64,000 bases of DNA from positions 1 through 64,000 of the IMG/VR virus record IMGVR_UViG_3300034198_012786, one strand, 5' to 3'. Both the position numbers and the translations under genes were made by a program. The DNA is from a virus. Positions within the stretch are counted from its first letter, which is position 1, and each line of letters opens with the position of its first letter. This document shows positions 1-64,000 of this stretch, piece by piece. The notes under the pieces are model-generated. The model saw nothing but the letters and a program-made list of their open reading frames with translations. It was not told the DNA's origin and made no database searches.

Positions 1-1
1 A

Positions 2-583
2 CCGAAGGCTCCCCTGACCCAGGTCAAGGAGCGCCGGTACGATCTACTCAAGCGTATGCAGGATCTCGGCAAGGCCCAGATCCAGGCTGCTGAGGACGAT
101 CGCGTGTTCTCCATCATGGATGCGATCGCGGCCAACGGCTTCGATTCACTCCCCGGTGGAACGAACCCGGACATCCCGGTTGTCGCGCCGATCTCTCCGG
201 CCGTCCTCGCGGACGCGTTCGCCGAGATCGAGCGTCAGGACCTCCGCGTCGCTCGCGTTTACATGAACGCGGTCGACTATGCCGACATCCGTAAGTTCGG
301 CCGTGACGTCCTCGACATCGAGAGCCAGGCGACCCTGTGGAAGACCGGTATGATGGCGACGGGCTGGAACGCTCAGTTCATCGTCTCCCGTATCGTTCCC
401 GCTGGCGTTGTCTACGTCTGCTGCGAGCCTGAGATGTTCGGACGCATTCCGGTCCGTACTGAGCTCACGGTTCTCTCCGCTGACAACCCCGAGGAGCGGA
501 CGATAGGATTCTCAATGTTTGAGAACCTTGGTATCGGCGCGTACAATCCGCGTGGTTTAGTGCGTCTGATCGTCACCCGCTAA
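2..583 (+). CDS. Major capsid protein, C-terminal part (truncated at window edge)
   Basis: The frame is open from base 2 and continues off the left edge, so only the last 194 codons are seen. The final third reads like the end of an HK97-fold major capsid protein: a helix-rich spine region, then a beta-rich section ending in ELTVLSADNPEERTIGFSMF and NPRGLVRLIV, a pattern typical of capsid proteins of large myophages. Codon use is strongly biased to C- and G-ending codons, unlike the AT-richer neighbours, as expected of a very highly expressed gene. It is followed at once by a 15-bp perfect hairpin. An ATG at 56 is internal, not the start. The fold is inferred from pattern memory; the family assignment is fairly secure because of position, codon bias and the tail motif. 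Confidence 0.75.
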   Translation, partial: PKAPLTQVKERRYDLLKRMQDLGKAQIQAAEDDRVFSIMDAIAANGFDSLPGGTNPDIPVVAPISPAVLADAFAEIERQDLRVARVYMNAVDYADIRKFGRDVLDIESQATLWKTGMMATGWNAQFIVSRIVPAGVVYVCCEPEMFGRIPVRTELTVLSADNPEERTIGFSMFENLGIGAYNPRGLVRLIVTR

Positions 584-602
584 TTTCGAAAAACTGAACT
601 GT

Positions 603-640
603 CGAATCGGCCCTGGATGGAAACGTCCAGGGCCGATTCG
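603..640 (+). terminator. Hairpin terminator after the capsid gene
   Basis: Perfect 15-bp stem (603-617 with 626-640), 8-nt loop, then TATTTG in place of a long U-run. It ends the capsid transcript. The same design follows other highly expressed genes in the window. Confidence 0.8.
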
Positions 641-696
641 TATTTGTTTGCACCGATTATACATTTCTAATGTGCCAGTAGTGGAAGGAGATGATT

Positions 697-1224
697 ATGA
701 AACCTGCTGACTTGTCTGCTACTTTACGTCGGATCGCTTCTAAAATAGATGCCTCGAAAAATCCATCTCGCGAATTAGTCTTAAAACATCTTCGTAAACT
801 TGCATCCGAATTGACTGGCGAACCTCGAATTGAGGTAGCGATTTTTGAGGGTGGAGCTTATACAGAACATGATGTTGTCGGGAGTCTTGTGACCAATATG
901 GAGCCGGTATGGGCGAGCCTTACGCCTTTCGGCTGGGCTTTCATGAATGTCGACCCTAAGATGATGGCTCCTGAAACCCGCATGTCATCAGACCAAGCGT
1001 TCTTCGATGGAAAAGCGCTTGAGTCTATTCTTTCTCACGACTATGTTAAGCTCACGCCTAGGGATTTTAAAGAGTACTCATCGAGTGCCAAGTTCGCGGC
1101 AGAAGAGGATACCCTGCGGTTTATGTGCTCGTATGATGAGAAAGAGAAGCCCGCAATTGGTGAAACACTAGTCGAACATGGCTTTACTGAGGCAGCCGAT
1201 AAGTTACCTGATGTTGAGATGTAG
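697..1224 (+). CDS. Unknown protein with the N-terminal LxxIAxxID-PSR module
   Basis: A 175-residue protein of unknown function. The start at 697 is preferred over 691 because AAGGAG ends at 690, giving 6-nt spacing. The first 40 residues (PADLSATLRRIASKIDASKNPSR) form a module that recurs at the N-termini of the proteins starting at 43372, 44542 and 45928. The rest has a mixed alpha/beta composition with aromatic residues and no recognisable enzyme motif. It sits directly downstream of the capsid terminator, so it is probably a separate virion or head-associated gene. Function is not known. The shared module suggests a common location, perhaps packaging into the head (inference). Confidence 0.65.
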   Translation: MKPADLSATLRRIASKIDASKNPSRELVLKHLRKLASELTGEPRIEVAIFEGGAYTEHDVVGSLVTNMEPVWASLTPFGWAFMNVDPKMMAPETRMSSDQAFFDGKALESILSHDYVKLTPRDFKEYSSSAKFAAEEDTLRFMCSYDEKEKPAIGETLVEHGFTEAADKLPDVEM

Positions 1225-1300
1225 TGATTGAATCATCGAAGCATTTTATCAGTTAAAAGCATATCAATGACTCTTCGGTTTTCTTTAAACCCATCGTAGT

Positions 1301-1633
1301 ATGGGTTCTAGTGCTGGTTCATCGGATTCATCTCAGTCCTCCGCTATCTCCATATTCCTAAACAAACTTAAGGAACAATCTTTCACTGTTGTGCTGATGG
1401 TAGCGATTGTTTATTACCAACATGCGGCATGGCAAGCTGACAAGGCCGAGTATTTGAAGGAAATACATTCAAAAGACGACCGAATTATGGCTTTGATCGA
1501 TCGTGAACATGATAGGTTAATCGAACGGGAAAAGCATCTTATTCAGCAGCGTGATGAATTCATTTCGATTCTTAAAGAACAAGCGGCCTGGAATCAGGCC
1601 GAGAGTCGTTTAACGAAATCTCGTTCTAAATAA
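1301..1633 (+). CDS. Small single-span membrane protein with charged coiled-coil tail
   Basis: A 110-residue protein. A Ser-rich N-terminus (1-20) leads to one hydrophobic segment (about residues 28-42, SFTVVLMVAIVYY), then a long, highly charged helical segment rich in Asp, Glu, Lys and Arg (45-100). The topology matches small phage membrane proteins such as holin- or spanin-like products, but no family signature is visible. The ATG lies in a small ACCCAT/ATGGGT hairpin and lacks a Shine-Dalgarno, so the start is uncertain. It is followed 12 nt later by the low-complexity gene, with which it may be co-expressed. Confidence 0.5.
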   Translation: MGSSAGSSDSSQSSAISIFLNKLKEQSFTVVLMVAIVYYQHAAWQADKAEYLKEIHSKDDRIMALIDREHDRLIEREKHLIQQRDEFISILKEQAAWNQAESRLTKSRSK

Positions 1634-1645
1634 CTTGGAGCAAAA

Positions 1646-2428
1646 ATGTCCACCAACATAAGTGCAAATCAGTCAGCTACCGCGACTACCGATAAGAATT
1701 CAGCTTCAGCTTCCATTAATAACACGATCGAAGCCTCCGCCGGGGTTAGCACCGGCAATGATAATGCGTCGATTTCGGCAGGCGTATCGGCTAAGACTGG
1801 AACTGAAGCTGGCGTTTCGGCCGGTTTAGATGGAAATAATGTGAATGCTGGCCTGCACTATTCTGACACCACCGAGGCACATGCGACGGTAGATGCGACC
1901 ACAAATTATCACGGCGTTGGCGGATCAGCTTCAGGTGATGCTTATGCTGTAACCGGAACTACCGTTGACGCCTCCATTTCTGCTGGAGATCATGGTGTGG
2001 CTGCCTCCGGTGGCGTCTCCTCTGGTACTGCTGTTGGAGTAGATGCTGACGCCACTGCGAAGCTGAGAGGGGCTTCAGCTACGGCTGGTGCTGGCGTGTC
2101 TGTCGGCGACCAAGTAGGTATTGGGGGTGGTGGCGAAGCTACCTTCAAGGACGGTAAAGCCACTGTCGGCGTTAGCGGAGATGTGGCAGCACTAGTCGGA
2201 GCTAAGGTCGACGTATCTGTAACTGTAGACACTAAGCAAGCAGCCAAGGATTTAACTAGTGCCGGTAGTGCAGTGGTAGCTACTGAGAAGAAAGCGGAGT
2301 CTACAGTTGTCAGCACGGCACAAAAAGCTGGTAATGCGATTGTAGACACTGGTAAGAAGGCCGGTAACGCAGTTGTAGATACTGGTAAAAAAGTAGGTAA
2401 CGCGTTCAAGAAGGCGTTTAGATTTTAG
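1646..2428 (+). CDS. Low-complexity Ala/Gly/Ser/Thr/Val-rich protein with tandem C-terminal repeats
   Basis: A 260-residue protein made almost wholly of Ala, Gly, Ser, Thr, Val and Asp, with alternating small and beta-branched residues (for example AGVSAGLDG, ATAGAGVSVGDQVGIGGGG), suggesting a regular beta-type or glycine-rich structural fold. The last 50 residues hold about three near-identical units of 12-13 residues (GNAxVDTGKKxGNA) that end in a Lys-rich tail and FKKAFRF. GGAG 6-7 nt upstream supports the start. No homologue family is recognised; a virion or surface protein is plausible. A long reverse-strand open frame inside it is a compositional shadow. Confidence 0.6.
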   Translation: MSTNISANQSATATTDKNSASASINNTIEASAGVSTGNDNASISAGVSAKTGTEAGVSAGLDGNNVNAGLHYSDTTEAHATVDATTNYHGVGGSASGDAYAVTGTTVDASISAGDHGVAASGGVSSGTAVGVDADATAKLRGASATAGAGVSVGDQVGIGGGGEATFKDGKATVGVSGDVAALVGAKVDVSVTVDTKQAAKDLTSAGSAVVATEKKAESTVVSTAQKAGNAIVDTGKKAGNAVVDTGKKVGNAFKKAFRF

Positions 2429-2466
2429 CGAATTGTAATATTACAGTTCATGCTTAAGGGCGGTCC

Positions 2467-3462
2467 ATGAACTTAGTTCACCGTTTATCTACCATCGTGA
2501 ATTCTAAGCCTATCTTTGAATCGTTATCCACGATCGAGAAATCAAAGTTCGTAATTGTGCCTGTGCCTTTTGACGGGACTTCAAGTTATAGACTCGGGTC
2601 TGCTTTTGCGCCGGATGCAGTAATTGAGGCGACTCATCAAGTCGACACGTTTGATCTGGAATTCAGTGACAATGTTGTTGGGAATATATTTGTCGATGAT
2701 CCGGTTATTGAGGCGGTCGAGGCAAATGAAATAGCTCGAGATTTATATCGCAGAAGTCTGAATAATGACACGCGAGCTTTGGACGAGCTTAATCGGGTTT
2801 GTAACACCGTCTATTCGGCTATTAGGGATCGCTCTCGTTATTGGCTGTCGAAGGGAAAAGTGCCTATAGTGTTGGGTGGCGATAATTCGGTTTCGCTTGG
2901 TTCGATCGTGTCTCATTTTGAGCGTTTTAAAGACTTGAGCGTTCTTCACTTTGATGCTCATGCCGATCTTCGAACTAGGTATAACGGATGTCATTTTTCG
3001 CATGCTGCTGTCATGAGCAATGTCGTGCAAATGACTAAATGTCCGATTACACAGGTCGGCGTTCGAGACCTTTCCGAATTCGAGTATCTATCGATCATGA
3101 ATTCGAGAGGTCGCATAACGCCGTTTTTTGCTAAAGATTTATGGGAATACTCTCAATACGAATCATTCGACATAGTTGCGGAACGTATAGCAACGACTCT
3201 CTCACCCAATGTTTATGTTTGTTTTGACATGGATGTGTTCGACATTTCGATGGTTCCGAACACTGGAACACCCGTTCCAGGTGGTCTAAATTGGTGGCAG
3301 GTAAATGCGATTCTAAAGGCAGTTGTAAATGCGGGTCGAAAAATCGTAGGATTCGATATAAATGAATCTTCACCTGATGGAAATGATCCGATCATCGCAG
3401 CTCGTATGTTACATAAACTTTGTGGTTGGTCTGGGGCTGGACCGCGTGCTAGTTTGGTGTAA
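2467..3462 (+). CDS. Arginase/agmatinase (ureohydrolase) family protein with altered metal site
   Basis: A 331-residue protein, the usual family length. Ureohydrolases use a binuclear Mn centre to hydrolyse guanidino compounds. Visible motifs: the N-terminal PVPFDGTSSYRLGSAFAP segment, LGGDNSVSLG around residues 137-146, DAHAD at 163-167, FDMDVFD with Asp254 and Asp256, then GTPVPGG and GFDINE. The Asp/His ligands of the second and third motifs are intact. In the first motif the normal metal-binding His of GGDH is Asn (residue 140). It is therefore either a variant enzyme or a binding protein. Unusual in a phage. It lies just upstream of the Cys micro-ORF array. Family membership is confident; the substrate (arginine, agmatine or other) is not determined. 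Confidence 0.85.
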   Translation: MNLVHRLSTIVNSKPIFESLSTIEKSKFVIVPVPFDGTSSYRLGSAFAPDAVIEATHQVDTFDLEFSDNVVGNIFVDDPVIEAVEANEIARDLYRRSLNNDTRALDELNRVCNTVYSAIRDRSRYWLSKGKVPIVLGGDNSVSLGSIVSHFERFKDLSVLHFDAHADLRTRYNGCHFSHAAVMSNVVQMTKCPITQVGVRDLSEFEYLSIMNSRGRITPFFAKDLWEYSQYESFDIVAERIATTLSPNVYVCFDMDVFDISMVPNTGTPVPGGLNWWQVNAILKAVVNAGRKIVGFDINESSPDGNDPIIAARMLHKLCGWSGAGPRASLV

Positions 3463-3470
3463 GTTATGGT

Positions 3471-3650
3471 ATGGCCCATGATTGGCAGTTAATTTACTCG
3501 AATATTTGGAAATGCTTAAATTGTAATAGTTGGTGTAGGCTTTCTGATCCTAATCAGAAGCCCAACCCACATTGGGTTGAACGTGATAATGAATTAGTGG
3601 ACGTTAGGACCTATCATGATGTGATGGTGAATTATATTCATGCCTCATAA
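3471..3650 (+). CDS. Cys-motif micro-protein 1 of tandem array (59 aa)
   Basis: A 59-residue ORF. It starts MAHDW, has CLNC near residues 15-18 with a further Cys soon after, and ends IHAS. It is the first member of a series of small proteins with the pattern M-x-H-[D/E/K]-W, then CxxC, then an acidic or Cys C-terminal segment. The ATG follows a TATGGT hexamer directly. It overlaps the next ORF by 11 nt, so translation is likely coupled. A single CxxC would need a partner or the later Cys/His residues to bind zinc. Function unknown. Support comes from the overlap pattern and paralogy, not from a known family. Confidence 0.6.
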   Translation: MAHDWQLIYSNIWKCLNCNSWCRLSDPNQKPNPHWVERDNELVDVRTYHDVMVNYIHAS

Positions 3651-3834
3651 ATGGAAATGTAGGACGCCGGGTGTGTACTACAAAGAATTCGAATGCCTTT
3701 TGTGCGGTTCTTTGTTTAGAGATGTGAATATGCCGTTTCCTGCCCAGAAAGTATTATCCGGAAGCCATATGATTCAGGATTTAAAGTATATGACCTGCGA
3801 AGAAATAATAATCTGGAATATTTATGCTTCATGA
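3640..3834 (+). CDS. Cys-motif micro-protein 2 (64 aa)
   Basis: Begins MPHKW, carries CLLCGSLF (residues 19-26) and near its end the TCEE motif seen in the next member, closing with NIYAS. The start overlaps the end of member 1 by 11 nt, and the stop TGA lies inside the ATG-x-CAT-GAA start of member 3. The CxxCG turn resembles half of a zinc ribbon. No family is recognised; a metal-binding or protein-binding role is a guess. Independent N- and C-terminal conservation with its neighbours supports that it is a real gene. Confidence 0.6.
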   Translation: MPHKWKCRTPGVYYKEFECLLCGSLFRDVNMPFPAQKVLSGSHMIQDLKYMTCEEIIIWNIYAS

Positions 3835-4018
3835 ATGGGTTTTACTCAAGGAATCAGGTGGTCTCAAAACGTTTAAATGTGACATGTGTGGTTATATTTT
3901 TGTGGGTTCATATAACCCATCTAAGGATGGTTGGCTCTTAGTTGTGGATCCTATTTTAAAGAATTCTTCTTATCTAACCTGTGAAGAAATACTCATGGGG
4001 ACAATCCATGGAGCATGA
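3824..4018 (+). CDS. Cys-motif micro-protein 3 (64 aa)
   Basis: MLHEW start, CDMCGYIF at residues 19-26, a middle segment ending in DPIL, then LTCEEILMGTIHGA at the end. Same length as member 2 and clearly paralogous to it in all three conserved blocks (M-x-H-x-W, CxxCG, TCEE). It overlaps both neighbours by 11 nt. Tandem duplication followed by divergence is the simplest explanation. Function unknown. Confidence 0.62.
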   Translation: MLHEWVLLKESGGLKTFKCDMCGYIFVGSYNPSKDGWLLVVDPILKNSSYLTCEEILMGTIHGA

Positions 4019-4226
4019 CTGGATTTTAAGTCATGAGATTCATGGAAACGTCATAGTGAAATGCAAGTTGTGTGGTTATCTTACGTCGGCCGGTTATTGG
4101 ACCAGTCCGAATTATGACTGGTTTGTTGTCGGTCGAATAATGTCGTGTTTTAATAGCGGTTCGATGGAGTATCGAGCTATCCCAAAGTGCGAAGAATTCT
4201 TAGCGGAAGTGGTCCATGATCGATAG
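4008..4226 (+). CDS. Cys-motif micro-protein 4 (72 aa)
   Basis: The start is placed at the ATG of MEHDW (4008), not at an upstream in-frame ATG at 3981, because this keeps the array's 11-nt overlap and the M-x-H-D-W signature. It has CKLCGYLTSAGYW, a second half with MSCF, and a C-terminal PKCEEF that matches the TCEE block. Slightly longer than members 2 and 3. Function unknown. Confidence 0.6.
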   Translation: MEHDWILSHEIHGNVIVKCKLCGYLTSAGYWTSPNYDWFVVGRIMSCFNSGSMEYRAIPKCEEFLAEVVHDR

Positions 4227-4491
4227 GGAAAAGAAGATGGCGTCTCTCAAAGCTCTCTTAGATAATCAAGTGAAGCGCGTATCGCGTGACGGCCTCTCGA
4301 CCGACGAAACTAACGAACTTTTTCAAAGGATGATTTCTCCTATTAAGAATCCCATCGACTATGCCGGGATTAGAAGTGCATTCAAGATAAACCCGATGTG
4401 TTCAGAGTGTTTTATGGAATTCGAGAATGATCAATCTAGATCAATGCATACTGTTGAAGAATGTGTATCTTATAAGGTTCATAACTCGTGA
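4216..4491 (+). CDS. Divergent array member 5 (91 aa)
   Basis: Keeps the 11-nt overlap with member 4 but starts MIDREKK in place of M-x-H-x-W. It has an added charged helical N-terminal half (residues 1-45), then PMCSECFMEF and a terminal VEECVSYKVHNS that resembles the C-terminal block of the others. It looks like a fusion of a helical segment to the array's C-terminal module. Function unknown. Confidence 0.55.
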   Translation: MIDREKKMASLKALLDNQVKRVSRDGLSTDETNELFQRMISPIKNPIDYAGIRSAFKINPMCSECFMEFENDQSRSMHTVEECVSYKVHNS

Positions 4492-4703
4492 GCCATGACT
4501 GGGATTTCAAGGGTCCTACCGGTATTGCTGGATTATACCGTTATAAATGCTTAAATTGTGGTTGCAAAGTCGACTCATCTGTCAGACCCGATCACAATAT
4601 GTTAACTATATTGGAAATTCCCTCATGGAACGGTTATGCTAGAAGAGCTTATCCGTCATTGACGTGTGATCAAGCAGTATCTATTAAAATTCACGAGGAA
4701 TAA
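4488..4703 (+). CDS. Cys-motif micro-protein 6 (71 aa), GTG start
   Basis: Starts GTG (MSHDW) overlapping the previous stop by 4 nt. It carries CLNCGCK near residues 21-27 and a C-terminal LTCDQAVSIKIHEE block matching the array. It restores the M-x-H-D-W signature lost in member 5. It ends with a GAGGAA that can serve as the Shine-Dalgarno for the methyltransferase gene that follows. Function unknown. Confidence 0.6.
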   Translation: MSHDWDFKGPTGIAGLYRYKCLNCGCKVDSSVRPDHNMLTILEIPSWNGYARRAYPSLTCDQAVSIKIHEE

Positions 4704-4704
4704 A

Positions 4705-5235
4705 TTGGATCTAGAAAATAGGAATGTGATTAATCGTTATAAGGCGTGGACAACCGAGCTTATTCGAGATGATTTAGCGAACAAAGCTTTTCCGTTCGCA
4801 GTTTTGATGGAAAACTTTGTTGGTGATTTTAACTTCGGAACAGTAATTAGATCGGCCAATGCCTTTAATGCGAGAGCGGTCTATTATATTGGTAATCGGA
4901 AGTATGATAAACGTGGTGCAGTCGGCACTTTCAATTACAGTTATGTTCACCATCTACCGGATTACGAATCATTGGAATGCTTAAAGTCTCAGTATGAGTT
5001 TGTCGCTCTTGAGAACACGGTTCCAGGCGCTCAGTCGATTTATGAGACTGCATATAATCGACCTCCTCTTTTCATTTTAGGGGAGGAAGGGGTAGGTATC
5101 ACTGAAAAAACTTTATCTTTAGTGGATCGATGCGTTTGTATACCTCAGTATGGATCCGTACGCAGTTTGAACGCGGCGGTGGCGGGTTCTATAGCAATGA
5201 ACGACTGGGTTTCAAAACATGTCTCGAGATCTTAA
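4705..5235 (+). CDS. SPOUT-family (TrmH/SpoU) RNA 2'-O-methyltransferase
   Basis: About 176 residues from the TTG at 4705, chosen because GAGG lies about 6-8 nt upstream and the longer frame from 4666 would overlap the preceding gene. It shows all three SpoU motifs: NFGTVIRSANAFNA (motif 1), FILGEEGVGI (motif 2) and IPQYGSVRSLNAAVAGSIAM (motif 3). Motifs 2 and 3 form the trefoil-knot SAM site. The family methylates ribose 2'-OH in tRNA or rRNA; the target here cannot be told. There is no extra N-terminal RNA-binding domain, so it resembles the short tRNA-type enzymes. A phage copy may modify host tRNA or rRNA (inference). It is the last gene of a forward unit that meets a reverse gene tail to tail. 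Confidence 0.88.
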   Translation: MDLENRNVINRYKAWTTELIRDDLANKAFPFAVLMENFVGDFNFGTVIRSANAFNARAVYYIGNRKYDKRGAVGTFNYSYVHHLPDYESLECLKSQYEFVALENTVPGAQSIYETAYNRPPLFILGEEGVGITEKTLSLVDRCVCIPQYGSVRSLNAAVAGSIAMNDWVSKHVSRS

Positions 5236-5886
5236 TTATCCTATATACTCTATCTCTTCGATTCTAGGGATCATATTATCGTGAAATAGTATGCACATCC
5301 GTTCCACGTCAGATTGTGCGTCTTCGTCATGCCATCTTTGCATAAAATCTGCTTTTGATAATCGGCCGATCTTTCCGTTCATGGATGGATCTCGAAAATA
5401 CAGGTTTTCGTCGTCCATGCCTGTTACTATGGCGTAGTGACCATCCTCGTTGCTGTGCCTGTAGTCTGATCCAGAATCGCTCCAGGCTTGAAAGTTCACT
5501 ATAATCGGCGTTTTTCGTCTAAGTGATGATTCGATTATTTTAAGGTCCGCGTTTTCTCTACGCTCTGCGTTTAGGCCGAACTTTCTTGCGATTTTAACTA
5601 TGTCATCGGCATTTGTTCCGTTTATCGGATTTGTTCGTAATTCGCTTGCGAGGTCGTCTTCTCTACCGTCATATTTCCCATAATAAGCCAGTATCGCCAG
5701 CAAGCATGCAGATCCGCACGTAAAATCATTATATTGACGTACGTTGGGGATATCTATTAGATCGTTATGTCCAGAAACTGACTCTGGATTTTTAAGGTCC
5801 GGATTTACGTCTGGGTCCTGACCAACCAATTCTGATGTTTTCCCTTTAGCAATCCGGTTGGCTATCCTTATCTTATCTACACTCAT
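5236..5886 (-). CDS. C39-like papain-fold cysteine peptidase with N-terminal RIANRIA peptide
   Basis: 216 residues from the ATG at 5886; another ATG at 5901 is possible. Residues 45-190 match the peptidase C39-like fold: NDFTCGSACLLA with catalytic Cys57, DGHYAIVTG with His150 and FRDPS with Asp166. These enzymes cleave peptides such as double-Gly leaders, or act as stand-alone cysteine proteases. No ABC-transporter domain or membrane span is present. The N-terminus (KIRIANRIAKGK) matches the short IAxRIA peptide seen on other virion-type proteins here, suggesting that the protease may be carried in the head (inference). A GTATCGT box lies 6 nt upstream of the start. It is a reverse-strand unit among forward genes. 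Confidence 0.75.
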   Translation of the reverse strand: MSVDKIRIANRIAKGKTSELVGQDPDVNPDLKNPESVSGHNDLIDIPNVRQYNDFTCGSACLLAILAYYGKYDGREDDLASELRTNPINGTNADDIVKIARKFGLNAERRENADLKIIESSLRRKTPIIVNFQAWSDSGSDYRHSNEDGHYAIVTGMDDENLYFRDPSMNGKIGRLSKADFMQRWHDEDAQSDVERMCILFHDNMIPRIEEIEYIG

Positions 5887-5892
5887 GCCTAC

Positions 5893-5899
5893 ACGATAC
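5893..5899 (-). promoter_or_regulatory. GTANNNT promoter (GTATCGT) for the C39-like gene
   Basis: On the reverse strand GTATCGT is followed by 6 nt and ATG. It matches the window-wide GTANNNT promoter motif and lies about 10 nt from the divergent box of the structured RNA. Confidence 0.45.
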
Positions 5900-5908
5900 A
5901 TAAGACGT

Positions 5909-5915
5909 GTAATTT
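5909..5915 (+). promoter_or_regulatory. GTANNNT promoter (GTAATTT) for the structured RNA
   Basis: GTAATTT is the same heptamer as in front of the polymerase gene. With the spacing seen at other units, transcription would start near 5921, just ahead of the first helix of the RNA. It makes the RNA an independent transcription unit. Confidence 0.5.
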
Positions 5916-5920
5916 ACTTA

Positions 5921-6429
5921 CTATTTTTAGAATTTTTATCGGCGCGCTATTATGCGCCAGTCGATTAGAGATGCCTTGAAAGAAGGGGTCTCGAAATACT
6001 CGGAAGAGTCTAGTGACTGTCGTTCCTTTGTTGTCGTTTACTAGAGCGGTCTAGTGTAGGCAACTGCGGAGCCGGAAACGCATTTGAACGATGAGAGTCG
6101 TTCTCTTGGCTGTCGGCAATGTCGCGATTCTTATGGCGTCTCGAGCCAAACCCTTAAACAAGGTGGTTCGATACCTGTCGTGGCGCGACATGCCATTTCG
6201 GTCGGTAACCAGCGATGGTTACTAGATCGGCTTGGTCCCGGTTTTGGTTTAGCGTCGAGAGATGTTAAACTAGAATGGGTGCACGCGATTCGGTCGCAGC
6301 GTAATCTGCGATAAGGACCGTGGAGCAGGTAGGTAAGACTGGTGCGACGGATTCTCTAAACGGAATCAAGTTCGAAATCAAGCTTCCTTCCAACGTGGGC
6401 CTCGACGGAGATATCCGTCGAGGCCCACG
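5921..6429 (+). ncRNA. Large structured non-coding RNA (about 510 nt), family not recognised
   Basis: This 575-nt gap between a reverse gene and a forward gene has no convincing ORF but is packed with helices. Found by eye: 5941-45/5954-58; 5968-72/5988-92 with 5974-77/5983-86; 6009-16/6038-45; 6070-73/6108-11 enclosing 6086-91/6098-6103; an 11-bp stem 6115-26/6084-region partner at 6184-94 with one bulge, enclosing 6134-37/6145-48 and 6161-64/6173-76; 6199-6203/6225-29 with 6205-10/6217-22; 6233-38/6315-20 enclosing 6247-52/6265-70 and 6285-88/6294-97; 6350-54/6363-67; then the terminal hairpin 6394-6429. In the 11-bp stem the partners are 6115-6126 and 6184-6194. It has its own promoter-like box and terminator. 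It does not show tmRNA, RNase P, 6S or group I intron signatures. Exact ends and function are unknown. Confidence 0.7.
6394..6429 (+). terminator. 16-bp terminal hairpin of the structured RNA
   Basis: Perfect 16-bp stem (6394-6409 with 6414-6429), GATA loop, followed by CGTATGTG. It is the strongest hairpin of the region and marks the probable 3' end of the RNA. Confidence 0.75.
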
Positions 6430-6465
6430 CGTATGTGCGTCTTGAATTGCGGACTCTTGTTTAGT

Positions 6466-6472
6466 GTAAATT
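6466..6472 (+). promoter_or_regulatory. GTANNNT promoter, predicted leaderless start at 6478
   Basis: GTAAATT, then 5 nt (AATCT), then ATG. No Shine-Dalgarno is present. Confidence 0.6.
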
Positions 6473-6477
6473 AATCT

Positions 6478-7725
6478 ATGCTAACCCACTGGGAACGTGC
6501 TTACAAATTCTTTAATAGCAAGCGTACAGAAGCTAAGCAGGATTTCGAGAAACTAGGCTTGCTTTGCTATGCGAATTATCTACATAACTTGAAATCTCAG
6601 AGCATTATTTCTGGTTCGGGTAGTTCGATTCGTTCGAAGGCGGTGGATGACCGATTTTACTCTAATCCTTACACTCAAAAGCTGGCTGCTCTGACTATTG
6701 AGATTCTTTCGAAGTCGATGGAGTCGGCTTCGACTCCATATAGTTTTTCTTTATCTGCCAATTCTGATTTGATGCAGCAGTTTAATGTTATGGTACTTTC
6801 TGCTTACAAGTCATACAATCCCAATCTTGATGAAAAAGCGTTCTATGCTTCAGCGCTGACTGGAATGATTCAGAATTGGTGTTATCTGATTCATGAGCAC
6901 GCGGGAAAGAAAGTGTACGAAGTCTCGCCGGGTTTGGCTGAACGATTACGGCATACTGAGTTGCGTGGAATAAATTCCGATGATTTGCGCATGCCTTATG
7001 CCAGTATCTATGTGATGATCCCTAAGTCTGAGTCGAATAATCTTCGGCTATATAATGAAGAAACGGGCTGGCATCAACTTGAGGGATTTTATCTTACGGA
7101 AGACCCTGTAGGAGAGGATCCTTCAAAGCCTGTCAGAACGTGGAGATTTTTGTTTGTTGGAACAGCACATGATGGTACTAATGCCTTCGACGATGCTCTT
7201 TTTCACTTTAGTATAGAGCTACCTGAGAACACGCCGATTTCAGACATTCTTTCGAATGAGCAAAGGGTGGTCGATGATAGCACTCTCATCATCGACCAGA
7301 AAGCTCGTGATATTTTTCGAACTGAATGGAAAGGCCTTTTTAATTGGGCGATGAATGTTGTTATGTATTCCACCTGGCCGGATGTTGAGGTCGAGCACTT
7401 CATGGCCAATGACGAAGCTAGGGCTTTATGGAATCGAATTTCGAAGTTGCCTAAGGGAAGAAAGAAAGATGACCTTAAAGATCGATTTAAGAAGTTGATA
7501 CCTCAAAATCGAATTAGACTTGGGCGTTCCATAACCCTTTGGAGCCCGGAAGAAAACTCGAGCGAAAGTATAAATGTCCGTCGAGTTCGCACGCTTGTGT
7601 CGGGTTTTTGGATGCGCCAGGCCTACGGTGAAGGTCGTAGCTTCCGACGATGGAGGTACCAACCCCCATATTGGCGCAACCGTGATTCATCTGAAGAGAG
7701 TAACAACAAGCATGTTCTAGTTTGA
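6478..7725 (+). CDS. Unknown protein, possible distant AcrVA2-like family member
   Basis: A 415-residue protein. Its N-terminal 150 residues are helical. A beta-rich centre follows (SIYVMI around 177-182, TWRFLFVG around 222-229, then a DDALFHFSIEL strand), next a helical stretch, and a C-terminal signature: IRLGRSI, then RRVRTLVSGFWMRQAYGEGR, then RRWRYQPPYW. This order of blocks, including the Arg-rich segment before G-x-W and the closing R-W-x-x-P, recalls the anti-CRISPR AcrVA2 and its many phage and plasmid relatives. That resemblance is from memory and weak at residue level, so no function is claimed. It lies just downstream of the structured RNA, behind its own leaderless-type promoter, and directly ahead of an aminotransferase gene. 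Confidence 0.6.
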   Translation: MLTHWERAYKFFNSKRTEAKQDFEKLGLLCYANYLHNLKSQSIISGSGSSIRSKAVDDRFYSNPYTQKLAALTIEILSKSMESASTPYSFSLSANSDLMQQFNVMVLSAYKSYNPNLDEKAFYASALTGMIQNWCYLIHEHAGKKVYEVSPGLAERLRHTELRGINSDDLRMPYASIYVMIPKSESNNLRLYNEETGWHQLEGFYLTEDPVGEDPSKPVRTWRFLFVGTAHDGTNAFDDALFHFSIELPENTPISDILSNEQRVVDDSTLIIDQKARDIFRTEWKGLFNWAMNVVMYSTWPDVEVEHFMANDEARALWNRISKLPKGRKKDDLKDRFKKLIPQNRIRLGRSITLWSPEENSSESINVRRVRTLVSGFWMRQAYGEGRSFRRWRYQPPYWRNRDSSEESNNKHVLV

Positions 7726-7728
7726 TCT

Positions 7729-7735
7729 GTAAAGT
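7729..7735 (+). promoter_or_regulatory. GTANNNT promoter, predicted leaderless start at 7741
   Basis: GTAAAGT, then 5 nt (GTCTC), then ATG. The box lies just after the stop of the preceding gene. Confidence 0.65.
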
Positions 7736-7740
7736 GTCTC

Positions 7741-8892
7741 ATGATTTCTCAATTAGACCAGATTAGCTTCGGTGCGATTGTAACCGTCAGAGACCGCTTG
7801 CTCGGTTTGGCGTCTCAAGGCCGTAAGGTATACCGACTGGAGTCTGGAGATCCGAACTTCGCAGTCCATCCGGAAGTTAAGCAGGCTATGCGCGATGCTT
7901 TAGATAAAGACTATACACATTACACGGCGTCAGCTGGAATCGTCGAACTGCGTCGTGCGATTGTCGAAAAATGCCGCCGATCAAATCATATACCGGTATC
8001 TGACCCAAACCATGTGGTGGTCACTAGTGGCGGAATGCATGCACTTTTCTTAACCTTTGCTTCGATTCTCGAAACCAATGATGAAGTGATTATTCCGGAT
8101 CCGATGTGGACCGAAATTGCAGAAAATATTAGACTAGCTGGTGGCTATGCTGTTAGATGTCCCATGGACCTAAGCAAGCCCAATCCATATACAGCGGACA
8201 TGGTCGAGCGTTATATTACGCCCAATACCAAAGCTATTTTCCTAAATACTCCACATAATCCAACTGGAGTCGTGCTTTCTGAGTCAGTTTTAAAGGAATT
8301 CGTTAATCTAGCAGAAAAGTATGACTTGATCATTGTGTCTGATGAAGCTTACGAACATGTGATTTTCGACGGATTAAAACATGTAAGCGTGGCTTCTCTA
8401 CCTGGTGCATATAATCGAACTATCTCTTTATTTAGCTCCTCTAAGAGCTATGCAATGAGCGGTCTAAGGATTGGTTATGTCGTATCGAATAACGAGCCAG
8501 TTCTTGATCGTATTAAGAAATTGCTCAGGTGTAGTACAAACGGGGTGAACAGTGTCGCTCAATATGGTGCTGTGACGGCTCTTTCGATCGGGAATAGTCA
8601 TCAGACGGAAATGGCTAAGGAGTATGAAAATCGACGTAACTTGTTATTAGACGCCTTGCTTCATTCTCCACATTTTACAACATTCACTCCCTCAGGTTCC
8701 TTCTTCCTTTGGACAAAGCTGAAGTCTGAAGCCAATGACGTGGCTTTTACGGACTATATGATAGACAAGGCGGGAGTTGGTAGCAGCCCAGGAAGTGCCT
8801 TTGGTCCCGCCGGTAGGGGCTACATTAGATTTGCATTCTCCTGCTCGACTGACCACTTGGCCCAAGCGATTGTAGCACTGAAATCAATATGA
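7741..8892 (+). CDS. PLP-dependent class I/II aminotransferase (AAT fold type I)
   Basis: A 383-residue protein of full family length. Visible features: a substrate-arm segment near residues 30-40 (LESGDPNF), TSGGMHALF for the cofactor phosphate region, NTPHNPTG with the conserved Asn near 180, SDEAYEHVIF with the Asp and Tyr that contact PLP, SSSKSYAMSGLRIGY with the Schiff-base Lys at about 235, and a C-terminal YIRFAFS Arg that binds the substrate carboxylate. All key residues are present, so it should be active. It resembles aspartate/aromatic aminotransferases of subgroup I-gamma. The amino acid substrate cannot be told. Rare in phages. Its 3' end overlaps the convergent gene by 73 nt. 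Confidence 0.92.
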   Translation: MISQLDQISFGAIVTVRDRLLGLASQGRKVYRLESGDPNFAVHPEVKQAMRDALDKDYTHYTASAGIVELRRAIVEKCRRSNHIPVSDPNHVVVTSGGMHALFLTFASILETNDEVIIPDPMWTEIAENIRLAGGYAVRCPMDLSKPNPYTADMVERYITPNTKAIFLNTPHNPTGVVLSESVLKEFVNLAEKYDLIIVSDEAYEHVIFDGLKHVSVASLPGAYNRTISLFSSSKSYAMSGLRIGYVVSNNEPVLDRIKKLLRCSTNGVNSVAQYGAVTALSIGNSHQTEMAKEYENRRNLLLDALLHSPHFTTFTPSGSFFLWTKLKSEANDVAFTDYMIDKAGVGSSPGSAFGPAGRGYIRFAFSCSTDHLAQAIVALKSI

Positions 8893-9446
8893 TGTTGCGG
8901 AACACTATCAGGTAGCGGAATCGATTCGGTCATATAATTACCGATTTCTTCATGGTTAAATTCGATGTAATGCTTCAGGAACCATGATGGTTTCTTACGC
9001 CCCTTTTTCCATTTAGCGAACATCTTGGCGTGCTTAATATATGAACGGTACGCAACGATGACATCGCGATTGCGATAAATCCTTGGCATGCACTGAACGA
9101 ATTTGGTCCGTGATTTCTTGGGCCAGCTGAGGTTCATGTAATTCCGTTCCATACTTAGAATTACATCTTCACACTTGTGCTTCTTCCCGAATCTCTGTTC
9201 AAATTCCTCGGCAATTTGTTTTGCGTGCCTAAGCAACCATTCGAAGTTGCCTCTCGATTCAAGTACCCATTTGCAACAAGGATGCTTCAGCATTAGCTGT
9301 CTGTATGGGGCCAGGTGCGGGAGTCCGAGGACGTGAAACGCATTAGATAGCATCTGCGCACTTTCTAAGATCATTTTGGGAACGTGTTTGTCACACAGGT
9401 GCTTTGCTGCGATTTCCGGGTTGTGATGGGTCACAAAAATGTTCAT
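8820..9446 (-). CDS. Conserved phage protein of unknown function (DKHVxKMxxExAQML family)
   Basis: A 208-residue protein. The N-terminus (MNIFVTHHNPEIAAKHLCDKHVPKMILESAQML) matches a widespread phage hypothetical family whose members start with a short beta strand and then D-K-H-V-x-K-M-x-x-E-x-A-Q-M-L, followed by HPCxxW, a W-L-L helix and a C-terminal P-x-x-Y-R-x-R-D-V-I-V-A-Y-R-x-Y block. The pattern of conserved His, Cys, Glu and Arg suggests an enzyme, but no activity is known to me. GAGG sits about 5 nt upstream of the start on the reverse strand. It is convergent with the aminotransferase and overlaps its end. Confidence 0.75.
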   Translation of the reverse strand: MNIFVTHHNPEIAAKHLCDKHVPKMILESAQMLSNAFHVLGLPHLAPYRQLMLKHPCCKWVLESRGNFEWLLRHAKQIAEEFEQRFGKKHKCEDVILSMERNYMNLSWPKKSRTKFVQCMPRIYRNRDVIVAYRSYIKHAKMFAKWKKGRKKPSWFLKHYIEFNHEEIGNYMTESIPLPDSVPQHHIDFSATIAWAKWSVEQENANLM

Positions 9447-9519
9447 GCTTGCCTCATGATTCTGAACTTAATATAAGAGGAATTTCCGGATTTTATCCTT
9501 TAAATAAGAGACTTTAATT

Positions 9520-9933
9520 ATGAAAATCACAAACGTTTCTACAATCCGTATATATCTTCACGATCTTCGGTTCATAGCTCAGGCCCAGACCGAAGGTCGT
9601 CAGGGTGAGGACCGTTATCTTAATCCTGGTCAGTCGGTCTATTTACCGAATACCACCGAAGTAATTCGTTCCGCATTCAAGGGCGACTTACGTAAGTGGC
9701 GCGATAATGGCATCATTACCTTAGAAGATAACGTCACCCTAGCTGGCGGAGCGAATGTGGTTTTAAACCACAATTTCGGTTTGCCGCCCGACGTTTCCGT
9801 CGTTAAAGCGGTAGGTCCGACTTGGGTCGATGCTACCGGTACCTTCAACGCCGTTCATAACGCGGCGTTTACTACTACTACCATCACCAATACCACAGGT
9901 GGCGCCTTAACCTTCCTCATTAGACTAGGATAA
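9520..9933 (+). CDS. Small virion protein with fibre-type N-terminal domain
   Basis: A 137-residue protein. Residues 1-70 (ending in YLNPGQSVYLPNTTEVIRS, then KGDLRKWRDNGII) form a small beta domain whose pattern of a loop such as V-P-x-G-x-x-V-x-V-P followed by S-x-x-x-G-x-L-x-x-x-x-x-x-G-x-I recurs near the N-terminus of the collagen-like fibre at 13972. Residues 75-137 are Thr/Asn/Gly-rich beta structure. It is the first gene of a fibre operon, 4 nt ahead of the 670-residue protein. Likely a fibre attachment or adaptor component; this is inferred from context. Confidence 0.55.
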   Translation: MKITNVSTIRIYLHDLRFIAQAQTEGRQGEDRYLNPGQSVYLPNTTEVIRSAFKGDLRKWRDNGIITLEDNVTLAGGANVVLNHNFGLPPDVSVVKAVGPTWVDATGTFNAVHNAAFTTTTITNTTGGALTFLIRLG

Positions 9934-9937
9934 ATCC

Positions 9938-11950
9938 ATGACTCTTGCAAATGATGGATTCGGCACATTATTCACCACCGTTTATTCCGGCGGTGGTGGC
10001 GGTGGTGGCACCGTTATCCCGAATGGCGGAGATCTCGACGGTACATACTCCGGCAATGTCTACTGCGAAGGAAATGTAAACGTTATTAGTCCAGTGTTGG
10101 TTAAAGGTACATTATATGTAGTCGGAGATTTGATCGGTCCCGACGGCCATTCGGTCGAGGTCGAAGGTGATGTGATAGCCCATAACTGGGATATGACGCC
10201 CGCTGACATTACGGTTCCTCAAGGCAACATCACAGTCGGTGGATCTTTCTATTATACGAATTTTTACTGGCCTCAGTGTGGTGGTTCACAAGCGACTTTT
10301 AGAGTGGCTGGAAGCGTATATGGCACCTTAGGCGGCGGCGGTTCGCCCTTTACAGCTGAGGCTGTCGACAATACCGCAACCAATGGTGCTGACATTATTG
10401 TTTACGGGTCTTGGTATACTGGTGATGTATACCTTGATGGTGCTAACTCTGATGGGGTATTAGCAGCCGGTACTGGCGGCACCTTTGATGTTTATGGTGA
10501 TGTGGCCATAAACGGTGGTATTCGTTTGCAAGGCGGAGACGGACAAGTTGGATTTAATGCTGCTGGTGCTGGGTCAATGTATGTGTACGGGAATTTCACT
10601 AGCACTGGAACTTTAGATTTAGACGGTGGTTACGGTAATGGGTCTGATGGAGGTTCGGGTGGTTTCATCGACATAAATGGCTATTTATCAAGCGGCGATG
10701 TTCGTCTTGCGGGTGGTTGGGGAGATTTAAGCGGCGGCAATGCTGGCATCATTTATGTAAATGGTTCAGCAAATGTTGACGATTTTTGGTGTAGCGGCGG
10801 TAGCGGTAATGCAGGTAATGGAGGCAATGGCGCTGTCATAGACGTCGATGGTGATATTGTCTGCGATGAAATCGAAATCTATGGTGGCTCCGGCAACGGT
10901 GGTAACGGCGGGTCAGGTGGTAGTATTTACGTCCTCGGAAGTTTAACCTGCGATGAATTTTATGCCTATGGTGAATCTGCAACTGGTGGAAACGGTGGCA
11001 ATGGCGCTTACATTTCGGTTGGGGGTAATTTAATTTGCGATCAAAATTTTGAATTCTTTGGTGGTTCAGCCAATAATGGTTCGGGGGGTAATGGTGGGTA
11101 TGTGAGCGTTGAGGGCAATTTTACTAGTGATTATATCGCCGGAAACGGCGGATATTGCAATTCAGCTGATGAAACACACAACGCGGGTTATGGAGGCCAA
11201 ATAAACTGTCGTAACCTTAATGTAGCTAATAACACTATTGACCTCGATGGTGGAGACCGCCTCGGCAATACGACCGTCGCCAATTTGGCCGGATCCAGTA
11301 GCAATGGCGGCAATATTTACGTCGACGGTGACGTAATCTGTGATACGATGAATATTCGTGGCGGTGCCGTGATAACCGATTTCGCCAATCGTGTTGGTGG
11401 TAGTGGTGGGCAGCTTTTCGTTTCAGGAGATGCAATCATCGACAATCTATATGCTAACGGAGGTACTGGGACTGGGAATAACGGCGGAGATGGCGGTTAC
11501 ATTAGCATTTCCGGTCGGTTAACGTGCGCCTACCTTGAAGCGTCTGGTGGTGACTCAAACGCGTCTTTGGATGCGGCTGCCGCCATAAATGGGGCTGCTT
11601 CAACATTTGTGGGAGCGGACGGCGGGATGTTTGTAGAAGATTTAAATTGCTTAGACGGTGCAGGCGCTGGCGCGGTACCGGCTTTCGACTCGAATGTTTA
11701 CCTATCTGGCACGTGCCAGTTTAAGATAGTAAACGTTGTTGATCGCCCGGATTCGAAGATTCGGCCTCGCGGTCCCGGTATCCCGGTCGTTTTCCAAGCG
11801 ACCAGCATGCCAGCGAAGGCGACTTTAAATACTTGGGATGCAGGCGACATAACTGCTAGCTTGGCCGCTGATTTAGCGACTAGCATCTTTACCACTTCAA
11901 GCACTGGCGCTGGCGACTGGTATAAGCATACCGGCGTCAGCGCTATGTAG
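9938..11950 (+). CDS. Large glycine-rich repeat protein (fibre or adhesin)
   Basis: A 670-residue protein dominated by repeats of about 27-32 residues built as G-G-S-G-N-G-G-N-G-G-S-G-G-x-I-x-V, then G-x-L-x-C-D-x-[I/F] with aromatic positions. At least a dozen units run from about residue 40 to 560, and many carry a single Cys in a LxCD context. Regular spacing of hydrophobic strands and Gly-rich turns suggests a beta-solenoid, typical of receptor-binding or decorating virion proteins. A poly-Gly linker (GGGGGGG) sits near residues 19-25. The last 100 residues form a different terminal domain. SD AGGATAA precedes the start. The receptor is unknown. Confidence 0.6.
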   Translation: MTLANDGFGTLFTTVYSGGGGGGGTVIPNGGDLDGTYSGNVYCEGNVNVISPVLVKGTLYVVGDLIGPDGHSVEVEGDVIAHNWDMTPADITVPQGNITVGGSFYYTNFYWPQCGGSQATFRVAGSVYGTLGGGGSPFTAEAVDNTATNGADIIVYGSWYTGDVYLDGANSDGVLAAGTGGTFDVYGDVAINGGIRLQGGDGQVGFNAAGAGSMYVYGNFTSTGTLDLDGGYGNGSDGGSGGFIDINGYLSSGDVRLAGGWGDLSGGNAGIIYVNGSANVDDFWCSGGSGNAGNGGNGAVIDVDGDIVCDEIEIYGGSGNGGNGGSGGSIYVLGSLTCDEFYAYGESATGGNGGNGAYISVGGNLICDQNFEFFGGSANNGSGGNGGYVSVEGNFTSDYIAGNGGYCNSADETHNAGYGGQINCRNLNVANNTIDLDGGDRLGNTTVANLAGSSSNGGNIYVDGDVICDTMNIRGGAVITDFANRVGGSGGQLFVSGDAIIDNLYANGGTGTGNNGGDGGYISISGRLTCAYLEASGGDSNASLDAAAAINGAASTFVGADGGMFVEDLNCLDGAGAGAVPAFDSNVYLSGTCQFKIVNVVDRPDSKIRPRGPGIPVVFQATSMPAKATLNTWDAGDITASLAADLATSIFTTSSTGAGDWYKHTGVSAM

Positions 11951-11959
11951 GAGTAATTA

Positions 11960-12187
11960 ATGGCGACCTCTAAATTCTATCTAAAGAATGATCTAACTCA
12001 TCATTTCCTATCGACCGAAAACGCTTGGGTTAGTTCGATAGGGCATGAGAAAACAGCTTCCTGGGATTCAGAAGCGGCTGCGCTAGCAGCAACACCAGCT
12101 GGCGTTGGCTGTTATGTTTTAAAGGTCGTCAGGGAGGAAAAACCCGTTAAGCCTCCGGTCAAAGGATCAGGTCCGAGCTCTAAGTAA
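11960..12187 (+). CDS. Small protein following the repeat adhesin (75 aa)
   Basis: A 75-residue protein. A compact N-terminal 55 residues (KFYLKNDLTHHFLSTENAW and a small Ala-rich helix) is followed by a Lys/Pro-rich tail (EEKPVKPPVKGSGPSSK). AGGAG 6 nt upstream gives a clear start. It is the last gene of the unit that ends in the 20-bp hairpin. It may be a chaperone or cap of the fibre, but nothing in the sequence proves this. Confidence 0.5.
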   Translation: MATSKFYLKNDLTHHFLSTENAWVSSIGHEKTASWDSEAAALAATPAGVGCYVLKVVREEKPVKPPVKGSGPSSK

Positions 12188-12191
12188 TTCC

Positions 12192-12239
12192 AATATGAAT
12201 CAACCCACCAATGTTCATCTTGGTGGGTTGATTCATATT
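12192..12239. terminator. 20-bp bidirectional hairpin between convergent genes
   Basis: Perfect 20-bp stem (12192-12211 with 12220-12239), 8-nt loop. It reaches the stop of the reverse polymerase gene and can serve both directions. Confidence 0.8.
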
Positions 12240-13939
12240 TAAAGTATAGAGTACTGTTTGACTTTCGTAAATTCGGAGCCGAATTTAATCCCTAATTCAC
12301 CGTTGCCTTGAATTGCTTGATACCTCTTTAGGTCTATAGCTCCCTCTAGTATCAAGTCTACATATGATCCTGGCGATGTTCCTATTGTAGCAAACGTGAC
12401 TGCTTGTCCATCTTTTCTCTTAAGTATCCGGTGCGTTCCGATTATTCCGTAGAATTCAATTCTTTCTCCGTCATCGCTTCGGTAACACTCTTTAGGGAAC
12501 TCATTTCCTGACCACATTTTATACTTTTTAAGCTCCCACCATGGGTCCGATTTAAATAACTGCGGTACGTACTCTTGCCCGATAAGCGTATCGTCTTTCA
12601 CTGCAAATGGTCTCTTTCCTGGGATCACTTTCCATCCAGCAAGCTTGGCTTCTTCGACATGGACCCACGGTCTCCACATTGGTTGAGTTCGGTTAAGCAC
12701 CGACTTCCAGAAGGCTTTCGTGTTGTGTGCTTTTTGCCACGCTAATGCCCAGGCCACGTGACCATATGCAACTGAGTGGGACTTGCACATGCTGAACGAC
12801 CTGAATGCTTCAAGATCATCTATGATCGTCTGAGCATCATCTCGGTGTGATATCAGATTTCTGAAATCTTCAGTGGCTTCGTGGTCTCTTTTAACAAATG
12901 CTCTTCTAAGAGCGTCAGCTTCGGGACCCGAAAGACCTGATATCTCTTGAATTACTTTCGTGGCGTCATCCTCGAATATAAGGAATTCAGTATCTCGTTC
13001 TTTATTCCATTCCTCCATGAAGTTAACTCTATGACCTCTCCAGGCTGACGCCGGTCTAATAAGCGCCATGCACATTATCATATCGTTTACGCTTTTAGGT
13101 TTGACTGCTCTTAGCATTTTCTGAAATGCTGGTGATTCTGCTTGCGTAATACCTAAAGATTTTCCCTGGCTAAGCATTTCAGTGATTTTTGCGTCTTCAG
13201 GAGGATATTCTAGTATTGGTCTTGAATCACAATCATTGAGCTGAGTTAGCGATATATTAGACAAAATGTCGATTTTAAAATAGTTCATGATATCGGTTTC
13301 GAACTTATCGATTCTAATTTGGCCTTTTTTCTCTTTCATCCGAATGTCTGGCGGAACTTCTCTGTCGAACACGATGACTCCACCGCAGTGTAGAGATAGA
13401 TCTCTTACTTGCCCCTTTAGATCTGCCGCTATTTCTATTGCATCGGTCTCTCGACCCGGTACCACTTCATGTATTTTAAAGCCTCGAGGCAGCTTTTTTC
13501 GAACTCCTAACCTACGAATCGCCTCGCGAATCGCACTCTTGTCTTTGTATGTTATATGATTCGATATTCGTGCTGTTCGATTTGGGAACAACTGGTGAAT
13601 TCTGTCAAATACTTCTTCTCTTCTTATATCTGGAAAGTCCAAGTCGATATCGGGGAGATCCTTGCGTTTCGGATGAAAGAATCGCTCTGGAGCTATATTC
13701 CATTTAACTGGGTCGATGTCAGAGATGCCAAGAAGGTATATGACAAGGCTCGATCCAGCGGATCCCCTGATCGTATGGGGTATGTCTCTAATGTTGCGGC
13801 ATATTTCAGCTACGGTCAGTATGTAGTCTTCAGCTACCGTATTTTCAAACCAACTTAGCTCTAACTTGAGTCTTTCTTGATATCTTGGTTCTTCAGGTGG
13901 ATTTCTAATGAAATATTGAGGTATAGATCTACCATGCAT
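12239..13939 (-). CDS. PHP-less minimal DNA polymerase III alpha (C-family) catalytic core
   Basis: A 566-residue protein. Bacterial DnaE is usually above 1000 residues. This one begins exactly at the palm: IRGSAGSSLVIYLLGISDIDP (58-77), then PDIDLDF with Asp99 and Asp101 and, further on, FKID with Asp224, the equivalents of the three catalytic Asp of E. coli (401, 403, 555). Also present are HCGGVIV (184-190), LGITQAESPAF then MIMCMALIRPAS (fingers), and CKSHSVAYGHVAWALAWQKAH (fingers). The N-terminal PHP domain is absent, and the C-terminus is too short for the full tandem HhH/OB/tau-binding regions. All catalytic residues remain. GTAATTT lies 5 nt upstream of the ATG. It is a reverse-strand unit between fibre genes. 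A role in phage replication or repair is inferred. Confidence 0.88.
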   Translation of the reverse strand: MHGRSIPQYFIRNPPEEPRYQERLKLELSWFENTVAEDYILTVAEICRNIRDIPHTIRGSAGSSLVIYLLGISDIDPVKWNIAPERFFHPKRKDLPDIDLDFPDIRREEVFDRIHQLFPNRTARISNHITYKDKSAIREAIRRLGVRKKLPRGFKIHEVVPGRETDAIEIAADLKGQVRDLSLHCGGVIVFDREVPPDIRMKEKKGQIRIDKFETDIMNYFKIDILSNISLTQLNDCDSRPILEYPPEDAKITEMLSQGKSLGITQAESPAFQKMLRAVKPKSVNDMIMCMALIRPASAWRGHRVNFMEEWNKERDTEFLIFEDDATKVIQEISGLSGPEADALRRAFVKRDHEATEDFRNLISHRDDAQTIIDDLEAFRSFSMCKSHSVAYGHVAWALAWQKAHNTKAFWKSVLNRTQPMWRPWVHVEEAKLAGWKVIPGKRPFAVKDDTLIGQEYVPQLFKSDPWWELKKYKMWSGNEFPKECYRSDDGERIEFYGIIGTHRILKRKDGQAVTFATIGTSPGSYVDLILEGAIDLKRYQAIQGNGELGIKFGSEFTKVKQYSIL

Positions 13940-13944
13940 ATGTC

Positions 13945-13951
13945 AAATTAC
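13945..13951 (-). promoter_or_regulatory. GTANNNT promoter for the polymerase core gene
   Basis: On the reverse strand GTAATTT, then 5 nt (GACAT), then ATG. No Shine-Dalgarno; leaderless start predicted. Confidence 0.6.
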
Positions 13952-13971
13952 ACCTATCTTGAGGCCTCCAC

Positions 13972-16641
13972 ATGAATAATCTGACTGTTTTTTATGTGCG
14001 TCTTACTCATACTGGTCTCATGGCGGACGGGTCGCCTAATATAACATCAGTACAAATAAATGATCTTGATACTGGTTTGGAGTACCAACACCGAAAAGTT
14101 CCGGTTTACGTACCGGTCGGCGGCTATGTCGACGTCCCTATGTCATCCCGTTCCATGCTTTCCCTCCAGGAGGGAAGCATATTTAAATTCGTCCAAGCTG
14201 GTTTAATTACGGCGGATTTCGTATTTTTGCTTAAGGATCACAAAGACGAAGGCGGTACTACTAAGACCGGAGCTCCCCTAACAGCTCTAGTTAACAACGT
14301 ACAACGTCAGAATGATACACTGTCTTTCGTCCTCGATTTTGCAGAATCCTTTGGCTTCATTAGATATGAAACTGTCGAGGTGTCAGGATTATCTGGTGCT
14401 TTTGCCGGTTTAAATGGTAATTATCCTATACTAGCTGTACACAAAAGCACCGATTTATCGGGCTATAATATAGCAACATATCGAATCGATGTTAGTAGCG
14501 TTGGCGTTAATATCGCTGCTGCGTCACTTTCTGGAGTAGTTTTAAAACTACCATTCGGCAAAACTCGAGTGCTACTTTCTGGTTCCGGTAGTGCCGGAGG
14601 TTTAGATCCAGATACGGTTGCATACTTTGGTGGAAACACAGTTTCGTTAATATCGGATCCTACTGCTGTAGTTCTTACTCCCACCCCAGGCATCGACGTC
14701 CCAAGAGGCTCTATATATACTGAGGTATCCGATGATGAATTATACTGGAAAGATCAGTATGGAGTAATCCATGCTCTTACTCACGGCGGAATAGTAGGTC
14801 CGACTGGTCCTAATGGATCTGTTGGTCCCACAGGTTCGACCGGACCGATTGGCTTAACGGGCCCGACCGGTCCTGTTGGCGCAACTGGATCGGTTGGTTC
14901 TACAGGGCCTATTGGTCTACAAGGCCCCACAGGCCCCATTGGTCCCTCAGGAATACAAGGCATTCAAGGGCCGACCGGCGCAACCGGGAGCCAGGGAATT
15001 CAAGGAATTCAGGGCATAACGGGTCCGATCGGACCTACTGGAGCGATCGGACCTTCTGGGCTTCCGGGTTTAGGCGGGTTAGGTAATGTTGCAGTAGTTG
15101 ATATCGTTAACGGTAATGATGCCACGGGCTCTGTAAACGGTCGATCATTTAAGACAGTCGAAGCTGGTTTATCTGCGGTCGCTTCTTTCGGGTCTCCCGC
15201 TACGCTTTGGATCATGCCTGGAACTTATACGCTTTCAAGTTCAACAACCGGTTTGACGATGCCAACTGGTTGTGCGATGCGTGGTCAAAACGTTCAAACT
15301 ACTAAGATCCTGATGAATGCTTCTAACCCCGGTGGCGTTGTCACGATGCTCACTATGGGTGAAAACAGTCGTGTTGAAGACCTGAATCTTCAGCTTAATT
15401 CTAGTAATTCAACGACTAACTTGGTTGGTATCGCACTGCCCGGCAATACATCGGGCACCAGTAAGCTACGCACCGCCGTTATCACTGTCGACAACTCCGG
15501 ACTATCTGCAGCGGCTTCTACAAACGTTACAGGAATACTGGCGAACGGGTCTACTTTGCTTGGTAACTCAGCATTTAGTTTTAATTTCACACGTGGCGTA
15601 ACCGTAAATATTTATTCGAATGGGGGCGGTAATAAACGCGGGGTTGATATAACAACTGCGACCGAAATCACTTTCCGGGATACCAATATCTACGTAAGAG
15701 AGCCTACAGATATCAATTCGACCGGAAGCTATGTAGGCGTCTCATCATCGAATTCATTAGGTTCCGCTCAATTCAGAACAAGTTCTATCGGGAGCGCACC
15801 CTTTATTACTTCTACCACTAAATTACCTGTTGTGGTAGCTGCGACCACTAATATCGCTTTGACAGGCGCCTACACACTTCAGGGCGTCGCTTTGACAACT
15901 GGCATGCAAGTATTAGCCACTGGCCAGACAGTTGGAACGAACAATGGTATTTGGATAGTTAATAGTGGAGGCGCGTGGACTCGCGCTAATGATTTTCCTG
16001 TCGGGTCATCCTCATTAAATGCTAGCACTCGAGTATATGGTGGAACTTATTCTGGGTCTGTTTGGACCTGCTTCACTAATGGTGTAGTTGGTACTGATTC
16101 ATTGATTTTCACTTTATTGAATTACTCAGGATCGGATATTCTGCAGACAAGTCCCGGATCTGGATTCATCACCTACGGGATTCAGCTAGGTCCCGGTTGC
16201 GATCTTGTAAACAAGACTGCCGGTCAACGGCCCTTCACTACTTACGTCACCCCTATGTTATTCACTTTTGGTCTTAAAGGAAATGTAGATGCCTCTCCTG
16301 CTCACTATATGTGGCCCGGTACTCTTGTGACGAATCTCGACAACACCGAAGTGTTTATGAGGGCCCAGCAAAAGATGATCATACAAGGGATGATGATCAC
16401 ACTTCGGGTCCCGCCTGGAACGGGAAAGACGACGACTGTGACGTTAAAACGTTCTTCTACTGGCATTTCAGGTTCTGGGTTTCCTACCGCCATGACTGCT
16501 ACTCTATCTAATTCTGATAAACTAGCTACTTGCTATACCGTATCAGAGGATCTCCAACTAGGGGAATTCTTTTCGGTTGAGGTCGTAGGCTCTTCCGGTC
16601 TTTCATCCGCTGACCTTGTGGTCGAATTGGACGCCTTCTAA
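13972..16641 (+). CDS. Long tail fibre with collagen-like stalk and beta-helix head
   Basis: An 889-residue protein. Residues 1-100 form an attachment domain resembling that at 9520. Residues 100-270 are a beta domain. About residues 276-370 are a collagen-like Gly-x-y stalk (units such as [18 protein letters not shown]). Residues 375-480 resemble a pectate-lyase-type right-handed beta-helix start ([12 protein letters not shown], then PGTYTL and MRGQNV). The remainder is beta-rich with a C-terminal domain from about 780. The architecture is that of a host-recognition fibre. TTGAGG about 7 nt upstream may be the SD. Whether the beta-helix carries enzymatic activity against host glycans cannot be told; no catalytic cluster is evident. 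Confidence 0.8.
14797..15085 (+). repeat. Collagen-like Gly-x-y coding repeat
   Basis: About 95 residues of continuous Gly-x-y triplets, rich in Pro and Thr at x and y, with short GIQGIQ blocks. The DNA repeats are degenerate at third positions, so this is a protein-level repeat. Confidence 0.9.
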
Positions 16642-16683
16642 TGTTAAGCTTTCTTTAACTATTTTCCAATACAGGAGAACCAA

Positions 16684-17520
16684 ATGGATATATTTATAAG
16701 AATCGCCTCTCGAATTGCTGGTAGCCTTAACACGGCTACAGATCGTACTTTGGGTACCAAGATTAACCGTGGCGTAGCTGATGCTCTGATGAAGGCTTGC
16801 TCTGGTGTTTTCTTAAGTATGGAAGATGTTACGGCAGAAGGCACGAAGGCGTTTAAAGGGGACTCATCCACATTCGGCATGAAATCGTCGGAGCTTGTTA
16901 ATACTAATAGAAGAGGAACTATTCATTTTCTGGTATCTCGTGACCCATCATATAAATCTGAAGAGCCGTCCACAAACTGGACTGGCGCTAAACCTAGTAG
17001 AACAAAAGCGGGCACTCAGATTGTTGATGCTGCACTATTTGTGAGATACTACAACAAAGCTTTGGGTGGCGGTGCGATTGCCGGTATCGACACTTATCGT
17101 TGGGTTTCCGACTTATTTATTGAATTGGATGAAAAAGAGAACGTAGTCGAAAATGGTGTTGAATTCCTAACAGACCCTTGTCCCACGATCGTAGATTTTA
17201 TTGAGGAAGTAAAGAAAAAGGTACCTCCAGAAAGCAAAAAGGTTAGTGAGCCCTTAGTGATCGGACCTGATGTTTATAAATGGATGGATCGGTATGAAAA
17301 ATGGCTACAGAAGCATGGAATTATGGATATCTACAAAGATGATATTGTTCTGGCTGTTAATGACCATGTTAAAGATCCTGCCGTTCGGACTACCCAGGTC
17401 TGGGATGTAGATGCAGTAAAGGAATTGACTGACTACGTTCTACATCAATTAAGTTTGATTACGATACCTCCAACGAACACTCGGGTAACGATGAAACCCG
17501 GTCATAGGCCTCCAGTCTAA
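16684..17520 (+). CDS. Unknown protein with N-terminal IRIASRIA peptide
   Basis: A 278-residue protein with SD AGGAG. It begins MDIFIRIASRIAGSL, one of the clearest copies of the recurrent IAxRIA peptide. The body is soluble alpha/beta with IHFLVSRDPSY, a YRWVSDLFIELDEKENVVENG strand-turn-strand and a C-terminal helical part. I recognise no enzyme motif. Its place between fibre and virion genes and the N-terminal peptide suggest a virion or head-internal protein (inference). Confidence 0.6.
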   Translation: MDIFIRIASRIAGSLNTATDRTLGTKINRGVADALMKACSGVFLSMEDVTAEGTKAFKGDSSTFGMKSSELVNTNRRGTIHFLVSRDPSYKSEEPSTNWTGAKPSRTKAGTQIVDAALFVRYYNKALGGGAIAGIDTYRWVSDLFIELDEKENVVENGVEFLTDPCPTIVDFIEEVKKKVPPESKKVSEPLVIGPDVYKWMDRYEKWLQKHGIMDIYKDDIVLAVNDHVKDPAVRTTQVWDVDAVKELTDYVLHQLSLITIPPTNTRVTMKPGHRPPV

Positions 17521-17548
17521 CCTACTCTTAAATTTTCTATAAACATTT

Positions 17549-17584
17549 TTGAGCCTCCTGCGTATAGTATCGCAGGAGGCTCAA
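17549..17584 (+). promoter_or_regulatory. Hairpin carrying a promoter box in its loop and the Shine-Dalgarno in its stem
   Basis: A 12-14 bp stem (17551-17562 with 17571-17582, extendable by two A-T pairs). The loop TATAGTAT provides a GTANNNT box. The 3' arm contains AGGAGG for the gene at 17589. Read-through RNA would fold and hide the SD, whereas RNA starting near 17574 would expose it. It may also end the upstream transcript. Confidence 0.6.
17562..17568 (+). promoter_or_regulatory. GTANNNT promoter (GTATAGT) inside the hairpin loop
   Basis: With the usual spacing, transcription would start near 17574, giving a leader of about 15 nt that begins at the AGGAGG. Confidence 0.5.
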
Positions 17585-17588
17585 TATT

Positions 17589-18569
17589 ATGGAGCAAATT
17601 AAGTGGCAGCGCGGAAACTTCCTTAAATTTTTCGCTCAGATGAAGATTCGAGTCGGTGGAGCTAGTCCGGTCGACATTATGAAGGGCGACGAATTCGAGT
17701 ATGACGGTTCGATCCTGAAATACTCTGGTATGGAGTTCAGTCAGCCTCAGATGCGCGGGGCCGTATTAAGTGGCTGGGCTACTTTGGCCATGGACGACAT
17801 GCCTTCGGTCGAGGCTGTCAGACCTACGCGAAACATAGCTAAGGCTCAAACAATCAACCGCGATCTAAACAAAGTGCAGCGTGCTTCTCCCGCTGTCATC
17901 GAGACTTCTTCTCTTGATGAAGATGAAGTGCTACAGGTTGCGGATCGGTCCTCCGCTTCGCCCCAGGGGCCTAAGATAATTACGGCTCAAGATAATCGAA
18001 AGAGCCGGTTAGACGTTAAGAGCGACACATCTGATGACCAGGGGGCGGTCACAATCGCTCGCATAAAGACCAGTGCTAAGGCTACTTTCGAAGCTTCCCG
18101 AAGTGATTCAGGTCGCAAGCTCCAAGAGCTTGAAAACTTATCGAATGTCAGAGCCGATTTAATCGAAAAAACTGTCGTAAAGGAAGGCGTGACGATTAAA
18201 TCGAACGTCGGAAGAGTTGATCGCATAGAAACTGACTCTTCAGATGAGTCAAATGTAGTCGGTCGTGTGAGAAACTCTAGTGTCGATCATGTTGAAGGCA
18301 TATCGATCAGAGACACTAGTAACATTCGTGATCCTAAGCCAGCTAAGGCGATTTCTACCGAAAAATTATCTCCGAGAATCCGGATCGCTCGTTCGATCTG
18401 CCCGGATTTTCCTTCGGATTGGGTGTTTGAAGGCAAATTGGCTGATAGACTTGCAGCGCTTAAGTCCGTAAACCCTTCGGCTGAATTTATTGAAGCGCTT
18501 TATGCTGCTGAAGGTGACCAGATGAGGAAGCTCTTAGTCAAAGAATACCCTGAACAGTTCGACGCTTAA
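17589..18569 (+). CDS. Unknown virion-type protein (326 aa)
   Basis: A folded N-terminal domain (residues 1-75, WQRGNFLKFFAQMKIRVGG, then KGDEFEYDGSILKYSGMEF) precedes a long, charged, low-complexity linker (about 80-265) rich in Ser, Asp, Arg and Val. A C-terminal helical module follows (IARSICPDFPSDWVFEGK, ending KEYPEQFDA). Two domains joined by a flexible linker fit a head- or tail-associated connector, but no family is recognised. Translation depends on the SD in the hairpin at 17551-17582. Confidence 0.55.
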   Translation: MEQIKWQRGNFLKFFAQMKIRVGGASPVDIMKGDEFEYDGSILKYSGMEFSQPQMRGAVLSGWATLAMDDMPSVEAVRPTRNIAKAQTINRDLNKVQRASPAVIETSSLDEDEVLQVADRSSASPQGPKIITAQDNRKSRLDVKSDTSDDQGAVTIARIKTSAKATFEASRSDSGRKLQELENLSNVRADLIEKTVVKEGVTIKSNVGRVDRIETDSSDESNVVGRVRNSSVDHVEGISIRDTSNIRDPKPAKAISTEKLSPRIRIARSICPDFPSDWVFEGKLADRLAALKSVNPSAEFIEALYAAEGDQMRKLLVKEYPEQFDA

Positions 18570-18585
18570 TATCGTTTTTTAATGG

Positions 18586-18624
18586 GGCGCCAGTAGTATG
18601 GCTACTAATCATACTGCTGGCGCC
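18586..18624 (+). terminator. 15-bp hairpin overlapping the proposed start at 18598
   Basis: Stem 18586-18600 with 18610-18624 (one G-U pair), 9-nt loop, followed by ACTATTTATAT. It looks like the other intergenic hairpins but contains the annotated ATG. An AGGAGGAG lies just downstream at 18638-18645. Confidence 0.6.
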
Positions 18625-18966
18625 ACTATTTATATACAGGAGGAGTTATCGGACGCTCGTCTTCGATGCGACGAACTCAAAGGATATATAGTCAGAGTAC
18701 TAGATTTAGTGAACGAATCCCCGAAGAAAGATCATTTTTATGCTGTAGCTGGTGATGTGATAGAAGCTGTTCCGAACACTTTGATGAAGCTTGAAAAGGC
18801 GCTAGAAGCTGCAGCCTTAGCTATGAATAAGATAGACTACGAAGAACTTCGGCAGAGTTTACGCCCAGACAAGGTTGATGAGTTAGAACGTGTGCTTGAG
18901 GATGTTCGACTTAAGATGCCCCGTCGCACGGGTAACCCGATAGTATTTGATCGGGGCGATGCTTAG
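18598..18966 (+). CDS. Unknown helical protein (about 105-122 aa), start uncertain
   Basis: Up to 122 residues, mostly amphipathic helix (DARLRCDELKGYIVRVLDLV, then a long LEKALEAAALAM helix, then KVDELERVLEDVRLKM). The only in-frame ATG, at 18598, lies inside a hairpin with no SD ahead. A strong AGGAGGAG sits 40 nt later without an ordinary start codon at proper distance in this frame, so a non-standard start is possible. The gene ends 9 nt before the next, whose SD overlaps the stop. Function unknown. Confidence 0.5.
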   Translation: MATNHTAGATIYIQEELSDARLRCDELKGYIVRVLDLVNESPKKDHFYAVAGDVIEAVPNTLMKLEKALEAAALAMNKIDYEELRQSLRPDKVDELERVLEDVRLKMPRRTGNPIVFDRGDA

Positions 18967-18975
18967 GAGGCGACC

Positions 18976-20076
18976 GTGGAATCTTCCGGATTCATTCTGT
19001 CTGAAGCTGCTGAATATGCGTTTAAATGTCAGGATGTGTTCCCTGATATCGTGAGTTTTGCGGCTGCAATACCAGATCATTTAAAACAGATCTTCCTCAT
19101 TCCTATTAGGGCGGAAGTCACTGTTGCAAGCAGTCATATATCTGTCGCCAAAAAAGTGGCTGACGGGGTGACCCCGTCTGGAGCAACTCCTGAAGGTGAT
19201 TTATTCAGTTATCAGACATTCAAGTATGAAGATGTCGAACCTACAATTCCTTCAAGTGAGCCGGGCTCCATATTTGATGTTGTAACTCCCGATTCTAAGA
19301 CTCGTCACCAAGATCTTTACCAAGACGAGAATATTCAGGTGCCAACAGACACAAGTTACATGTCGGATGTTGACATTACTCAATATGTGAGCTATCCGTA
19401 TCGCACGGAAGAATCGCCCGTACGACATTCTTCGACTCGCTTAAATAGACCACTTATTCTAAGAGTAGCTCTAACTCCCGAATATCTTTTGACTAAGGCG
19501 GTCGAACCTGCAAAAGACAACGCGAAGTCCATCAGCATCAAGGTGCTAAGCCACGATCCTGAAACTAACGTGTTCTCATTCACTGCCACGGGTGGTAAAG
19601 ACGCTCATACTGTCAATTTGAGCATGATCGACGATAATAATATTGTGTTAAACTGCGATTGTAAATATTGGCAGTATAACGGTCCCGAATACCACGCCAA
19701 GCGTAATAAATATCTTCTTGGCGCCCCGATGGGAACGGCTGAAACACCCAACGTCCGCGATCCTGATAAAAAGATCTGGTTATGTAAGCATACTTATGCT
19801 GCTTTGAAGCGATTTGAAAGTTATCTTAACGAGCTGTATGAAGAATTGCCTGATGAAAACATCGAAGATGCTATCCAGGATAACTGGGCAAAGATGGATG
19901 AGTACGTAGAGATTCCTATCGAAGAAATAGATGATGATGATATCGAGATTATATTTGAAGATGAAGAACTGCAAGATCGTGATGACTCGGAATATGAGCA
20001 GGTATCTCAGGATGATATTGAGCAGATAGTTCAGGAGTCTCAGTTCGAACAGATACCGGAAGATGAGAACGATTGA
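18976..20076 (+). CDS. SWIM-type zinc-finger protein with acidic tail
   Basis: A 366-residue protein, GTG start with AGGAGG 5 nt upstream. Residues 185-285 carry a CxC (NCDCKYW) followed about 45 residues later by CKH, the CxC-x(n)-CxH arrangement of SWIM zinc fingers. Preceding strands (KVLSHDPETNVFSF, HTVNLSMIDDNNIVLNCDC) fit the beta lead-in of that domain. The last 70 residues are extremely acidic with Gln. SWIM domains bind nucleic acid or protein. The N-terminal 180 residues are unassigned. Its neighbours are virion genes. Confidence 0.65.
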   Translation: MESSGFILSEAAEYAFKCQDVFPDIVSFAAAIPDHLKQIFLIPIRAEVTVASSHISVAKKVADGVTPSGATPEGDLFSYQTFKYEDVEPTIPSSEPGSIFDVVTPDSKTRHQDLYQDENIQVPTDTSYMSDVDITQYVSYPYRTEESPVRHSSTRLNRPLILRVALTPEYLLTKAVEPAKDNAKSISIKVLSHDPETNVFSFTATGGKDAHTVNLSMIDDNNIVLNCDCKYWQYNGPEYHAKRNKYLLGAPMGTAETPNVRDPDKKIWLCKHTYAALKRFESYLNELYEELPDENIEDAIQDNWAKMDEYVEIPIEEIDDDDIEIIFEDEELQDRDDSEYEQVSQDDIEQIVQESQFEQIPEDEND

Positions 20077-20079
20077 TCA

Positions 20080-20086
20080 GTATAGT
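20080..20086 (+). promoter_or_regulatory. GTANNNT promoter with short SD-containing leader
   Basis: GTATAGT, then a predicted start near 20092 and AGGAGG at 20092-20097 ahead of the ATT start at 20103. Confidence 0.5.
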
Positions 20087-20102
20087 GGGGTAGGAGGCTA
20101 CC

Positions 20103-20501
20103 ATTCCTACTTACGATTTTAAGTGCACTTCCTGTGGTGAAGTTCAGGAAGATTCCTGCTCGATCTCTTCTCGAGATCTACATCACCCCACCTGTGAATG
20201 TGGTGGTTCCTGTGATTATACGTTCACTCCTACGGTTCCTTTAGTGTCCTTCGTGGATGGTCCATCGGGAAGCTGGCCGTCTAAGGGTAATCGGTTTAAG
20301 CAATATCGTGCTAAACAGGCGGCAGCTGCCGAACGTCGCCAAAATGAGAAATTCGCTAGCATCAAGAAAGGCGCCGTTCCGAATTACAAAGGCGTCGAGA
20401 TGGGCTCATGGAAAGAAGCCCAGATGGAAGCATTAAAGGACTCAGGACCGGATTCAGCTGCTACTTATGTTTCGAAGGTCAAGACTGAAAAACCTGAATG
20501 A
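20103..20501 (+). CDS. FmdB-like zinc-ribbon protein with ATT start codon
   Basis: 132 residues if it starts at ATT 20103, 5 nt after a perfect AGGAGG. The resulting N-terminus reads [M]PTYDFKCTSCGEVQED, as in FmdB-type zinc ribbons (usually MPxYxYxCxxCG), with a second Cys pair TCECGGSC about 20 residues later. Starting at the first GTG (20244) would remove the whole zinc ribbon, so the ATT start is strongly favoured. The C-terminal half is Lys/Gln-rich and helical. The family is common next to phage structural genes; its role is not established. A second FmdB-like gene is at 35808. Confidence 0.72.
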   Translation: MPTYDFKCTSCGEVQEDSCSISSRDLHHPTCECGGSCDYTFTPTVPLVSFVDGPSGSWPSKGNRFKQYRAKQAAAAERRQNEKFASIKKGAVPNYKGVEMGSWKEAQMEALKDSGPDSAATYVSKVKTEKPE

Positions 20502-20536
20502 TTTTGTTGGGGTTTTATTAAATCATCTGTCCTAGG

Positions 20537-21175
20537 ATGCCTAGGACGCTTTCGATTTACAGACGTCGGCCAGGGGTTGTGGATATCACGCTCCCGAAGC
20601 GTTCTGGTGTGTCTGGGTTTCAATTCCAGGCTAGCACGGACTTCAACGGAACATTTAATGCGTTCCAAGATGTTCCGTCAAATGGATATAAATCAGTTAC
20701 ACCCATAACGCTCAACACTCAGGATTCACAATTCCGTGGGTTAACGAGATTTTTATTCGATCCGACCGATTATACTGCCTCTGTGGCTGCTGTTGATGAT
20801 ACAACACCATTTTGGGTGCGGATCGCTCCTATCGACCCTTATGGTGTGGTAGGAACGCCCGAGACACCTCAAATGGTGTTGCCATTTTCTTCTGTTCCTA
20901 ACCGAACTCTCGTTTTGTCTGGCTCAGTAGGATTGACTGCTGAAGAGCTTCAGCTTCCTCTCACGGCGAATAATTTTAATTTTGAGGTCGAGTCGGGACA
21001 GACTCTGTATGTTGCCTTTGAACCTAATGGTGCTGAATTTCCGATGCCTGGTGTTGGCACTGGAATCATATTCGGGTCTGCGTTCCCGACTAGCACCGTT
21101 TTGTTCTTACGAGGAACTGCTGCTTCCACTGACTTCCAGATTCAAGCTAGACTGCTAGCGGGTATGCCATTATAA
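20537..21175 (+). CDS. Virion protein of unknown role (212 aa)
   Basis: An almost all-beta protein. It begins MPRTLSIYRRRPGVVDITLP, followed by an Ig-like or beta-sandwich type segment (GFQFQASTDFNGTF), and closes with ILLFLR-type strands and ARLLAGMPL. It sits first in a run with the two strongly codon-biased genes 21191 and 21782, so a structural component is likely. No family is recognised. It has no clear SD; the start lies in a CCTAGGATGCCTAGG palindrome-like segment. Confidence 0.55.
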   Translation: MPRTLSIYRRRPGVVDITLPKRSGVSGFQFQASTDFNGTFNAFQDVPSNGYKSVTPITLNTQDSQFRGLTRFLFDPTDYTASVAAVDDTTPFWVRIAPIDPYGVVGTPETPQMVLPFSSVPNRTLVLSGSVGLTAEELQLPLTANNFNFEVESGQTLYVAFEPNGAEFPMPGVGTGIIFGSAFPTSTVLFLRGTAASTDFQIQARLLAGMPL

Positions 21176-21190
21176 TAGTGGAGTAAATAA

Positions 21191-21763
21191 ATGCCAATAA
21201 ATCTCGTTCGCGTCATAAATGAAAACCCGTCTTCGGTTAATAGCCTAAGCGTGAATCTCGATACCGTTCTGATCGATAAGATCGACCGGAGTCAGAGCAA
21301 CTTCACGAATTACGCTCAAATTGCCAAGCAAAAGATCTACGTTCCTAAGTCCAATCCGGCCAACCCTGCCGTCAAGGGTTACGTCGATTTAGTCCCTACT
21401 GACGAAGTTCTTCTTTCTTATAATCTAGGCACGATCAGCGGGCTGACGACTGCCGGAGTAGTTAGTACTGCGATCGTCGCCTCGAACCTAGTTACGACTT
21501 CTACTATTACTGCCGCATCGAATGCTGCGGGTACTACCACGATTACCGGCACCACCTTCCTTTCGGTAGCTCCAGATATTACCTACGTGATTCTCACGAA
21601 CCTGACTGGCGATAGTCAGACGATTCCTTCGTCTGGATTCTCCGCCTTCTTAGCTACCCAGATCGATATTCTTGATGGCACCGTAACTATCGGAGTTCCG
21701 GGTGCTGGCTGGACCGCTCAGGTCTTCGCTAATTCTAAGTACAGCAACACCTTCACCCTCTAA
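21191..21763 (+). CDS. Probable abundant virion protein (190 aa)
   Basis: The codon use turns to C- and G-ending codons, as in capsid, sheath and tube genes, suggesting an abundant virion component. SD GGAG precedes. Residues 1-75 (LVRVINENPSSVNSLSVNLDTVLIDKI, then VKGYVDLVPTDEVLLSY) form a compact beta domain. The rest is Thr/Ala/Ile-rich beta structure. A TATAAT lies upstream at about 21169. Function not identified; a decoration, tail or fibre-attachment protein is plausible. Confidence 0.55.
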   Translation: MPINLVRVINENPSSVNSLSVNLDTVLIDKIDRSQSNFTNYAQIAKQKIYVPKSNPANPAVKGYVDLVPTDEVLLSYNLGTISGLTTAGVVSTAIVASNLVTTSTITAASNAAGTTTITGTTFLSVAPDITYVILTNLTGDSQTIPSSGFSAFLATQIDILDGTVTIGVPGAGWTAQVFANSKYSNTFTL

Positions 21764-21781
21764 GCTATATAGGAGTCTAAT

Positions 21782-22582
21782 ATGCGCGTAGGAGCCCTTC
21801 GTACCGATATCCAGAAAGTTTACGTTAACGACGTAGAAAGCCGCGTTCAGCGCTGCTTCTCCGCCGAGCCTCCTGGCCAAAGCCGGTACTTCTCTAAGCC
21901 CATGTCTGACGCTCTTCTGTCAGTTTTGAATGCTTATGCTCCGGTCACCCTAAACGGAACCGTGGCTGGCGCTACGTTCAATACTGCGGCTGGTGCGAAC
22001 GTTCTTGTAATTAAGGATTCTGCTACCGGCTCGAATGCTACCATTACCGTGACTGCCGGTGCAGCCGTTCCGATCGCTACTATCATCAGTGATCTGAATG
22101 CCGGTTTTTCCGCAAACTCTCTTAGACTAGTAGCTCGGAACAGCGGCACTAACCGAGTTTTCATCGATTCGACCGGCACCAACAAAGGTCCGAGTGGTTA
22201 CGTTAAGGTAGATGCGACTTCTACCTTGGAGACGGTGCTCGGTTTATCCACGACTGCTGTTGTCGGATTATCCGTCGCGGCTCTTGAGGCGGGCGTTTAT
22301 CCTACTGCCTCTTCCATAGACGTTAGCAGTGCTACGATACTTGGTCTGACTTCTTGGCAGTACCTTACGACCGCTGCTCAGAACACCCTTGTTTCGGCCA
22401 TCCAGGACGTCGTTGCTCCCCAGTTAGTTGAGACCGGTCCAGTTCTTTTAAGCTTCGCTTACGGAAACTTAAGCAAGTTTAGCTCTTCTTCGTTTCAGCC
22501 TGGTGGCGCTCGCGTCGGTCTACCCGCTGGTGCGGCTCTTTACTGCCTCGAGGACGACGGCAGCACCCCGTTTACCCTGTAA
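21782..22582 (+). CDS. Probable abundant virion protein (266 aa)
   Basis: Codon-biased like the capsid gene, SD AGGAG. The N-terminus (RTDIQKVYVNDVESRVQRCFSAEPPGQSRYFSKP) resembles the start of structural proteins of other large phages, with an invariant-looking SxEPPGQSRYF block. The middle and C-terminal parts are Ala/Thr/Val-rich beta structure. It ends at a 19-bp hairpin, as highly expressed genes here do. A structural role is likely; the exact identity is unknown. Confidence 0.6.
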   Translation: MRVGALRTDIQKVYVNDVESRVQRCFSAEPPGQSRYFSKPMSDALLSVLNAYAPVTLNGTVAGATFNTAAGANVLVIKDSATGSNATITVTAGAAVPIATIISDLNAGFSANSLRLVARNSGTNRVFIDSTGTNKGPSGYVKVDATSTLETVLGLSTTAVVGLSVAALEAGVYPTASSIDVSSATILGLTSWQYLTTAAQNTLVSAIQDVVAPQLVETGPVLLSFAYGNLSKFSSSSFQPGGARVGLPAGAALYCLEDDGSTPFTL

Positions 22583-22594
22583 TATTCCCTCAGT

Positions 22595-22636
22595 CGGATC
22601 AGCCCCATATCCTATCCAGGATATGGGGCTGATTCG
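22595..22636 (+). terminator. 19-bp hairpin terminator
   Basis: Stem 22595-22613 with 22618-22636 (one G-U), ATCC loop, then TATTCG. A promoter box for the next gene starts 11 nt later. Confidence 0.8.
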
Positions 22637-22646
22637 TATTCGTTCT

Positions 22647-22653
22647 GTATGGT
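22647..22653 (+). promoter_or_regulatory. GTANNNT promoter, predicted leaderless start at 22659
   Basis: GTATGGT, then 5 nt (AACTC), then ATG. It starts just after the hairpin terminator. Confidence 0.65.
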
Positions 22654-22658
22654 AACTC

Positions 22659-22907
22659 ATGATAACCACTCTTAGCGCTGATGAACACGAAACTCACGAC
22701 ATTTATTTTGCTGCCTATTTGATTTTGGCTGGTTGTACCCTTAAACGCGAACGTAAGGTCGGTCCGCGAAAATACTTTGTATTTAGCAACGTCGGTGGAT
22801 CGATTTCGGATTTGCGTACCGCTTATTATTCGGGTACCGCAACTGTTAAAGCGCACGAGTATTCCCAGAAGATTATCGCCATGAAGCAATTATGTTTTGA
22901 TCAGTAA
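22659..22907 (+). CDS. DUF5659-like small protein (82 aa)
   Basis: The pattern HDIYFAAYLILAGC, then KYFVFSN, then LRTAYYSGTATVKAHEYSQKI corresponds to the small DUF5659-type domain found in phages and bacteria (Y-L-A-A-x-L-x-x-x-G, a V-x-F-x-F strand, then Y-x-x-G-x-x-x-V and a closing helix). Function of the family is not known to me. It forms a single-gene unit behind a leaderless-type promoter. Confidence 0.6.
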   Translation: MITTLSADEHETHDIYFAAYLILAGCTLKRERKVGPRKYFVFSNVGGSISDLRTAYYSGTATVKAHEYSQKIIAMKQLCFDQ

Positions 22908-22983
22908 GCGGTATCATTAGCGAGTTCATAAACCATTATTCATGCTTCCTAGTGTAAGTCGCTGAACGCGATTCGGAGCATGT

Positions 22984-25896
22984 ATGCCTATCATTGGACC
23001 GAACATACCTTCGAATGGCGGTACCGCGAACGGTACGGCGACTTTAGATAATGACGGCAAGCTGACCTCCTCACAGATACCCGATTCTTTAGCTTTCAAA
23101 GCCACAACAATCAGTGCAGGATCCGGTTTGACCGGCGGCGGTGATTTAAGCGCCGATCGAACGATTTCGATGCCTGATGTAGGTATTCCTGGTGTTTATG
23201 GTGCCGCTGATCAGATTTCCGTTCTCACTCTTGATATTCAAGGTCGAGTTTCGGGCATTACCGCGAGTGATATACTTATATCAGAGTCTCAAGTATCAGG
23301 TTTAAATTCGGATTTATCCAGTATCTCAAATTCTCTAAACGACTTAGCTTTAGGTATCACTGGTTTATCCGACAATAAGGCCGATAAATCGATAGTCATA
23401 AATTCTGTAAATGGTTTAACGGGCGGCGGTGACCTTTCGGCAAATCGGACCTTCCAGCCTGTATATGGCAGTGCTGCAAATACTGTAACCGAAGGAAACG
23501 ATCCTCGTTTGAGCGACTCTAGACCCCCGACCGGTCTGGCAGGCGGTGATCTTTCAGATAGCAGCTATCCAAATCCCGTATTATTTTCGTGGCAGTTAAA
23601 TCCAATAGCCCTTGAAACCCCTGTCCCTGGGACCGTTCCCACATGGAATGGAACTGCATGGGTGCCTACCACACCTTCGTCTGGTGGCTCCGGTGGTGGC
23701 GGTAAAATTTATTATTTTAATGATTATGTTCCGGGAACCGCACCGACCACGGGACTTTTTGGCTCAACGAAGCTTCTTTCTAGTTCCTTTCAATCATCTT
23801 CAACAAGCTTTACTTCGTCTGTGCTTCCTACCGGCGGGGTCTATGCCACGGTAGCTGCCTTCGTAACTGACCCATCGGACCCGAATTCAATATCTTTGCC
23901 TTCGGGTCTATGGGATTTTAACATCTGGGCAAGTTCGCCGTCTTCCTTAGCGGATTCAGTGTTTTTCAGGTTTAAACTTTATAAGTATGACGGTTTGACC
24001 CCAACGCTGATTTCGACTTCTGAACCAGTATTCCTTTACGTTCCCACTGTTGTTAAGCAATACTTTAACTTAATTGCCGTCCCTAATACTCCGCTTTTAA
24101 CCACTGACCGTATTTACATTGAAGTCGAAGCAAGTTCCACTATAGCTTCTCAAACAATCACCTTATCCTTCGGAGATAACACAGCAGGAAGCGTGGCTAC
24201 CACAGTCCCCTCGATTTCGGGTACAGGCCTAGTCCACGTGATTGATGGTGTGTTGCAAAGCCCGGCGACTCCAGTGAACCTAACAGCCGGTGCTGACGTA
24301 ACTGGAATTTTACCCGTAGGTTATGGCGGTTTGGGCATCAGCACTATTCCTTCAAACGGGTTCATTCCTATTGGGGATGGTGTTAACTACACCTCGGCTC
24401 AGATTTCCACTGGTCCTGGCATTTCCATTATAAACGGTCCCGGAAGCATTACTGTAGAAAATATAGGTGTCTTATCGTTAAATGGTCTAACGGGAACTTT
24501 GTCTGGCTTTGTGACCGACGCGCGTTCGGTGCTTGCTGGTCCTGGTCTAATTGGTGGCGGCTTCCTGTCTAGCGATGTAACTATTTCATTACCGTCTTTC
24601 GGATTTACCGGGGTTTTTGGTTCTACTTCTTCGACTTCAGTAATCACTACCGATGAATTTGGTAGAGTCATCGGCGCGGTTGACACCCCGATCTTGATTA
24701 CTATCGATCAAGTGACTGGCCTCGATTCATCTTTAAATGATAAAGCGGATAAGACCACATCTATTTTTGCCGGAACTGGTTTATCGGGGGGAGGCGATCT
24801 ATCGGCCGATCGAACGATCTCGATGCCGTATGTTGGGACCGCTGGTAGTTACGGTTCCGCTTCTTCAGTTCCTGTCTTTACTACCGATGATCAGGGTCGT
24901 GTCACCAGCGTCGCTCCAATTTCTGTAGATATTAGTCAATCACAGGTAATTGGTTTAGTCTCTGATTTATCTGGGAAAGTCCCAGACTCCCGCCAGGTCA
25001 TAGCCGGAACCGGCCTTACTGGTGGCGGTGTGTTAACCGCTGATGTAACAATCAGCTTACAAAACGTCGGTACGGCCACTACCAAAGGCACCGCGTCTCG
25101 AAGCGCTACTATCACAACGGATGCTCAAGGTCGAGTCACGTCGCTTACGGACCAAGATATTTCGATCAGTGGCTCCCAGATAACTTCTGGTGTTGTGTCA
25201 GTAGCTCAGGGTGGCACCAATTTAACATCGGCTGGTGGCGTCGCCAACAGGGCAGTTTATACTGCTGACGGTACTACTTTCACGGTTGGTCAGCTTCCTA
25301 ATGCAGCTTTAGCTAACTCCAGCATTACTTTAAATCCTGGAACTGGTCTAACTGGTGGTGGTGCGGTTTCACTAGGTGGTAGTACTAGCTTAAACCTTGC
25401 AAATACGGGGGTAGTCGCAGCGTCTTACGGCTCTGCAAGTTCAGTCGCTACCTTCACTACAAATGCCCAGGGACAGCTTACTACTGCGGCTTCGACTCCA
25501 ATAGCGATATCAGGTTCTCAGATAACAAGTGGTTTGATATCTGTAGGTTTAGGGACTGTGATTTTTTCGGGAGCTGCGGTTCAATCCATTACAGCCGCTT
25601 CTAACACGATTAACCCGACAAGCTCTTACCATCGATTAAACAACACGACTGGCGGTAATATTACTCTGACTAGTGCTCCCACTATCAGTTGGGGCACTCC
25701 AACACTTGGCCAGGTGTTGGTATTACAATCTATTGTAGGCATGTCAAATAATATAGTCATTCAAAGAGGCTCTGCTAACAAACTCTCCTTAAACGGCGCC
25801 ACCCGTACTCTTTCAGCGGGTGCTACAATCATCTTTATTTGGGACGGAAATCTCTGGGTAGAAATTGCGTTCGTCAACGGCACGAGCGCTCCATAA
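22984..25896 (+). CDS. Long tail fibre with GLTGGGDLSADRTISMP repeats
   Basis: A 970-residue protein. At least five copies of a fibre repeat built around G-[T/S]-G-L-T-G-G-G-x-[L/V]-[S/T] followed by R-T-I-S-[M/L], each usually followed by a G-[S/T]-x-[S/T]-V-x-x-[F/I]-[T/D]-T-D-x-Q-G-R-V-T segment, occur at about residues 40-100, 145-160, 595-640, 675-715 and 780-830. This module is typical of phage fibre stalks. A poly-Gly linker (SGGSGGGGK) is near 235. The last 80 residues are a separate beta domain. GGAG 6 nt upstream supports the start. Receptor binding or fibre role is inferred. Confidence 0.75.
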   Translation: MPIIGPNIPSNGGTANGTATLDNDGKLTSSQIPDSLAFKATTISAGSGLTGGGDLSADRTISMPDVGIPGVYGAADQISVLTLDIQGRVSGITASDILISESQVSGLNSDLSSISNSLNDLALGITGLSDNKADKSIVINSVNGLTGGGDLSANRTFQPVYGSAANTVTEGNDPRLSDSRPPTGLAGGDLSDSSYPNPVLFSWQLNPIALETPVPGTVPTWNGTAWVPTTPSSGGSGGGGKIYYFNDYVPGTAPTTGLFGSTKLLSSSFQSSSTSFTSSVLPTGGVYATVAAFVTDPSDPNSISLPSGLWDFNIWASSPSSLADSVFFRFKLYKYDGLTPTLISTSEPVFLYVPTVVKQYFNLIAVPNTPLLTTDRIYIEVEASSTIASQTITLSFGDNTAGSVATTVPSISGTGLVHVIDGVLQSPATPVNLTAGADVTGILPVGYGGLGISTIPSNGFIPIGDGVNYTSAQISTGPGISIINGPGSITVENIGVLSLNGLTGTLSGFVTDARSVLAGPGLIGGGFLSSDVTISLPSFGFTGVFGSTSSTSVITTDEFGRVIGAVDTPILITIDQVTGLDSSLNDKADKTTSIFAGTGLSGGGDLSADRTISMPYVGTAGSYGSASSVPVFTTDDQGRVTSVAPISVDISQSQVIGLVSDLSGKVPDSRQVIAGTGLTGGGVLTADVTISLQNVGTATTKGTASRSATITTDAQGRVTSLTDQDISISGSQITSGVVSVAQGGTNLTSAGGVANRAVYTADGTTFTVGQLPNAALANSSITLNPGTGLTGGGAVSLGGSTSLNLANTGVVAASYGSASSVATFTTNAQGQLTTAASTPIAISGSQITSGLISVGLGTVIFSGAAVQSITAASNTINPTSSYHRLNNTTGGNITLTSAPTISWGTPTLGQVLVLQSIVGMSNNIVIQRGSANKLSLNGATRTLSAGATIIFIWDGNLWVEIAFVNGTSAP

Positions 25897-25906
25897 GAGG
25901 TGTCTG

Positions 25907-26617
25907 ATGTCGTCAATACGAGAAGTGCTTTTTGTGCGGTCTGTGAGCGGTAACCTTATAAATTCGGGTGCTGCGCCCACATGGACTTCATTCGCTATTT
26001 GCAATGCAAATGGAGTGGTAGTTTCATCCGTCGGCCCCGCTTTCGTGAATGTAGATGTCGGTCAGTATGAATTTCCCATATCTTTAGGAGCTGGTCAGTA
26101 TGCGCGAGGAGAAATTGCCGTTACTTCTCCCGGAATAGGCCCATATACGTACAATCAATGGTACGCGAACATAACGGTTGGTTCTGGTGGTGGCGGAGGT
26201 GGTGGGGGTGTATCTGCTCCGACTGATTCAGTCCCTGTTAGAACTGTGTCTACATGTAAGCTCGTCTTAGATCAACTAGATTTTTTCAACACTAGCACTC
26301 CGCCCAGCCGTATTAATGGGATCGTCGCTAGCGATTTATTCTTGTCCGCATTTGTCAATAATGTGAACGTAGGTTGGAATCTTCTTGATGGAACCAACAT
26401 TCCGGATTCTTCCGTTGTATCTGGCAACGTTTATTTCAATGAGATCATTGGTTCACCTGGGTTTTATTCGATCCGGTTCTATCCGAGTTCGACTGGGTTC
26501 ATTAAACTAAGCTTCACCTATCCAGCTGGCGGCGCGATAATCGCTCGAGAATTCGACATAATTCCGGCTTCCACCACTTCAATATCTGGTGGGTTGACCA
26601 GTTCATTCTATAAATAA
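25907..26617 (+). CDS. Fibre-associated beta protein with Gly-rich hinge (236 aa)
   Basis: The start is at ATG 25907 with AGAGG upstream; the longer frame would run into the fibre gene. Residues 1-100 are one beta domain (REVLFVRSVSGNLINSG, then QYEFPISLGAGQYARGEIAV). A poly-Gly hinge (GGGGGGG) lies near 108, and residues 115-236 are an Ig-like beta domain resembling those of the next gene and of 28855. Probably a baseplate or fibre accessory protein; function is inferred from neighbours only. Confidence 0.55.
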   Translation: MSSIREVLFVRSVSGNLINSGAAPTWTSFAICNANGVVVSSVGPAFVNVDVGQYEFPISLGAGQYARGEIAVTSPGIGPYTYNQWYANITVGSGGGGGGGGVSAPTDSVPVRTVSTCKLVLDQLDFFNTSTPPSRINGIVASDLFLSAFVNNVNVGWNLLDGTNIPDSSVVSGNVYFNEIIGSPGFYSIRFYPSSTGFIKLSFTYPAGGAIIAREFDIIPASTTSISGGLTSSFYK

Positions 26618-26618
26618 A

Positions 26619-27362
26619 ATGAATTTCTTTAATGTAAATACTGATTTAAGTCGTGGTGATCTTTCGATTATCATTCGCGATTTAGAAGGTCGAACTTTAG
26701 ACGCTTTAAAAGTAACATATTCTATATTCGACACTAACTGTACCCTTGTGAGTGGTCGGGATCTATCAAGTATAAACTATTATGATGGTGTGTACTACGC
26801 TCCGTACCGAACTGTAAATCCTGGGACCTATGTAGCAAAGTGGTTTGTTAATGGATCTGAGATTTATTCGACGAATTTTTATGTAGCTCAGTCTGGTCAG
26901 TTTACGATTGTCGATGGTCAGGTGAAACCTGCGTCTCTTCTTCCTGATCCATCTTCTAAGACGTATGTTGTGGGATATGTGACAAGCGTAGATGACCTTG
27001 CTCTCTACATAAAGAATGAATATTGTGAGTTAGTGGATGCGGATAATGTTCGTTACCGAATACTTCGCCCTGATGGCTGCGTTGTGGTCGATTATCAGGT
27101 GGCCTCTCGCGCTGGTGTAGGCCATTATTTCGTGATATGGATTGTTAACGGTCTTTCTGGAACGTATTCGATTGAATGGAATTATACGGACCCCTTCACA
27201 GGCATTACATCCGCTCCTTCTATGAAGTTTAATGTTTTTTGTCCGCAACCTGTTGCCAACGTCTCAAACGTGGGTCACAATTGTGGGTGTCATTGTAAAC
27301 CTGCTTGTTACCCTGGTTTATGCGGGGTGTATAATTCGTGCGCAGGGAGTTGCGGATGTTAA
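26619..27362 (+). CDS. Two-domain Ig-like virion protein with Cys-rich tail (247 aa)
   Basis: Two tandem Ig-like beta domains (about 1-100 and 105-215), each with D-G-x-[L/V]...Y-x-[I/V] and a closing G-x-Y-x-[V/I]-x-W motif (GTYVAKWFVNG and GTYSIEWNY). The last 27 residues hold eight Cys with His and Gly, in patterns like CGCHC and a terminal CGC, which suggests metal binding or disulfide cross-linking. The gene starts one base after the previous stop without an SD, so translation is probably coupled. The tail overlaps the exonuclease start. Confidence 0.6.
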   Translation: MNFFNVNTDLSRGDLSIIIRDLEGRTLDALKVTYSIFDTNCTLVSGRDLSSINYYDGVYYAPYRTVNPGTYVAKWFVNGSEIYSTNFYVAQSGQFTIVDGQVKPASLLPDPSSKTYVVGYVTSVDDLALYIKNEYCELVDADNVRYRILRPDGCVVVDYQVASRAGVGHYFVIWIVNGLSGTYSIEWNYTDPFTGITSAPSMKFNVFCPQPVANVSNVGHNCGCHCKPACYPGLCGVYNSCAGSCGC

Positions 27363-28840
27363 AAATCAACAAACTCTCTGATAGCCTTTCTAGCAATCGA
27401 GAATGGGTCGGTCATATAATGGAACGACCCGATTATGGCACTAGTATTGCCTCCTTACCACGTGCAGATTTACGAGCAATTAGCTTAAAGATTTCTTCGG
27501 GTTCACATATGAGTGCTTATGAACTTCCAGTCGATGACTCCGGGAAGGTAAAGGCCGCAGATCTTTTTGACTCGATTTTTAGCAAATTTACGAATCATGC
27601 ATTCGTATTCTATGACACTGAGACTACGGGTTTACCAAACCAACTCCCAAACGTGCAAATTACTCAAGTCTCAGCTGTAGCTGTTGGTTTAAAAGATTTC
27701 ATCGAAAAACGTACTAAAGAGGAAGAACAAGAGTTCATTTCGACTCATGGTGGATATAAACCCGAATACCTCGGCCATATTCACGGAACTGCGGATTTAA
27801 CAGAAGATACGATAAAGAATCTTGATACCGCCAGGGGTGGTCCGACTGTCAGAGCCATTTTAGAATTTAATCGTTATCCACTAGACCGATTCGTTAGCGA
27901 GCGCAATATCTCGTTACCGCCTAAGCCTCTCAATTACAAGCCTTTAGAACGTAAACCGACCAAAGATTTTGAGAGTGAATTAGGCCCAGCCATTGAAATT
28001 CCCACCAGTGAGATGCCTCCGGACTTTAAGCCCGAGTCAGATCTTTTAGAAGAATTCATTGAATTTGTGCGTCGCATTTCGTCCAGTTATAAAGTCGTTT
28101 TAGTAGCACATAATGCTCCGTTCGATCGTGAGTTCATTTCGCGTCGTTGCAGGATTTACGGTATCAATGATTCTGCCCTTAAGAAATGTGACAACCTAGA
28201 TTCTCAAGAGTTCATGCAGGTGTACGTAGATTCTGTTATCGATAAAGTCAACGATCGCGATATTGTCGATCGTTTTTCTAAACTGCTCAACGGTAAACCA
28301 AACTACTATAATTTAGACTACGTAAACTCGGCATTGGGTATACTAAATAAAGATGCAAGTCACACTAGTGCCGCTGATGTAAAAGCGTTGGTCACAGCGG
28401 TTTCTAAGCTGATGTTGATGCTTAAATACGTTGGGCAGCAACACGACATAGATATCAGACCTGAGTTAGAGACCTCTATTAAAAAACGTAGATCTCTTAA
28501 AGATAGAAGTATTAAGAAGAAACAGGAAAGAATTCGCGACTTCGAATTCAAAAAGAAATATGTTACACCAGATGCCTTCGACACACCCGAGATACAATCA
28601 CTTAAGAAGAAGATGTACAGCCTATACGGTTCGGATCGCAAGCAGCACGCTGATCAAATCCAGTCGCTGACGGAGCAGATGGACTCGATTTATAGATCTC
28701 AATACGAGGATGCTATTAAAGAAAAGGAAGTATTGGAGTATGAAATCCCTGAGAACGATGAAGACCGTGAAATACTGCATGTTCGACTGAACGAACTCAA
28801 TCGTCAAATAAATCGTTTAGAATCGCTCGTAGACCTATAG
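27356..28840 (+). CDS. DnaQ-like 3'-5' exonuclease (DEDDh)
   Basis: 494 residues from ATG 27356, with AGGGAG 5 nt upstream. Residues 80-345 carry the DEDDh exonuclease motifs: FYDTETTG with Asp87 and Glu89 (Exo I), VAHNAPFDREF with Asp257 (Exo II) and HTSAADVKAL with His336 and Asp341 (Exo III). The family is the proofreading fold of DNA polymerase III epsilon. An insert of about 100 residues separates Exo I and Exo II, longer than in typical epsilon. Residues 370-494 are a highly charged coiled coil. It could proofread for the polymerase core at 12239, which lacks its own PHP domain, or act separately (inference). It lies among virion genes. Confidence 0.85.
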   Translation: MLKINKLSDSLSSNREWVGHIMERPDYGTSIASLPRADLRAISLKISSGSHMSAYELPVDDSGKVKAADLFDSIFSKFTNHAFVFYDTETTGLPNQLPNVQITQVSAVAVGLKDFIEKRTKEEEQEFISTHGGYKPEYLGHIHGTADLTEDTIKNLDTARGGPTVRAILEFNRYPLDRFVSERNISLPPKPLNYKPLERKPTKDFESELGPAIEIPTSEMPPDFKPESDLLEEFIEFVRRISSSYKVVLVAHNAPFDREFISRRCRIYGINDSALKKCDNLDSQEFMQVYVDSVIDKVNDRDIVDRFSKLLNGKPNYYNLDYVNSALGILNKDASHTSAADVKALVTAVSKLMLMLKYVGQQHDIDIRPELETSIKKRRSLKDRSIKKKQERIRDFEFKKKYVTPDAFDTPEIQSLKKKMYSLYGSDRKQHADQIQSLTEQMDSIYRSQYEDAIKEKEVLEYEIPENDEDREILHVRLNELNRQINRLESLVDL

Positions 28841-28854
28841 TAGCGGGTATTAAT

Positions 28855-29766
28855 ATGAGCGGTGTCATATTCAAACGTTGCCAGCAGTTAGGACGCGCAA
28901 ACGGCCTGTCCATATTCCTGAAGTCTAAGGACGGTACGCCTCGTAATGCCGCTCAGATATTTTATAATGTATACGACTTCACTACGGGGGTCGAAGTCCT
29001 TCTCCCACCTGCTGATCGGATTCCCGTTAACCCAGCAGTCGGCGAGTATTATGCTAATTTCACCATCCCGATCGATGCGAACATTGGTGATTACCGGATC
29101 AGATGGAAGATGAGGGAATACCTCACTTCACCATTCGCAAATGTCGTTCAAGAATTCTGCGTTATAGCAAATGACGTGGCCCCCGTAGCACTCCCTGGTG
29201 CCTCGAATAATGAATCTGAGCTTGTTCGTTCATTAAGAATTCTTCTTAGAGACGCTAATCCAGCTCGAAATTATCACTTCCAGCCCCCTAGTGGGGAGGA
29301 AGCGGTAAATCAATTTAATAGAGTATTCGGGTATATATGGGAAGACCCTGAATTATTGGAATTCCTAAAGGTCGCACTCGATGTTGTTAATATGTACCCA
29401 CCTAGGACTTTTTATGCGACCATCGATCAGTTGATCCAGCAGAATGCTGGTTGGCGTTCTTTGGTGCTTACCGGGGCGATGGTTTATGCTCTTCAGGCAC
29501 TATCGATTAACTGGACCGCTGAGGAATTTGGATACTCTATCGGTGGAGTGTCTCTTGATTTAGAAAAATCTTCGAAATATCAAAGTATGGCGGATGCTAT
29601 AGATACTCGTTTCAAAGACATGCTTAACGCTGATACCGGAGCGAAGGCGACTGTAAAAGTTATACGCGGTATTCAGCAGTCTAGATATGGCGTCGGCATC
29701 AGGTCCTCATTCGGTCCTTCAGTTGGCAGAGGCGCTTTAACTCCTCGCAGGTTTTTGGGAATTTAA
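28855..29766 (+). CDS. Virion protein with N-terminal Ig-like domain (303 aa)
   Basis: Residues 1-105 are an Ig-like domain of the type seen at 26619 (LSIFLKSKDGTP, VGEYYANFTIP, GDYRIRWKM). From about 120 to 303 is a helical domain (ELVRSLRILLRDANPARNYHFQPPSG, then a region with WEDPELLEFLKVALDVVNMYPP), and the tail ends SRYGVGIRSSFGPSVGRG. The latter domain resembles structural proteins found in large-phage virions, but I cannot name it. A TATAGT box lies 13 nt upstream. Confidence 0.6.
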   Translation: MSGVIFKRCQQLGRANGLSIFLKSKDGTPRNAAQIFYNVYDFTTGVEVLLPPADRIPVNPAVGEYYANFTIPIDANIGDYRIRWKMREYLTSPFANVVQEFCVIANDVAPVALPGASNNESELVRSLRILLRDANPARNYHFQPPSGEEAVNQFNRVFGYIWEDPELLEFLKVALDVVNMYPPRTFYATIDQLIQQNAGWRSLVLTGAMVYALQALSINWTAEEFGYSIGGVSLDLEKSSKYQSMADAIDTRFKDMLNADTGAKATVKVIRGIQQSRYGVGIRSSFGPSVGRGALTPRRFLGI

Positions 29767-29793
29767 TCATTGTCTGTCTAAGACGAATGTGAT

Positions 29794-29799
29794 TATTTT
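29794..29799 (+). promoter_or_regulatory. TANNNT box ahead of the 29805 micro-gene
   Basis: TATTTT, then 5 nt (GCTTT), then ATG. It lacks the leading G of the other boxes. Confidence 0.35.
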
Positions 29800-29804
29800 G
29801 CTTT

Positions 29805-29972
29805 ATGAATCAGAAGATATGTTCTACATGCAAATTAACACTGGATTTACACGCGTTCGCTCGGAGTCGATCTAAATCCGACGGACTTGATTCTAAGTGC
29901 CGGGGATGTAAGCGGGCGGCTTATTTACAACGACAAGATATCTATAATGTTCTTGTGATGTTCTATATATAG
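29805..29972 (+). CDS. Small double-CxxC zinc-finger protein (55 aa)
   Basis: MNQKICSTCKLTLDLHAF, then a charged linker with KSDGLDSKCRGCKRAAY. The arrangement CxxC, then F, then DGL, then CxxC is the small zinc-binding module often found beside or within HNH endonucleases and as stand-alone phage proteins. Four Cys can bind one zinc. A non-canonical TANNNT box sits 5 nt upstream. It was short enough to be missed by length filters. Function not known; nucleic-acid binding is plausible. Confidence 0.65.
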   Translation: MNQKICSTCKLTLDLHAFARSRSKSDGLDSKCRGCKRAAYLQRQDIYNVLVMFYI

Positions 29973-29981
29973 ATCCTTTTT

Positions 29982-29988
29982 GTATAAT
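29982..29988 (+). promoter_or_regulatory. GTANNNT promoter (GTATAAT) for 29995
   Basis: TTTTTGTATAAT, then 6 nt, then ATG. It holds the consensus TATAAT and is the best sigma70-type -10 in the window. Confidence 0.65.
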
Positions 29989-29994
29989 TTAACT

Positions 29995-30633
29995 ATGCGT
30001 CATTTAAATCGAATCGCTAGTCGCATTGCAGCTCAGTATGAGGAAGATATTGACGAGTCGCAGGACGAATTAGAAGTAGGCGATGATGTCGATTCGGAAT
30101 TGGATATTACCTCTGCCACTACCGAATATGCTTGTAATGTCGAATTGTTGTTAAATGCTACTTTTGATGGACAGGTGTCTAAAGCTGATCTTGTCTCCAA
30201 GCTCAAAGCCGAGCTTCAAAGTGCGATTGAATCGAGTATGAAAGTAGTATCCGATGACCTTGGGTTAAACAAAACCGAAGTAAAAGTGTTGCCCATTAAG
30301 ATAGACTGTTCTTTAATAGATGAGAGCGATCTAGGGGCGGATGAATTTGGACTAGGTGATGGTTCTGATACCGATACCTCAGAGGAAGAAGGATCGAAAT
30401 CTTCTGATGCCGGTGAACTCTCCGAAGATTATGGGGATCAAGTGGATGAAAGCAGTGAGTTAGACTTAGAAGGGTCGGTAGATTATTCTGAGAACTCCGA
30501 TGACAACGAATCGGATGACCTAGAATCTTCAATGGATGAGTCTTCTGGTTCAGCGGAATCTCTAGAAGACCTGCTCGATGAGTCTGACGATTCGGATGAT
30601 GATTCGGATGACGAGTCGTCCTCAGACGACTAA
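29995..30633 (+). CDS. Acidic protein with N-terminal IASRIA peptide (212 aa)
   Basis: Begins MRHLNRIASRIAAQYEED, a clean copy of the IAxRIA peptide. A small alpha/beta domain (residues 40-115) follows, then a 95-residue tail made almost only of Asp, Glu and Ser. Such acidic Ser-rich proteins with a short basic amphipathic N-terminus resemble scaffold- or internal-head-type phage proteins. A GTATAAT promoter sits 6 nt upstream, with leaderless start predicted. No family is recognised. Confidence 0.6.
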   Translation: MRHLNRIASRIAAQYEEDIDESQDELEVGDDVDSELDITSATTEYACNVELLLNATFDGQVSKADLVSKLKAELQSAIESSMKVVSDDLGLNKTEVKVLPIKIDCSLIDESDLGADEFGLGDGSDTDTSEEEGSKSSDAGELSEDYGDQVDESSELDLEGSVDYSENSDDNESDDLESSMDESSGSAESLEDLLDESDDSDDDSDDESSSDD

Positions 30634-30651
30634 CACTAAGATATTTGTTCG

Positions 30652-30658
30652 GTATGGT
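30652..30658 (+). promoter_or_regulatory. GTANNNT promoter, predicted leaderless start at 30664
   Basis: GTATGGT, then 5 nt (ATATC), then ATG. Confidence 0.65.
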
Positions 30659-30663
30659 ATATC

Positions 30664-30942
30664 ATGACCACTGCTAAACTTCAGCTTTCTAAAGAATCTC
30701 TCGCCCAGTTGACGCAGTTCGAGGCGTCTATAAGTCACTGGTCTTCTGAGCATGTTGTACTGACGCTCAAAGCCCGAAAGATGCTCGAGGCCATCGATTC
30801 GATGTATCTGTCTCGTCAGAAGATCATAGATGATCTTCTGTCAGACAATAAAATTAAGCCTGCCGACGTCAAGGATGTGAACGTCGGTCCTAACGGCGAA
30901 GTAGTTGTGCAGTTCAAAGAAGAAGATAATACTGCCCAGTAA
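30664..30942 (+). CDS. Small helical protein of unknown function (92 aa)
   Basis: Mainly amphipathic helices (residues 5-65: LSKESLAQLTQFEASISHW, then a long KARKMLEAIDSMYLSRQKI helix), ending in a short beta segment (VNVGPNGEVVVQFKEED). Size and position, just ahead of a run of neck-type virion genes, would suit a small assembly or chaperone protein, but there is no identifying motif. A leaderless-type promoter lies 5 nt upstream. Confidence 0.55.
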   Translation: MTTAKLQLSKESLAQLTQFEASISHWSSEHVVLTLKARKMLEAIDSMYLSRQKIIDDLLSDNKIKPADVKDVNVGPNGEVVVQFKEEDNTAQ

Positions 30943-30971
30943 TCGGGCCTTATTGCGACGGCTAAAATAAG

Positions 30972-32288
30972 ATGCCGTCACCTCCCGATAGGCCTATATC
31001 ACCGTTAGAGATCATTAACCCGGAGAGACCTCTGTCTCCTCTGACGGTTACTTGTGCTTCTGCATTTGATAAGTATACTGTAGATATTTGGTGGTCTAAT
31101 CCGGCAGAGTTATCTGCGAACACGAAATTTAATGTAATCGGGGTGAACGTTTATCGAAGTTTTGATTCCCAATTCGGTCCTTATATTAAACTAAATGCCA
31201 CGCCAATTCAGGCGAATTTCTATCGGGATCGAACCCAGGTAAAAGCTGTTTTTAAGGAAGAAGTATCTAAAAATTGGCTCACTGTTGGTCCGACGGACTC
31301 TCTGGGACGTTGGATCTTTAAAACGGTTAACACTCCGCTTTACTTGCAGCCTGCTATCAATTCCGATGATATTGACGCGAATATGTATGTCACTATTGAC
31401 GGTCGTCAAGCTAAAGTGAGATCGGTTGTTTCTCAAACTGGCGAAGTGGTGATCGAAACAAATCCGACTTTTGACGTGATAAGTCAAAAGATGGTTCCGT
31501 CCGTCGTGCCGAACTTAGATTCGGTCGTATTGGCCTCGTATAGATATTTTAATGCCGTTAGCAAGACTGTCTTATATCAGCGCGTGTTTTATCGCGTGAC
31601 TACAATTGCTTATGACGAGAATGGTGCTCTTATCGAGACTGAACTCAAGAAAGCGACCACGACTAATTCTAACGCTATCGAACAGTTAGACTGGATTTGG
31701 CGGGAAGCAATTCGTCGGAATAAGTTCATACTAGATCAAAGCGGTGAACGCGTAAAATGCTTTATTCGTAAATATGTAGGACCAAAGTGCGGTTGTTATT
31801 CATTTACAAATAAGCAGCCAGCTTCAGACTGTCTAACTTGTTTTGGTACGGGCATTATCGGTGGTTATGATGGTCCATACGACTTAATTATTGCTCCGGA
31901 CGATGCGGACCGATCGATTGCTCAAAGCAACCGTGGTAGAAGTCTAACGCATAATTATGAAACTTGGACCGGCCCAAGTCCGCTCCTATCTCAGAGAGAC
32001 TTTATTGTGAAATTGAATGGTGATCGATATGGACTAGGTCCAGTTCGTATGCCAACGAATCGTGGGATGCAATTGCAACAACATTTTTCTATTTCTCACT
32101 TAGATGAATCGGATATTCGGTATAAGGTTCCGGTGTTGGATACTTCGAGCTTAGTCATCCCGCAGACTCGATATATAATTCCGGGTGAAGGCAGCGCAAC
32201 CCCTATGACGACGGAACGCCAGGCGATTCCGGATGAGCGGGAAATTCGTGGTCGAACCCCTGTATTCGAAAATACTTATAGAAGATGA
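30972..32288 (+). CDS. Probable neck/head-tail virion protein with Cys cluster (438 aa)
   Basis: Residues 20-80 resemble a fibronectin-III-like strand pattern (DIWWSNPAELSANTKFNVIGVNVYRSFD). From about residue 270 is a Cys cluster (KCGCYSF, then DCLTCFGTGIIGGYDGPYDLII), a zinc-binding-looking knuckle with G-T-G-I-x-G-G-Y-x-x-P that I associate with neck or tail-connector proteins of large myophages. A long beta domain follows (DFIVKLNGDRYGLGPVRMP). It overlaps the next gene by 4 nt (ATGA), in a translationally coupled run 30972-33546. The name is provisional; virion membership is likely. Confidence 0.65.
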   Translation: MPSPPDRPISPLEIINPERPLSPLTVTCASAFDKYTVDIWWSNPAELSANTKFNVIGVNVYRSFDSQFGPYIKLNATPIQANFYRDRTQVKAVFKEEVSKNWLTVGPTDSLGRWIFKTVNTPLYLQPAINSDDIDANMYVTIDGRQAKVRSVVSQTGEVVIETNPTFDVISQKMVPSVVPNLDSVVLASYRYFNAVSKTVLYQRVFYRVTTIAYDENGALIETELKKATTTNSNAIEQLDWIWREAIRRNKFILDQSGERVKCFIRKYVGPKCGCYSFTNKQPASDCLTCFGTGIIGGYDGPYDLIIAPDDADRSIAQSNRGRSLTHNYETWTGPSPLLSQRDFIVKLNGDRYGLGPVRMPTNRGMQLQQHFSISHLDESDIRYKVPVLDTSSLVIPQTRYIIPGEGSATPMTTERQAIPDEREIRGRTPVFENTYRR

Positions 32289-32989
32289 AGCCTGAACTCA
32301 TTCTTCCGACATCGTTTGATGATATTATGCTGTCAATTTATGAGCCGATTGCGGTCAAGGGTCTCTTAGCTTTAAAGAAGATATTGGATGAGTCTGGCTT
32401 CTCCGACTCTGAATACTTAAAAGATTACCAAGTTTATGCCCATCTTGCAGATGACGCAGTAATGTTCGAGATAAACATCGATGCCGAAGGCCTTAGTGAT
32501 GATTCAACCACGGACGAAGCTCCAAGGGGGTACAACCGACCCGAAACCTCAGCTAAAGATAAGAAGAAAGCGTCTTTAGTACAATCGAAATCGCAAGCGA
32601 AAGGATATGTGAAGTCATACTTCATAGGTCGAAATAATCGGCCTGAAAGAATCAACGGTCGGTATGACGCTAGAAAGCCCTTACAAGATAAGTTAAAAAT
32701 GCCGAGAGATGCCCGGAAAATTTCATCAGACCGCACACGTAATTCGAATGTTAAGAACTCCGGTCAGAGGTACGTAGAGCATGAACTCGAAGCGACTGCT
32801 CCTCGAGGAATGGAAGTAGTGGATAAGAAATTACGTGTTTCGGTCCAAAGAACTGTAAGGAACACAAAATTCGTTCAAAAGCATCCTAAGGGGGATTTTC
32901 AAGGTATAATGTCAAAATTTATCGACCAAATAAATCAGCTTATTGCCGAAGAATTCACTCCGGCCATAATGGGGATTCTGGAGAAATGA
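32285..32989 (+). CDS. Unknown basic virion-type protein (234 aa)
   Basis: Start ATGA-overlapped with the upstream gene. Residues 1-75 are a helical domain (SIYEPIAVKGLLALKKILDESGF), 80-175 a very basic, apparently flexible segment, and 180-234 a helix-rich end. The basic segment could contact DNA or the acidic interior of the head-tail junction. No family is recognised. Tight coupling with its neighbours suggests head completion or neck function. Confidence 0.5.
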   Translation: MKPELILPTSFDDIMLSIYEPIAVKGLLALKKILDESGFSDSEYLKDYQVYAHLADDAVMFEINIDAEGLSDDSTTDEAPRGYNRPETSAKDKKKASLVQSKSQAKGYVKSYFIGRNNRPERINGRYDARKPLQDKLKMPRDARKISSDRTRNSNVKNSGQRYVEHELEATAPRGMEVVDKKLRVSVQRTVRNTKFVQKHPKGDFQGIMSKFIDQINQLIAEEFTPAIMGILEK

Positions 32990-33546
32990 TGACTAGTTAT
33001 TTAATTACAAATAAATCACAAGAGCTCATTTATCTTTCTGATATTGGTGTGAGGCTTGAGAAATATGGGGATAGTGCGGTAATACCTAGACATTTATATG
33101 ACAGTTCGCTCCAAGCGAAGCAGGTGCGACACATGATATCATTGAGGTTGTTTAATAGCGATAAGTCATTTACCAAAACAGCCAATTCTAAGGTCGTTGA
33201 GTATCAAAAACCGCCTGAGGAAGAGCCGGTAGTCGAAGAAGAACCTCAGGTAACTTTGTTAAAATCTATCGATAATAAGCTAGATGCCCTTAACAGTAAT
33301 ATTTCGAAACTCGCTGACGCTTTATCGAATATTCCAACATCTCCGACGCCTTCTAATTTGCCCGCCCACTTAAGTGCGGCCAATGTCGGATCCTATCAGT
33401 CGACCGTCGCAGATCCTGTTTTCATACCATCAAACATTGTTCCAAAAGGTATAGAAACCAAGATAAACATTCAAACTGATAGTAGCGTCAGAAGCGACAT
33501 CGATTCAGCTACTGATGTTTTAAAATCGCTTCGTAAGCGAAAATAG
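32986..33546 (+). CDS. Unknown virion-type protein (186 aa)
   Basis: Overlaps the previous gene by 4 nt. Residues 1-60 (YLITNKSQELIYLSDIGVRL, then ending MISLRLF) form a small domain similar in pattern to the N-terminal domains of 9520 and 13972. Residues 65-140 contain a Pro/Glu hinge and a short coiled coil (LLKSIDNKLDALNSNISKLAD). The end (residues 145-186) is polar. It may attach to the neck or tail; only context supports this. Confidence 0.5.
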   Translation: MMTSYLITNKSQELIYLSDIGVRLEKYGDSAVIPRHLYDSSLQAKQVRHMISLRLFNSDKSFTKTANSKVVEYQKPPEEEPVVEEEPQVTLLKSIDNKLDALNSNISKLADALSNIPTSPTPSNLPAHLSAANVGSYQSTVADPVFIPSNIVPKGIETKINIQTDSSVRSDIDSATDVLKSLRKRK

Positions 33547-33557
33547 ACCTTCGTTCG

Positions 33558-33564
33558 GTATTAT
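33558..33564 (+). promoter_or_regulatory. GTANNNT promoter with SD leader for the actin-like gene
   Basis: GTATTAT, predicted start near 33570, then AGGAGG ahead of ATG 33581. Confidence 0.5.
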
Positions 33565-33580
33565 TCGTTTAGGAGGCGAT

Positions 33581-34582
33581 ATGTCAAACCCTGCAGAGTC
33601 TTTTGGAGTCGGTCTGGACGTTGGCACGATGAATTTCGTTAGCGCCAGAAAGTCCGGATCAAACGTCACTACCGCACGCATCCGGAATGCATTCATTGAT
33701 CTTCCGCCCGAAAACAAGCGGATGCTTAAAATCAGTAATACGAATTATGTCGAAATGGACGGGAAACTGTTAGTCGTAGGTGACGCGGCTTTAGATACTG
33801 CCAATTTATTTAATCGCGAAGCCCGTCGTCCCATGGCTGGAGGTATTGTCGCTTCGGGTGAGATCGATGCCCAACAAGTTATTGGTCTTATGATGAAGAC
33901 GATTTTAGGCGATCCTAAGAAGCCTAACGAGCGTTGTTGCTACTCAGTTCCTGCATCCGCTATCGACGTTACAGGCTCCGACATAACTTATCATAGCAAG
34001 GTGCTGGGTAAGATTCTCGGTGAACTCGGATACAATGCGGAGCCTGTGAATGAGGCTCTTGCCGTAATTTATTCGGAGTGCGCCAGCTCGAATTTCAGCG
34101 GTCTTGGTATTAGCTTCGGTTCCGGTATGACGAACGTTTGCCTTTCATACAATGCGATGTCGGCGCTTGAATTCAGCGTTGGTCGTGGTGGTGACTGGAT
34201 CGACTCGGGAGCCGCTAAAGCTATTGGGACTACAGCGGCTAAAATCTGTGCTCTAAAAGAATCAGGTGTCGATATCGCGTCGCCTAATAACCGAGAGACC
34301 GAGGCTCTAACGGTTTATATCGAAAGTTTGATTGATTATGCGATTTCGAGCATAATATCGCAGTTCCTAAAGAGCAAGAATGAAATAACGATCCCGAAAC
34401 CCATCCCTATCGTTATCTCTGGCGGAACAAGTCTGGCTAAGGGATTTGTGGCCAAATTCGCGGAGCGTTTCGAGAAGCATCGGGCGAAATTTCCGATTCC
34501 GATTTCGGAAGTTCGGCATGCCACCGATCCGATGACCGCCGTTGGTACTGGGCTTCTTGTGTATGCTCAAATGGAGGAATAA
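33581..34582 (+). CDS. Actin-like ATPase (ParM/Alp/StbA-like)
   Basis: A 333-residue protein. It shows the actin-fold nucleotide motifs in order: phosphate 1 GVGLDVGTMNFV (7-18), connect 1 around EPVNEALAVIYSE (about 150), phosphate 2 GISFGSGMTNVCL (about 178) with GRGGDWIDSGAA after it, and adenosine IVISGGTSLAKGF (about 285). Length and motif spacing match plasmid ParM and phage or bacterial Alp proteins, which form dynamic ATP-driven filaments that segregate or position DNA. A strong AGGAGG precedes the ATG. In jumbo phages, cytoskeletal proteins centre replication or capsids; a similar role is an inference. It is unusual for it to sit inside a virion cluster, with no recognisable partner adaptor next to it. 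Confidence 0.8.
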   Translation: MSNPAESFGVGLDVGTMNFVSARKSGSNVTTARIRNAFIDLPPENKRMLKISNTNYVEMDGKLLVVGDAALDTANLFNREARRPMAGGIVASGEIDAQQVIGLMMKTILGDPKKPNERCCYSVPASAIDVTGSDITYHSKVLGKILGELGYNAEPVNEALAVIYSECASSNFSGLGISFGSGMTNVCLSYNAMSALEFSVGRGGDWIDSGAAKAIGTTAAKICALKESGVDIASPNNRETEALTVYIESLIDYAISSIISQFLKSKNEITIPKPIPIVISGGTSLAKGFVAKFAERFEKHRAKFPIPISEVRHATDPMTAVGTGLLVYAQMEE

Positions 34583-34595
34583 CGGGGTGTAGACC

Positions 34596-35792
34596 ATGAT
34601 TTCTTGGTTATCAAATGCTACTAAGCGTAGGATAATCAAGGAATTACGGGAGATACTATATCAACACCCCCGCTATCGCGAAGACAGTCAAAACGTACAA
34701 AATAAGTACTCATTTGAAGAACGTCCTTCTCGCGGTATAATAGTTGATGGAACGTCGGCGGATAGGGTTGTCCTATCCGCCGACAATTTTATGGGACGTT
34801 TGAAGTCCTTTTGCATGCAAGTGCCTGTCTCTGATTCTCCGAACACCACGGTTGAATGGATTAGAGAAAACAATAACATTTTGGGCTCTATTTCCCCCGG
34901 TGGCTCTTTTCCCACGGCTCCGGGTGTTTATACGTTTGAAGTGATTGCGATTCCGGATGTAGCTAAGAACATTCCCGGTCAAGTAGTGGTCTATCCGGAC
35001 TTAACAGTGTCGGGTGAACCTTTGATCGTGTTCGACTATTCGGCTTTCGGTGAAGCTCAGCTTACTCACGATAACATATACCCAAATAGCATTAGACTTT
35101 GGTTAAATGACCGAAAGGCTTTAATTCGCGACGTTGATTTTCTAGTAGACGAATCGACAGGCCTGATAACATTCCTTAAGGACCAGCCTGAAGGTGCGTA
35201 TATTACCGCTGACTATCGATATAAAATGCCTGAACTCGGGCCTTTTGATTTTAAGCAAGAAGAGTTTAACGTCTCGATTCTTCCTGGCATCGTAATAGCA
35301 TTTGGAGATCGCTCCCAGTTATATGATAAATTCGCGGTCGTTGTGACGGATGAAAGAACTGAGGTTGCGAATGTCTACGGTGGACGATTCGAGGTAAACT
35401 TCGATCTAATAGCCTTCTCTAAGGATTCTGAGGACCGTGAAAAGCTTTCTGATTACGTAGTGATGAAGATACTTGAACGTCAGAATACCCTGGGTTTTGA
35501 AGGGCTTGAACTCATTAACCTCTCTCCTGGTGGAGAGAATGAAGATGTATATAACCCTGAAACCGACGAATATTACTACGATAGTAATATCTCTCTAGGA
35601 TTTCGCGTAGACTGGTTCATATATGTGCCGCTTCCAGTTGTCGTTTCAAGGGCGGAAATGGTATCCGCCTCAGAGGAACTGTCTAAAGGTAACCTGGACG
35701 GGTCGGCAGTGGTCGATTTAGTCCAAATGGATCCGATAGGTAGGTTCTCTTACAATATCGGCAAGCCGATTGGTTATGAACGGATCATTTGA
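34596..35792 (+). CDS. Probable virion neck or tail protein (398 aa)
   Basis: An N-terminal helix (SWLSNATKRRIIKELREILYQHPRYR) precedes a beta-rich body (residues 45-240: IIVDGTSADRVVLSADNFMGRL, YTADYRYKMPELGPFDF) and a C-terminal alpha/beta part (DRSQLYDKFAVVVTDERTEVANVYGGRFEV). I associate this architecture with neck- or tail-terminator-type structural proteins of large myophages. It sits 13 nt after the ATPase and is followed by an FmdB-like gene. Exact role not certain. Confidence 0.6.
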   Translation: MISWLSNATKRRIIKELREILYQHPRYREDSQNVQNKYSFEERPSRGIIVDGTSADRVVLSADNFMGRLKSFCMQVPVSDSPNTTVEWIRENNNILGSISPGGSFPTAPGVYTFEVIAIPDVAKNIPGQVVVYPDLTVSGEPLIVFDYSAFGEAQLTHDNIYPNSIRLWLNDRKALIRDVDFLVDESTGLITFLKDQPEGAYITADYRYKMPELGPFDFKQEEFNVSILPGIVIAFGDRSQLYDKFAVVVTDERTEVANVYGGRFEVNFDLIAFSKDSEDREKLSDYVVMKILERQNTLGFEGLELINLSPGGENEDVYNPETDEYYYDSNISLGFRVDWFIYVPLPVVVSRAEMVSASEELSKGNLDGSAVVDLVQMDPIGRFSYNIGKPIGYERII

Positions 35793-35795
35793 TTC

Positions 35796-35802
35796 GTATT
35801 GT
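35796..35802 (+). promoter_or_regulatory. GTANNNT promoter, predicted leaderless start at 35808
   Basis: GTATTGT, then 5 nt (TACTT), then ATG; preceded by GATTC as at other units. Confidence 0.65.
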
Positions 35803-35807
35803 TACTT

Positions 35808-36245
35808 ATGCCAATCTATGAATATCGATGTGCCACGTGCGAAGCTGATTTCGAAGAACTACTTATGAGTCGTGATGAGATAAAGCAATATTCTGAGTCA
35901 CATCCATGTCCTCAGTGCAAGCTATTGGCGCCCCGGCTTCATGGTTCGGTATTTGGTTTTTCCTTTAAAGGTGATGTAAGAGGGACTAGTGGAGTACATG
36001 GCAACTCGGGTGTACATGATCTTGATTACCCGACTCTAGATAAAGCGGTTGCAAGAAGCTCCGAGAAAAAATGGGGTATGATTAAGGAACGGCAGAAGAG
36101 TATAAATGAAGCTCGAAAGTCACTGAATACCAATGCGATTGCAAGCAATTCAGACGGTTCTTATTCTGCTGTAGATAAATCTGTGTTAAAGACTCGAGAA
36201 GATGGGATTGGGACCTTTAAGAAATCTATAAAATCTGACGAATGA
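35808..36245 (+). CDS. FmdB-like zinc-ribbon protein (145 aa)
   Basis: Start at ATG 35808, which gives MPIYEYRCATCEADFEELL, the classical FmdB opening; a longer in-frame start would add three residues. The second Cys pair HPCPQCKLLAPRL completes a zinc ribbon (about residues 7-45). Residues 60-145 are a Ser/Lys/Asp-rich polar extension. FmdB-type ribbons are frequent in phage structural regions, with unknown roles. It is the second in the window, after 20103. It sits in its own unit ahead of the sheath. Confidence 0.75.
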   Translation: MPIYEYRCATCEADFEELLMSRDEIKQYSESHPCPQCKLLAPRLHGSVFGFSFKGDVRGTSGVHGNSGVHDLDYPTLDKAVARSSEKKWGMIKERQKSINEARKSLNTNAIASNSDGSYSAVDKSVLKTREDGIGTFKKSIKSDE

Positions 36246-36424
36246 TTTGAAATTTTATTTTTCCGCTTTAATGTGACACTAGGTCGGATCTCCTTATACT
36301 TGGGTTGGTCGGCTTTCAATAGCCTCCCTATGTTTGATGAGAGCTGTAGATCAGACATAGACTTAAGTATATTTAGACCAGACAAGACCTAGATTCGTTA
36401 GATACTTCGAATCAGGAGAAAATA
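36246..36424 (+). other. 179-nt leader region ahead of the sheath gene
   Basis: AT-rich and without an ORF. It holds a CTATGT/ACATAG inverted repeat near 36327-36361, the GTATATT box, and an ATTCG/CGAAT hairpin at about 36393-36412 directly before AGGAGAA. A regulated leader is possible. Confidence 0.4.
36367..36373 (+). promoter_or_regulatory. GTANNNT promoter (GTATATT) for the sheath gene
   Basis: Predicted start near 36380, giving a leader of about 45 nt with a hairpin and AGGAGAA. Confidence 0.45.
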
Positions 36425-39400
36425 ATGGCTATCGGACCTTTTTCCACTTATGCTCCTCCCGGTGTTTATACGACTACTCTAATCGAGCCAGTCGTCGGAA
36501 ATCTGATAGCCGGACTTAGAATCCCCGTTTTCATCGGGACTGGTAAGGAAAGTATTCTCCAGTCTAATATCGAGATGATTCGTGGTTCGAGTAGCCAAGC
36601 CAATACGCCTATTTTCGGAGAAGACGTATCATCCCATTGGGTGGTGTCTGGTACCTTCGCGAACCCGACTCTAGGTCCGACCGATGGGAATAAGTTTAGT
36701 TTTCGCGTCAGGAATTATCCCATTGTCTCGAGCAATGGATTAAATGCCAGCCCGACCAACGACACTCAGTTTGTGTCTGTGTCGGTCAACGGTGAGCCGG
36801 TTGCGGTTGGTGCGGTCGACGGTGCCCACGGCATCATTTCGCTCATCGTCCCTCCTTCTGAGTCGGATTTCGTGACGGTGAACTACTACTTCCGTCGCAA
36901 AGACACTCGAGTGACGGACGACGTTTCTGAACAGGTTTCGCCTGGCTCCGCCGTCATCGTGGCTCCTGTTGCGACTACTTACAGCATCGGTTCTTCCACC
37001 AACACACTCGAGCTCTTCATCAACGATAGTGCGACCGTTACATCGGTCGTTCTAACAGCCGGTAGCGCTCGCACTGTTAGCCAGCTCGTATCCGAAATCA
37101 ATTCGAAGGGCATAACCGGTCTAACTGCTTATGCTAGCACTGACGCCGAAGGTCTTTCTCACTTAGGGCTTACCACTACCGGTCAGCTTAAGATCGGTAA
37201 TGGTAGCGCGAACGGCGCTTTTGGATTCAATGCTCTTCAGACGACCACCCGAAATAAGACCTTCGTCGTGTTCAATGGACCAATTGTCGATGGTTCAGAT
37301 GAGGGCCGTACGACCACGAGCGTGGCTGATGTTCGTGTGCTCGTCGATAACGTGCCGGTGACTCCGGTGTCTGTCGACGGTGCCACCCGCTCTGTTGTTC
37401 TACCATTCGCCCCGGTAGCTGGTTCCACCGTGAGCGTTGAGTACTGGTACAACCCGTGGCAGGACACGTTCGATTATCTGCCGAACAGTAATATCACAAA
37501 TGTTCTCAACGTTGGCATCGGCCCTGGGGACGCCTCTTATAAGCAGGGCGCTGACTACGTTGTATTGAACGACGCTGATCAGTCGAAGATCTACTGGGGT
37601 GCTGCCTATAACATCACCACCGGCAGCACTATCGGCAATGTAGCCTTCGACAGTGTACAGATGTCTGGCATGCTCGTCGATAACCGTATATTCGGCGAAG
37701 AGCTTAGCCTGGTTTCGACGAACGACCTGAGCAAGTGGCGCTTGGCCAATGTGCCGACCACTGGCAATGGTCGTGACACTCCTCTGTCTGTCTCCTATTT
37801 TAACCAGGTCACGAATGGTCGCCAGGATCTTCGTACCACCAATCCGAATCTCGTTGTGGCGTACGTTGGCAAGACGTGGCGTGATGCGTTTGCCAAGGGA
37901 GCAGTTGAAGTTCTCGAGGTAATCGACCGCACGATTACACTCCGGAATCCTGTTCCGGCTGATTACAAAGTTTACGCGACCTATTACTATAACCGGATCC
38001 AGGATAACGTCACCTACACGCTGTCTGTTATCACTCCAGGACCCTCCGGAATCGGTCAGTACTCGATGGTCTCGAGCCGCAACACGGCTCTCCCGCTTTA
38101 TAACGTGCGGTTCGGTGTAGTCACGGGGTTATCGCAGACGATCAATTGGCCGTCTGGCGTTGAGACAAACCCTGACGCTCTCTATTCTGGTGACGGCAAT
38201 CCGGTTGCTGAGACCGTTACTATCACTTTCAATAACGCGCTTGAGCCTGCTACCCACGCTTCTATTACTTCTGCTCTTGCTGGCCCATATAACATCTACA
38301 CGGCCTCTAGAATTTTCGGAACTGCCGTGATCGATGGAATAAGCACTGCTACGGACCTTGGAGTCTCATTCCCTGCTGTACTACTAGGACAGCCCATCGA
38401 TGCGAGCTTGGCGCTGCTAAGCACTGACCATCTAATGTTAGATGTTGACGGTGTGGAAATTGACGTGAACTTAGCTTCGCTCACGTCTCTAACTTCCGTC
38501 GCTTCTGCCATAAACTCCGCTATTGACGCCGATATTACGGTTCACACCGACGGAACCGGCACTTTCGCGTCGACCGCTCCTAATAACCTGGCTTCAGTAG
38601 TCCTATATGGTTCGGAGGCTATCCTAAAGATCAAGGGCCGTAACTCCGGCTCTTTGCCGTCCGGTATCGGCGGCGGTCTAGTTGCTCGGGTTCTGGTGAT
38701 GCCAGTAAACCCCGGTGACTCTGACGCTTCGACCGCTTTAGGTCTAACTATAGCCTCAAGCTACGGTTCGTCCGATGCCCTGAATCAAAACGCTGTGGTT
38801 GTGTCGAGCAACACTGGTAACTTCAAGATTACTGCTCTTAATAATGGTCTTGCCCTGAACGTCGATGGTCAGGACTGGCAGACCACGTTGCCTCTTGGAT
38901 CGAGCGTTACTGCCCAGCAGGTGGTAGACGCCATTAACGATTCATACTCTGCGACTGCCGCTTTCGCAGCTTCCTCCAGCGTCGCCGCTTTAGAGGCATC
39001 GCTCGTGGTTCTAGCAAACGAGCTGCGTACGAACTACAATTCAAATCACCGCACCAGTGCGACCTTACACGCGAACGCTGATACTACCAACACGATAAGT
39101 TCGCCTGTCGCGACTAACCTAAGCACGTCGATAACACTGCTTAATGAACTAGCCACTAAGATCAACGCACACCTTACTCAGTCCGGCGTCCACAACACGA
39201 GCGACACCGCTAACGGTTTTGCTTTTTCGACTCCGACTGATTTATCGAGCGCTCTGTCGTTAGCACACTTGATCCAGACCAAGTACAACTCGCACTTGCT
39301 ACAGTTAGGTGCCCACGGTATCGATGATTCGACCAATGTCGTTTCCACAAGCAATACGGCATTCGATGTAGGTACTTTAACTCCGTTCGCTGTTAGCTCA

Positions 39401-41806
39401 ATGGCTAACAATGGCTCTGGACTAATCGCAGTTACGACGACCGCCAACCATGGTTTAGCCACCGGTCGTTGGGTGAATATCTCGGGCGTAGTTGGAACTG
39501 GTGGTCTTACGACCAACGCCAATGGGACATTCCAGATTACGTCGACTGGTCTGACCACGTTTGACCTGGTTGGATCAACGTTTGTGGGCGCTTATACAAG
39601 CGGCGGAACCATCAAGAGCCAGGATGCTATCTTCTACCTCCTGAATGATATCCGTTCAGCATACGAAGCTCACCGTGTAAACACGAATAGCCACTTCGTG
39701 GCGGATTCGACGAACTCGATAAGCCTTGCTGCTCTCACGGTGACTACCGACAGCTTATCGACTGGAGCTGCGTTAGCGAACCAGATAAAGGCGAAATTCA
39801 ATAGCCACTTAAGCCAGGCTTCGGTTCACGTGGTTTCAGACACGACGAATCCGGTCACAGTAAGTGACGCGTCCGGATCTAATGGTCCTCTGTTCGAAAG
39901 CACCATCGCTTTAACTGAGGCGCTTGCTTACCTCAGCACTAACGGAGCTTTCAACGCTCACCGTGATGAGCAAATCACTCCGTTCCACGTCCATGGTCGA
40001 AATGATACGACGAACACCTCAGTGGCTCTAACCAGTACATCTGGTCTGCCAGCTACCGTTGGTGCAGGCGCTAACGCTGACGTCGCTGATCCGACTTTGG
40101 CTAAGGTGGTAATTAGCTCACTGACTAACACCGTGAAGTCTGCTGTTACGGTTAAGAATGCGGCCTCTGGAAGTACTGCTCTGTCAGTCTTAGGGCTTAC
40201 TGCCAAGACCACGAATCGGGTTCAACCCGACGCCAGCAAGATCGCAGCGGCTTTGAATGCTGATGCCACTTTCTCTGGTTTAGCAGTCGCTTACCCAGAG
40301 ACTGTAACGGGTCAGGGCACGTTCCTGAAGATCAACTCGAAGTCTGCGGGAATCGTCTCCTCGCTGAGCTTCAGCGATGCCATTAGTGACACGGTGTTCA
40401 TCGATGATACCGGTATCGGCATTGGTAATGACACTGCGGATGAAGGAGAGGACGCTATCTCCGGTTATGCAGTGTCGAGTTCCGACCTGAATGCTGGTTC
40501 CTCTGGTGTTGGTCAAGTTGGCCAGACGTATACCGACGGTCGTACTGGACTCCGGTTCACGATCTTAGCTCCGCAGACAGGGGATTACACTTCAGGCGGC
40601 AGCTTCACGTTAGTCTGCAGCAGCACGTTCCTTTGTGATTCGGCTGTTCCGACTCTCGCGGTGAACGGTGTTGAGCTGACCGTGAGCAACACGGTCGGCA
40701 TCACCGCCGGTACAACCGGCCTGGTCAAGACTTATAAGAGCACCGGCAATGTACCGAACGTTGGTGATTACTACTACATCAGCTACGAGTACCTTAAGTC
40801 AGATCTATCGACAGCTCTCTACACGGACCTGAAGAAGATTCAGGCGAACTTCGGCGATCCGACCCCTGATAACCCGCTGAGCTTAGCGGCTCGTCTAGCC
40901 ATTCTCAATGGCGCGGTTGTCGTAGGTCTGAAGCAGGTGTTAAAGCTTCCGAATTCTCCGGTCGCTTCTAACGCCGCTTACATAGCTGCTATCGACGAAC
41001 TTAAGAAGCCGATCAGTGGAAACATAAAGCCTGACATCATTGTTCCACTCACCGGAGCCCCACCGGTCGCCGCTTATCTGACAAACCACGTCACCTTCAT
41101 GAGCACTCCGCGCCAAGAGGGTGAGCGCACCGGTCTCGTCGGCGTTGAGGTTGGCACTACCCCAACGGGAGTTCAGGCAATTGCAAAGGGTATCAACAGC
41201 AGCTTAATGTCTGTTGTCTACCCGGACTCCTACGTCGTGACCGTTTCCGATAATCTCGGTAACGTCTCCGACCGTTTGGTAAGCGGCGTTTATATGGCGG
41301 CTGCTCTAGCCGCTTCGACTTGTGCCCCGTCCGTGGATGTCGCTACCCCTTGGACCCGCCGAAGCATTACGGGCTTCAAGCAGGTCGGTCGTAATCTAGA
41401 CCCGACCACTGCAAATCAGGTCGCGGTATCGGGCGTGACGGTAGTCGAGCAGCTCGATCTCGGAAATCTACGAGTTCGCCACGGTCTAACCACTAACACG
41501 AATTCAGTGATCACCCGTACGCCGTCTGTGACGCTGACAATCCAGTACGTGCAGCAGCAGATCCGCGCTACTCTCGACCCGTTCATCGGCCAGAAGTTCC
41601 TCCCCTCCATCCCTGGCCAGGTCGAGAAGGCCGTAACTGCACTCTTTAACAATCTAATTTCGGCTCAGATTGTTAACAAAGTCGCTGGGATTGCGGCTAC
41701 CGTCGATGAGAAGGACCCGACCATTCTTCGCGTGGAAGCCATTTACGTTCCGGTGTTCCCACTCGAGTACATCGTCGTGACCCTTAGCATTCGCATCCGC
41801 ACCTAG
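36425..41806 (+). CDS. Giant contractile tail sheath protein (1793 aa)
   Basis: N-terminus IGPFSTYAPPGVYTTTLIEP, then RIPVFIGTGKES, is the standard sheath opening. The last 160 residues (SVVYPDSYVVTVSDN, VDVATPWTRRSITGFK, LRVRHGLTTN, ATVDEKDPTILRVEAIYVPVFPLEYIVVTLSIR) match the conserved C-terminal core. Typical sheath proteins have 400-700 residues. Here about 1000 extra residues are inserted, with Ig-like beta domains and a six-unit His-rich repeat (residues about 855-1200). Codons are strongly biased to C and G, as expected of the most abundant tail protein. SD AGGAGAA. The sheath contracts to drive the tube through the envelope. Identity is confident; the function of the inserts is unknown. 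Confidence 0.9.
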   Translation: MAIGPFSTYAPPGVYTTTLIEPVVGNLIAGLRIPVFIGTGKESILQSNIEMIRGSSSQANTPIFGEDVSSHWVVSGTFANPTLGPTDGNKFSFRVRNYPIVSSNGLNASPTNDTQFVSVSVNGEPVAVGAVDGAHGIISLIVPPSESDFVTVNYYFRRKDTRVTDDVSEQVSPGSAVIVAPVATTYSIGSSTNTLELFINDSATVTSVVLTAGSARTVSQLVSEINSKGITGLTAYASTDAEGLSHLGLTTTGQLKIGNGSANGAFGFNALQTTTRNKTFVVFNGPIVDGSDEGRTTTSVADVRVLVDNVPVTPVSVDGATRSVVLPFAPVAGSTVSVEYWYNPWQDTFDYLPNSNITNVLNVGIGPGDASYKQGADYVVLNDADQSKIYWGAAYNITTGSTIGNVAFDSVQMSGMLVDNRIFGEELSLVSTNDLSKWRLANVPTTGNGRDTPLSVSYFNQVTNGRQDLRTTNPNLVVAYVGKTWRDAFAKGAVEVLEVIDRTITLRNPVPADYKVYATYYYNRIQDNVTYTLSVITPGPSGIGQYSMVSSRNTALPLYNVRFGVVTGLSQTINWPSGVETNPDALYSGDGNPVAETVTITFNNALEPATHASITSALAGPYNIYTASRIFGTAVIDGISTATDLGVSFPAVLLGQPIDASLALLSTDHLMLDVDGVEIDVNLASLTSLTSVASAINSAIDADITVHTDGTGTFASTAPNNLASVVLYGSEAILKIKGRNSGSLPSGIGGGLVARVLVMPVNPGDSDASTALGLTIASSYGSSDALNQNAVVVSSNTGNFKITALNNGLALNVDGQDWQTTLPLGSSVTAQQVVDAINDSYSATAAFAASSSVAALEASLVVLANELRTNYNSNHRTSATLHANADTTNTISSPVATNLSTSITLLNELATKINAHLTQSGVHNTSDTANGFAFSTPTDLSSALSLAHLIQTKYNSHLLQLGAHGIDDSTNVVSTSNTAFDVGTLTPFAVSSMANNGSGLIAVTTTANHGLATGRWVNISGVVGTGGLTTNANGTFQITSTGLTTFDLVGSTFVGAYTSGGTIKSQDAIFYLLNDIRSAYEAHRVNTNSHFVADSTNSISLAALTVTTDSLSTGAALANQIKAKFNSHLSQASVHVVSDTTNPVTVSDASGSNGPLFESTIALTEALAYLSTNGAFNAHRDEQITPFHVHGRNDTTNTSVALTSTSGLPATVGAGANADVADPTLAKVVISSLTNTVKSAVTVKNAASGSTALSVLGLTAKTTNRVQPDASKIAAALNADATFSGLAVAYPETVTGQGTFLKINSKSAGIVSSLSFSDAISDTVFIDDTGIGIGNDTADEGEDAISGYAVSSSDLNAGSSGVGQVGQTYTDGRTGLRFTILAPQTGDYTSGGSFTLVCSSTFLCDSAVPTLAVNGVELTVSNTVGITAGTTGLVKTYKSTGNVPNVGDYYYISYEYLKSDLSTALYTDLKKIQANFGDPTPDNPLSLAARLAILNGAVVVGLKQVLKLPNSPVASNAAYIAAIDELKKPISGNIKPDIIVPLTGAPPVAAYLTNHVTFMSTPRQEGERTGLVGVEVGTTPTGVQAIAKGINSSLMSVVYPDSYVVTVSDNLGNVSDRLVSGVYMAAALAASTCAPSVDVATPWTRRSITGFKQVGRNLDPTTANQVAVSGVTVVEQLDLGNLRVRHGLTTNTNSVITRTPSVTLTIQYVQQQIRATLDPFIGQKFLPSIPGQVEKAVTALFNNLISAQIVNKVAGIAATVDEKDPTILRVEAIYVPVFPLEYIVVTLSIRIRT
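38988..40020 (+). repeat. Six His-rich H-x-x-x-D-[ST]-T-N repeats inside the sheath gene
   Basis: Six units of 40-55 residues, each with a helix containing [F/Y/I]-N-[S/A]-H and then H-x-x-[A/S/N]-D-[T/S]-[T/A]-N, with an Ig-like insert of about 75 residues between units 3 and 4. The His spacing would suit surface-exposed decoration or metal binding. Confidence 0.75.
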
Positions 41807-41809
41807 TTC

Positions 41810-41859
41810 AAATACACATCGGCCCCCATCATTTGAATGATGGGGGCCGATGTGTATTT
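41810..41859. terminator. 24-bp hairpin between sheath and reverse gene
   Basis: Stem 41810-41833 with 41836-41859, perfectly paired. It serves the sheath gene and lies across the stop codon of the reverse gene, so it can end transcription from both sides. Confidence 0.8.
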
Positions 41860-42397
41860 ACTGCTGAAATGTCACGATCGTGTATTTATCGATTAAGCTA
41901 GTGGCATAAATTGCCTGACCATGCTTGCCTAGCAGGTCGGTAATCCATATCCGGAGCTTGCTATTCCCAGCCAGGGTCTCGACGCATTTATCACGAACAC
42001 ACCAATGCTTCTTACCATCCGTCCAGACTGATCCGACCTGCACTTTATCGAGCAGCAACTCCCGCTTTTCTTGAACACTTAGCGGAATCTGCCGAAAGGG
42101 TACTTCTCCAACGAATATCACTGAGTTCTCGTCTATCTCAGCATACTTCCATTCAGATTCGTAAGGACCAAACATTTCTGATATTCTGTATGCGTTATAG
42201 AACTTGCTAGGGCATTCCGAAATTGATTTAGGCTTTGCGGTTTGAATCGTAATTGACTTTCCAACGCTGTCCTTAGCGTCGGCGACGTAAAGACCGTAAG
42301 CAGTCTTTGCTTCTCCGTCTAAAGCTACGATATGGTTGGTTTCGGAATTAACGTGCGTGATTATTAATGTCTTGTTAATCATGTTCATACCCTCCAC
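41858..42397 (-). CDS. Unknown reverse-strand protein (174-179 aa)
   Basis: Starts at GTG 42397 or one of two ATGs shortly after (the second gives MINKTLI with GGAGGG 8 nt upstream on the reverse strand, the best SD). The protein is mixed alpha/beta with Trp/Lys-rich C-terminal features (VWTDGKKHWCVRDKC, then RIWITDLLGKHGQAIY). No family is recognised. It lies 6 nt downstream of the 42404 gene stop, so the two form a reverse operon. Confidence 0.5.
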   Translation of the reverse strand: MEGMNMINKTLIITHVNSETNHIVALDGEAKTAYGLYVADAKDSVGKSITIQTAKPKSISECPSKFYNAYRISEMFGPYESEWKYAEIDENSVIFVGEVPFRQIPLSVQEKRELLLDKVQVGSVWTDGKKHWCVRDKCVETLAGNSKLRIWITDLLGKHGQAIYATSLIDKYTIVTFQQ

Positions 42398-42403
42398 ACT
42401 AGT

Positions 42404-43321
42404 TTACACTTCGACCATAAGAATACTTTTGATGATCTTCTCAAGGCCTTCTTCGGGGCTAAGCACGCGAAGTTCGACCAAAGTCTTTATGGCAACGGCA
42501 GCTGACTTCGAATTAGCAAGATTCGGTAGATCGACCAAGGATGTGGTGCCACCAATTCCCAAGCTTTGTTTTGATTTAAGAACTTCACCTGTAAGCTCAG
42601 TATTTTGCTTGCGTAACTCGGTGATTTCAGCTCTCAGCGCCAGCAGGTCTGATTCGGCCCTTTTTAGCTTACCGTTGCATTCCGAATTATATTCTTCAAG
42701 AAATTTAGTCATATCTAGTAATTCTTGATATGATTTTTCTTCTCCTACCGGGAATTCAGTTGGCTCGTCGCGCTCTTCCTTAGTTACTGCCGATTGATCC
42801 TCTTTAATCGCTCTATCAAAATCAGTCGGTTTGAGTTCCGGAATCTCAACCGTTGGTCTATAGCGTTCAACGTAGTTAACCAACTGGGCAAAATTGTTAA
42901 GAGGTCGCGCTGTCCAGTATTTTGACAGAGTCTTCAAAATAACACTCTCGGTCGTACCCTTCGACATTAAGAGGTCGAAGTCCCTTATTAATGAGGGAAG
43001 ACTCTCTGGATTTACCGATTTGGCGGGTGGCAAGACTGTCTCCTTTGATTCAATTTCCCAAGACGACGACTTCCGGTTAAGTAATTCGAGCCTCTTTCCG
43101 GATTTTTTAAGGTAGTCTCTTATGGCGTAGTAGTCGCTGTGTCCCAGCATGTCGCAGAATAGAAAGACTCTGTCTCGTTCGTCCAGAGACTTTCTGGAAA
43201 GACTCCGGACTCTGCTGGTGCTTATGAATTCCACATCATCGAATCCACGTCTTGTGAATTCGGGTCGAATTTTACTCTCGTTAAAATGTACGGGAAAATT
43301 CGATATCGCTAGTGCTTTCAT
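42404..43321 (-). CDS. Unknown reverse-strand coiled-coil protein (305 aa)
   Basis: The N-terminal 90 residues read as an alpha/beta domain of the DUF2325-like kind (ALAISNFPVHFNESKIRPEF, then a strand ending VFLFCDMLGHSDYYAIRDYLKKSGKR with the typical aspartate-to-GH-to-KKSGKR order), though the match is weak. Residues 195-260 are a coiled coil with Glu/Leu heptads (DLLALRAEITELRKQNTEL). The end is a small helical part. Function unknown. It is the first gene of the reverse operon with 41858, separated from the divergent gene at 43372 by 50 nt without an obvious GTANNNT box. Confidence 0.5.
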   Translation of the reverse strand: MKALAISNFPVHFNESKIRPEFTRRGFDDVEFISTSRVRSLSRKSLDERDRVFLFCDMLGHSDYYAIRDYLKKSGKRLELLNRKSSSWEIESKETVLPPAKSVNPESLPSLIRDFDLLMSKGTTESVILKTLSKYWTARPLNNFAQLVNYVERYRPTVEIPELKPTDFDRAIKEDQSAVTKEERDEPTEFPVGEEKSYQELLDMTKFLEEYNSECNGKLKRAESDLLALRAEITELRKQNTELTGEVLKSKQSLGIGGTTSLVDLPNLANSKSAAVAIKTLVELRVLSPEEGLEKIIKSILMVEV

Positions 43322-43371
43322 GCCTTATCCCCATGTGATTACGTTCGTTTCGGGGAATTTCCGGGGACATC

Positions 43372-44538
43372 ATGCATCCAAGTGAAGTTTCGTCACTGCT
43401 AAAATACATCGCCGATGAAATCGACGGTTCGGCATCCCCGAGTAGGATATCTATTTCTTCTGATATACGCGCTATAATATATTTACTCGAATCTGGGGCT
43501 CCGACCACCCATTTTGCTTTCAATTTCCGAGATCTTTTTAAACGTAAGCCTACACCCGAACAGCAGCATCTGATTGATCTTCTCGAGAAGTACGAGAAAC
43601 GTATCGATCTCGTTGATACGACCAGGAAGTGGCTCTCTGATTATACTTGGGTAGATGATTACGGTGACATGCCGGATGATGTGGCAAACTTTCTAGTATA
43701 TCTATATAGTTCGAATTCTCCGGTCTCTAAAAGCTTTCCGTTGTCCTGGGGTTCTCCTTTACAAGATATTTTTAGATGGAATACTTTCTCAAAGATGAAG
43801 GCAGGATGGAAGAAGTGGTGTGACTATGTCGATAGTAATCATTATTTTGAGGGCAATAAACCAATAGACAAAGCCTTTAAGCGGGAGTTTAGTGCAATAC
43901 TCCGCACTATCGATTTATATGAGGAATTTGTCCAGGACAACATGGCGGCAGCGGAAGAAATGCTTAAATCGCAGGGAGTGAAGCTAAAAAAGAAAAAGGA
44001 TACTAAGGATCAAAAGACGAAGTTAAAACCATTCCCAGGTGACGAACCTGAGCCTACGAATAAAAAACCGTCTGGCCAGGATAATAAAGAAAAGTCTGAA
44101 TTACAAGAACGCTCTAAGCCCGATGATTCATATGATCAAAAACCGTCCAAGAAGCCTCGGGATGACGGAGATTCAGAATCGTCTAAGCAATTCACGAAGA
44201 AGCAATTCGCGATATTAAACGATTTCTTCAACCCCGATAAGAATCCGCCTGGTGCGATTAGCAGCGATAACCAGACAATAAGATATGTAGCCGAGTATGT
44301 TGATGACGATTTCCTCAGATTTATGAACGATCTCAGACGTCCATTTAAGTTAAAATATATAGATGGTCAGCGGTACTATGTGTTCCGGGTCGACGATATA
44401 AGACGACTCAGGGTGCGTTTCGATATGGCTCGGCAGGAAATGGAGTGGTCCAAATCGTATGATAAGAGTGGAAAATATATAGGTAAGAGGGCGAGCAAGC
44501 GAAGACTTACTCGCCGTTTTATCACACTCAGAGGCTAA
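43372..44538 (+). CDS. Paralogue A of the IAxxID-PSR module family (388 aa)
   Basis: Residues 1-40 (PSEVSSLLKYIADEIDGSASPSR, then DIRAIIYLLES) are the shared N-terminal module. A helical domain with FSKMKAGWKKW (about 150) is shared with the next gene. Next comes a Lys/Glu/Pro-rich disordered linker (about 205-275), then a C-terminal folded domain (about 280-388, NDFFNPDKNPPGAIS, then FLRFMNDLRRPFKLKYIDGQRYYVF). Duplication with 44542 is evident. No enzyme motif. Probably a virion or internal protein (inference). Confidence 0.6.
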   Translation: MHPSEVSSLLKYIADEIDGSASPSRISISSDIRAIIYLLESGAPTTHFAFNFRDLFKRKPTPEQQHLIDLLEKYEKRIDLVDTTRKWLSDYTWVDDYGDMPDDVANFLVYLYSSNSPVSKSFPLSWGSPLQDIFRWNTFSKMKAGWKKWCDYVDSNHYFEGNKPIDKAFKREFSAILRTIDLYEEFVQDNMAAAEEMLKSQGVKLKKKKDTKDQKTKLKPFPGDEPEPTNKKPSGQDNKEKSELQERSKPDDSYDQKPSKKPRDDGDSESSKQFTKKQFAILNDFFNPDKNPPGAISSDNQTIRYVAEYVDDDFLRFMNDLRRPFKLKYIDGQRYYVFRVDDIRRLRVRFDMARQEMEWSKSYDKSGKYIGKRASKRRLTRRFITLRG

Positions 44539-44541
44539 ATT

Positions 44542-45537
44542 ATGACGCCTGATCAGGTTTCCAGCTATTGCTTACATCTTGCGAATATCATAGATAGCTC
44601 TGATCGTCCAAGTCGTGTGAAGGTATCTGCCGAGTTAATATCGCTCATAAAGGGTATTGAATCAGGGTCGGTCCGTAAGCATGCTTCCGATGAGGACTCT
44701 CGTGAGAGTTTAAAGAAACGCTTAAACGAGCTGAAGCGTGAATATGAGTATCTTAACAAACAACCCGGTCAGCTCAAAAAACTGTTTGATTGGTTAGTTA
44801 AGGGGAAGTTCCTTGAGGGTAAGGGGGACAAACTCGGTGATATTCCTGCTGAGCAGTTCAAGATCCTACCTATGTTGTATGCAAATACCAAATTAAATTA
44901 TAAAAGGCTGTATCCGCTTAAGGGATTGTTAAGTAAGATGGAAGACTGGCAATCGGACGCCGATTTTAAAGCAGGATGGAAGAAATGGGTAGTTCATATC
45001 TCCGACAAGAAAAACAAATATACGAAAGATAAAATCCTAAAGGAATTAAAGAGCATACTCATTACGATTAAAAACTACTACCAGGCTGTCAATAGAGCAT
45101 TAGAATCAAATTATTATAAGTATGAAAATGCCAAGGAGCAGCTAGAAAGCCTGGATAAGGAGCCAGACGTCGAGGAATCTAAGATGGCTCCGCACCGCGA
45201 TGAGCCGGAGCCTCAGGAGGGTAGTGGTTCCGAGTCCGATCGCAGTGACCGATCCGAGCGTCCGGAACCGACTGAAGATCGGTATGAATCAGAAGAAGAC
45301 TATGAAGAACCAACGGGGAAGAGTCGCGACGAAATTCTTAAAGAATATCTAGATGTAAACGCTAATCCGCCGTATCCAGATGATAAAGATGAATGGGTGA
45401 AATTAAAGAAGAAACCCGATGATGAGGTTGTGGAAGTGCTTCGGTATATGGACGTAGATTATGGATACAATAAGAAAGGAGATTTCTTTATCTCCGTACC
45501 TGACTACGTACGCTTAAAGAAGCGAACTTATAACTAA
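44542..45537 (+). CDS. Paralogue B of the IAxxID-PSR module family (331 aa)
   Basis: The module (residues 4-36, VSSYCLHLANIIDSSDRPSR) is followed by a helical domain with DADFKAGWKKW matching paralogue A, then an acidic Glu/Ser/Pro linker (about 210-255) and a short C-terminal domain (YLDVNANPPYPDDKDEW, PDDEVVEVLRYMDVDYGYN, IPDY-type end), again parallel to A. It starts 3 nt after A, so they are likely co-expressed. Its end overlaps a convergent gene by 4 nt. Unknown function. Confidence 0.6.
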   Translation: MTPDQVSSYCLHLANIIDSSDRPSRVKVSAELISLIKGIESGSVRKHASDEDSRESLKKRLNELKREYEYLNKQPGQLKKLFDWLVKGKFLEGKGDKLGDIPAEQFKILPMLYANTKLNYKRLYPLKGLLSKMEDWQSDADFKAGWKKWVVHISDKKNKYTKDKILKELKSILITIKNYYQAVNRALESNYYKYENAKEQLESLDKEPDVEESKMAPHRDEPEPQEGSGSESDRSDRSERPEPTEDRYESEEDYEEPTGKSRDEILKEYLDVNANPPYPDDKDEWVKLKKKPDDEVVEVLRYMDVDYGYNKKGDFFISVPDYVRLKKRTYN

Positions 45538-45866
45538 CTTTCCATGACCGACTTCACTACCAGTTCGTCGATATAATTCTTGATTTCTTCAGATGTCATG
45601 GAGCTTTTCATAGCTATTTCGACCATATTCTTTATGGTAAATTTCACTTCCCTCTCGTGCATCTCCATGGTGCTTTCTAGCCATTGACCACTACAATGTC
45701 GGCATTTGTGGTGGAAATGTTCATCTTTGGGGCATTTTCTAAACCAACCCCCGTGACATACTGTTCGCTCGAGCCGACGCTCCTCTCCGAGTCCCTTACC
45801 ACATTTCGGGCAGTATGCTTCGCCCTTTTGAATGAAATATCGGTAAGGTCTAATTATATTATCCAT
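45534..45866 (-). CDS. Reverse-strand multi-Cys zinc-ribbon protein (110 aa)
   Basis: Residues 18-62 hold CPKCGKGL, CHGGWFRKCPKDEHFHHKCRHCSGQW: three CxxC-type pairs plus His, enough for one or two zinc sites. The remaining 50 residues are helical (SSMTSEEIKNYIDELVVKSVM). No DNA-binding enzyme domain is visible. A GTACTTT box lies 8 nt upstream on the reverse strand. It overlaps the convergent paralogue B by 4 nt. Small zinc-ribbon phage proteins often bind nucleic acids or host proteins; none is assigned here. Confidence 0.6.
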   Translation of the reverse strand: MDNIIRPYRYFIQKGEAYCPKCGKGLGEERRLERTVCHGGWFRKCPKDEHFHHKCRHCSGQWLESTMEMHEREVKFTIKNMVEIAMKSSMTSEEIKNYIDELVVKSVMES

Positions 45867-45927
45867 ATTTGGTTAAAGTACACGCAGAAGAATTTCCGTT
45901 CTAAATTTTGAATATATCAGGATATGT

Positions 45928-47133
45928 ATGGATCCTATCAATACTGCCCAGGTATGTATTCGTCTCGCGAATTATATTGATGGTTCTGACGCACCATCCC
46001 GGCATGCTGTCGCTTCCGATTTGCAATTTATAATCGGATCTATTGAAAAGCAAGCAATTGATTGGGGTGGTTTAAAAGATAAACTTGGGAAAGCGTTTAA
46101 AAAGGACCTGACTGGTGGTGCAAAGGAGTGGTATCGCGATAAAGAGCAAGCATTCCAGGAATGGTTAAATAAGCGGGCTCGCATTGATTCGTACAAGAAA
46201 CAGCTTAAAAACGCCGAAAAAGCTTGGAATACTTTGAATCAAAAACTCCAAAGACCTTCAGAATATATCAAGGATGGGCTTGATCAAGATGGTAGCGGCG
46301 AATTAGCCAAGATTATAATTAAGTATATTAAAGATAATCCTGGAGTATTTGAAGCCCTTGACTATGATCGAGTGAACTCATTGATGAGGACGGATCCAGA
46401 AAATATGGACCCAGACGCGGCGATCAAGGCGCTTTCTAATACTAACCTAGGAGAGAAAAACGTCGCAAAGAAGAAAAATTTTAACACTGCCTTATCAGGC
46501 AAAATGCCTGAGATACAGCGCTACATAAAGGAACTAATTGATAAAGCTGATACTATAGAAGATACGCATGCCGAAACCGCCATGAAGGAATTCGCAGAAC
46601 TAAACCTCGACTCAAGCGTGTTCGATAAACCGGAAAAATTTACTAAAGCTATTGTGGAATCCATAGAATCTGACGATTTCGATTGGGGCGATTCTGAAAA
46701 TGATCAAGGCGAAGACGCTAAAGAAGACGATGATGAATTCGACGGATCGCCACTAAAGGAAGTGGTTTCAGACTATAATGATAGCATCAAGGCTTACAAG
46801 GATGGTAGTAAGCCTTCGGAGACTGTTCTTCGGAAAAATTTCCAAAATCTAGACCGTAAACTTGCCGGGAAGTATGTCGATCCGGAAGATTTCGTAACTA
46901 AGATTCGTTCTGTCCTTGATGAAACCATAAAAGAATATAACAATTCAATTGCCGCATTGGTTCGGAATGAAGATACTTCCGACTGGGATGACTCCGTGAC
47001 GGCATATGCAGATGCACATGATGAGCTTTTATCGACTCTAAAACGCTATAAGAGAAGACTTGGAAAAGAAACTGTAGAGGAAATAACAAATCTGGCGAAT
47101 AGCGTACTAGAAGTAGTCAAAGACCAGTACTGA
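45928..47133 (+). CDS. Paralogue C of the IAxxID-PSR module family (401 aa)
   Basis: The module (residues 3-45, INTAQVCIRLANYIDGSDAPSR, then ASDLQFIIGSIEK) is followed by a Trp/Lys-rich helix (GKAFKKDLTGGAKEWYRDKEQAF) and an otherwise helical body with acidic stretches (EDDDEFDGSPLKEVVSDYND). Unlike A and B it lacks the KAGWKKW domain. AGGA precedes the ATG. Function unknown; the shared N-terminus implies a common location or processing. Confidence 0.6.
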   Translation: MDPINTAQVCIRLANYIDGSDAPSRHAVASDLQFIIGSIEKQAIDWGGLKDKLGKAFKKDLTGGAKEWYRDKEQAFQEWLNKRARIDSYKKQLKNAEKAWNTLNQKLQRPSEYIKDGLDQDGSGELAKIIIKYIKDNPGVFEALDYDRVNSLMRTDPENMDPDAAIKALSNTNLGEKNVAKKKNFNTALSGKMPEIQRYIKELIDKADTIEDTHAETAMKEFAELNLDSSVFDKPEKFTKAIVESIESDDFDWGDSENDQGEDAKEDDDEFDGSPLKEVVSDYNDSIKAYKDGSKPSETVLRKNFQNLDRKLAGKYVDPEDFVTKIRSVLDETIKEYNNSIAALVRNEDTSDWDDSVTAYADAHDELLSTLKRYKRRLGKETVEEITNLANSVLEVVKDQY

Positions 47134-47140
47134 GTATAGT
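47134..47140 (+). promoter_or_regulatory. GTANNNT promoter, predicted leaderless start at 47146
   Basis: GTATAGT, then 5 nt (ACCAT), then ATG. The box overlaps the stop of the upstream gene. Confidence 0.65.
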
Positions 47141-47145
47141 ACCAT

Positions 47146-47448
47146 ATGAATCATGTGCCTTTAAAGAAGCTCCAGGAATCTGGCCTACTTTTCGAGATAA
47201 ATCGACAGATACTTAATCCTCTCGGTTATAGTCTGGTTATGAAGATCGACCATAAAGTGCAGGAAGGACCCCAGGAGTCGTTAGTTTTAATGAATACGAA
47301 CGACTCGGAGGGCGTACTATATCCTGAGGAAGCCTTCATCGACGGTGCGACTAGATTCTCCAATTTCATGAAGACTGAAGGAGAGTCTCGAATCACACGT
47401 CGTCTGAATACTATAGGATATATTAGACAGTCTAGGTCCGATCAATAA
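47146..47448 (+). CDS. Small conserved-type phage protein (100 aa)
   Basis: Begins NHVPLKKLQESGLLFEINRQIL, then NPLGYSLVMKIDHKVQEGPQ, then DGATRFSNFMKTEGESRI. The pattern of an N-terminal helix, a G-x-x-L-x-x-x strand and a D-G-x-x-R-F segment resembles small hypothetical proteins of phages whose role is unknown to me. It is a single unit with a leaderless-type promoter, followed by the abundant-protein gene 47496. Confidence 0.5.
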   Translation: MNHVPLKKLQESGLLFEINRQILNPLGYSLVMKIDHKVQEGPQESLVLMNTNDSEGVLYPEEAFIDGATRFSNFMKTEGESRITRRLNTIGYIRQSRSDQ

Positions 47449-47495
47449 GATCTTCATAGTCGGTCCACATGAAGGTCATAACCATGGAGAGCTTT

Positions 47496-47966
47496 ATGAA
47501 TACCCGTAGATTAGCCGCCGCGATCGGCACCCTTTCGAAGCTAAACCCTCTCGACCCGAAGGTCGCTTCAGTCGTGTCAGACATTGAGTCGATGACTCGA
47601 GTGTCCTCCAGCGATGTAGACCTTTCCGGAGTCAAGAAGGAAATCGCCCGGTTGCACCAGGCTGCCGCCGTCCCGGCCAAGAACTATGCTCGCGTGATGA
47701 GCATTATGGCCGGTCTGAATAAGGCGGTCGATATCGCGAATCAGGAGCGCTATGCTTCCTTACGGCCTCAGATCGCTAGACTTGTGACGAAGGTCGCCGG
47801 TATCTTCTCTCTATGCGACACGGCCGATGAGCTTTCTGCCCATTCGCTCGAGGAGATCGAATCTGCTGTCCACAAGCTCTACAGTGGCGGTAAGCTTAAC
47901 GATCCCGACACTTATAACTTCTCTGCTCGCGGTAAGGGTCATCACTCTAAGGCAGAGCAAGAGTAA
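47496..47966 (+). CDS. Probably abundant helical virion protein (156 aa)
   Basis: The start at ATG 47496 is chosen for GGAG 6 nt upstream; earlier ATGs lack spacing. It is an almost all-helical protein (RLAAAIGTLSKLNPLDPKVAS, then a long helix with LHQAAAVPAKNYARVMSIM), with a codon bias to C and G like capsid and tube. That suggests high expression. The N-terminal NTRRLAAAIGTL is loosely like the IAxRIA peptide. It ends one nucleotide into the next gene (TAATG). Position just before the tail tube suggests a tail or head-tail component; not proved. Confidence 0.55.
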   Translation: MNTRRLAAAIGTLSKLNPLDPKVASVVSDIESMTRVSSSDVDLSGVKKEIARLHQAAAVPAKNYARVMSIMAGLNKAVDIANQERYASLRPQIARLVTKVAGIFSLCDTADELSAHSLEEIESAVHKLYSGGKLNDPDTYNFSARGKGHHSKAEQE

Positions 47967-48355
47967 TGGCGCACATTCCGACCCAAAAAGATTCCCAGTA
48001 CGTAACTGGAGTCAAATTGGTCCCCGGAGTGGCTGCGTTCGTGAAGTACCCTGGAAAGAATTGGCAAACAGAGATTGTCCCGGACGAAGTAGCTTTGATG
48101 TCCAAACTTCGTCCGGGAGTCTTTGAGATTATTGTAGATGGTAAGAAAAGAATTTGTAATGTATTCTATATTTCTCGCAATGTTCCCTTAAAAGATGAAT
48201 CCCTGCTTGGTACACAGTGGGCTCAAGACGCTCTGCTTAAAGATAGCGTTGCCATGAAACCTGTTGTGGAAGATGAAATCGAACCGGCAGAAGTCGATGT
48301 GCAATTCAAGCAAGCGTCTTTTGTTAAGATAGCGCGCAGGATCTCTAGGTCATAG
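47966..48355 (+). CDS. Unknown protein with C-terminal KIARRISRS (129 aa)
   Basis: TAATG-coupled to the previous gene. A beta-rich domain (residues 10-80, GVKLVPGVAAFVKYPGKNWQTE, then RPGVFEIIVDGKKRICNVFYI) is followed by an acidic linker and a C-terminal FVKIARRISRS. The terminal peptide is like the N-terminal IAxRIA peptides elsewhere but at the other end. Function unknown; it lies directly before the tail tube gene. Confidence 0.5.
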   Translation: MAHIPTQKDSQYVTGVKLVPGVAAFVKYPGKNWQTEIVPDEVALMSKLRPGVFEIIVDGKKRICNVFYISRNVPLKDESLLGTQWAQDALLKDSVAMKPVVEDEIEPAEVDVQFKQASFVKIARRISRS

Positions 48356-48401
48356 CGCGTTTATTCGTCTTTTATTCTGAAGTTTTAGAAGAGGTGGCAA
48401 A

Positions 48402-49091
48402 ATGGCCAGAAACTCAGATACTTACATATACACAGTTGGTTCTAGCCCTAATACGCGAGTTGCGATTTCGCAGAAGAATCGCGTATTATCTAAGCCCGCT
48501 GGCTCGACCTCTTTCAAGCAGGTCGGCGTTTTGTCGACTTTCGACTATAGCGAGTCTCGCGGCCTGGATCCCGTACGCGGCGTCGGCTTCGGTGATAAGA
48601 TCGCTGAGTTGGTGCCCGGCGTAACGGAGCCAATGTCTTTAACGCTGAACCGTACTCTTTTATACACCGCTGGCATTGTTCAAGAGTTAGGCTATAAGGG
48701 TGGTGTCGACGGTATCGTCCGGTCGCTCCGGCAGCACAAGTGGCCGTTCGACATTCAATCCGAGCTTGTCTTTTCAGAGCTGGTTACGCAGGCTGACGCG
48801 AACCAAATCGGTGCTGGTGTCACACTGCCCCTCGATACCTACAGCCAGACGAACCGTGCAATCATCACTGTGTTCTTAGGCTGTTGGTTAAACAGCTATA
48901 GCGTTTCATTCCCGAGCGATTCGGCGATCGTTATGGAAGATGCCGCCGCGATGGCGACCGATGTCACCGACGGTTCTAACTACCAGCTCGACCCGACCCA
49001 CTACGGCGATCTACTGAACTCCGGCAACAACCCGTATGATCCGGCTGGTTCAGGCTCCTTACTCTTCGCCCGTGGTCCCACCGCTGGTTAA
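48402..49091 (+). CDS. Tail tube protein
   Basis: A 229-residue protein of usual length for myophage tubes. Codons strongly biased to C and G. Features include STFDYSESRGLDPVRGVGFGDKIAELVPGVTEPMSLTLNRTLLY and a beta-rich core with SVSFPSDSAIVMEDAAAMATDV, a pattern I associate with tube proteins of giant myophages. GAGGTGG is its SD. It is followed by a 17-bp hairpin and then chaperone candidates and the tape measure, the canonical order tube, chaperones, tape measure. Identity is well supported by context and moderately by sequence. Confidence 0.8.
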   Translation: MARNSDTYIYTVGSSPNTRVAISQKNRVLSKPAGSTSFKQVGVLSTFDYSESRGLDPVRGVGFGDKIAELVPGVTEPMSLTLNRTLLYTAGIVQELGYKGGVDGIVRSLRQHKWPFDIQSELVFSELVTQADANQIGAGVTLPLDTYSQTNRAIITVFLGCWLNSYSVSFPSDSAIVMEDAAAMATDVTDGSNYQLDPTHYGDLLNSGNNPYDPAGSGSLLFARGPTAG

Positions 49092-49107
49092 TTAAGATCG
49101 GTATGAC

Positions 49108-49144
49108 AATCGACCCCAGGAATCTTAGATTCCTGGGGTCGATT
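49108..49144 (+). terminator. 17-bp hairpin terminator after the tail tube
   Basis: Stem 49108-49124 with 49128-49144, TTA loop, then CGTATTTGG; the next promoter box starts 9 nt later. Confidence 0.8.
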
Positions 49145-49152
49145 CGTATTTG

Positions 49153-49159
49153 GTACTGT
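49153..49159 (+). promoter_or_regulatory. GTANNNT promoter, predicted leaderless start at 49165
   Basis: GTACTGT, then 5 nt (GGAAT), then ATG. It decides the start at 49165 in place of a TTG at 49150. Confidence 0.6.
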
Positions 49160-49164
49160 GGAAT

Positions 49165-49956
49165 ATGGATGACTTTATCGCAGAATTAGAAAGAAACATT
49201 AACAAAGTCGGCACCGACGTAATCTGGAAGCGCAAAATTGGTAGCACGACGCTCTGGCTTTCTCCTATTACCCTGATGGGACAGGAGCGAGTCACCGAAA
49301 TACTATCAAACGCTGACGAAATCGGTACAGCCTTAGTTCACGAAACTAAGAGGATGACGCTTGCCAATAGTATTGTCGGCATCAATGATCTCGATTTAAG
49401 AGAGTACAGAGATGCAGGCCCTTGCTTACCGGGTGTTGGTAAGGATGGTAAGCCTACTAAACTTACCTTGGACAAATATTTACACTCTAAGTTAGCCGGT
49501 TGGAGCGCTCAATTTATCGACGACAGCTTCTCGATACTTGCTGACTTGATGGAATCGCTACAAAAAGAGCATTTGAAAGAGATATCTTTCGAAAATGCTA
49601 AAGATAGCATCGAAGAACTAAAGGAGCTTGAGGCGAGAGTTGCGGATCTTCGCGAGCAGCTTGGAAAGCCTCCTCTAGTCGAAGCTTCCGAAGTCAGCGC
49701 TTCTTCTATGACTCCCCCGATTTCCGAGCCTGCTAAAACCGCTCCTGTTACTGAGGTAGCATTTGATCCTTTTGCTAAATTCGCTGCTACTCAGACGCCT
49801 CAACCAACGCCTGAATCTGTGAAACCTGCAGTATTTCCGCCTGCGCCGACTGCTTCAGATGATGTAATTGAACCGAGGTCGAACCAGCCTGATCCGCAGG
49901 TTGTCTTGAACCCGGCAGCAAACCTCAATCCAAGGTATATGCCGACGAAAGGATAG
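49165..49956 (+). CDS. Probable tail assembly chaperone 1 (263 aa)
   Basis: The start at 49165 is decided by the GTACTGT box 5 nt upstream. A folded N-terminal part (residues 1-125, IWKRKIGSTTLWLSPITLMGQ, then a helical LDKYLHSKLAGWSAQFIDDS) is followed by a coiled coil (FENAKDSIEELKELEARVADLREQ) and a Pro/Ala/Thr-rich tail (170-263). Position between tube and tape measure is the classical place of tail assembly chaperones. The usual programmed frameshift is not seen: the next gene has its own SD and ATG. Identification is by position. Confidence 0.55.
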   Translation: MDDFIAELERNINKVGTDVIWKRKIGSTTLWLSPITLMGQERVTEILSNADEIGTALVHETKRMTLANSIVGINDLDLREYRDAGPCLPGVGKDGKPTKLTLDKYLHSKLAGWSAQFIDDSFSILADLMESLQKEHLKEISFENAKDSIEELKELEARVADLREQLGKPPLVEASEVSASSMTPPISEPAKTAPVTEVAFDPFAKFAATQTPQPTPESVKPAVFPPAPTASDDVIEPRSNQPDPQVVLNPAANLNPRYMPTKG

Positions 49957-49959
49957 TCA

Positions 49960-51078
49960 ATGTCAGCTCCCCCTGAGCAAGGTATTGGGGGCCGAATTGA
50001 CATTCGCGTCCCAGACTCAGCTCTTTCCACCGATGAAACCGTGTGGGAAGAGCTTGAGGAGTATTTGTTTACTGGGTTCTTAATATCTTCCGCTACGATC
50101 CAAAACCAGCATTTTATTTTCAAGACTTTGAATCAGTCAGAGCTCCGTCTTATTAATTTTCTTAAGCCCCCGAAATCTCCTAAGTTCCTCAACTCTCCGG
50201 AGTTTAAGGCCGCTTTTATTGCATATAGTGTCTTCTACGTAAACGGGCGTAACGCTATATTTGAAAGACCCAAGCATATCGACAAACTAATAAAGACATT
50301 TCTTAAATTCCCTGCGAGCTTGACTGATAAGATAATTGAAAATCTATCTGCCCTGAACAGTAAGGCCATGCGTCTTTTTCCTTTAGTCGAGCCATATTCC
50401 TACGAATCTCGATCTAGATATAAATGGTTGCAAGTTCGTCAATCAATGATCAATGATCAGTCTATTTCCGGAATACCTGGAACGAATGAGCTTGGTATAA
50501 ACCAATGCCAAAATGCTTGGGTGGCACTTAACAACATACTGGATAATAAAGAAAAAGTGGAAGCTGACTGGGCTAATGCTAAATTCATTGGCGGATGCTT
50601 TGTCGGCAAAGGTATGAGAAGTGTTGAGGACCGTGACCGATCGAGGTTAGAGCGAGAACGCACTGAGCGCGAAGAACTTAAGATGAAGGTACTTAAGAAC
50701 TATCTTAACCGCGTGGTCGGAGAAGAGAAGTATACCGAACAAATTAGCTTACCCGACGGGCGTACCGCTGAAGTCGTCGGTCGTTTCAGAGCCGAGACCG
50801 CCGAGGATCTTGCCAAGCAGCTAACATCGGCCTTGAACAATGAAAAGGACTTCCACGATATAGCCGTCGAGAATCATCGTAGACAGATGGTTCAACGATC
50901 GTTGGAAATCGAAAAAGAACGCTCAGAGCTGCTGCGTAAGACTGGCTATATATCGACCGGCCCGCTTGGTTCATCTGTTATTAACGAATCTGAAATGAAT
51001 GACCGAGTGAAACGTATGCGTCAGTATATGGTAGACAATTTCACTCAGGTGACACCAGCGGTTGACGGAGATACCTGA
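49960..51078 (+). CDS. Probable tail assembly chaperone 2 (372 aa)
   Basis: The second gene between tube and tape measure. Residues 40-170 form a helical and aromatic domain (LFTGFLISSATIQNQHFIFKTL, then a helix with IDKLIKTFLKFPASLTDKIIENL). From about 220 to 270 is a very charged coiled coil (ERERTEREELKMKVLKNYLNRV) and another at 310-345. It overlaps the tape measure by one base (TGATG). It is larger than typical chaperones but in the right slot; function inferred from order only. Confidence 0.55.
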   Translation: MSAPPEQGIGGRIDIRVPDSALSTDETVWEELEEYLFTGFLISSATIQNQHFIFKTLNQSELRLINFLKPPKSPKFLNSPEFKAAFIAYSVFYVNGRNAIFERPKHIDKLIKTFLKFPASLTDKIIENLSALNSKAMRLFPLVEPYSYESRSRYKWLQVRQSMINDQSISGIPGTNELGINQCQNAWVALNNILDNKEKVEADWANAKFIGGCFVGKGMRSVEDRDRSRLERERTEREELKMKVLKNYLNRVVGEEKYTEQISLPDGRTAEVVGRFRAETAEDLAKQLTSALNNEKDFHDIAVENHRRQMVQRSLEIEKERSELLRKTGYISTGPLGSSVINESEMNDRVKRMRQYMVDNFTQVTPAVDGDT

Positions 51079-54000
51079 TGGCTAATAAAGCGAAAGTAGT
51101 AATACCAGTAGAAGTAGATAAGCGATCAGTATCTAAGTTCTATAAGGATCTTCAGAAGATCGGCGCAAATGTCGGCAAGATGAGTATGGGTAGTGGTATG
51201 TCAACCACTGCCATGATGAAAAATGTTCGCAAGATGCAGGAGGCTACAAAAAATCTTGGTGGAGCCGTATCAAAAGCTGTGACTGATGATGTCAAGAAAA
51301 TGGGTCGTGTGGTAGACGAACTTGAAGATAACGCGAAGCAAATATCCGAATTGGAATCTCGTATTGCTACCAAAACAGCTTCTGGTGTAGGAACGACCGG
51401 CGATCAGATCAAACTGGGTGAGTTAAAGAAAAATGCAAAGACTTTATCCACGTCTTTATCGAATCTAAATAAAAGCACCACAAAATCTCGTAGCGAACTA
51501 AAGAAAAGAAGTGATCAAGAGAAAAAACTCCAGACTCTAACAAAATCAAAAATTAAGAATCTTCGAGAGGAAGCTTCATTTTCGGCCGGTGGAAAAGGTG
51601 CTGATACTGTAAAAGGAATTACTGGTGGCATAAGCAAGGCATTGACTACCAAGGGCGCTGGCGCTTTGGGTGGAGTGGCTCAGGCTGCCGGTGGTGCAGG
51701 AAAACTGGTTGCCGGTGCAGCTTCTAGCATGGGCATCGGAGGTATGGACAAAGTAATCGGAATGGTCACAAAATTTGGTCCAGCGATGTCGATGGCGGCT
51801 GGAGCGATCACTTCCTTCGTTCAGATTTTGCTAGCCGCAAGCGATCATATGACGGAGTTGAATAAAACTTTGGTTAGTGGGACCGCCTTTCTAAATGATA
51901 TGACTGGCGATAGTGCCGACTACTCAAATGCGATCAAGGGTCTTCGACAAGCCTCTATTGACTCAGCTGGTGCTTTATTACAATACGGAAAAACATCAAA
52001 GGACACGGCAGGTGTCATTAATGCCTATACTAGAGCCACGACCGGTTCATTGATCAGGACGCAAGCAACATTATCAAGCATGGATGGTGGTATCAAGGAA
52101 TTCTCTGAGCGAGCGGTTGTATATGGTGCTGCCTTAAATATGGAATCTACCGCCGTAGCGGAAATGATGGGCAAGTTCAGAAGTGAAGCGGGATATGCTG
52201 CTAAAGATACTCAACGACTCATGAACGACATTGTTTTCACAGTCTCTAACGCTGGTATGCCTGTAGAAAAGTTCATGAATATTTTTAACAAGGTAATACC
52301 AGATGTCGATTTATTTGAAAATCGAATAGAGAACCTGATAGGCACCATGAAATTTTTAAGTAAATCCATGAGCCCGAAAGATGTCGAGAGATTCATGATG
52401 GCGTTTAAAAATATGTTTCGCGGAAGGTCTTTTCAGCAAAAACTCCAGACCACTCTAATCGTTGGTGCAGGTACTACCAGTAAGATGGTTCAGGAAGACA
52501 TGATCAATAAACTTTCTGCAAATTCAAAGCACGGCGCAAGAATGGTGGAGCTCTTAAAGAAGGGGGAGTCGGGCCGTAAGGAATTTGTAAAATCACTGAA
52601 TGATTTAAAAGCCTCAGGAGAAATGGACGCGACTCAATATGGCGAAACTCTTAAGATTTTCGAAAATTATGTGCTTGCCGCAAGCGGCGACGCTACAAAA
52701 ATCGCTAGCAGCCTAGAAGGTGTGTCACAAGGAACTGCATTTGAATTAATGGGTAAGGAAATTGGTGCGTTCGTAGGTGGAAAACTTGTAGGTATTAAAG
52801 AACATGTGGCCGAGCAAAGAGGTTATTCGCAGGAACAGATTCAAGCCATGAAGCAGTATTACAGCACCATGAATGCATCTTTGCAGAGCTGGCATGATGA
52901 CTTAAGAACTGGATCGAAAGAGGCTGACGCTGTTTTGTTAAAAATGGTCTCAAACGATAAAAAACTTGGTGCAGGTTATGCCGCAGCTGCTAAAGAAGGT
53001 CCTGAAGCTTTAAGAAAATTCTTAAAAGAAAATGTTAAGGAAGCAATGGTAAAAGCTGCCTTAATGAATACTGAAGCGTTGGTAGATCCGATGGATGATG
53101 CGAAGCTAATGGCGAAAGAACAAGCGAAAGCTACGATGTCCATATCGGATAAACTCAGCAACGTTATTGCGTTCTTATTAGAGAAAATATATGGTGTTTT
53201 CCAGCCAATCCTTGATGTCTTAAATGATGTCTTCGAATGGATAAGTGATAGTAAAGAAGGTAGCATACAGCATGAAAATCTGATGAATTTCACGAAAGCG
53301 ATGGAAGGAGCTGAAACCGGTACTTCTGAGTCCACTGCATCAGAAGCTAAAATACGAGGCCAAGAATTACACGCAGCGGTTGCCAGAGGATATGATACAG
53401 AGAGCTTGGCCGAAATCATGGAAAAACAGATTGATTTCAAAGCATCGAAGAGCGGCTATGTGATTGAAGCTGCCGATGCAATGGCTTCCATGATGTCCAG
53501 GGGCATAAGTGCCAAAGCAGGTGGTGGTATTTATGGTACTGGAGGTATGGCCTCGAATGCGGAAGCAATGGAGGAGTACCGACAGGCGTTTAAAACTTAC
53601 TTAGAATCCGGAGACATTCAAGGCGCAGTAGCGGAAGCTAAAAAAGCGGGAGTATCCGAAGACATAGTAAAAGGTGCCTTGCAGGAATATGCGGAGAAAA
53701 TGGGTAATCTTCAAGCTTCTGCACGAGTAAAGATGGCAGCGAAAGTTGCTGGTTCGAGCACTCGCCCTGAAGAGCTGATTACGGACCAAGAAACCAAATT
53801 GCACCGGAAGTTAGCTGCTCGTAGCAAAGCTTTCAACACGCTTGGTGATACTAGGTATGAGGCTGGTCAGGACGTGCTTGCTTCCTTGCCTGCAGCACAG
53901 GCTGCGGCCGGTGCTGCTCCAAGTGCTCCAAGTGCTGCATCGTCTGCAGCCGCCGCTCAGACAACCGCCGCTAATACTGCCACGGCTGCTGAAGCGCAGA

Positions 54001-54458
54001 CCATGACCGCAGCCGCCGCATCGGCTACTCAAGCCAGTACCGAAGCTCTCGCGGAAACCGCACAGGATAACCAGAGAAAAGTCCCCGCGCCCATCAAGAC
54101 TGCTTGGCATAAGATAATTACTGAATCGGTTCGTGAGGGTGTCGAAGATCCTTTGGTGCGGCATGCCATGCTCCTAGCGAAATCTCAATCTGATCCTGCT
54201 TTCGCCGCTACAATGGCAGCCGGTATTGGCGGCGGAGGAACATACGGATTCAGTGGATTTAAAGATATGACCACCTCGATGGCGACCATGCGAGGTGCAG
54301 GCGTTACGAATGAGAAAATGCTCGAGTCCTTAAAATCTGGCGCTCGTACTTATCATGTTACTATAAATGGTGGCAGCATTAGTGATCCGGAACAGTTTGC
54401 CGACATGTTTAATAAAGCGATCGAAAAGAAAGCTCAGGCAGGTGAGCCTACTGGCTAG
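51078..54458 (+). CDS. Tail tape measure protein
   Basis: A 1126-residue protein that starts at the last base of the previous stop. Coiled coil at about 75-165, Gly/Ala-rich hydrophobic segments at about 200-260 (GPAMSMAAGAITSFVQILLAA), a long helical middle, an Ala/Thr-rich low-complexity stretch (about 935-1010), and a short C-terminal domain (RTYHVTINGGSISDPEQFADMF). This is the usual composition of tape measures, whose length sets the tail length; at roughly 0.15 nm per residue a tail near 170 nm is expected (family rule of thumb). No lytic transglycosylase or peptidase motif is evident. Identity is confident by size, composition and order. Confidence 0.88.
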   Translation: MANKAKVVIPVEVDKRSVSKFYKDLQKIGANVGKMSMGSGMSTTAMMKNVRKMQEATKNLGGAVSKAVTDDVKKMGRVVDELEDNAKQISELESRIATKTASGVGTTGDQIKLGELKKNAKTLSTSLSNLNKSTTKSRSELKKRSDQEKKLQTLTKSKIKNLREEASFSAGGKGADTVKGITGGISKALTTKGAGALGGVAQAAGGAGKLVAGAASSMGIGGMDKVIGMVTKFGPAMSMAAGAITSFVQILLAASDHMTELNKTLVSGTAFLNDMTGDSADYSNAIKGLRQASIDSAGALLQYGKTSKDTAGVINAYTRATTGSLIRTQATLSSMDGGIKEFSERAVVYGAALNMESTAVAEMMGKFRSEAGYAAKDTQRLMNDIVFTVSNAGMPVEKFMNIFNKVIPDVDLFENRIENLIGTMKFLSKSMSPKDVERFMMAFKNMFRGRSFQQKLQTTLIVGAGTTSKMVQEDMINKLSANSKHGARMVELLKKGESGRKEFVKSLNDLKASGEMDATQYGETLKIFENYVLAASGDATKIASSLEGVSQGTAFELMGKEIGAFVGGKLVGIKEHVAEQRGYSQEQIQAMKQYYSTMNASLQSWHDDLRTGSKEADAVLLKMVSNDKKLGAGYAAAAKEGPEALRKFLKENVKEAMVKAALMNTEALVDPMDDAKLMAKEQAKATMSISDKLSNVIAFLLEKIYGVFQPILDVLNDVFEWISDSKEGSIQHENLMNFTKAMEGAETGTSESTASEAKIRGQELHAAVARGYDTESLAEIMEKQIDFKASKSGYVIEAADAMASMMSRGISAKAGGGIYGTGGMASNAEAMEEYRQAFKTYLESGDIQGAVAEAKKAGVSEDIVKGALQEYAEKMGNLQASARVKMAAKVAGSSTRPEELITDQETKLHRKLAARSKAFNTLGDTRYEAGQDVLASLPAAQAAAGAAPSAPSAASSAAAAQTTAANTATAAEAQTMTAAAASATQASTEALAETAQDNQRKVPAPIKTAWHKIITESVREGVEDPLVRHAMLLAKSQSDPAFAATMAAGIGGGGTYGFSGFKDMTTSMATMRGAGVTNEKMLESLKSGARTYHVTINGGSISDPEQFADMFNKAIEKKAQAGEPTG

Positions 54459-54469
54459 AGGGGGTTGGC

Positions 54470-55072
54470 GTGGCACGAGCTTCGATACCTTCTATTCCTA
54501 ATCCAAGTATAGGCGACGCCTTTAACTATGAGGTCGCCTCTAAGGGTCGACCATTCTTATTCACCGTGACGGAGCCGAACTCGAACATACCTTTATATGA
54601 CGTGGCTCTCGCGTTACACATAAATCCTAACTCCGTAGAAGAGAGAATGTCTAAAGTTAAGAACGTGACTATGACTTATGGTGGGTTTGTCGAATATCAC
54701 TGGCCTGATGAATTGGACTCGATTTCCGCATCTGCATCAACCGGAGCATTTATCGCGCCCAAAGTGGGTCTTACTTCGGCACGCCCAGGACTATCGGTTT
54801 CTGGATACGAACCGGGTCGTTCCAGCACGATAGCTTATGAACGTTTTCAAGACCTCTTAGACTTATTTCATAGTAACGGGATGGTTTACGATTCAAAAGG
54901 TATCCCGGCTATTCGTGGCAGAGTCATCTGCATTTACGATCGAGGAGTATTCGGGGGATTCTTTAGTACATTCGAGGTCGCGGAAGAAGAGGAAAATCCT
55001 TTTCAGTTTAAGTTAAATTGGGAGTTTAAAGTCGAGCGTCTCATTTATAAATTCCCCGTGAAAGTGGGCTAG
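54470..55072 (+). CDS. Tail/baseplate protein A of a paralogous pair (200 aa)
   Basis: GTG start after GGGGG. The body (HINPNSVEERMSKVKNVTM, WPDELDSISASASTGAFI, a YERFQDLLDLFHSNG helix, GVFGGFFSTFEVAEEEENPFQFKLNWEFKV) is a domain found beside tape measures of large myophages and is shared with the C-terminal part of the next gene. It is likely part of the tail tip or baseplate. The name is not fixed. Confidence 0.7.
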   Translation: MARASIPSIPNPSIGDAFNYEVASKGRPFLFTVTEPNSNIPLYDVALALHINPNSVEERMSKVKNVTMTYGGFVEYHWPDELDSISASASTGAFIAPKVGLTSARPGLSVSGYEPGRSSTIAYERFQDLLDLFHSNGMVYDSKGIPAIRGRVICIYDRGVFGGFFSTFEVAEEEENPFQFKLNWEFKVERLIYKFPVKVG

Positions 55073-55074
55073 CC

Positions 55075-56835
55075 ATGGCTTTAAACGACACTGTGAAGAA
55101 GATCGTCGCTAACTCGAAGGCTCAAGAGCTAGAAAAGTTTGCGAATACTATCAATAAGCAGTTGTCCTTTACGCCTACCGTTTTACGGGCCTATCAACCC
55201 AGGGGCGTAAATGAAAATATAGATAAAAACCGGAATTTAATGATCATCGGAGTTATCCCGCCGCAAAAGCTCGTAGATTTCATGGCTATCAAATATACGC
55301 CTGGTAATCAAATTACCGATAAACAAATTCAGCCCGTAAACACAACTGATCCTAAATTCGGTTTCAAGTATAAAGCTGAAGCAAACGTGGATGAGTTGTC
55401 TAAAGATAAGGCAGCTTTAGATGCGATTCTGAATTCGAAGTTGCCTCCTGAGGAGTTGGCTGCGGTCTTACTTGCGAGTTCCGGCGCTGATTCAAAATCT
55501 TCGATGCTGAATTTACCCTTAGATGCTGGCGAAGCACCGGTTGGCGGCATCGTGGGATTGTCCGCCAGTCAAGTGGCTGCAACCCTCGGAGAGTCCGCTG
55601 GAAAACGTTGGGCTTCGGCGCTTGATAGTGGTAATGCGGCAGACCAAATTTCCATAGCATCCGAATACCTGTACAACCAAGTAGATGGCAATGAATGGCC
55701 TTTAAGCGCCCAAAACATGTATTCAGCTTCGGCCGGAGTGCCTCCAGATAAAATCGGCGATTCGAAGTACAAAGTAAGGCCGTCTGGTGAATTAGAAATC
55801 CCTAATACATTGAATGCTCCCGGAAAGGTCGATTTTGGTCCCAATGATGAATTAGTGGGTCAGTCGACTTCCACAGGTTGGACTTTGTTCGGGAATGGAA
55901 GAAAGCAGGACTCCACTTACACACAACGTTCAGACCAAGCTAGACCGGCTAAACCGGGCGATCCTGGTTATGATCAAACCGTAGTATTGGAGCAGCGCGC
56001 CTATGACTTCGTAAATAGTCTAGACAAGAGTCGCAGAGGAAGCGTTACGGTAGGTGACCTGGGCGCTAGAACAGAAGAGATGAAGGGAACGAAAGCTTAT
56101 CAAGATCTAGTCGAAGCCATAAATCGCAGGAGACTCGAACTGACTACCGGTGTTAGCGCTACAACAGGTCTTACTGAAGCAGCTACGAACGGCTTTAGAA
56201 CGGCATCTATTTTCGGTACCGATGTGACATTTAATGCTACTAATCCTGCGGCTTCTCTTGGTAGTAGTAATGCGATCGATGCCACTCGTCAGATGAAATC
56301 GATTCAGCGTTTGATTCAGAGCGTAAACAATCAGATTATCGCTTATTCTAACTTAAGTCCGATTTATTTCATAGTAAACCCCGCCTCTTTTTCGCGTTCG
56401 TATGCAGCCACAGTCGATGTGGCCAAAGGTCGGCGTGGAAGCATTGTGAGCATGTGGAACGAGCAGCCTTTAAGTATTTCGGCCAGTGGTTCTACTCCGG
56501 CTCAGTTCTTCGTTGACGGTTCATCGAAGCCGCAAGGAGGACTAACGAATATTAATCGCATTTACTCGGTCTCATATCAGAATTTGATGCAAATGGTATC
56601 AATTTACAAGACCAACGGCATTATGTACACAGATCCGACTGAAATGAATGGTAACGGTGGTATTCCGATTTATCCTTTATCCTGCTACATATACTATGAT
56701 GGTCGAATTTACGTTGGTTCGTTTGATAGCTTTACGGTTAGTGATACGGCAGATAAGCCCCATAACCTAAGCTACGATTTCAATTTCACATGTCGGTACG
56801 AAGTTCAAGCGTATGAGCAGGGGGTAGAACAATGA
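55075..56835 (+). CDS. Tail/baseplate protein B, long form (586 aa)
   Basis: Residues 1-370 are a long helical and disordered extension with Ala/Ser/Gly composition. Residues about 410-586 repeat the domain of protein A (IVNPASFSRSYAATVDV, EQPLSISASGSTPAQFF, YSVSYQNLMQMVSIYKTNG, GRIYVGSFDSFTVSDTADKPHNLSYDFNFTCRYEV). Gene duplication and N-terminal growth explain the pair. It begins 2 nt after A with a weak SD and overlaps the next gene by 4 nt. Baseplate or tail-tip role inferred. Confidence 0.7.
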   Translation: MALNDTVKKIVANSKAQELEKFANTINKQLSFTPTVLRAYQPRGVNENIDKNRNLMIIGVIPPQKLVDFMAIKYTPGNQITDKQIQPVNTTDPKFGFKYKAEANVDELSKDKAALDAILNSKLPPEELAAVLLASSGADSKSSMLNLPLDAGEAPVGGIVGLSASQVAATLGESAGKRWASALDSGNAADQISIASEYLYNQVDGNEWPLSAQNMYSASAGVPPDKIGDSKYKVRPSGELEIPNTLNAPGKVDFGPNDELVGQSTSTGWTLFGNGRKQDSTYTQRSDQARPAKPGDPGYDQTVVLEQRAYDFVNSLDKSRRGSVTVGDLGARTEEMKGTKAYQDLVEAINRRRLELTTGVSATTGLTEAATNGFRTASIFGTDVTFNATNPAASLGSSNAIDATRQMKSIQRLIQSVNNQIIAYSNLSPIYFIVNPASFSRSYAATVDVAKGRRGSIVSMWNEQPLSISASGSTPAQFFVDGSSKPQGGLTNINRIYSVSYQNLMQMVSIYKTNGIMYTDPTEMNGNGGIPIYPLSCYIYYDGRIYVGSFDSFTVSDTADKPHNLSYDFNFTCRYEVQAYEQGVEQ

Positions 56836-59800
56836 GTAGGACTTCGGCTTGGTCCGGTACATATACTCCAAATCGTCGCCCATTCGTAGCGCTTGCTCCA
56901 GACATGTATGTAGCTATCCAGGGAGAAACGACAGTTATCGGATGTGGAGAGTGTAAAAAGCGTGTGAATTTAAACGATTATATCACGTCGGTCAGCGTTG
57001 AAGCATCTGTTGATTCTCCGCCTGGAAGCGCGACTATATCGCTAACAATCCCCGATAATGACGTAAACAATTTTTACGTGGAAAACCAATTTATGGTTAT
57101 TCCCATGATGGAAGTCGAGATATATGCGAAAGGTTACTACTTGGTAGGTGGGTTGCCTCAATACTACAAAGTGTTTTGGGGGTTAGTCAGCAGCGTTCAG
57201 TCTTCATGGTCTAATGGTGTGACTTCGATTTCAATACAATGTCGAGACATTCTAAGATGGTGGGAGCTTACTCAAACTGTGTTAAGCACAGCTTGGTTGA
57301 ACCCCACCGGAACGAGCACGCAGGGCTGGCAGATGTATGCCAATCAATTTGCAGCAATGAATCCTATCGCGGTTGTGATTCAGTTAGCACGTGAAGCAAT
57401 GGGCGATTTTATGTTTACGACCGGTTCCTTTGGTCCTAAATTTACACCGGAAAACGGGATTGAAAAAGACTATACATCTAGCACGCTAACTGATGTCATG
57501 GTCTATTGGCAGGCAAAATTCGGTCGGATATGGAATAATTTTGTAATCTATGGAGCTTCCGGTCAGCTTTATACCACGAATACACTGGGCGCGACTGTAT
57601 CACCCATCGCCTTTAGTCAGAAGATTTTTGAGTCTGAATTCGAATTTAGCAAGAATCAATCACAAGAATCGAACACACTTAGAACAGACGTGGCCGAGAC
57701 CGCTTTTGCTAGGCAGGAGCTTTCTCGTGCGGCGGATGTTGATTTTTTCCAGACAAATTCTAAGACAAAGCTTGAAATAGCGCTTGAAGCCCGCGATCAG
57801 ATTGGGTATGAATTTTATTGCGACACGACTGGAGAGATAATATTCAAGCCGCCGTTCTTTAACTTAAACGTTCTTCCTAATAAACCTGTTTCTTGGATCC
57901 AGAATTTCGAATTAATTGAAGATAGCATTACTGATTCTGAAGCCGAAGTCGTCACTCACATGACCGGGTCAGCCAACGCGTACGGCGGGTTGATGGATGT
58001 CGGCCTAAATGATGAAATTACTGCCGCTAATACTGGCGTTTTTGACTATCACTTACTACGTAGATACGGATGGCGTAAGCATGAGCAGCAGTCAGCATGG
58101 GCTTCAAACGCTAAGAAGCTCTTTTTCTATCTCGTAGACCTTTTAGATCGTATTAACGCTAAGCGTGTTACTGGGAACTTCCAAATCCCGATGAGACCCG
58201 AGCTTCGAATGGGTTTCCCCATCTATGTTGAAAAGTATGACTCTTTCTTTTATATAACCGCGATTTCTCACTCCTATTCAGTAGGCGGTTCGGCCACTAC
58301 AACCGTTACTGTGTCGGGCAAGCGTGGTAAATTTATAGCACCAAAGAACATCGGTATTATGGAGCGCGGTCAAGACGTTGAAGTTCCGGTCAGATACGTT
58401 TTCAACGGCCCGAAGCCTAAGGGTGCCCCGAAACCTCCTACGAATCCAGACGGAAAGACAGCCACTATCAAAATACCCTCATATAAAGTGTCATTTCCGG
58501 ATGGTGGCGGTACTACGACTGGTCAGGCGTACTCTCAAAGTGAAAACCCTGGGCCGAATCCAAATGAACCGGTGATCCTAAGGCACCCGAAAACTGGAAA
58601 GTTGCTAGGATATCCGAATGTTGTCATGGTATTCCGTAAGACGCTCAGTGGCGAGACTTTGGCAAAAGCTTTGTTGAATGCTGGTGCTCCTGTAACTGCA
58701 GCAGTAAAGACTGACCAGAAAAAATCAAAGGATCGCGCTGCCCGAATGAGCCAGTTACAATCCGATGTAGTTAATGTGCTCCAGAATGCCGAAAGACAAC
58801 AATTAATCGGCCGAATAAGGCAGCACCGATATGAAGCTGCAGCCACGAATGCCGGTATCTATGACTATGCCTGGGATAAATCTGGTCTAATTAAGGAATT
58901 CCAGATGGTTCCGGCTGAGTCTATAGTTTATAGCACTGCTGACGGTTCTGCTGAGCCGATTACGCAAACTGCCGCGAGTAAGCAAGCTAGTGCCAATTTA
59001 TCAAAGAATATAGTCACTGCCAAGAAGGCGGTTGCTGCGGCCTCAACTGCATCCGCTGAGGCGGCTAAGACCAAAAAGGAAGATCCTGCAAAATCGAAGG
59101 CAGCAGAAGAGGCTTTAAAAAAGGCTAATGCTAACTTAAATGCTCTTCTTAAGCGGCAGGAGGTGTCTGAATCTCTGCCGTCTTTACAACTTATCATAAG
59201 ACCCGTCAGCGATGAGTTTGGATTTGAAGTAGTCGGTCATTATCGATATGGTAGAGCCTCAAAGATCGATCTGGATAGACTGGCTAAAAATGACTCCCCG
59301 ACAAACAATCTTACTGTTCAATTTGCGCCGACCGGAAATTTACTAACTGATTCGGTATCCACTCCAACATCTGCGTCTGGTGACTCATCTCCTTCGGACT
59401 TCGCAAAATCTCTCGAGAAAATGACTACGGAAGATTGGCAAACGGGCGCTACGTTTACCAATCTGCCTGTGACAGGACCAGTGACTATTGATACTACTTC
59501 TGTCACACTGACGAGTAGGCAAACATTTAATGATATGAAATCAGGAAATGGTAATACTGCATTCGTAGAAGCAGACGCCGTTCTCTCAGCTAAAGCTCTA
59601 ACTGAATTATCGCCAACCGTCGACAATAGCGGCTTATCTCAATTCGTTGCCGATTGCTCTTGTGGCTTAGGCAGACCTAACTGGATAAACGTATTGCCGA
59701 CTAGTGTGATCGAAAGCATCGTGAATGGTTCGAGTGACAGCACATATGCGAAGTCAAGCAAAGATGCCAGAGATTCTATAGGTAACAGCCCCATCGCTGA

Positions 59801-60356
59801 AGTCCTCAGGTCAAGCTCTTCGGTTTCAGTCGATGAATCAAGATCAAATACTGAGCTCTTCTCCAGTACTGGAGATGAAGGTTCCAAACCTGTTGCATTT
59901 AAAGGTAATATTACTTCTGGTCAGTTCTTTGCCGCCCTCAACGCGGAACTTCGTAAGTCCTTCAGCGACCGTTTAAAAGCGAATAATGGTCGGGAACAAC
60001 GTTATACTCAAGGAAACGTTCCTGTAGAAATAAATGGAATAAACACCAACGAAGTTGACCCCACTTTTAAGAATTACACTCCTCAAGAGTATAGCCTCTT
60101 CCAGGCGGCTGCCAACGGTGATATATCGGCGCTAAAGACTTTGAATAATAATCCGAACTGGAATTTTGGTCTTACTCCATCCGCTTTCGAAAAGATGAAA
60201 ACGGGCATAGATAATGCTGTTACTGCGTTTAAACGTAGTGTGAATAACACTCCTGATTCTCCATCTTTCTCGCAATTGATAAACCCTGGGTATTATGACG
60301 CCGCTGGTGGGTCAGTGCCGCCCGTAGGTATAGACCCCTCCAAGACTCCTAAGTAG
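56832..60356 (+). CDS. Large baseplate hub protein (1174 aa)
   Basis: Residues 1-560 correspond to a gp27/late-control-D-like hub: CGECKKRVNLNDYITSVSVEAS, then SATISLTIPDNDV, a FWGLVSSVQSSW strand, and QIGYEFYCDTTGEIIFKPPFFN. A second, extended part (about 600-1174) has an Ala/Lys-rich helical segment (about 715-775) and a C-terminal region with CSCGLGRPNW. The N-terminal CGEC pair is unusual for hubs. The gene is ATGA-coupled to the previous and 7 nt ahead of the spike. Hub proteins form the trimer that connects tube to spike. The C-terminal extension has no assigned role and no clear lytic-enzyme motif. Confidence 0.75.
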   Translation: MSRTSAWSGTYTPNRRPFVALAPDMYVAIQGETTVIGCGECKKRVNLNDYITSVSVEASVDSPPGSATISLTIPDNDVNNFYVENQFMVIPMMEVEIYAKGYYLVGGLPQYYKVFWGLVSSVQSSWSNGVTSISIQCRDILRWWELTQTVLSTAWLNPTGTSTQGWQMYANQFAAMNPIAVVIQLAREAMGDFMFTTGSFGPKFTPENGIEKDYTSSTLTDVMVYWQAKFGRIWNNFVIYGASGQLYTTNTLGATVSPIAFSQKIFESEFEFSKNQSQESNTLRTDVAETAFARQELSRAADVDFFQTNSKTKLEIALEARDQIGYEFYCDTTGEIIFKPPFFNLNVLPNKPVSWIQNFELIEDSITDSEAEVVTHMTGSANAYGGLMDVGLNDEITAANTGVFDYHLLRRYGWRKHEQQSAWASNAKKLFFYLVDLLDRINAKRVTGNFQIPMRPELRMGFPIYVEKYDSFFYITAISHSYSVGGSATTTVTVSGKRGKFIAPKNIGIMERGQDVEVPVRYVFNGPKPKGAPKPPTNPDGKTATIKIPSYKVSFPDGGGTTTGQAYSQSENPGPNPNEPVILRHPKTGKLLGYPNVVMVFRKTLSGETLAKALLNAGAPVTAAVKTDQKKSKDRAARMSQLQSDVVNVLQNAERQQLIGRIRQHRYEAAATNAGIYDYAWDKSGLIKEFQMVPAESIVYSTADGSAEPITQTAASKQASANLSKNIVTAKKAVAAASTASAEAAKTKKEDPAKSKAAEEALKKANANLNALLKRQEVSESLPSLQLIIRPVSDEFGFEVVGHYRYGRASKIDLDRLAKNDSPTNNLTVQFAPTGNLLTDSVSTPTSASGDSSPSDFAKSLEKMTTEDWQTGATFTNLPVTGPVTIDTTSVTLTSRQTFNDMKSGNGNTAFVEADAVLSAKALTELSPTVDNSGLSQFVADCSCGLGRPNWINVLPTSVIESIVNGSSDSTYAKSSKDARDSIGNSPIAEVLRSSSSVSVDESRSNTELFSSTGDEGSKPVAFKGNITSGQFFAALNAELRKSFSDRLKANNGREQRYTQGNVPVEINGINTNEVDPTFKNYTPQEYSLFQAAANGDISALKTLNNNPNWNFGLTPSAFEKMKTGIDNAVTAFKRSVNNTPDSPSFSQLINPGYYDAAGGSVPPVGIDPSKTPK

Positions 60357-60363
60357 GTGACAT

Positions 60364-62613
60364 ATGGGCGAAAAGAAAGATTCCTACCAAGGCAAGCTTG
60401 CGAATAAGCCTACTAGAAGCGCTGCTAACCCTAAAGTAAGCGCCACCCGGAAAGCCACTGATACTAGTAATATTGAATCAAAGAAATTACTCTGGATTGG
60501 TCGCGTCGTACACGTCGATGTCGAGTCGATGCGATGTTCGATCACTGCCATAACGGGAAATGAGCAATGGCACGACGTTCAAATCCCGATGTCTGGTGGC
60601 GGTCCTCGTTCGTTTTCTGGCTCCATTATCGAACGTGGCTCGATGGTTATTCTGGGCTGGCGCGCGTTTGGTATGTATACTCAACATCCTGTCATTATTA
60701 CTTGCTTGCCACCAGGATTATACCCTGCTCGTTCCTATAATCCAGTTGCTGTTGCGGACAAGAATCAAATAGATGCATTGTTATCGAAAAGACCTGAACT
60801 AAAATATGATCCCAACTTATTCCTGGATACGGTTCGACTGAAGAATCGTAAGGCTTATGAAGGCGATTATATTGCGACTTCAAAAGATGGGTCGGACATC
60901 CTATTGGATCGCGATGTAATGCTAACATCGCGATCTGGTATGGAAATTCGTCTCCGTGATAGTGATCAAACGTCCGTTCTAAACACACTAAATGATTACG
61001 TAAGTAACGCAGCTGGTTCTTATTATAGAGGTATGATTAGACGAGGAATGCTGTCGCTCCCTCAAGAAATATATCCACTTTCATCTTTAACCAACATTCC
61101 GAGTTCCTACAATCTTCGTTCATCTGGTGATAAAAGGCTGTTTAATCAGTCAGTGCCTAAATCCTCGCCTGCATATGACTATTTAAAAGAACAAAACCTT
61201 ATAGATGCTGACGGCTTCAGAACGCACTCTTATGAACAAGCCGAGCTTGAATACCCTTCTATAGTCGATCCTGCTGGGGTTCGAACCAGCTACGTTATGC
61301 AGGGCGATATTGGAAACAATCCTATTAACTCTCTGTATGCCTATATTGAAGATCGTCGAGAATTAAACCATGTGAGTGACGGGGTTATATCGGTTACCGA
61401 GGAAGTGGATGGGTTTCAGATAGACCAGAAGCCGTACTACATTGAAGATGTTCACGGAACAGTGGTTGGTAATGATTATTCTGGCCCAGGACGTGATTTA
61501 TATAAGCGCATTCTACGTATGAATGTGTTTGATAGTCCCAAGGACGGATCGTTCGGGGTTCCCGCTTCTCTGCAAAGCTTAGATTTATCGACTCCGGATG
61601 GTATCGAGCTCGCAGACACCATGGGCCTGGCGAGACTCTATCGAATAAAATCTCCGCGCACCGATAACGTATATAGCTTCGGCGTTTCTAAGGAAGGGAA
61701 AGTATTCCTGAGCGTGCCGAAGACAACAACGGGTCGTACTAGTCAAGACTTAGGTCAGAGTATTGATGCGAGCATCGCAGGCCTAGTAAAAATGAACATT
61801 GGAAGAGACGATAATACCGGTCTTAGCGCAGATGTAAGACTGCAGGGCGGCATGAATTTAGAAATTGGACGAGATCGTAATAGGAATTCGTTAAACATCA
61901 CTCTTTTTGGACCCATAGTTTGGAAGTTCCTGGGAGATGATGATGAAACCAGCAGGCCTACCCTGGACTGGCGACTCGGTGGTGCCGCTAACATATCTGC
62001 GTCATCTAATATCTCGACTGTCGCTGGCGCGAACCATCTTAGTAGCGCAGGTGGTCGGAATATAGCTATTGGTAGTTCTATCGAACAAAATGCTGGTGAA
62101 TCCGGCATGAGCATCAAGTCATTAGGCGCTGCAAACACAGTGATTCTTGGTGAGGCGTCTTATGATCACGGTCAGAGCGTCACTTGTAACTATGCGGTCG
62201 GCAAAGAAGCAACGACTGTAGCTGGCGTAGATAAGACTACCGTTTTGACCGGGAGCATCACGAGGTCTGTGGTTGCAGGGACTGGCATAGACGACTCGGT
62301 TACCACCGGAAATATATTAACGTCGGTCGTTACTGGTTTGGTAGATACCTCCGTTACGACTGGTTCTTACTCGGTGTCAGTTAAATCCGGTGCTTTGTCA
62401 CTAGCTGCCCCAGTTGGTCCGGTATCGATCCAGGCGGCTTCAACTACCATTTCTAGTACATCATTGAATCTGTTCACCGCTCCAACTACTGCGATCGGTA
62501 CTGCTACGGTTGGGTTCGCAGTGGCGGGCATACCTAGTCCAGTACCAGGACCTCACATTGATTATTTAACCGGTATACCGATTCTTGGCATACCAACGAT
62601 CGCGATAGGATAA
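60364..62613 (+). CDS. Baseplate central spike, gp5/VgrG-like OB-fold protein (749 aa)
   Basis: Residues 35-125 form an OB-fold typical of gp5/gpV spikes (LLWIGRVVHVDVESMRCSI, then GSMVILGWRAFGMYTQHPVIITCL). The middle (130-480) is a mixed domain. From about 545 to 749 a repeated Val/Thr/Ser/Gly pattern with short strands (TTVAGVDKTTVLTGSI, TTGNILTSVVTGL) indicates a triple-stranded beta-helix needle ending in GIPILGIPTIAIG. No lysozyme domain is recognised between. AGGTGA precedes the ATG. The protein would pierce the outer layer of the host. Confidence 0.8.
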   Translation: MGEKKDSYQGKLANKPTRSAANPKVSATRKATDTSNIESKKLLWIGRVVHVDVESMRCSITAITGNEQWHDVQIPMSGGGPRSFSGSIIERGSMVILGWRAFGMYTQHPVIITCLPPGLYPARSYNPVAVADKNQIDALLSKRPELKYDPNLFLDTVRLKNRKAYEGDYIATSKDGSDILLDRDVMLTSRSGMEIRLRDSDQTSVLNTLNDYVSNAAGSYYRGMIRRGMLSLPQEIYPLSSLTNIPSSYNLRSSGDKRLFNQSVPKSSPAYDYLKEQNLIDADGFRTHSYEQAELEYPSIVDPAGVRTSYVMQGDIGNNPINSLYAYIEDRRELNHVSDGVISVTEEVDGFQIDQKPYYIEDVHGTVVGNDYSGPGRDLYKRILRMNVFDSPKDGSFGVPASLQSLDLSTPDGIELADTMGLARLYRIKSPRTDNVYSFGVSKEGKVFLSVPKTTTGRTSQDLGQSIDASIAGLVKMNIGRDDNTGLSADVRLQGGMNLEIGRDRNRNSLNITLFGPIVWKFLGDDDETSRPTLDWRLGGAANISASSNISTVAGANHLSSAGGRNIAIGSSIEQNAGESGMSIKSLGAANTVILGEASYDHGQSVTCNYAVGKEATTVAGVDKTTVLTGSITRSVVAGTGIDDSVTTGNILTSVVTGLVDTSVTTGSYSVSVKSGALSLAAPVGPVSIQAASTTISSTSLNLFTAPTTAIGTATVGFAVAGIPSPVPGPHIDYLTGIPILGIPTIAIG

Positions 62614-63185
62614 TGCCAATAACTCCTGTTTCAGCATCGGGCATTATATTAGGCAATTTAGTGTCGACTGGCGTTGCTGGTCCGAATAACGTTCAACTTG
62701 CGAATGGTCTTGGGAATGGTATAGCTACCTACCTTACAAGTGTTGTGACTTCGGCCACTTTAGACATTGGAATTCTTGGAGTAGGACAGGGTACCGGGAC
62801 TGTTGTATTAACACCTGCTACTGCTATCCCAGCATTCAGTTCCGGATTCGCGGCAGCTGGCATGACAGGCAACATGATCCCAGCCCTTTCGACTGCACTT
62901 GGCATTAGTCTTTGTACCATTTTGGCGACTGCTACTATTTCGGTTCCTTCCCCTACTGTCGGGATAGGTGTCGGTGCTGGAGTACTGGTTCCAGTGGGTG
63001 CAATACCCTTTATCCTAACTGGACTGGCTAGTAGCGGACTGACTGGGACCGCAATACCTCAGTATGCTACTGCTGTTGGTAATGCGATAGATACCTGTCT
63101 GCCAAGCGCTATTGTAGGAGTTGTGATAACCGGTTCCGGTTCTTTCATCCCTTCGGCCATGGTAGGAACTGGAAAGCTTTTGTAG
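62613..63185 (+). CDS. Gly/Ala/Val-rich baseplate protein with internal duplication (190 aa)
   Basis: TAATG-coupled to the spike gene. Two similar halves each carry a hydrophobic F-x-x-[G]-[F/L]-A-x-[A/S]-G-[M/L]-T-G segment (about 75-95 and 130-150) and end in an ILGxxx-type strand. The composition is almost only Gly, Ala, Val, Ile, Ser, Thr. The position just after the spike suits a spike-tip or baseplate cap, but no PAAR signature is visible, so the role is open. Confidence 0.6.
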   Translation: MPITPVSASGIILGNLVSTGVAGPNNVQLANGLGNGIATYLTSVVTSATLDIGILGVGQGTGTVVLTPATAIPAFSSGFAAAGMTGNMIPALSTALGISLCTILATATISVPSPTVGIGVGAGVLVPVGAIPFILTGLASSGLTGTAIPQYATAVGNAIDTCLPSAIVGVVITGSGSFIPSAMVGTGKLL

Positions 63186-63192
63186 GTATTGT
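63186..63192 (+). promoter_or_regulatory. GTANNNT promoter, predicted leaderless start at 63198
   Basis: GTATTGT, then 5 nt (CTTGT), then ATG. The box follows the stop of the upstream gene by 1 nt. Confidence 0.65.
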
Positions 63193-63197
63193 CTTGT

Positions 63198-64000
63198 ATG
63201 GGTTTAAACACAAGTGGTGCAATTCTCGAAGGCATTAGGTATTCTGAATCTTGTAATCCATATTTCTACCCTCCTCGAAATCTAGTCTTATCTTCGAATA
63301 CGTCTGAATTTAACCAGACGACATCAAGATCAGATTATTGCATATGGGTTTCTGGTCAAAGCATCGGATCTTCAGGTCTCGAGATATCCGATCCGAATTT
63401 ACGATTTAACTGGACGAAAAATGATTCGATAATTCGGTTTGGGTATGACAGCGTAGGGAGAAGGTTTTTCCCCAACCCAGGCGCTCAGCGTATATCATGT
63501 GGCGCCATACGCAACGAACCGCGTATCAAATCAGCCATTCCAATTTCTGCTTCCTTAGATTCAGCTCCCTATATAGTAACCGTCGGATCTCCAGTCATAT
63601 CGAAATTCGAGGTAATTCTAGTAGACGTCGGAATAAACGGATGGTTGAACCCGCCCCCGGCTGGATGTGTTCAAGTGAGCACCAGAACGGGTGAGTTTAA
63701 TTTCAATCCTCTTGATTTAGAAGATGCTCGGTTTAAAGGTCAGTCTGTTTACGTCTCGCGTCAATCGTTCTATGACCGTAGCAAGGAAAAAGGGGTCATA
63801 GCCACGATAGATGATAATAACAATTATGTAGCTTATTTGAATCCCGTACCCGCGAAAAATTCGAAAGTGCTTCTTAAAATCGCGAACTATCCATACTTGT
63901 CCGTAAGTTATTTTAATAATGAAGCCCAGATGGTGGTTCCGACGTCGTCGGAAGTAGCTCATGTCGCTCTTGATACAGGACGTGTACTTGTAGCGTCGGA
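63198..64000 (+). CDS. Probable baseplate protein, N-terminal 267 residues (runs off the window)
   Basis: The frame from ATG 63198 is open to the end of the window. It starts MGLNTSGAILEGIRYSESCNP, and the visible part is beta-rich with Tyr/Phe and Asn (SDYCIWVSGQSIGSS, ISKFEVILVDVGINGW, VYVSRQSFYDRSK). It follows the spike and its small partner, where wedge or baseplate genes are expected. The leaderless-type promoter fixes the start. No family can be named from the part visible. Confidence 0.6.
   Translation, partial: MGLNTSGAILEGIRYSESCNPYFYPPRNLVLSSNTSEFNQTTSRSDYCIWVSGQSIGSSGLEISDPNLRFNWTKNDSIIRFGYDSVGRRFFPNPGAQRISCGAIRNEPRIKSAIPISASLDSAPYIVTVGSPVISKFEVILVDVGINGWLNPPPAGCVQVSTRTGEFNFNPLDLEDARFKGQSVYVSRQSFYDRSKEKGVIATIDDNNNYVAYLNPVPAKNSKVLLKIANYPYLSVSYFNNEAQMVVPTSSEVAHVALDTGRVLVAS

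Follow-up and report, generated by a model that had tools for sequence, protein, structure and literature searches.

A probable stand-alone structured noncoding RNA gene in an accessory island of a jumbo phage

Positions 5938–6431 on the plus strand of a 64,000-nt stretch of viral DNA (hereafter the window) probably form, in a jumbo phage, a stand-alone gene for a structured noncoding RNA. Computational evidence supports the structure of this element, its strand, its 3′ boundary (at the level of a terminal hairpin) and the absence of coding. A preliminary description had read here a structured RNA unit that ends in a terminator, resembles no known large RNA and has its own promoter; all of this stands except the promoter, the unit running left to right, ending in a hairpin of the terminator class and matching no Rfam family. 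Globally, what can be upheld of that observation is a structured noncoding gap, but neither a promoter nor a canonical terminator. The element and its two neighbouring genes comprise the following features, in window coordinates:

5236–5901, minus strand: C39-like cysteine peptidase gene, the divergent neighbour
5902–5937, plus strand: AT-rich stretch before H1, presumed from sequence to be the transcript start region
5938–5965, plus strand: H1, 10 bp, competing with a long-range alternative; mean pair probability 0.01–0.70, according to which ends and temperature are assumed
5968–5992, plus strand: H2, 9 bp; mean pair probability 0.99
6003–6021, plus strand: H3, weak; the alternative is a 4-bp GGAA-capped hairpin at 5998–6009
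6024–6070, plus strand: H4, 16 bp with internal loops; mean pair probability 0.92–0.96
6071–6117, plus strand: H5, predicted, with a GAGA (GNRA) loop
6119–6191, plus strand: H6, 29 bp with internal loops; mean pair probability 0.90–0.95
6192–6236, plus strand: H7, GCGA (GNRA) loop, competing with a long-range helix (6010–6023/6212–6225)
6238–6279, plus strand: H8, 16 unbroken bp with a GAGA (GNRA) loop; mean pair probability 0.94
6280–6327, plus strand: H9, predicted
6328–6391, plus strand: H10, predicted
6394–6429, plus strand: H11, a perfect stem of 16 bp; GCGTATGTG comes next, with no U-run; mean pair probability 0.95–0.98 in every fold tried
6478–7725, plus strand: 415-aa gene, tentatively AcrVA2-like, a neighbour probably separate from the RNA unit

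The window derives from a 184-kb IMG/VR virus record. A second record, IMGVR_UViG_3300032233_002382 (307,777 bp; G001), contains all 64 kb of the window in reverse orientation with zero differences and, as this copy is identical across the whole window, the evidence concerning the RNA rests on a single sequence. G001 is a jumbo phage, with ten tRNAs and with genes matching the PHROG families of phage capsid protein, portal, terminase and DNA polymerase, and the source appears to be an uncultured 300-kb virus of bacteria. The window also encodes (12239–13939, minus strand) a 566-aa DnaE-like protein that spans the NTPase and finger regions of polymerase III alpha, and a second DNA polymerase is found at G001:147401–150250.

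The relatives of G001, whose TerL proteins are 38–72% identical to its own, form a large group in IMG/VR, and the capsid protein is 86–94% identical in the eight relatives that hold the capsid gene. The element is located 5.3 kb downstream of this gene. The genes that surround it (window about 700–9500) encode an arginase, small proteins, a SpoU methylase, the C39-like peptidase, the 415-aa protein and an aminotransferase; almost all of them are absent from the eight capsid-bearing relatives and the element therefore lies in a variable accessory island. The same island includes, at 3640–4703 (plus strand), short overlapping genes (64–91 aa) of related-looking sequence with zinc-finger-like CxxC motifs, which are possibly tandem duplicates. 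The window is devoid of tRNAs. In G001, these are found at 23.8 kb and 55.6–65 kb and the element at 257 kb, i.e. about 190 kb from the tRNA cluster. This cluster also holds, beside a tRNA-Leu gene, a match to the wcaG RNA (RF01761; L012:4083–4173, minus strand; 44.4 bits for a gathering threshold of 42).

The preliminary description had placed the unit between a reverse and a forward gene and had seen no credible ORF in it, and both points were borne out. The gap between the peptidase gene and the 415-aa gene is 576 nt long (5902–6477), and the longest ORF (76 aa, TTG start, 6084–6314) has a codon log-odds of −3.9, most other ORFs of the element likewise having negative scores. However, a 41-aa ORF with a GTG start that runs through H11 (6320–6445) scores weakly positive (+4.5), which weighs against the noncoding reading.

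The lowest-energy fold of 5930–6433 is a chain of the eleven hairpins, in which 69% of the bases are paired and adjacent hairpins are separated, from H4 to H11, by only 0–2 nt. This agrees with the dozen or so helices claimed earlier, the eleven hairpins drawn being largely the same from 10 to 50 °C. At 37 °C, with the ends set in four different ways, H2, H4, H6, H8, H10 and H11 have mean pair probabilities of at least 0.87, and those of H5 and H9 range from 0.59 to 0.97. A long stem enclosing other hairpins had also been described, and is probably the 14-bp helix 6010–6023/6212–6225 that surrounds H4–H6; this helix can indeed be drawn, but only in an alternative fold that competes with H1, H3 and H7.

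GNRA-capped hairpins with a stem of at least 5 bp are in clear excess: the element has four of them, versus a mean of 0.2 and a maximum of 3 in 2,000 shuffles (none of the 2,000 reaching four), and its reverse strand has none. The GCAA-capped member of this set, with a 5-bp stem, clashes with H4 and may fail to form. An equal cluster of such hairpins occurs near 10.7 kb on the plus strand of the window, within a glycine-rich coding repeat. A search for repeats in the element found only two weak direct-repeat pairs, without tandem repeats or iterons. H4 partially resembles, over 12 nt, the repeat of type I-F CRISPR systems, but this lead was dropped, as the stem of the repeat is not formed.

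The GTAATTT box previously proposed as the promoter of the unit is present at 5909–5915, but nothing in the distribution of this motif argues for a promoter role: upstream of the protein genes tested, it has no sense-strand copy and three antisense copies, for 1.1 expected. A sigma-70 scan gave matches at chance level. From the TAGAAT at 5928–5933, transcription would start near 5940, although a promoter is not established there.

The 3′ end is better delimited. The 16-bp terminator reported earlier corresponds to H11, a hairpin with 16 perfect pairs at precisely the positions given for it; without a U-run behind it, however, H11 does not qualify as a canonical intrinsic terminator, and a scan for intrinsic terminators found none. 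This phage has many perfect 13–23-bp hairpins immediately after genes. Between 66 and 308 kb of G001, 20 perfect hairpins of at least 13 bp lie outside ORFs; 18 are at the 3′ ends of protein genes, another follows a 68-aa ORF (267977–268183) that had been dropped by a length filter, and H11 is the only one that follows no ORF. Unlike the rest of this phage-wide class, H11 thus lacks a preceding ORF, and therefore most simply ends the RNA described here; such an orphan hairpin suggests a separate noncoding transcript. The simplest reading of H11 is a terminator or 3′-end hairpin of the phage-wide type without U-run. The post-gene perfect hairpins of this part of G001 mostly lack a U-run, some being followed by (C)GTATTT, and it is possible that they represent an unusual terminator type of this phage.

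The position of H11 could also be read in another, rather unlikely way, in which the element is a long structured 5′ leader of the 415-aa gene, the transcript extending into 6478–7725 and H11 acting as a read-through attenuator. The RNA and the gene are on the same strand, only 48 nt separate the end of H11 from the ATG, and regulation by a structured leader with a hairpin at its end is common. However, these 48 nt include a TTGAAT-17-TGTAAA pair (found by eye), and the gene could therefore have its own promoter. No antiterminator partner is evident for H11, whose pairing hardly varies between folds. Furthermore, three related phages encode distant homologues of the 415-aa protein, and the structure is missing at all three: the upstream space is too small for the RNA in two of them (G048 and G028) and consists in the third (G047) of a 384-nt unstructured gap. 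A leader is therefore unlikely, and so is a system pairing the RNA with the 415-aa protein, which the same three loci do not support.

As for the protein itself, the best PDB match of its profile is the anti-CRISPR AcrVA2 (7ci1; E = 0.34), through the GxW region of the C-terminus, a stretch that by itself looks AcrVA2-like. This resemblance of an accessory-island protein to AcrVA2 is possible and is to be taken as a lead only. The gene matches no PADLOC model, and the predicted structure of the protein (pLDDT 45) is too poor for use.

The reading of the element as a stand-alone RNA gene is supported by the strength of its folding. The minimum free energy of the plus strand is −228.3 kcal/mol versus −171.6 ± 6.0 in dinucleotide shuffles (z = −9.5, versus −5.0 for the opposite strand), and limiting the span of pairs to 80 nt gives a z of −10.1. 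The whole 307-kb contig was also scanned on both strands (500-nt windows, step 250, local pairing, dinucleotide content regressed out). The scan window 5933–6432 (plus strand) ranks first among 2,462 window-strands, with a z of −5.6; it was deliberately placed on the element, and the nearest window of the regular grid, shifted by 52 nt, scores −4.6, still above all other regions. The next independent region reaches −4.1 and the opposite strand of the element is outside the top 22.

Among the ORF-free gaps of ten related genomes, the element ranks second by region, above the gap in the tRNA cluster of G001 and behind an array of long hairpins in IMGVR_UViG_3300027754_000034 (G002). The presence of such a hairpin-rich stretch elsewhere in these phages (G002:161222–162279) weighs against the RNA-gene reading. 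This array, the strongest folding gap among all genomes scanned, is a 1,058-nt ORF-free succession of long perfect hairpins, several of which have ATATGGCAT...ATGCCATAT in common. Another structured gap, G001:16739–17394 (656 nt, ORF-free, AT-rich), is strongly structured on both strands and includes a 24-bp inverted repeat around further hairpins.

Inverted repeats may also act as DNA, for example in a replication origin or in a single-strand initiation or packaging site. The density of inverted repeats in this gap between two genes of a large phage speaks for such an element. This explanation is nevertheless very improbable: the strand asymmetry is strong after correction for composition, the GNRA loops are confined to one strand, the terminal hairpin belongs to a class found at transcript ends, and there are no iterons but just the two weak direct-repeat pairs.

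No relative of the element was found. blastn against phages and plasmids retrieved none, nor did searches of its own genome and of the second record, pseudo-peptide scans of IMG/VR and bacterial genomes, or a search of 7.7 Mb of sequence from relatives with nhmmer and with blastn at word size 7. blastn against 50 related phage records was likewise negative, the four best matches inspected all lying inside open reading frames. Covariance models built on the single sequence found no homologue either, whether in these 50 records (two models) or in MCP loci (one model); as they derive from one sequence and have no distant positive control, this empty search is weak. The viral records searched are fragmentary and such empty searches do not show that relatives do not exist. 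The long ORF-free gaps that relatives have downstream of the capsid gene were considered as possible sites of the same RNA, and this was rejected, the G002/L208 gap being of the same place and size but unstructured. Therefore, by sequence and by single-sequence covariance models, the element is an orphan.

An orphan surrounded by accessory genes that relatives almost entirely lack could be a decayed or fast-evolving noncoding remnant devoid of present function, and the lack of homologues in the IMG/VR, phage, plasmid and bacterial genome collections and in the 50 related records would fit. Yet decay lowers folding stability, whereas no other stretch of the contig is as locally structured as the element, whose base pairing is intact across most of 500 nt, so that a remnant appears even less probable than a DNA element.

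The preliminary description had recognised by eye none of the known large RNAs. Indeed, a search with 4,227 Rfam models, among them those of GOLLD, ROOL, OLE, introns, tmRNA, RNase P and 6S RNA, found no family at threshold anywhere in the window and no match of the element to any known class, and relaxing the search of the element to E ≤ 10 gave chance matches only. As claimed, it does not resemble tmRNA (ARAGORN and Rfam), RNase P RNA, 6S RNA or group I introns; for both group I and group II introns, the Rfam models of the catalytic cores are unmatched and, moreover, the element lies between genes and not inside one. Type III toxin–antitoxin RNAs consist of tandem near-identical repeats that precede a terminator and a toxin gene; the element has no tandem repeats and, as noted, the downstream gene matches no PADLOC model. 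A cis-regulatory leader or riboswitch finds no support either, no known class being matched and the element not being kept upstream of homologous genes.

The large phage RNAs known so far are few. Many members of the GOLLD family exceed 800 nt, ROOL assembles into a homo-oligomeric nanocage made of RNA only, and OLE RNA has dedicated protein partners, the Oap proteins. The element is large and ornate like OLE but has no Rfam match, and no partner of the Oap type is recognised. GOLLD and ROOL had been invoked as precedents; this holds for the kind of RNA, large, structured and phage-encoded, but not for family membership, the covariance models of both being unmatched at gathering threshold and at E ≤ 10. 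GOLLD is a giant phage-encoded noncoding RNA whose level rises during lysis, ROOL is a large structured noncoding RNA of phages and prophages with no known protein partner, both form RNA-only cages of unknown purpose, and both are often near tRNA islands (PMC12286853). The element is, like GOLLD, a large putative noncoding RNA encoded by a phage, but it is about 500 nt long, has no embedded tRNA and lies far from the tRNA cluster, a tRNA-island location being usual rather than universal for GOLLD. Like ROOL, it is a large and, by prediction, highly structured RNA, but its predicted hairpin chain differs from the fold of ROOL, described with multiple pseudoknots (PMC12286853). That the element is a divergent member of GOLLD, ROOL, OLE or a similar class beyond the reach of Rfam models, with which it would share a large size, a high degree of structure, an intergenic location and a phage origin, is hardly credible given the zero model matches even with permissive filters, the distance from the tRNA cluster and a predicted fold unlike the pseudoknotted one of ROOL (PMC12286853).

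For the stand-alone RNA gene, we infer expression as a discrete RNA, as well as its exact ends, its tertiary folding and an action in trans. Transcription would start in the AT-rich stretch that precedes H1, run left to right and stop at the perfect hairpin H11. The transcript would fold into eleven local hairpins, almost without linkers from H4 on and several of them GNRA-capped; in a second state, the 14-bp long-range helix would close the 5′ half around H4–H6. The RNA would then act in trans as a rigid multi-hairpin molecule, either as a scaffold that assembles by GNRA and other loop contacts, or as a multivalent decoy titrating away an RNA-binding protein of the host or of the phage. Such a scaffold or decoy role is tentative and is suggested by the architecture, a chain of rigid, often GNRA-capped hairpins being suited to either. 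It is also conceivable, though doubtful, that the element represents a large phage noncoding RNA of a new class, a partly GNRA-capped hairpin chain with a switchable 5′ domain that would serve as a self-assembling scaffold in trans or as a decoy in phage–host conflict.

If true, the presence of an unrelated 500-nt RNA in such an island of a jumbo phage would suggest that phages have repeatedly acquired large structural RNAs as accessory genes, of which those lacking relatives escape family-based searches. The genome-wide scan of local folding, together with the test for orphan terminator hairpins, could be used on other phages to find more of them.
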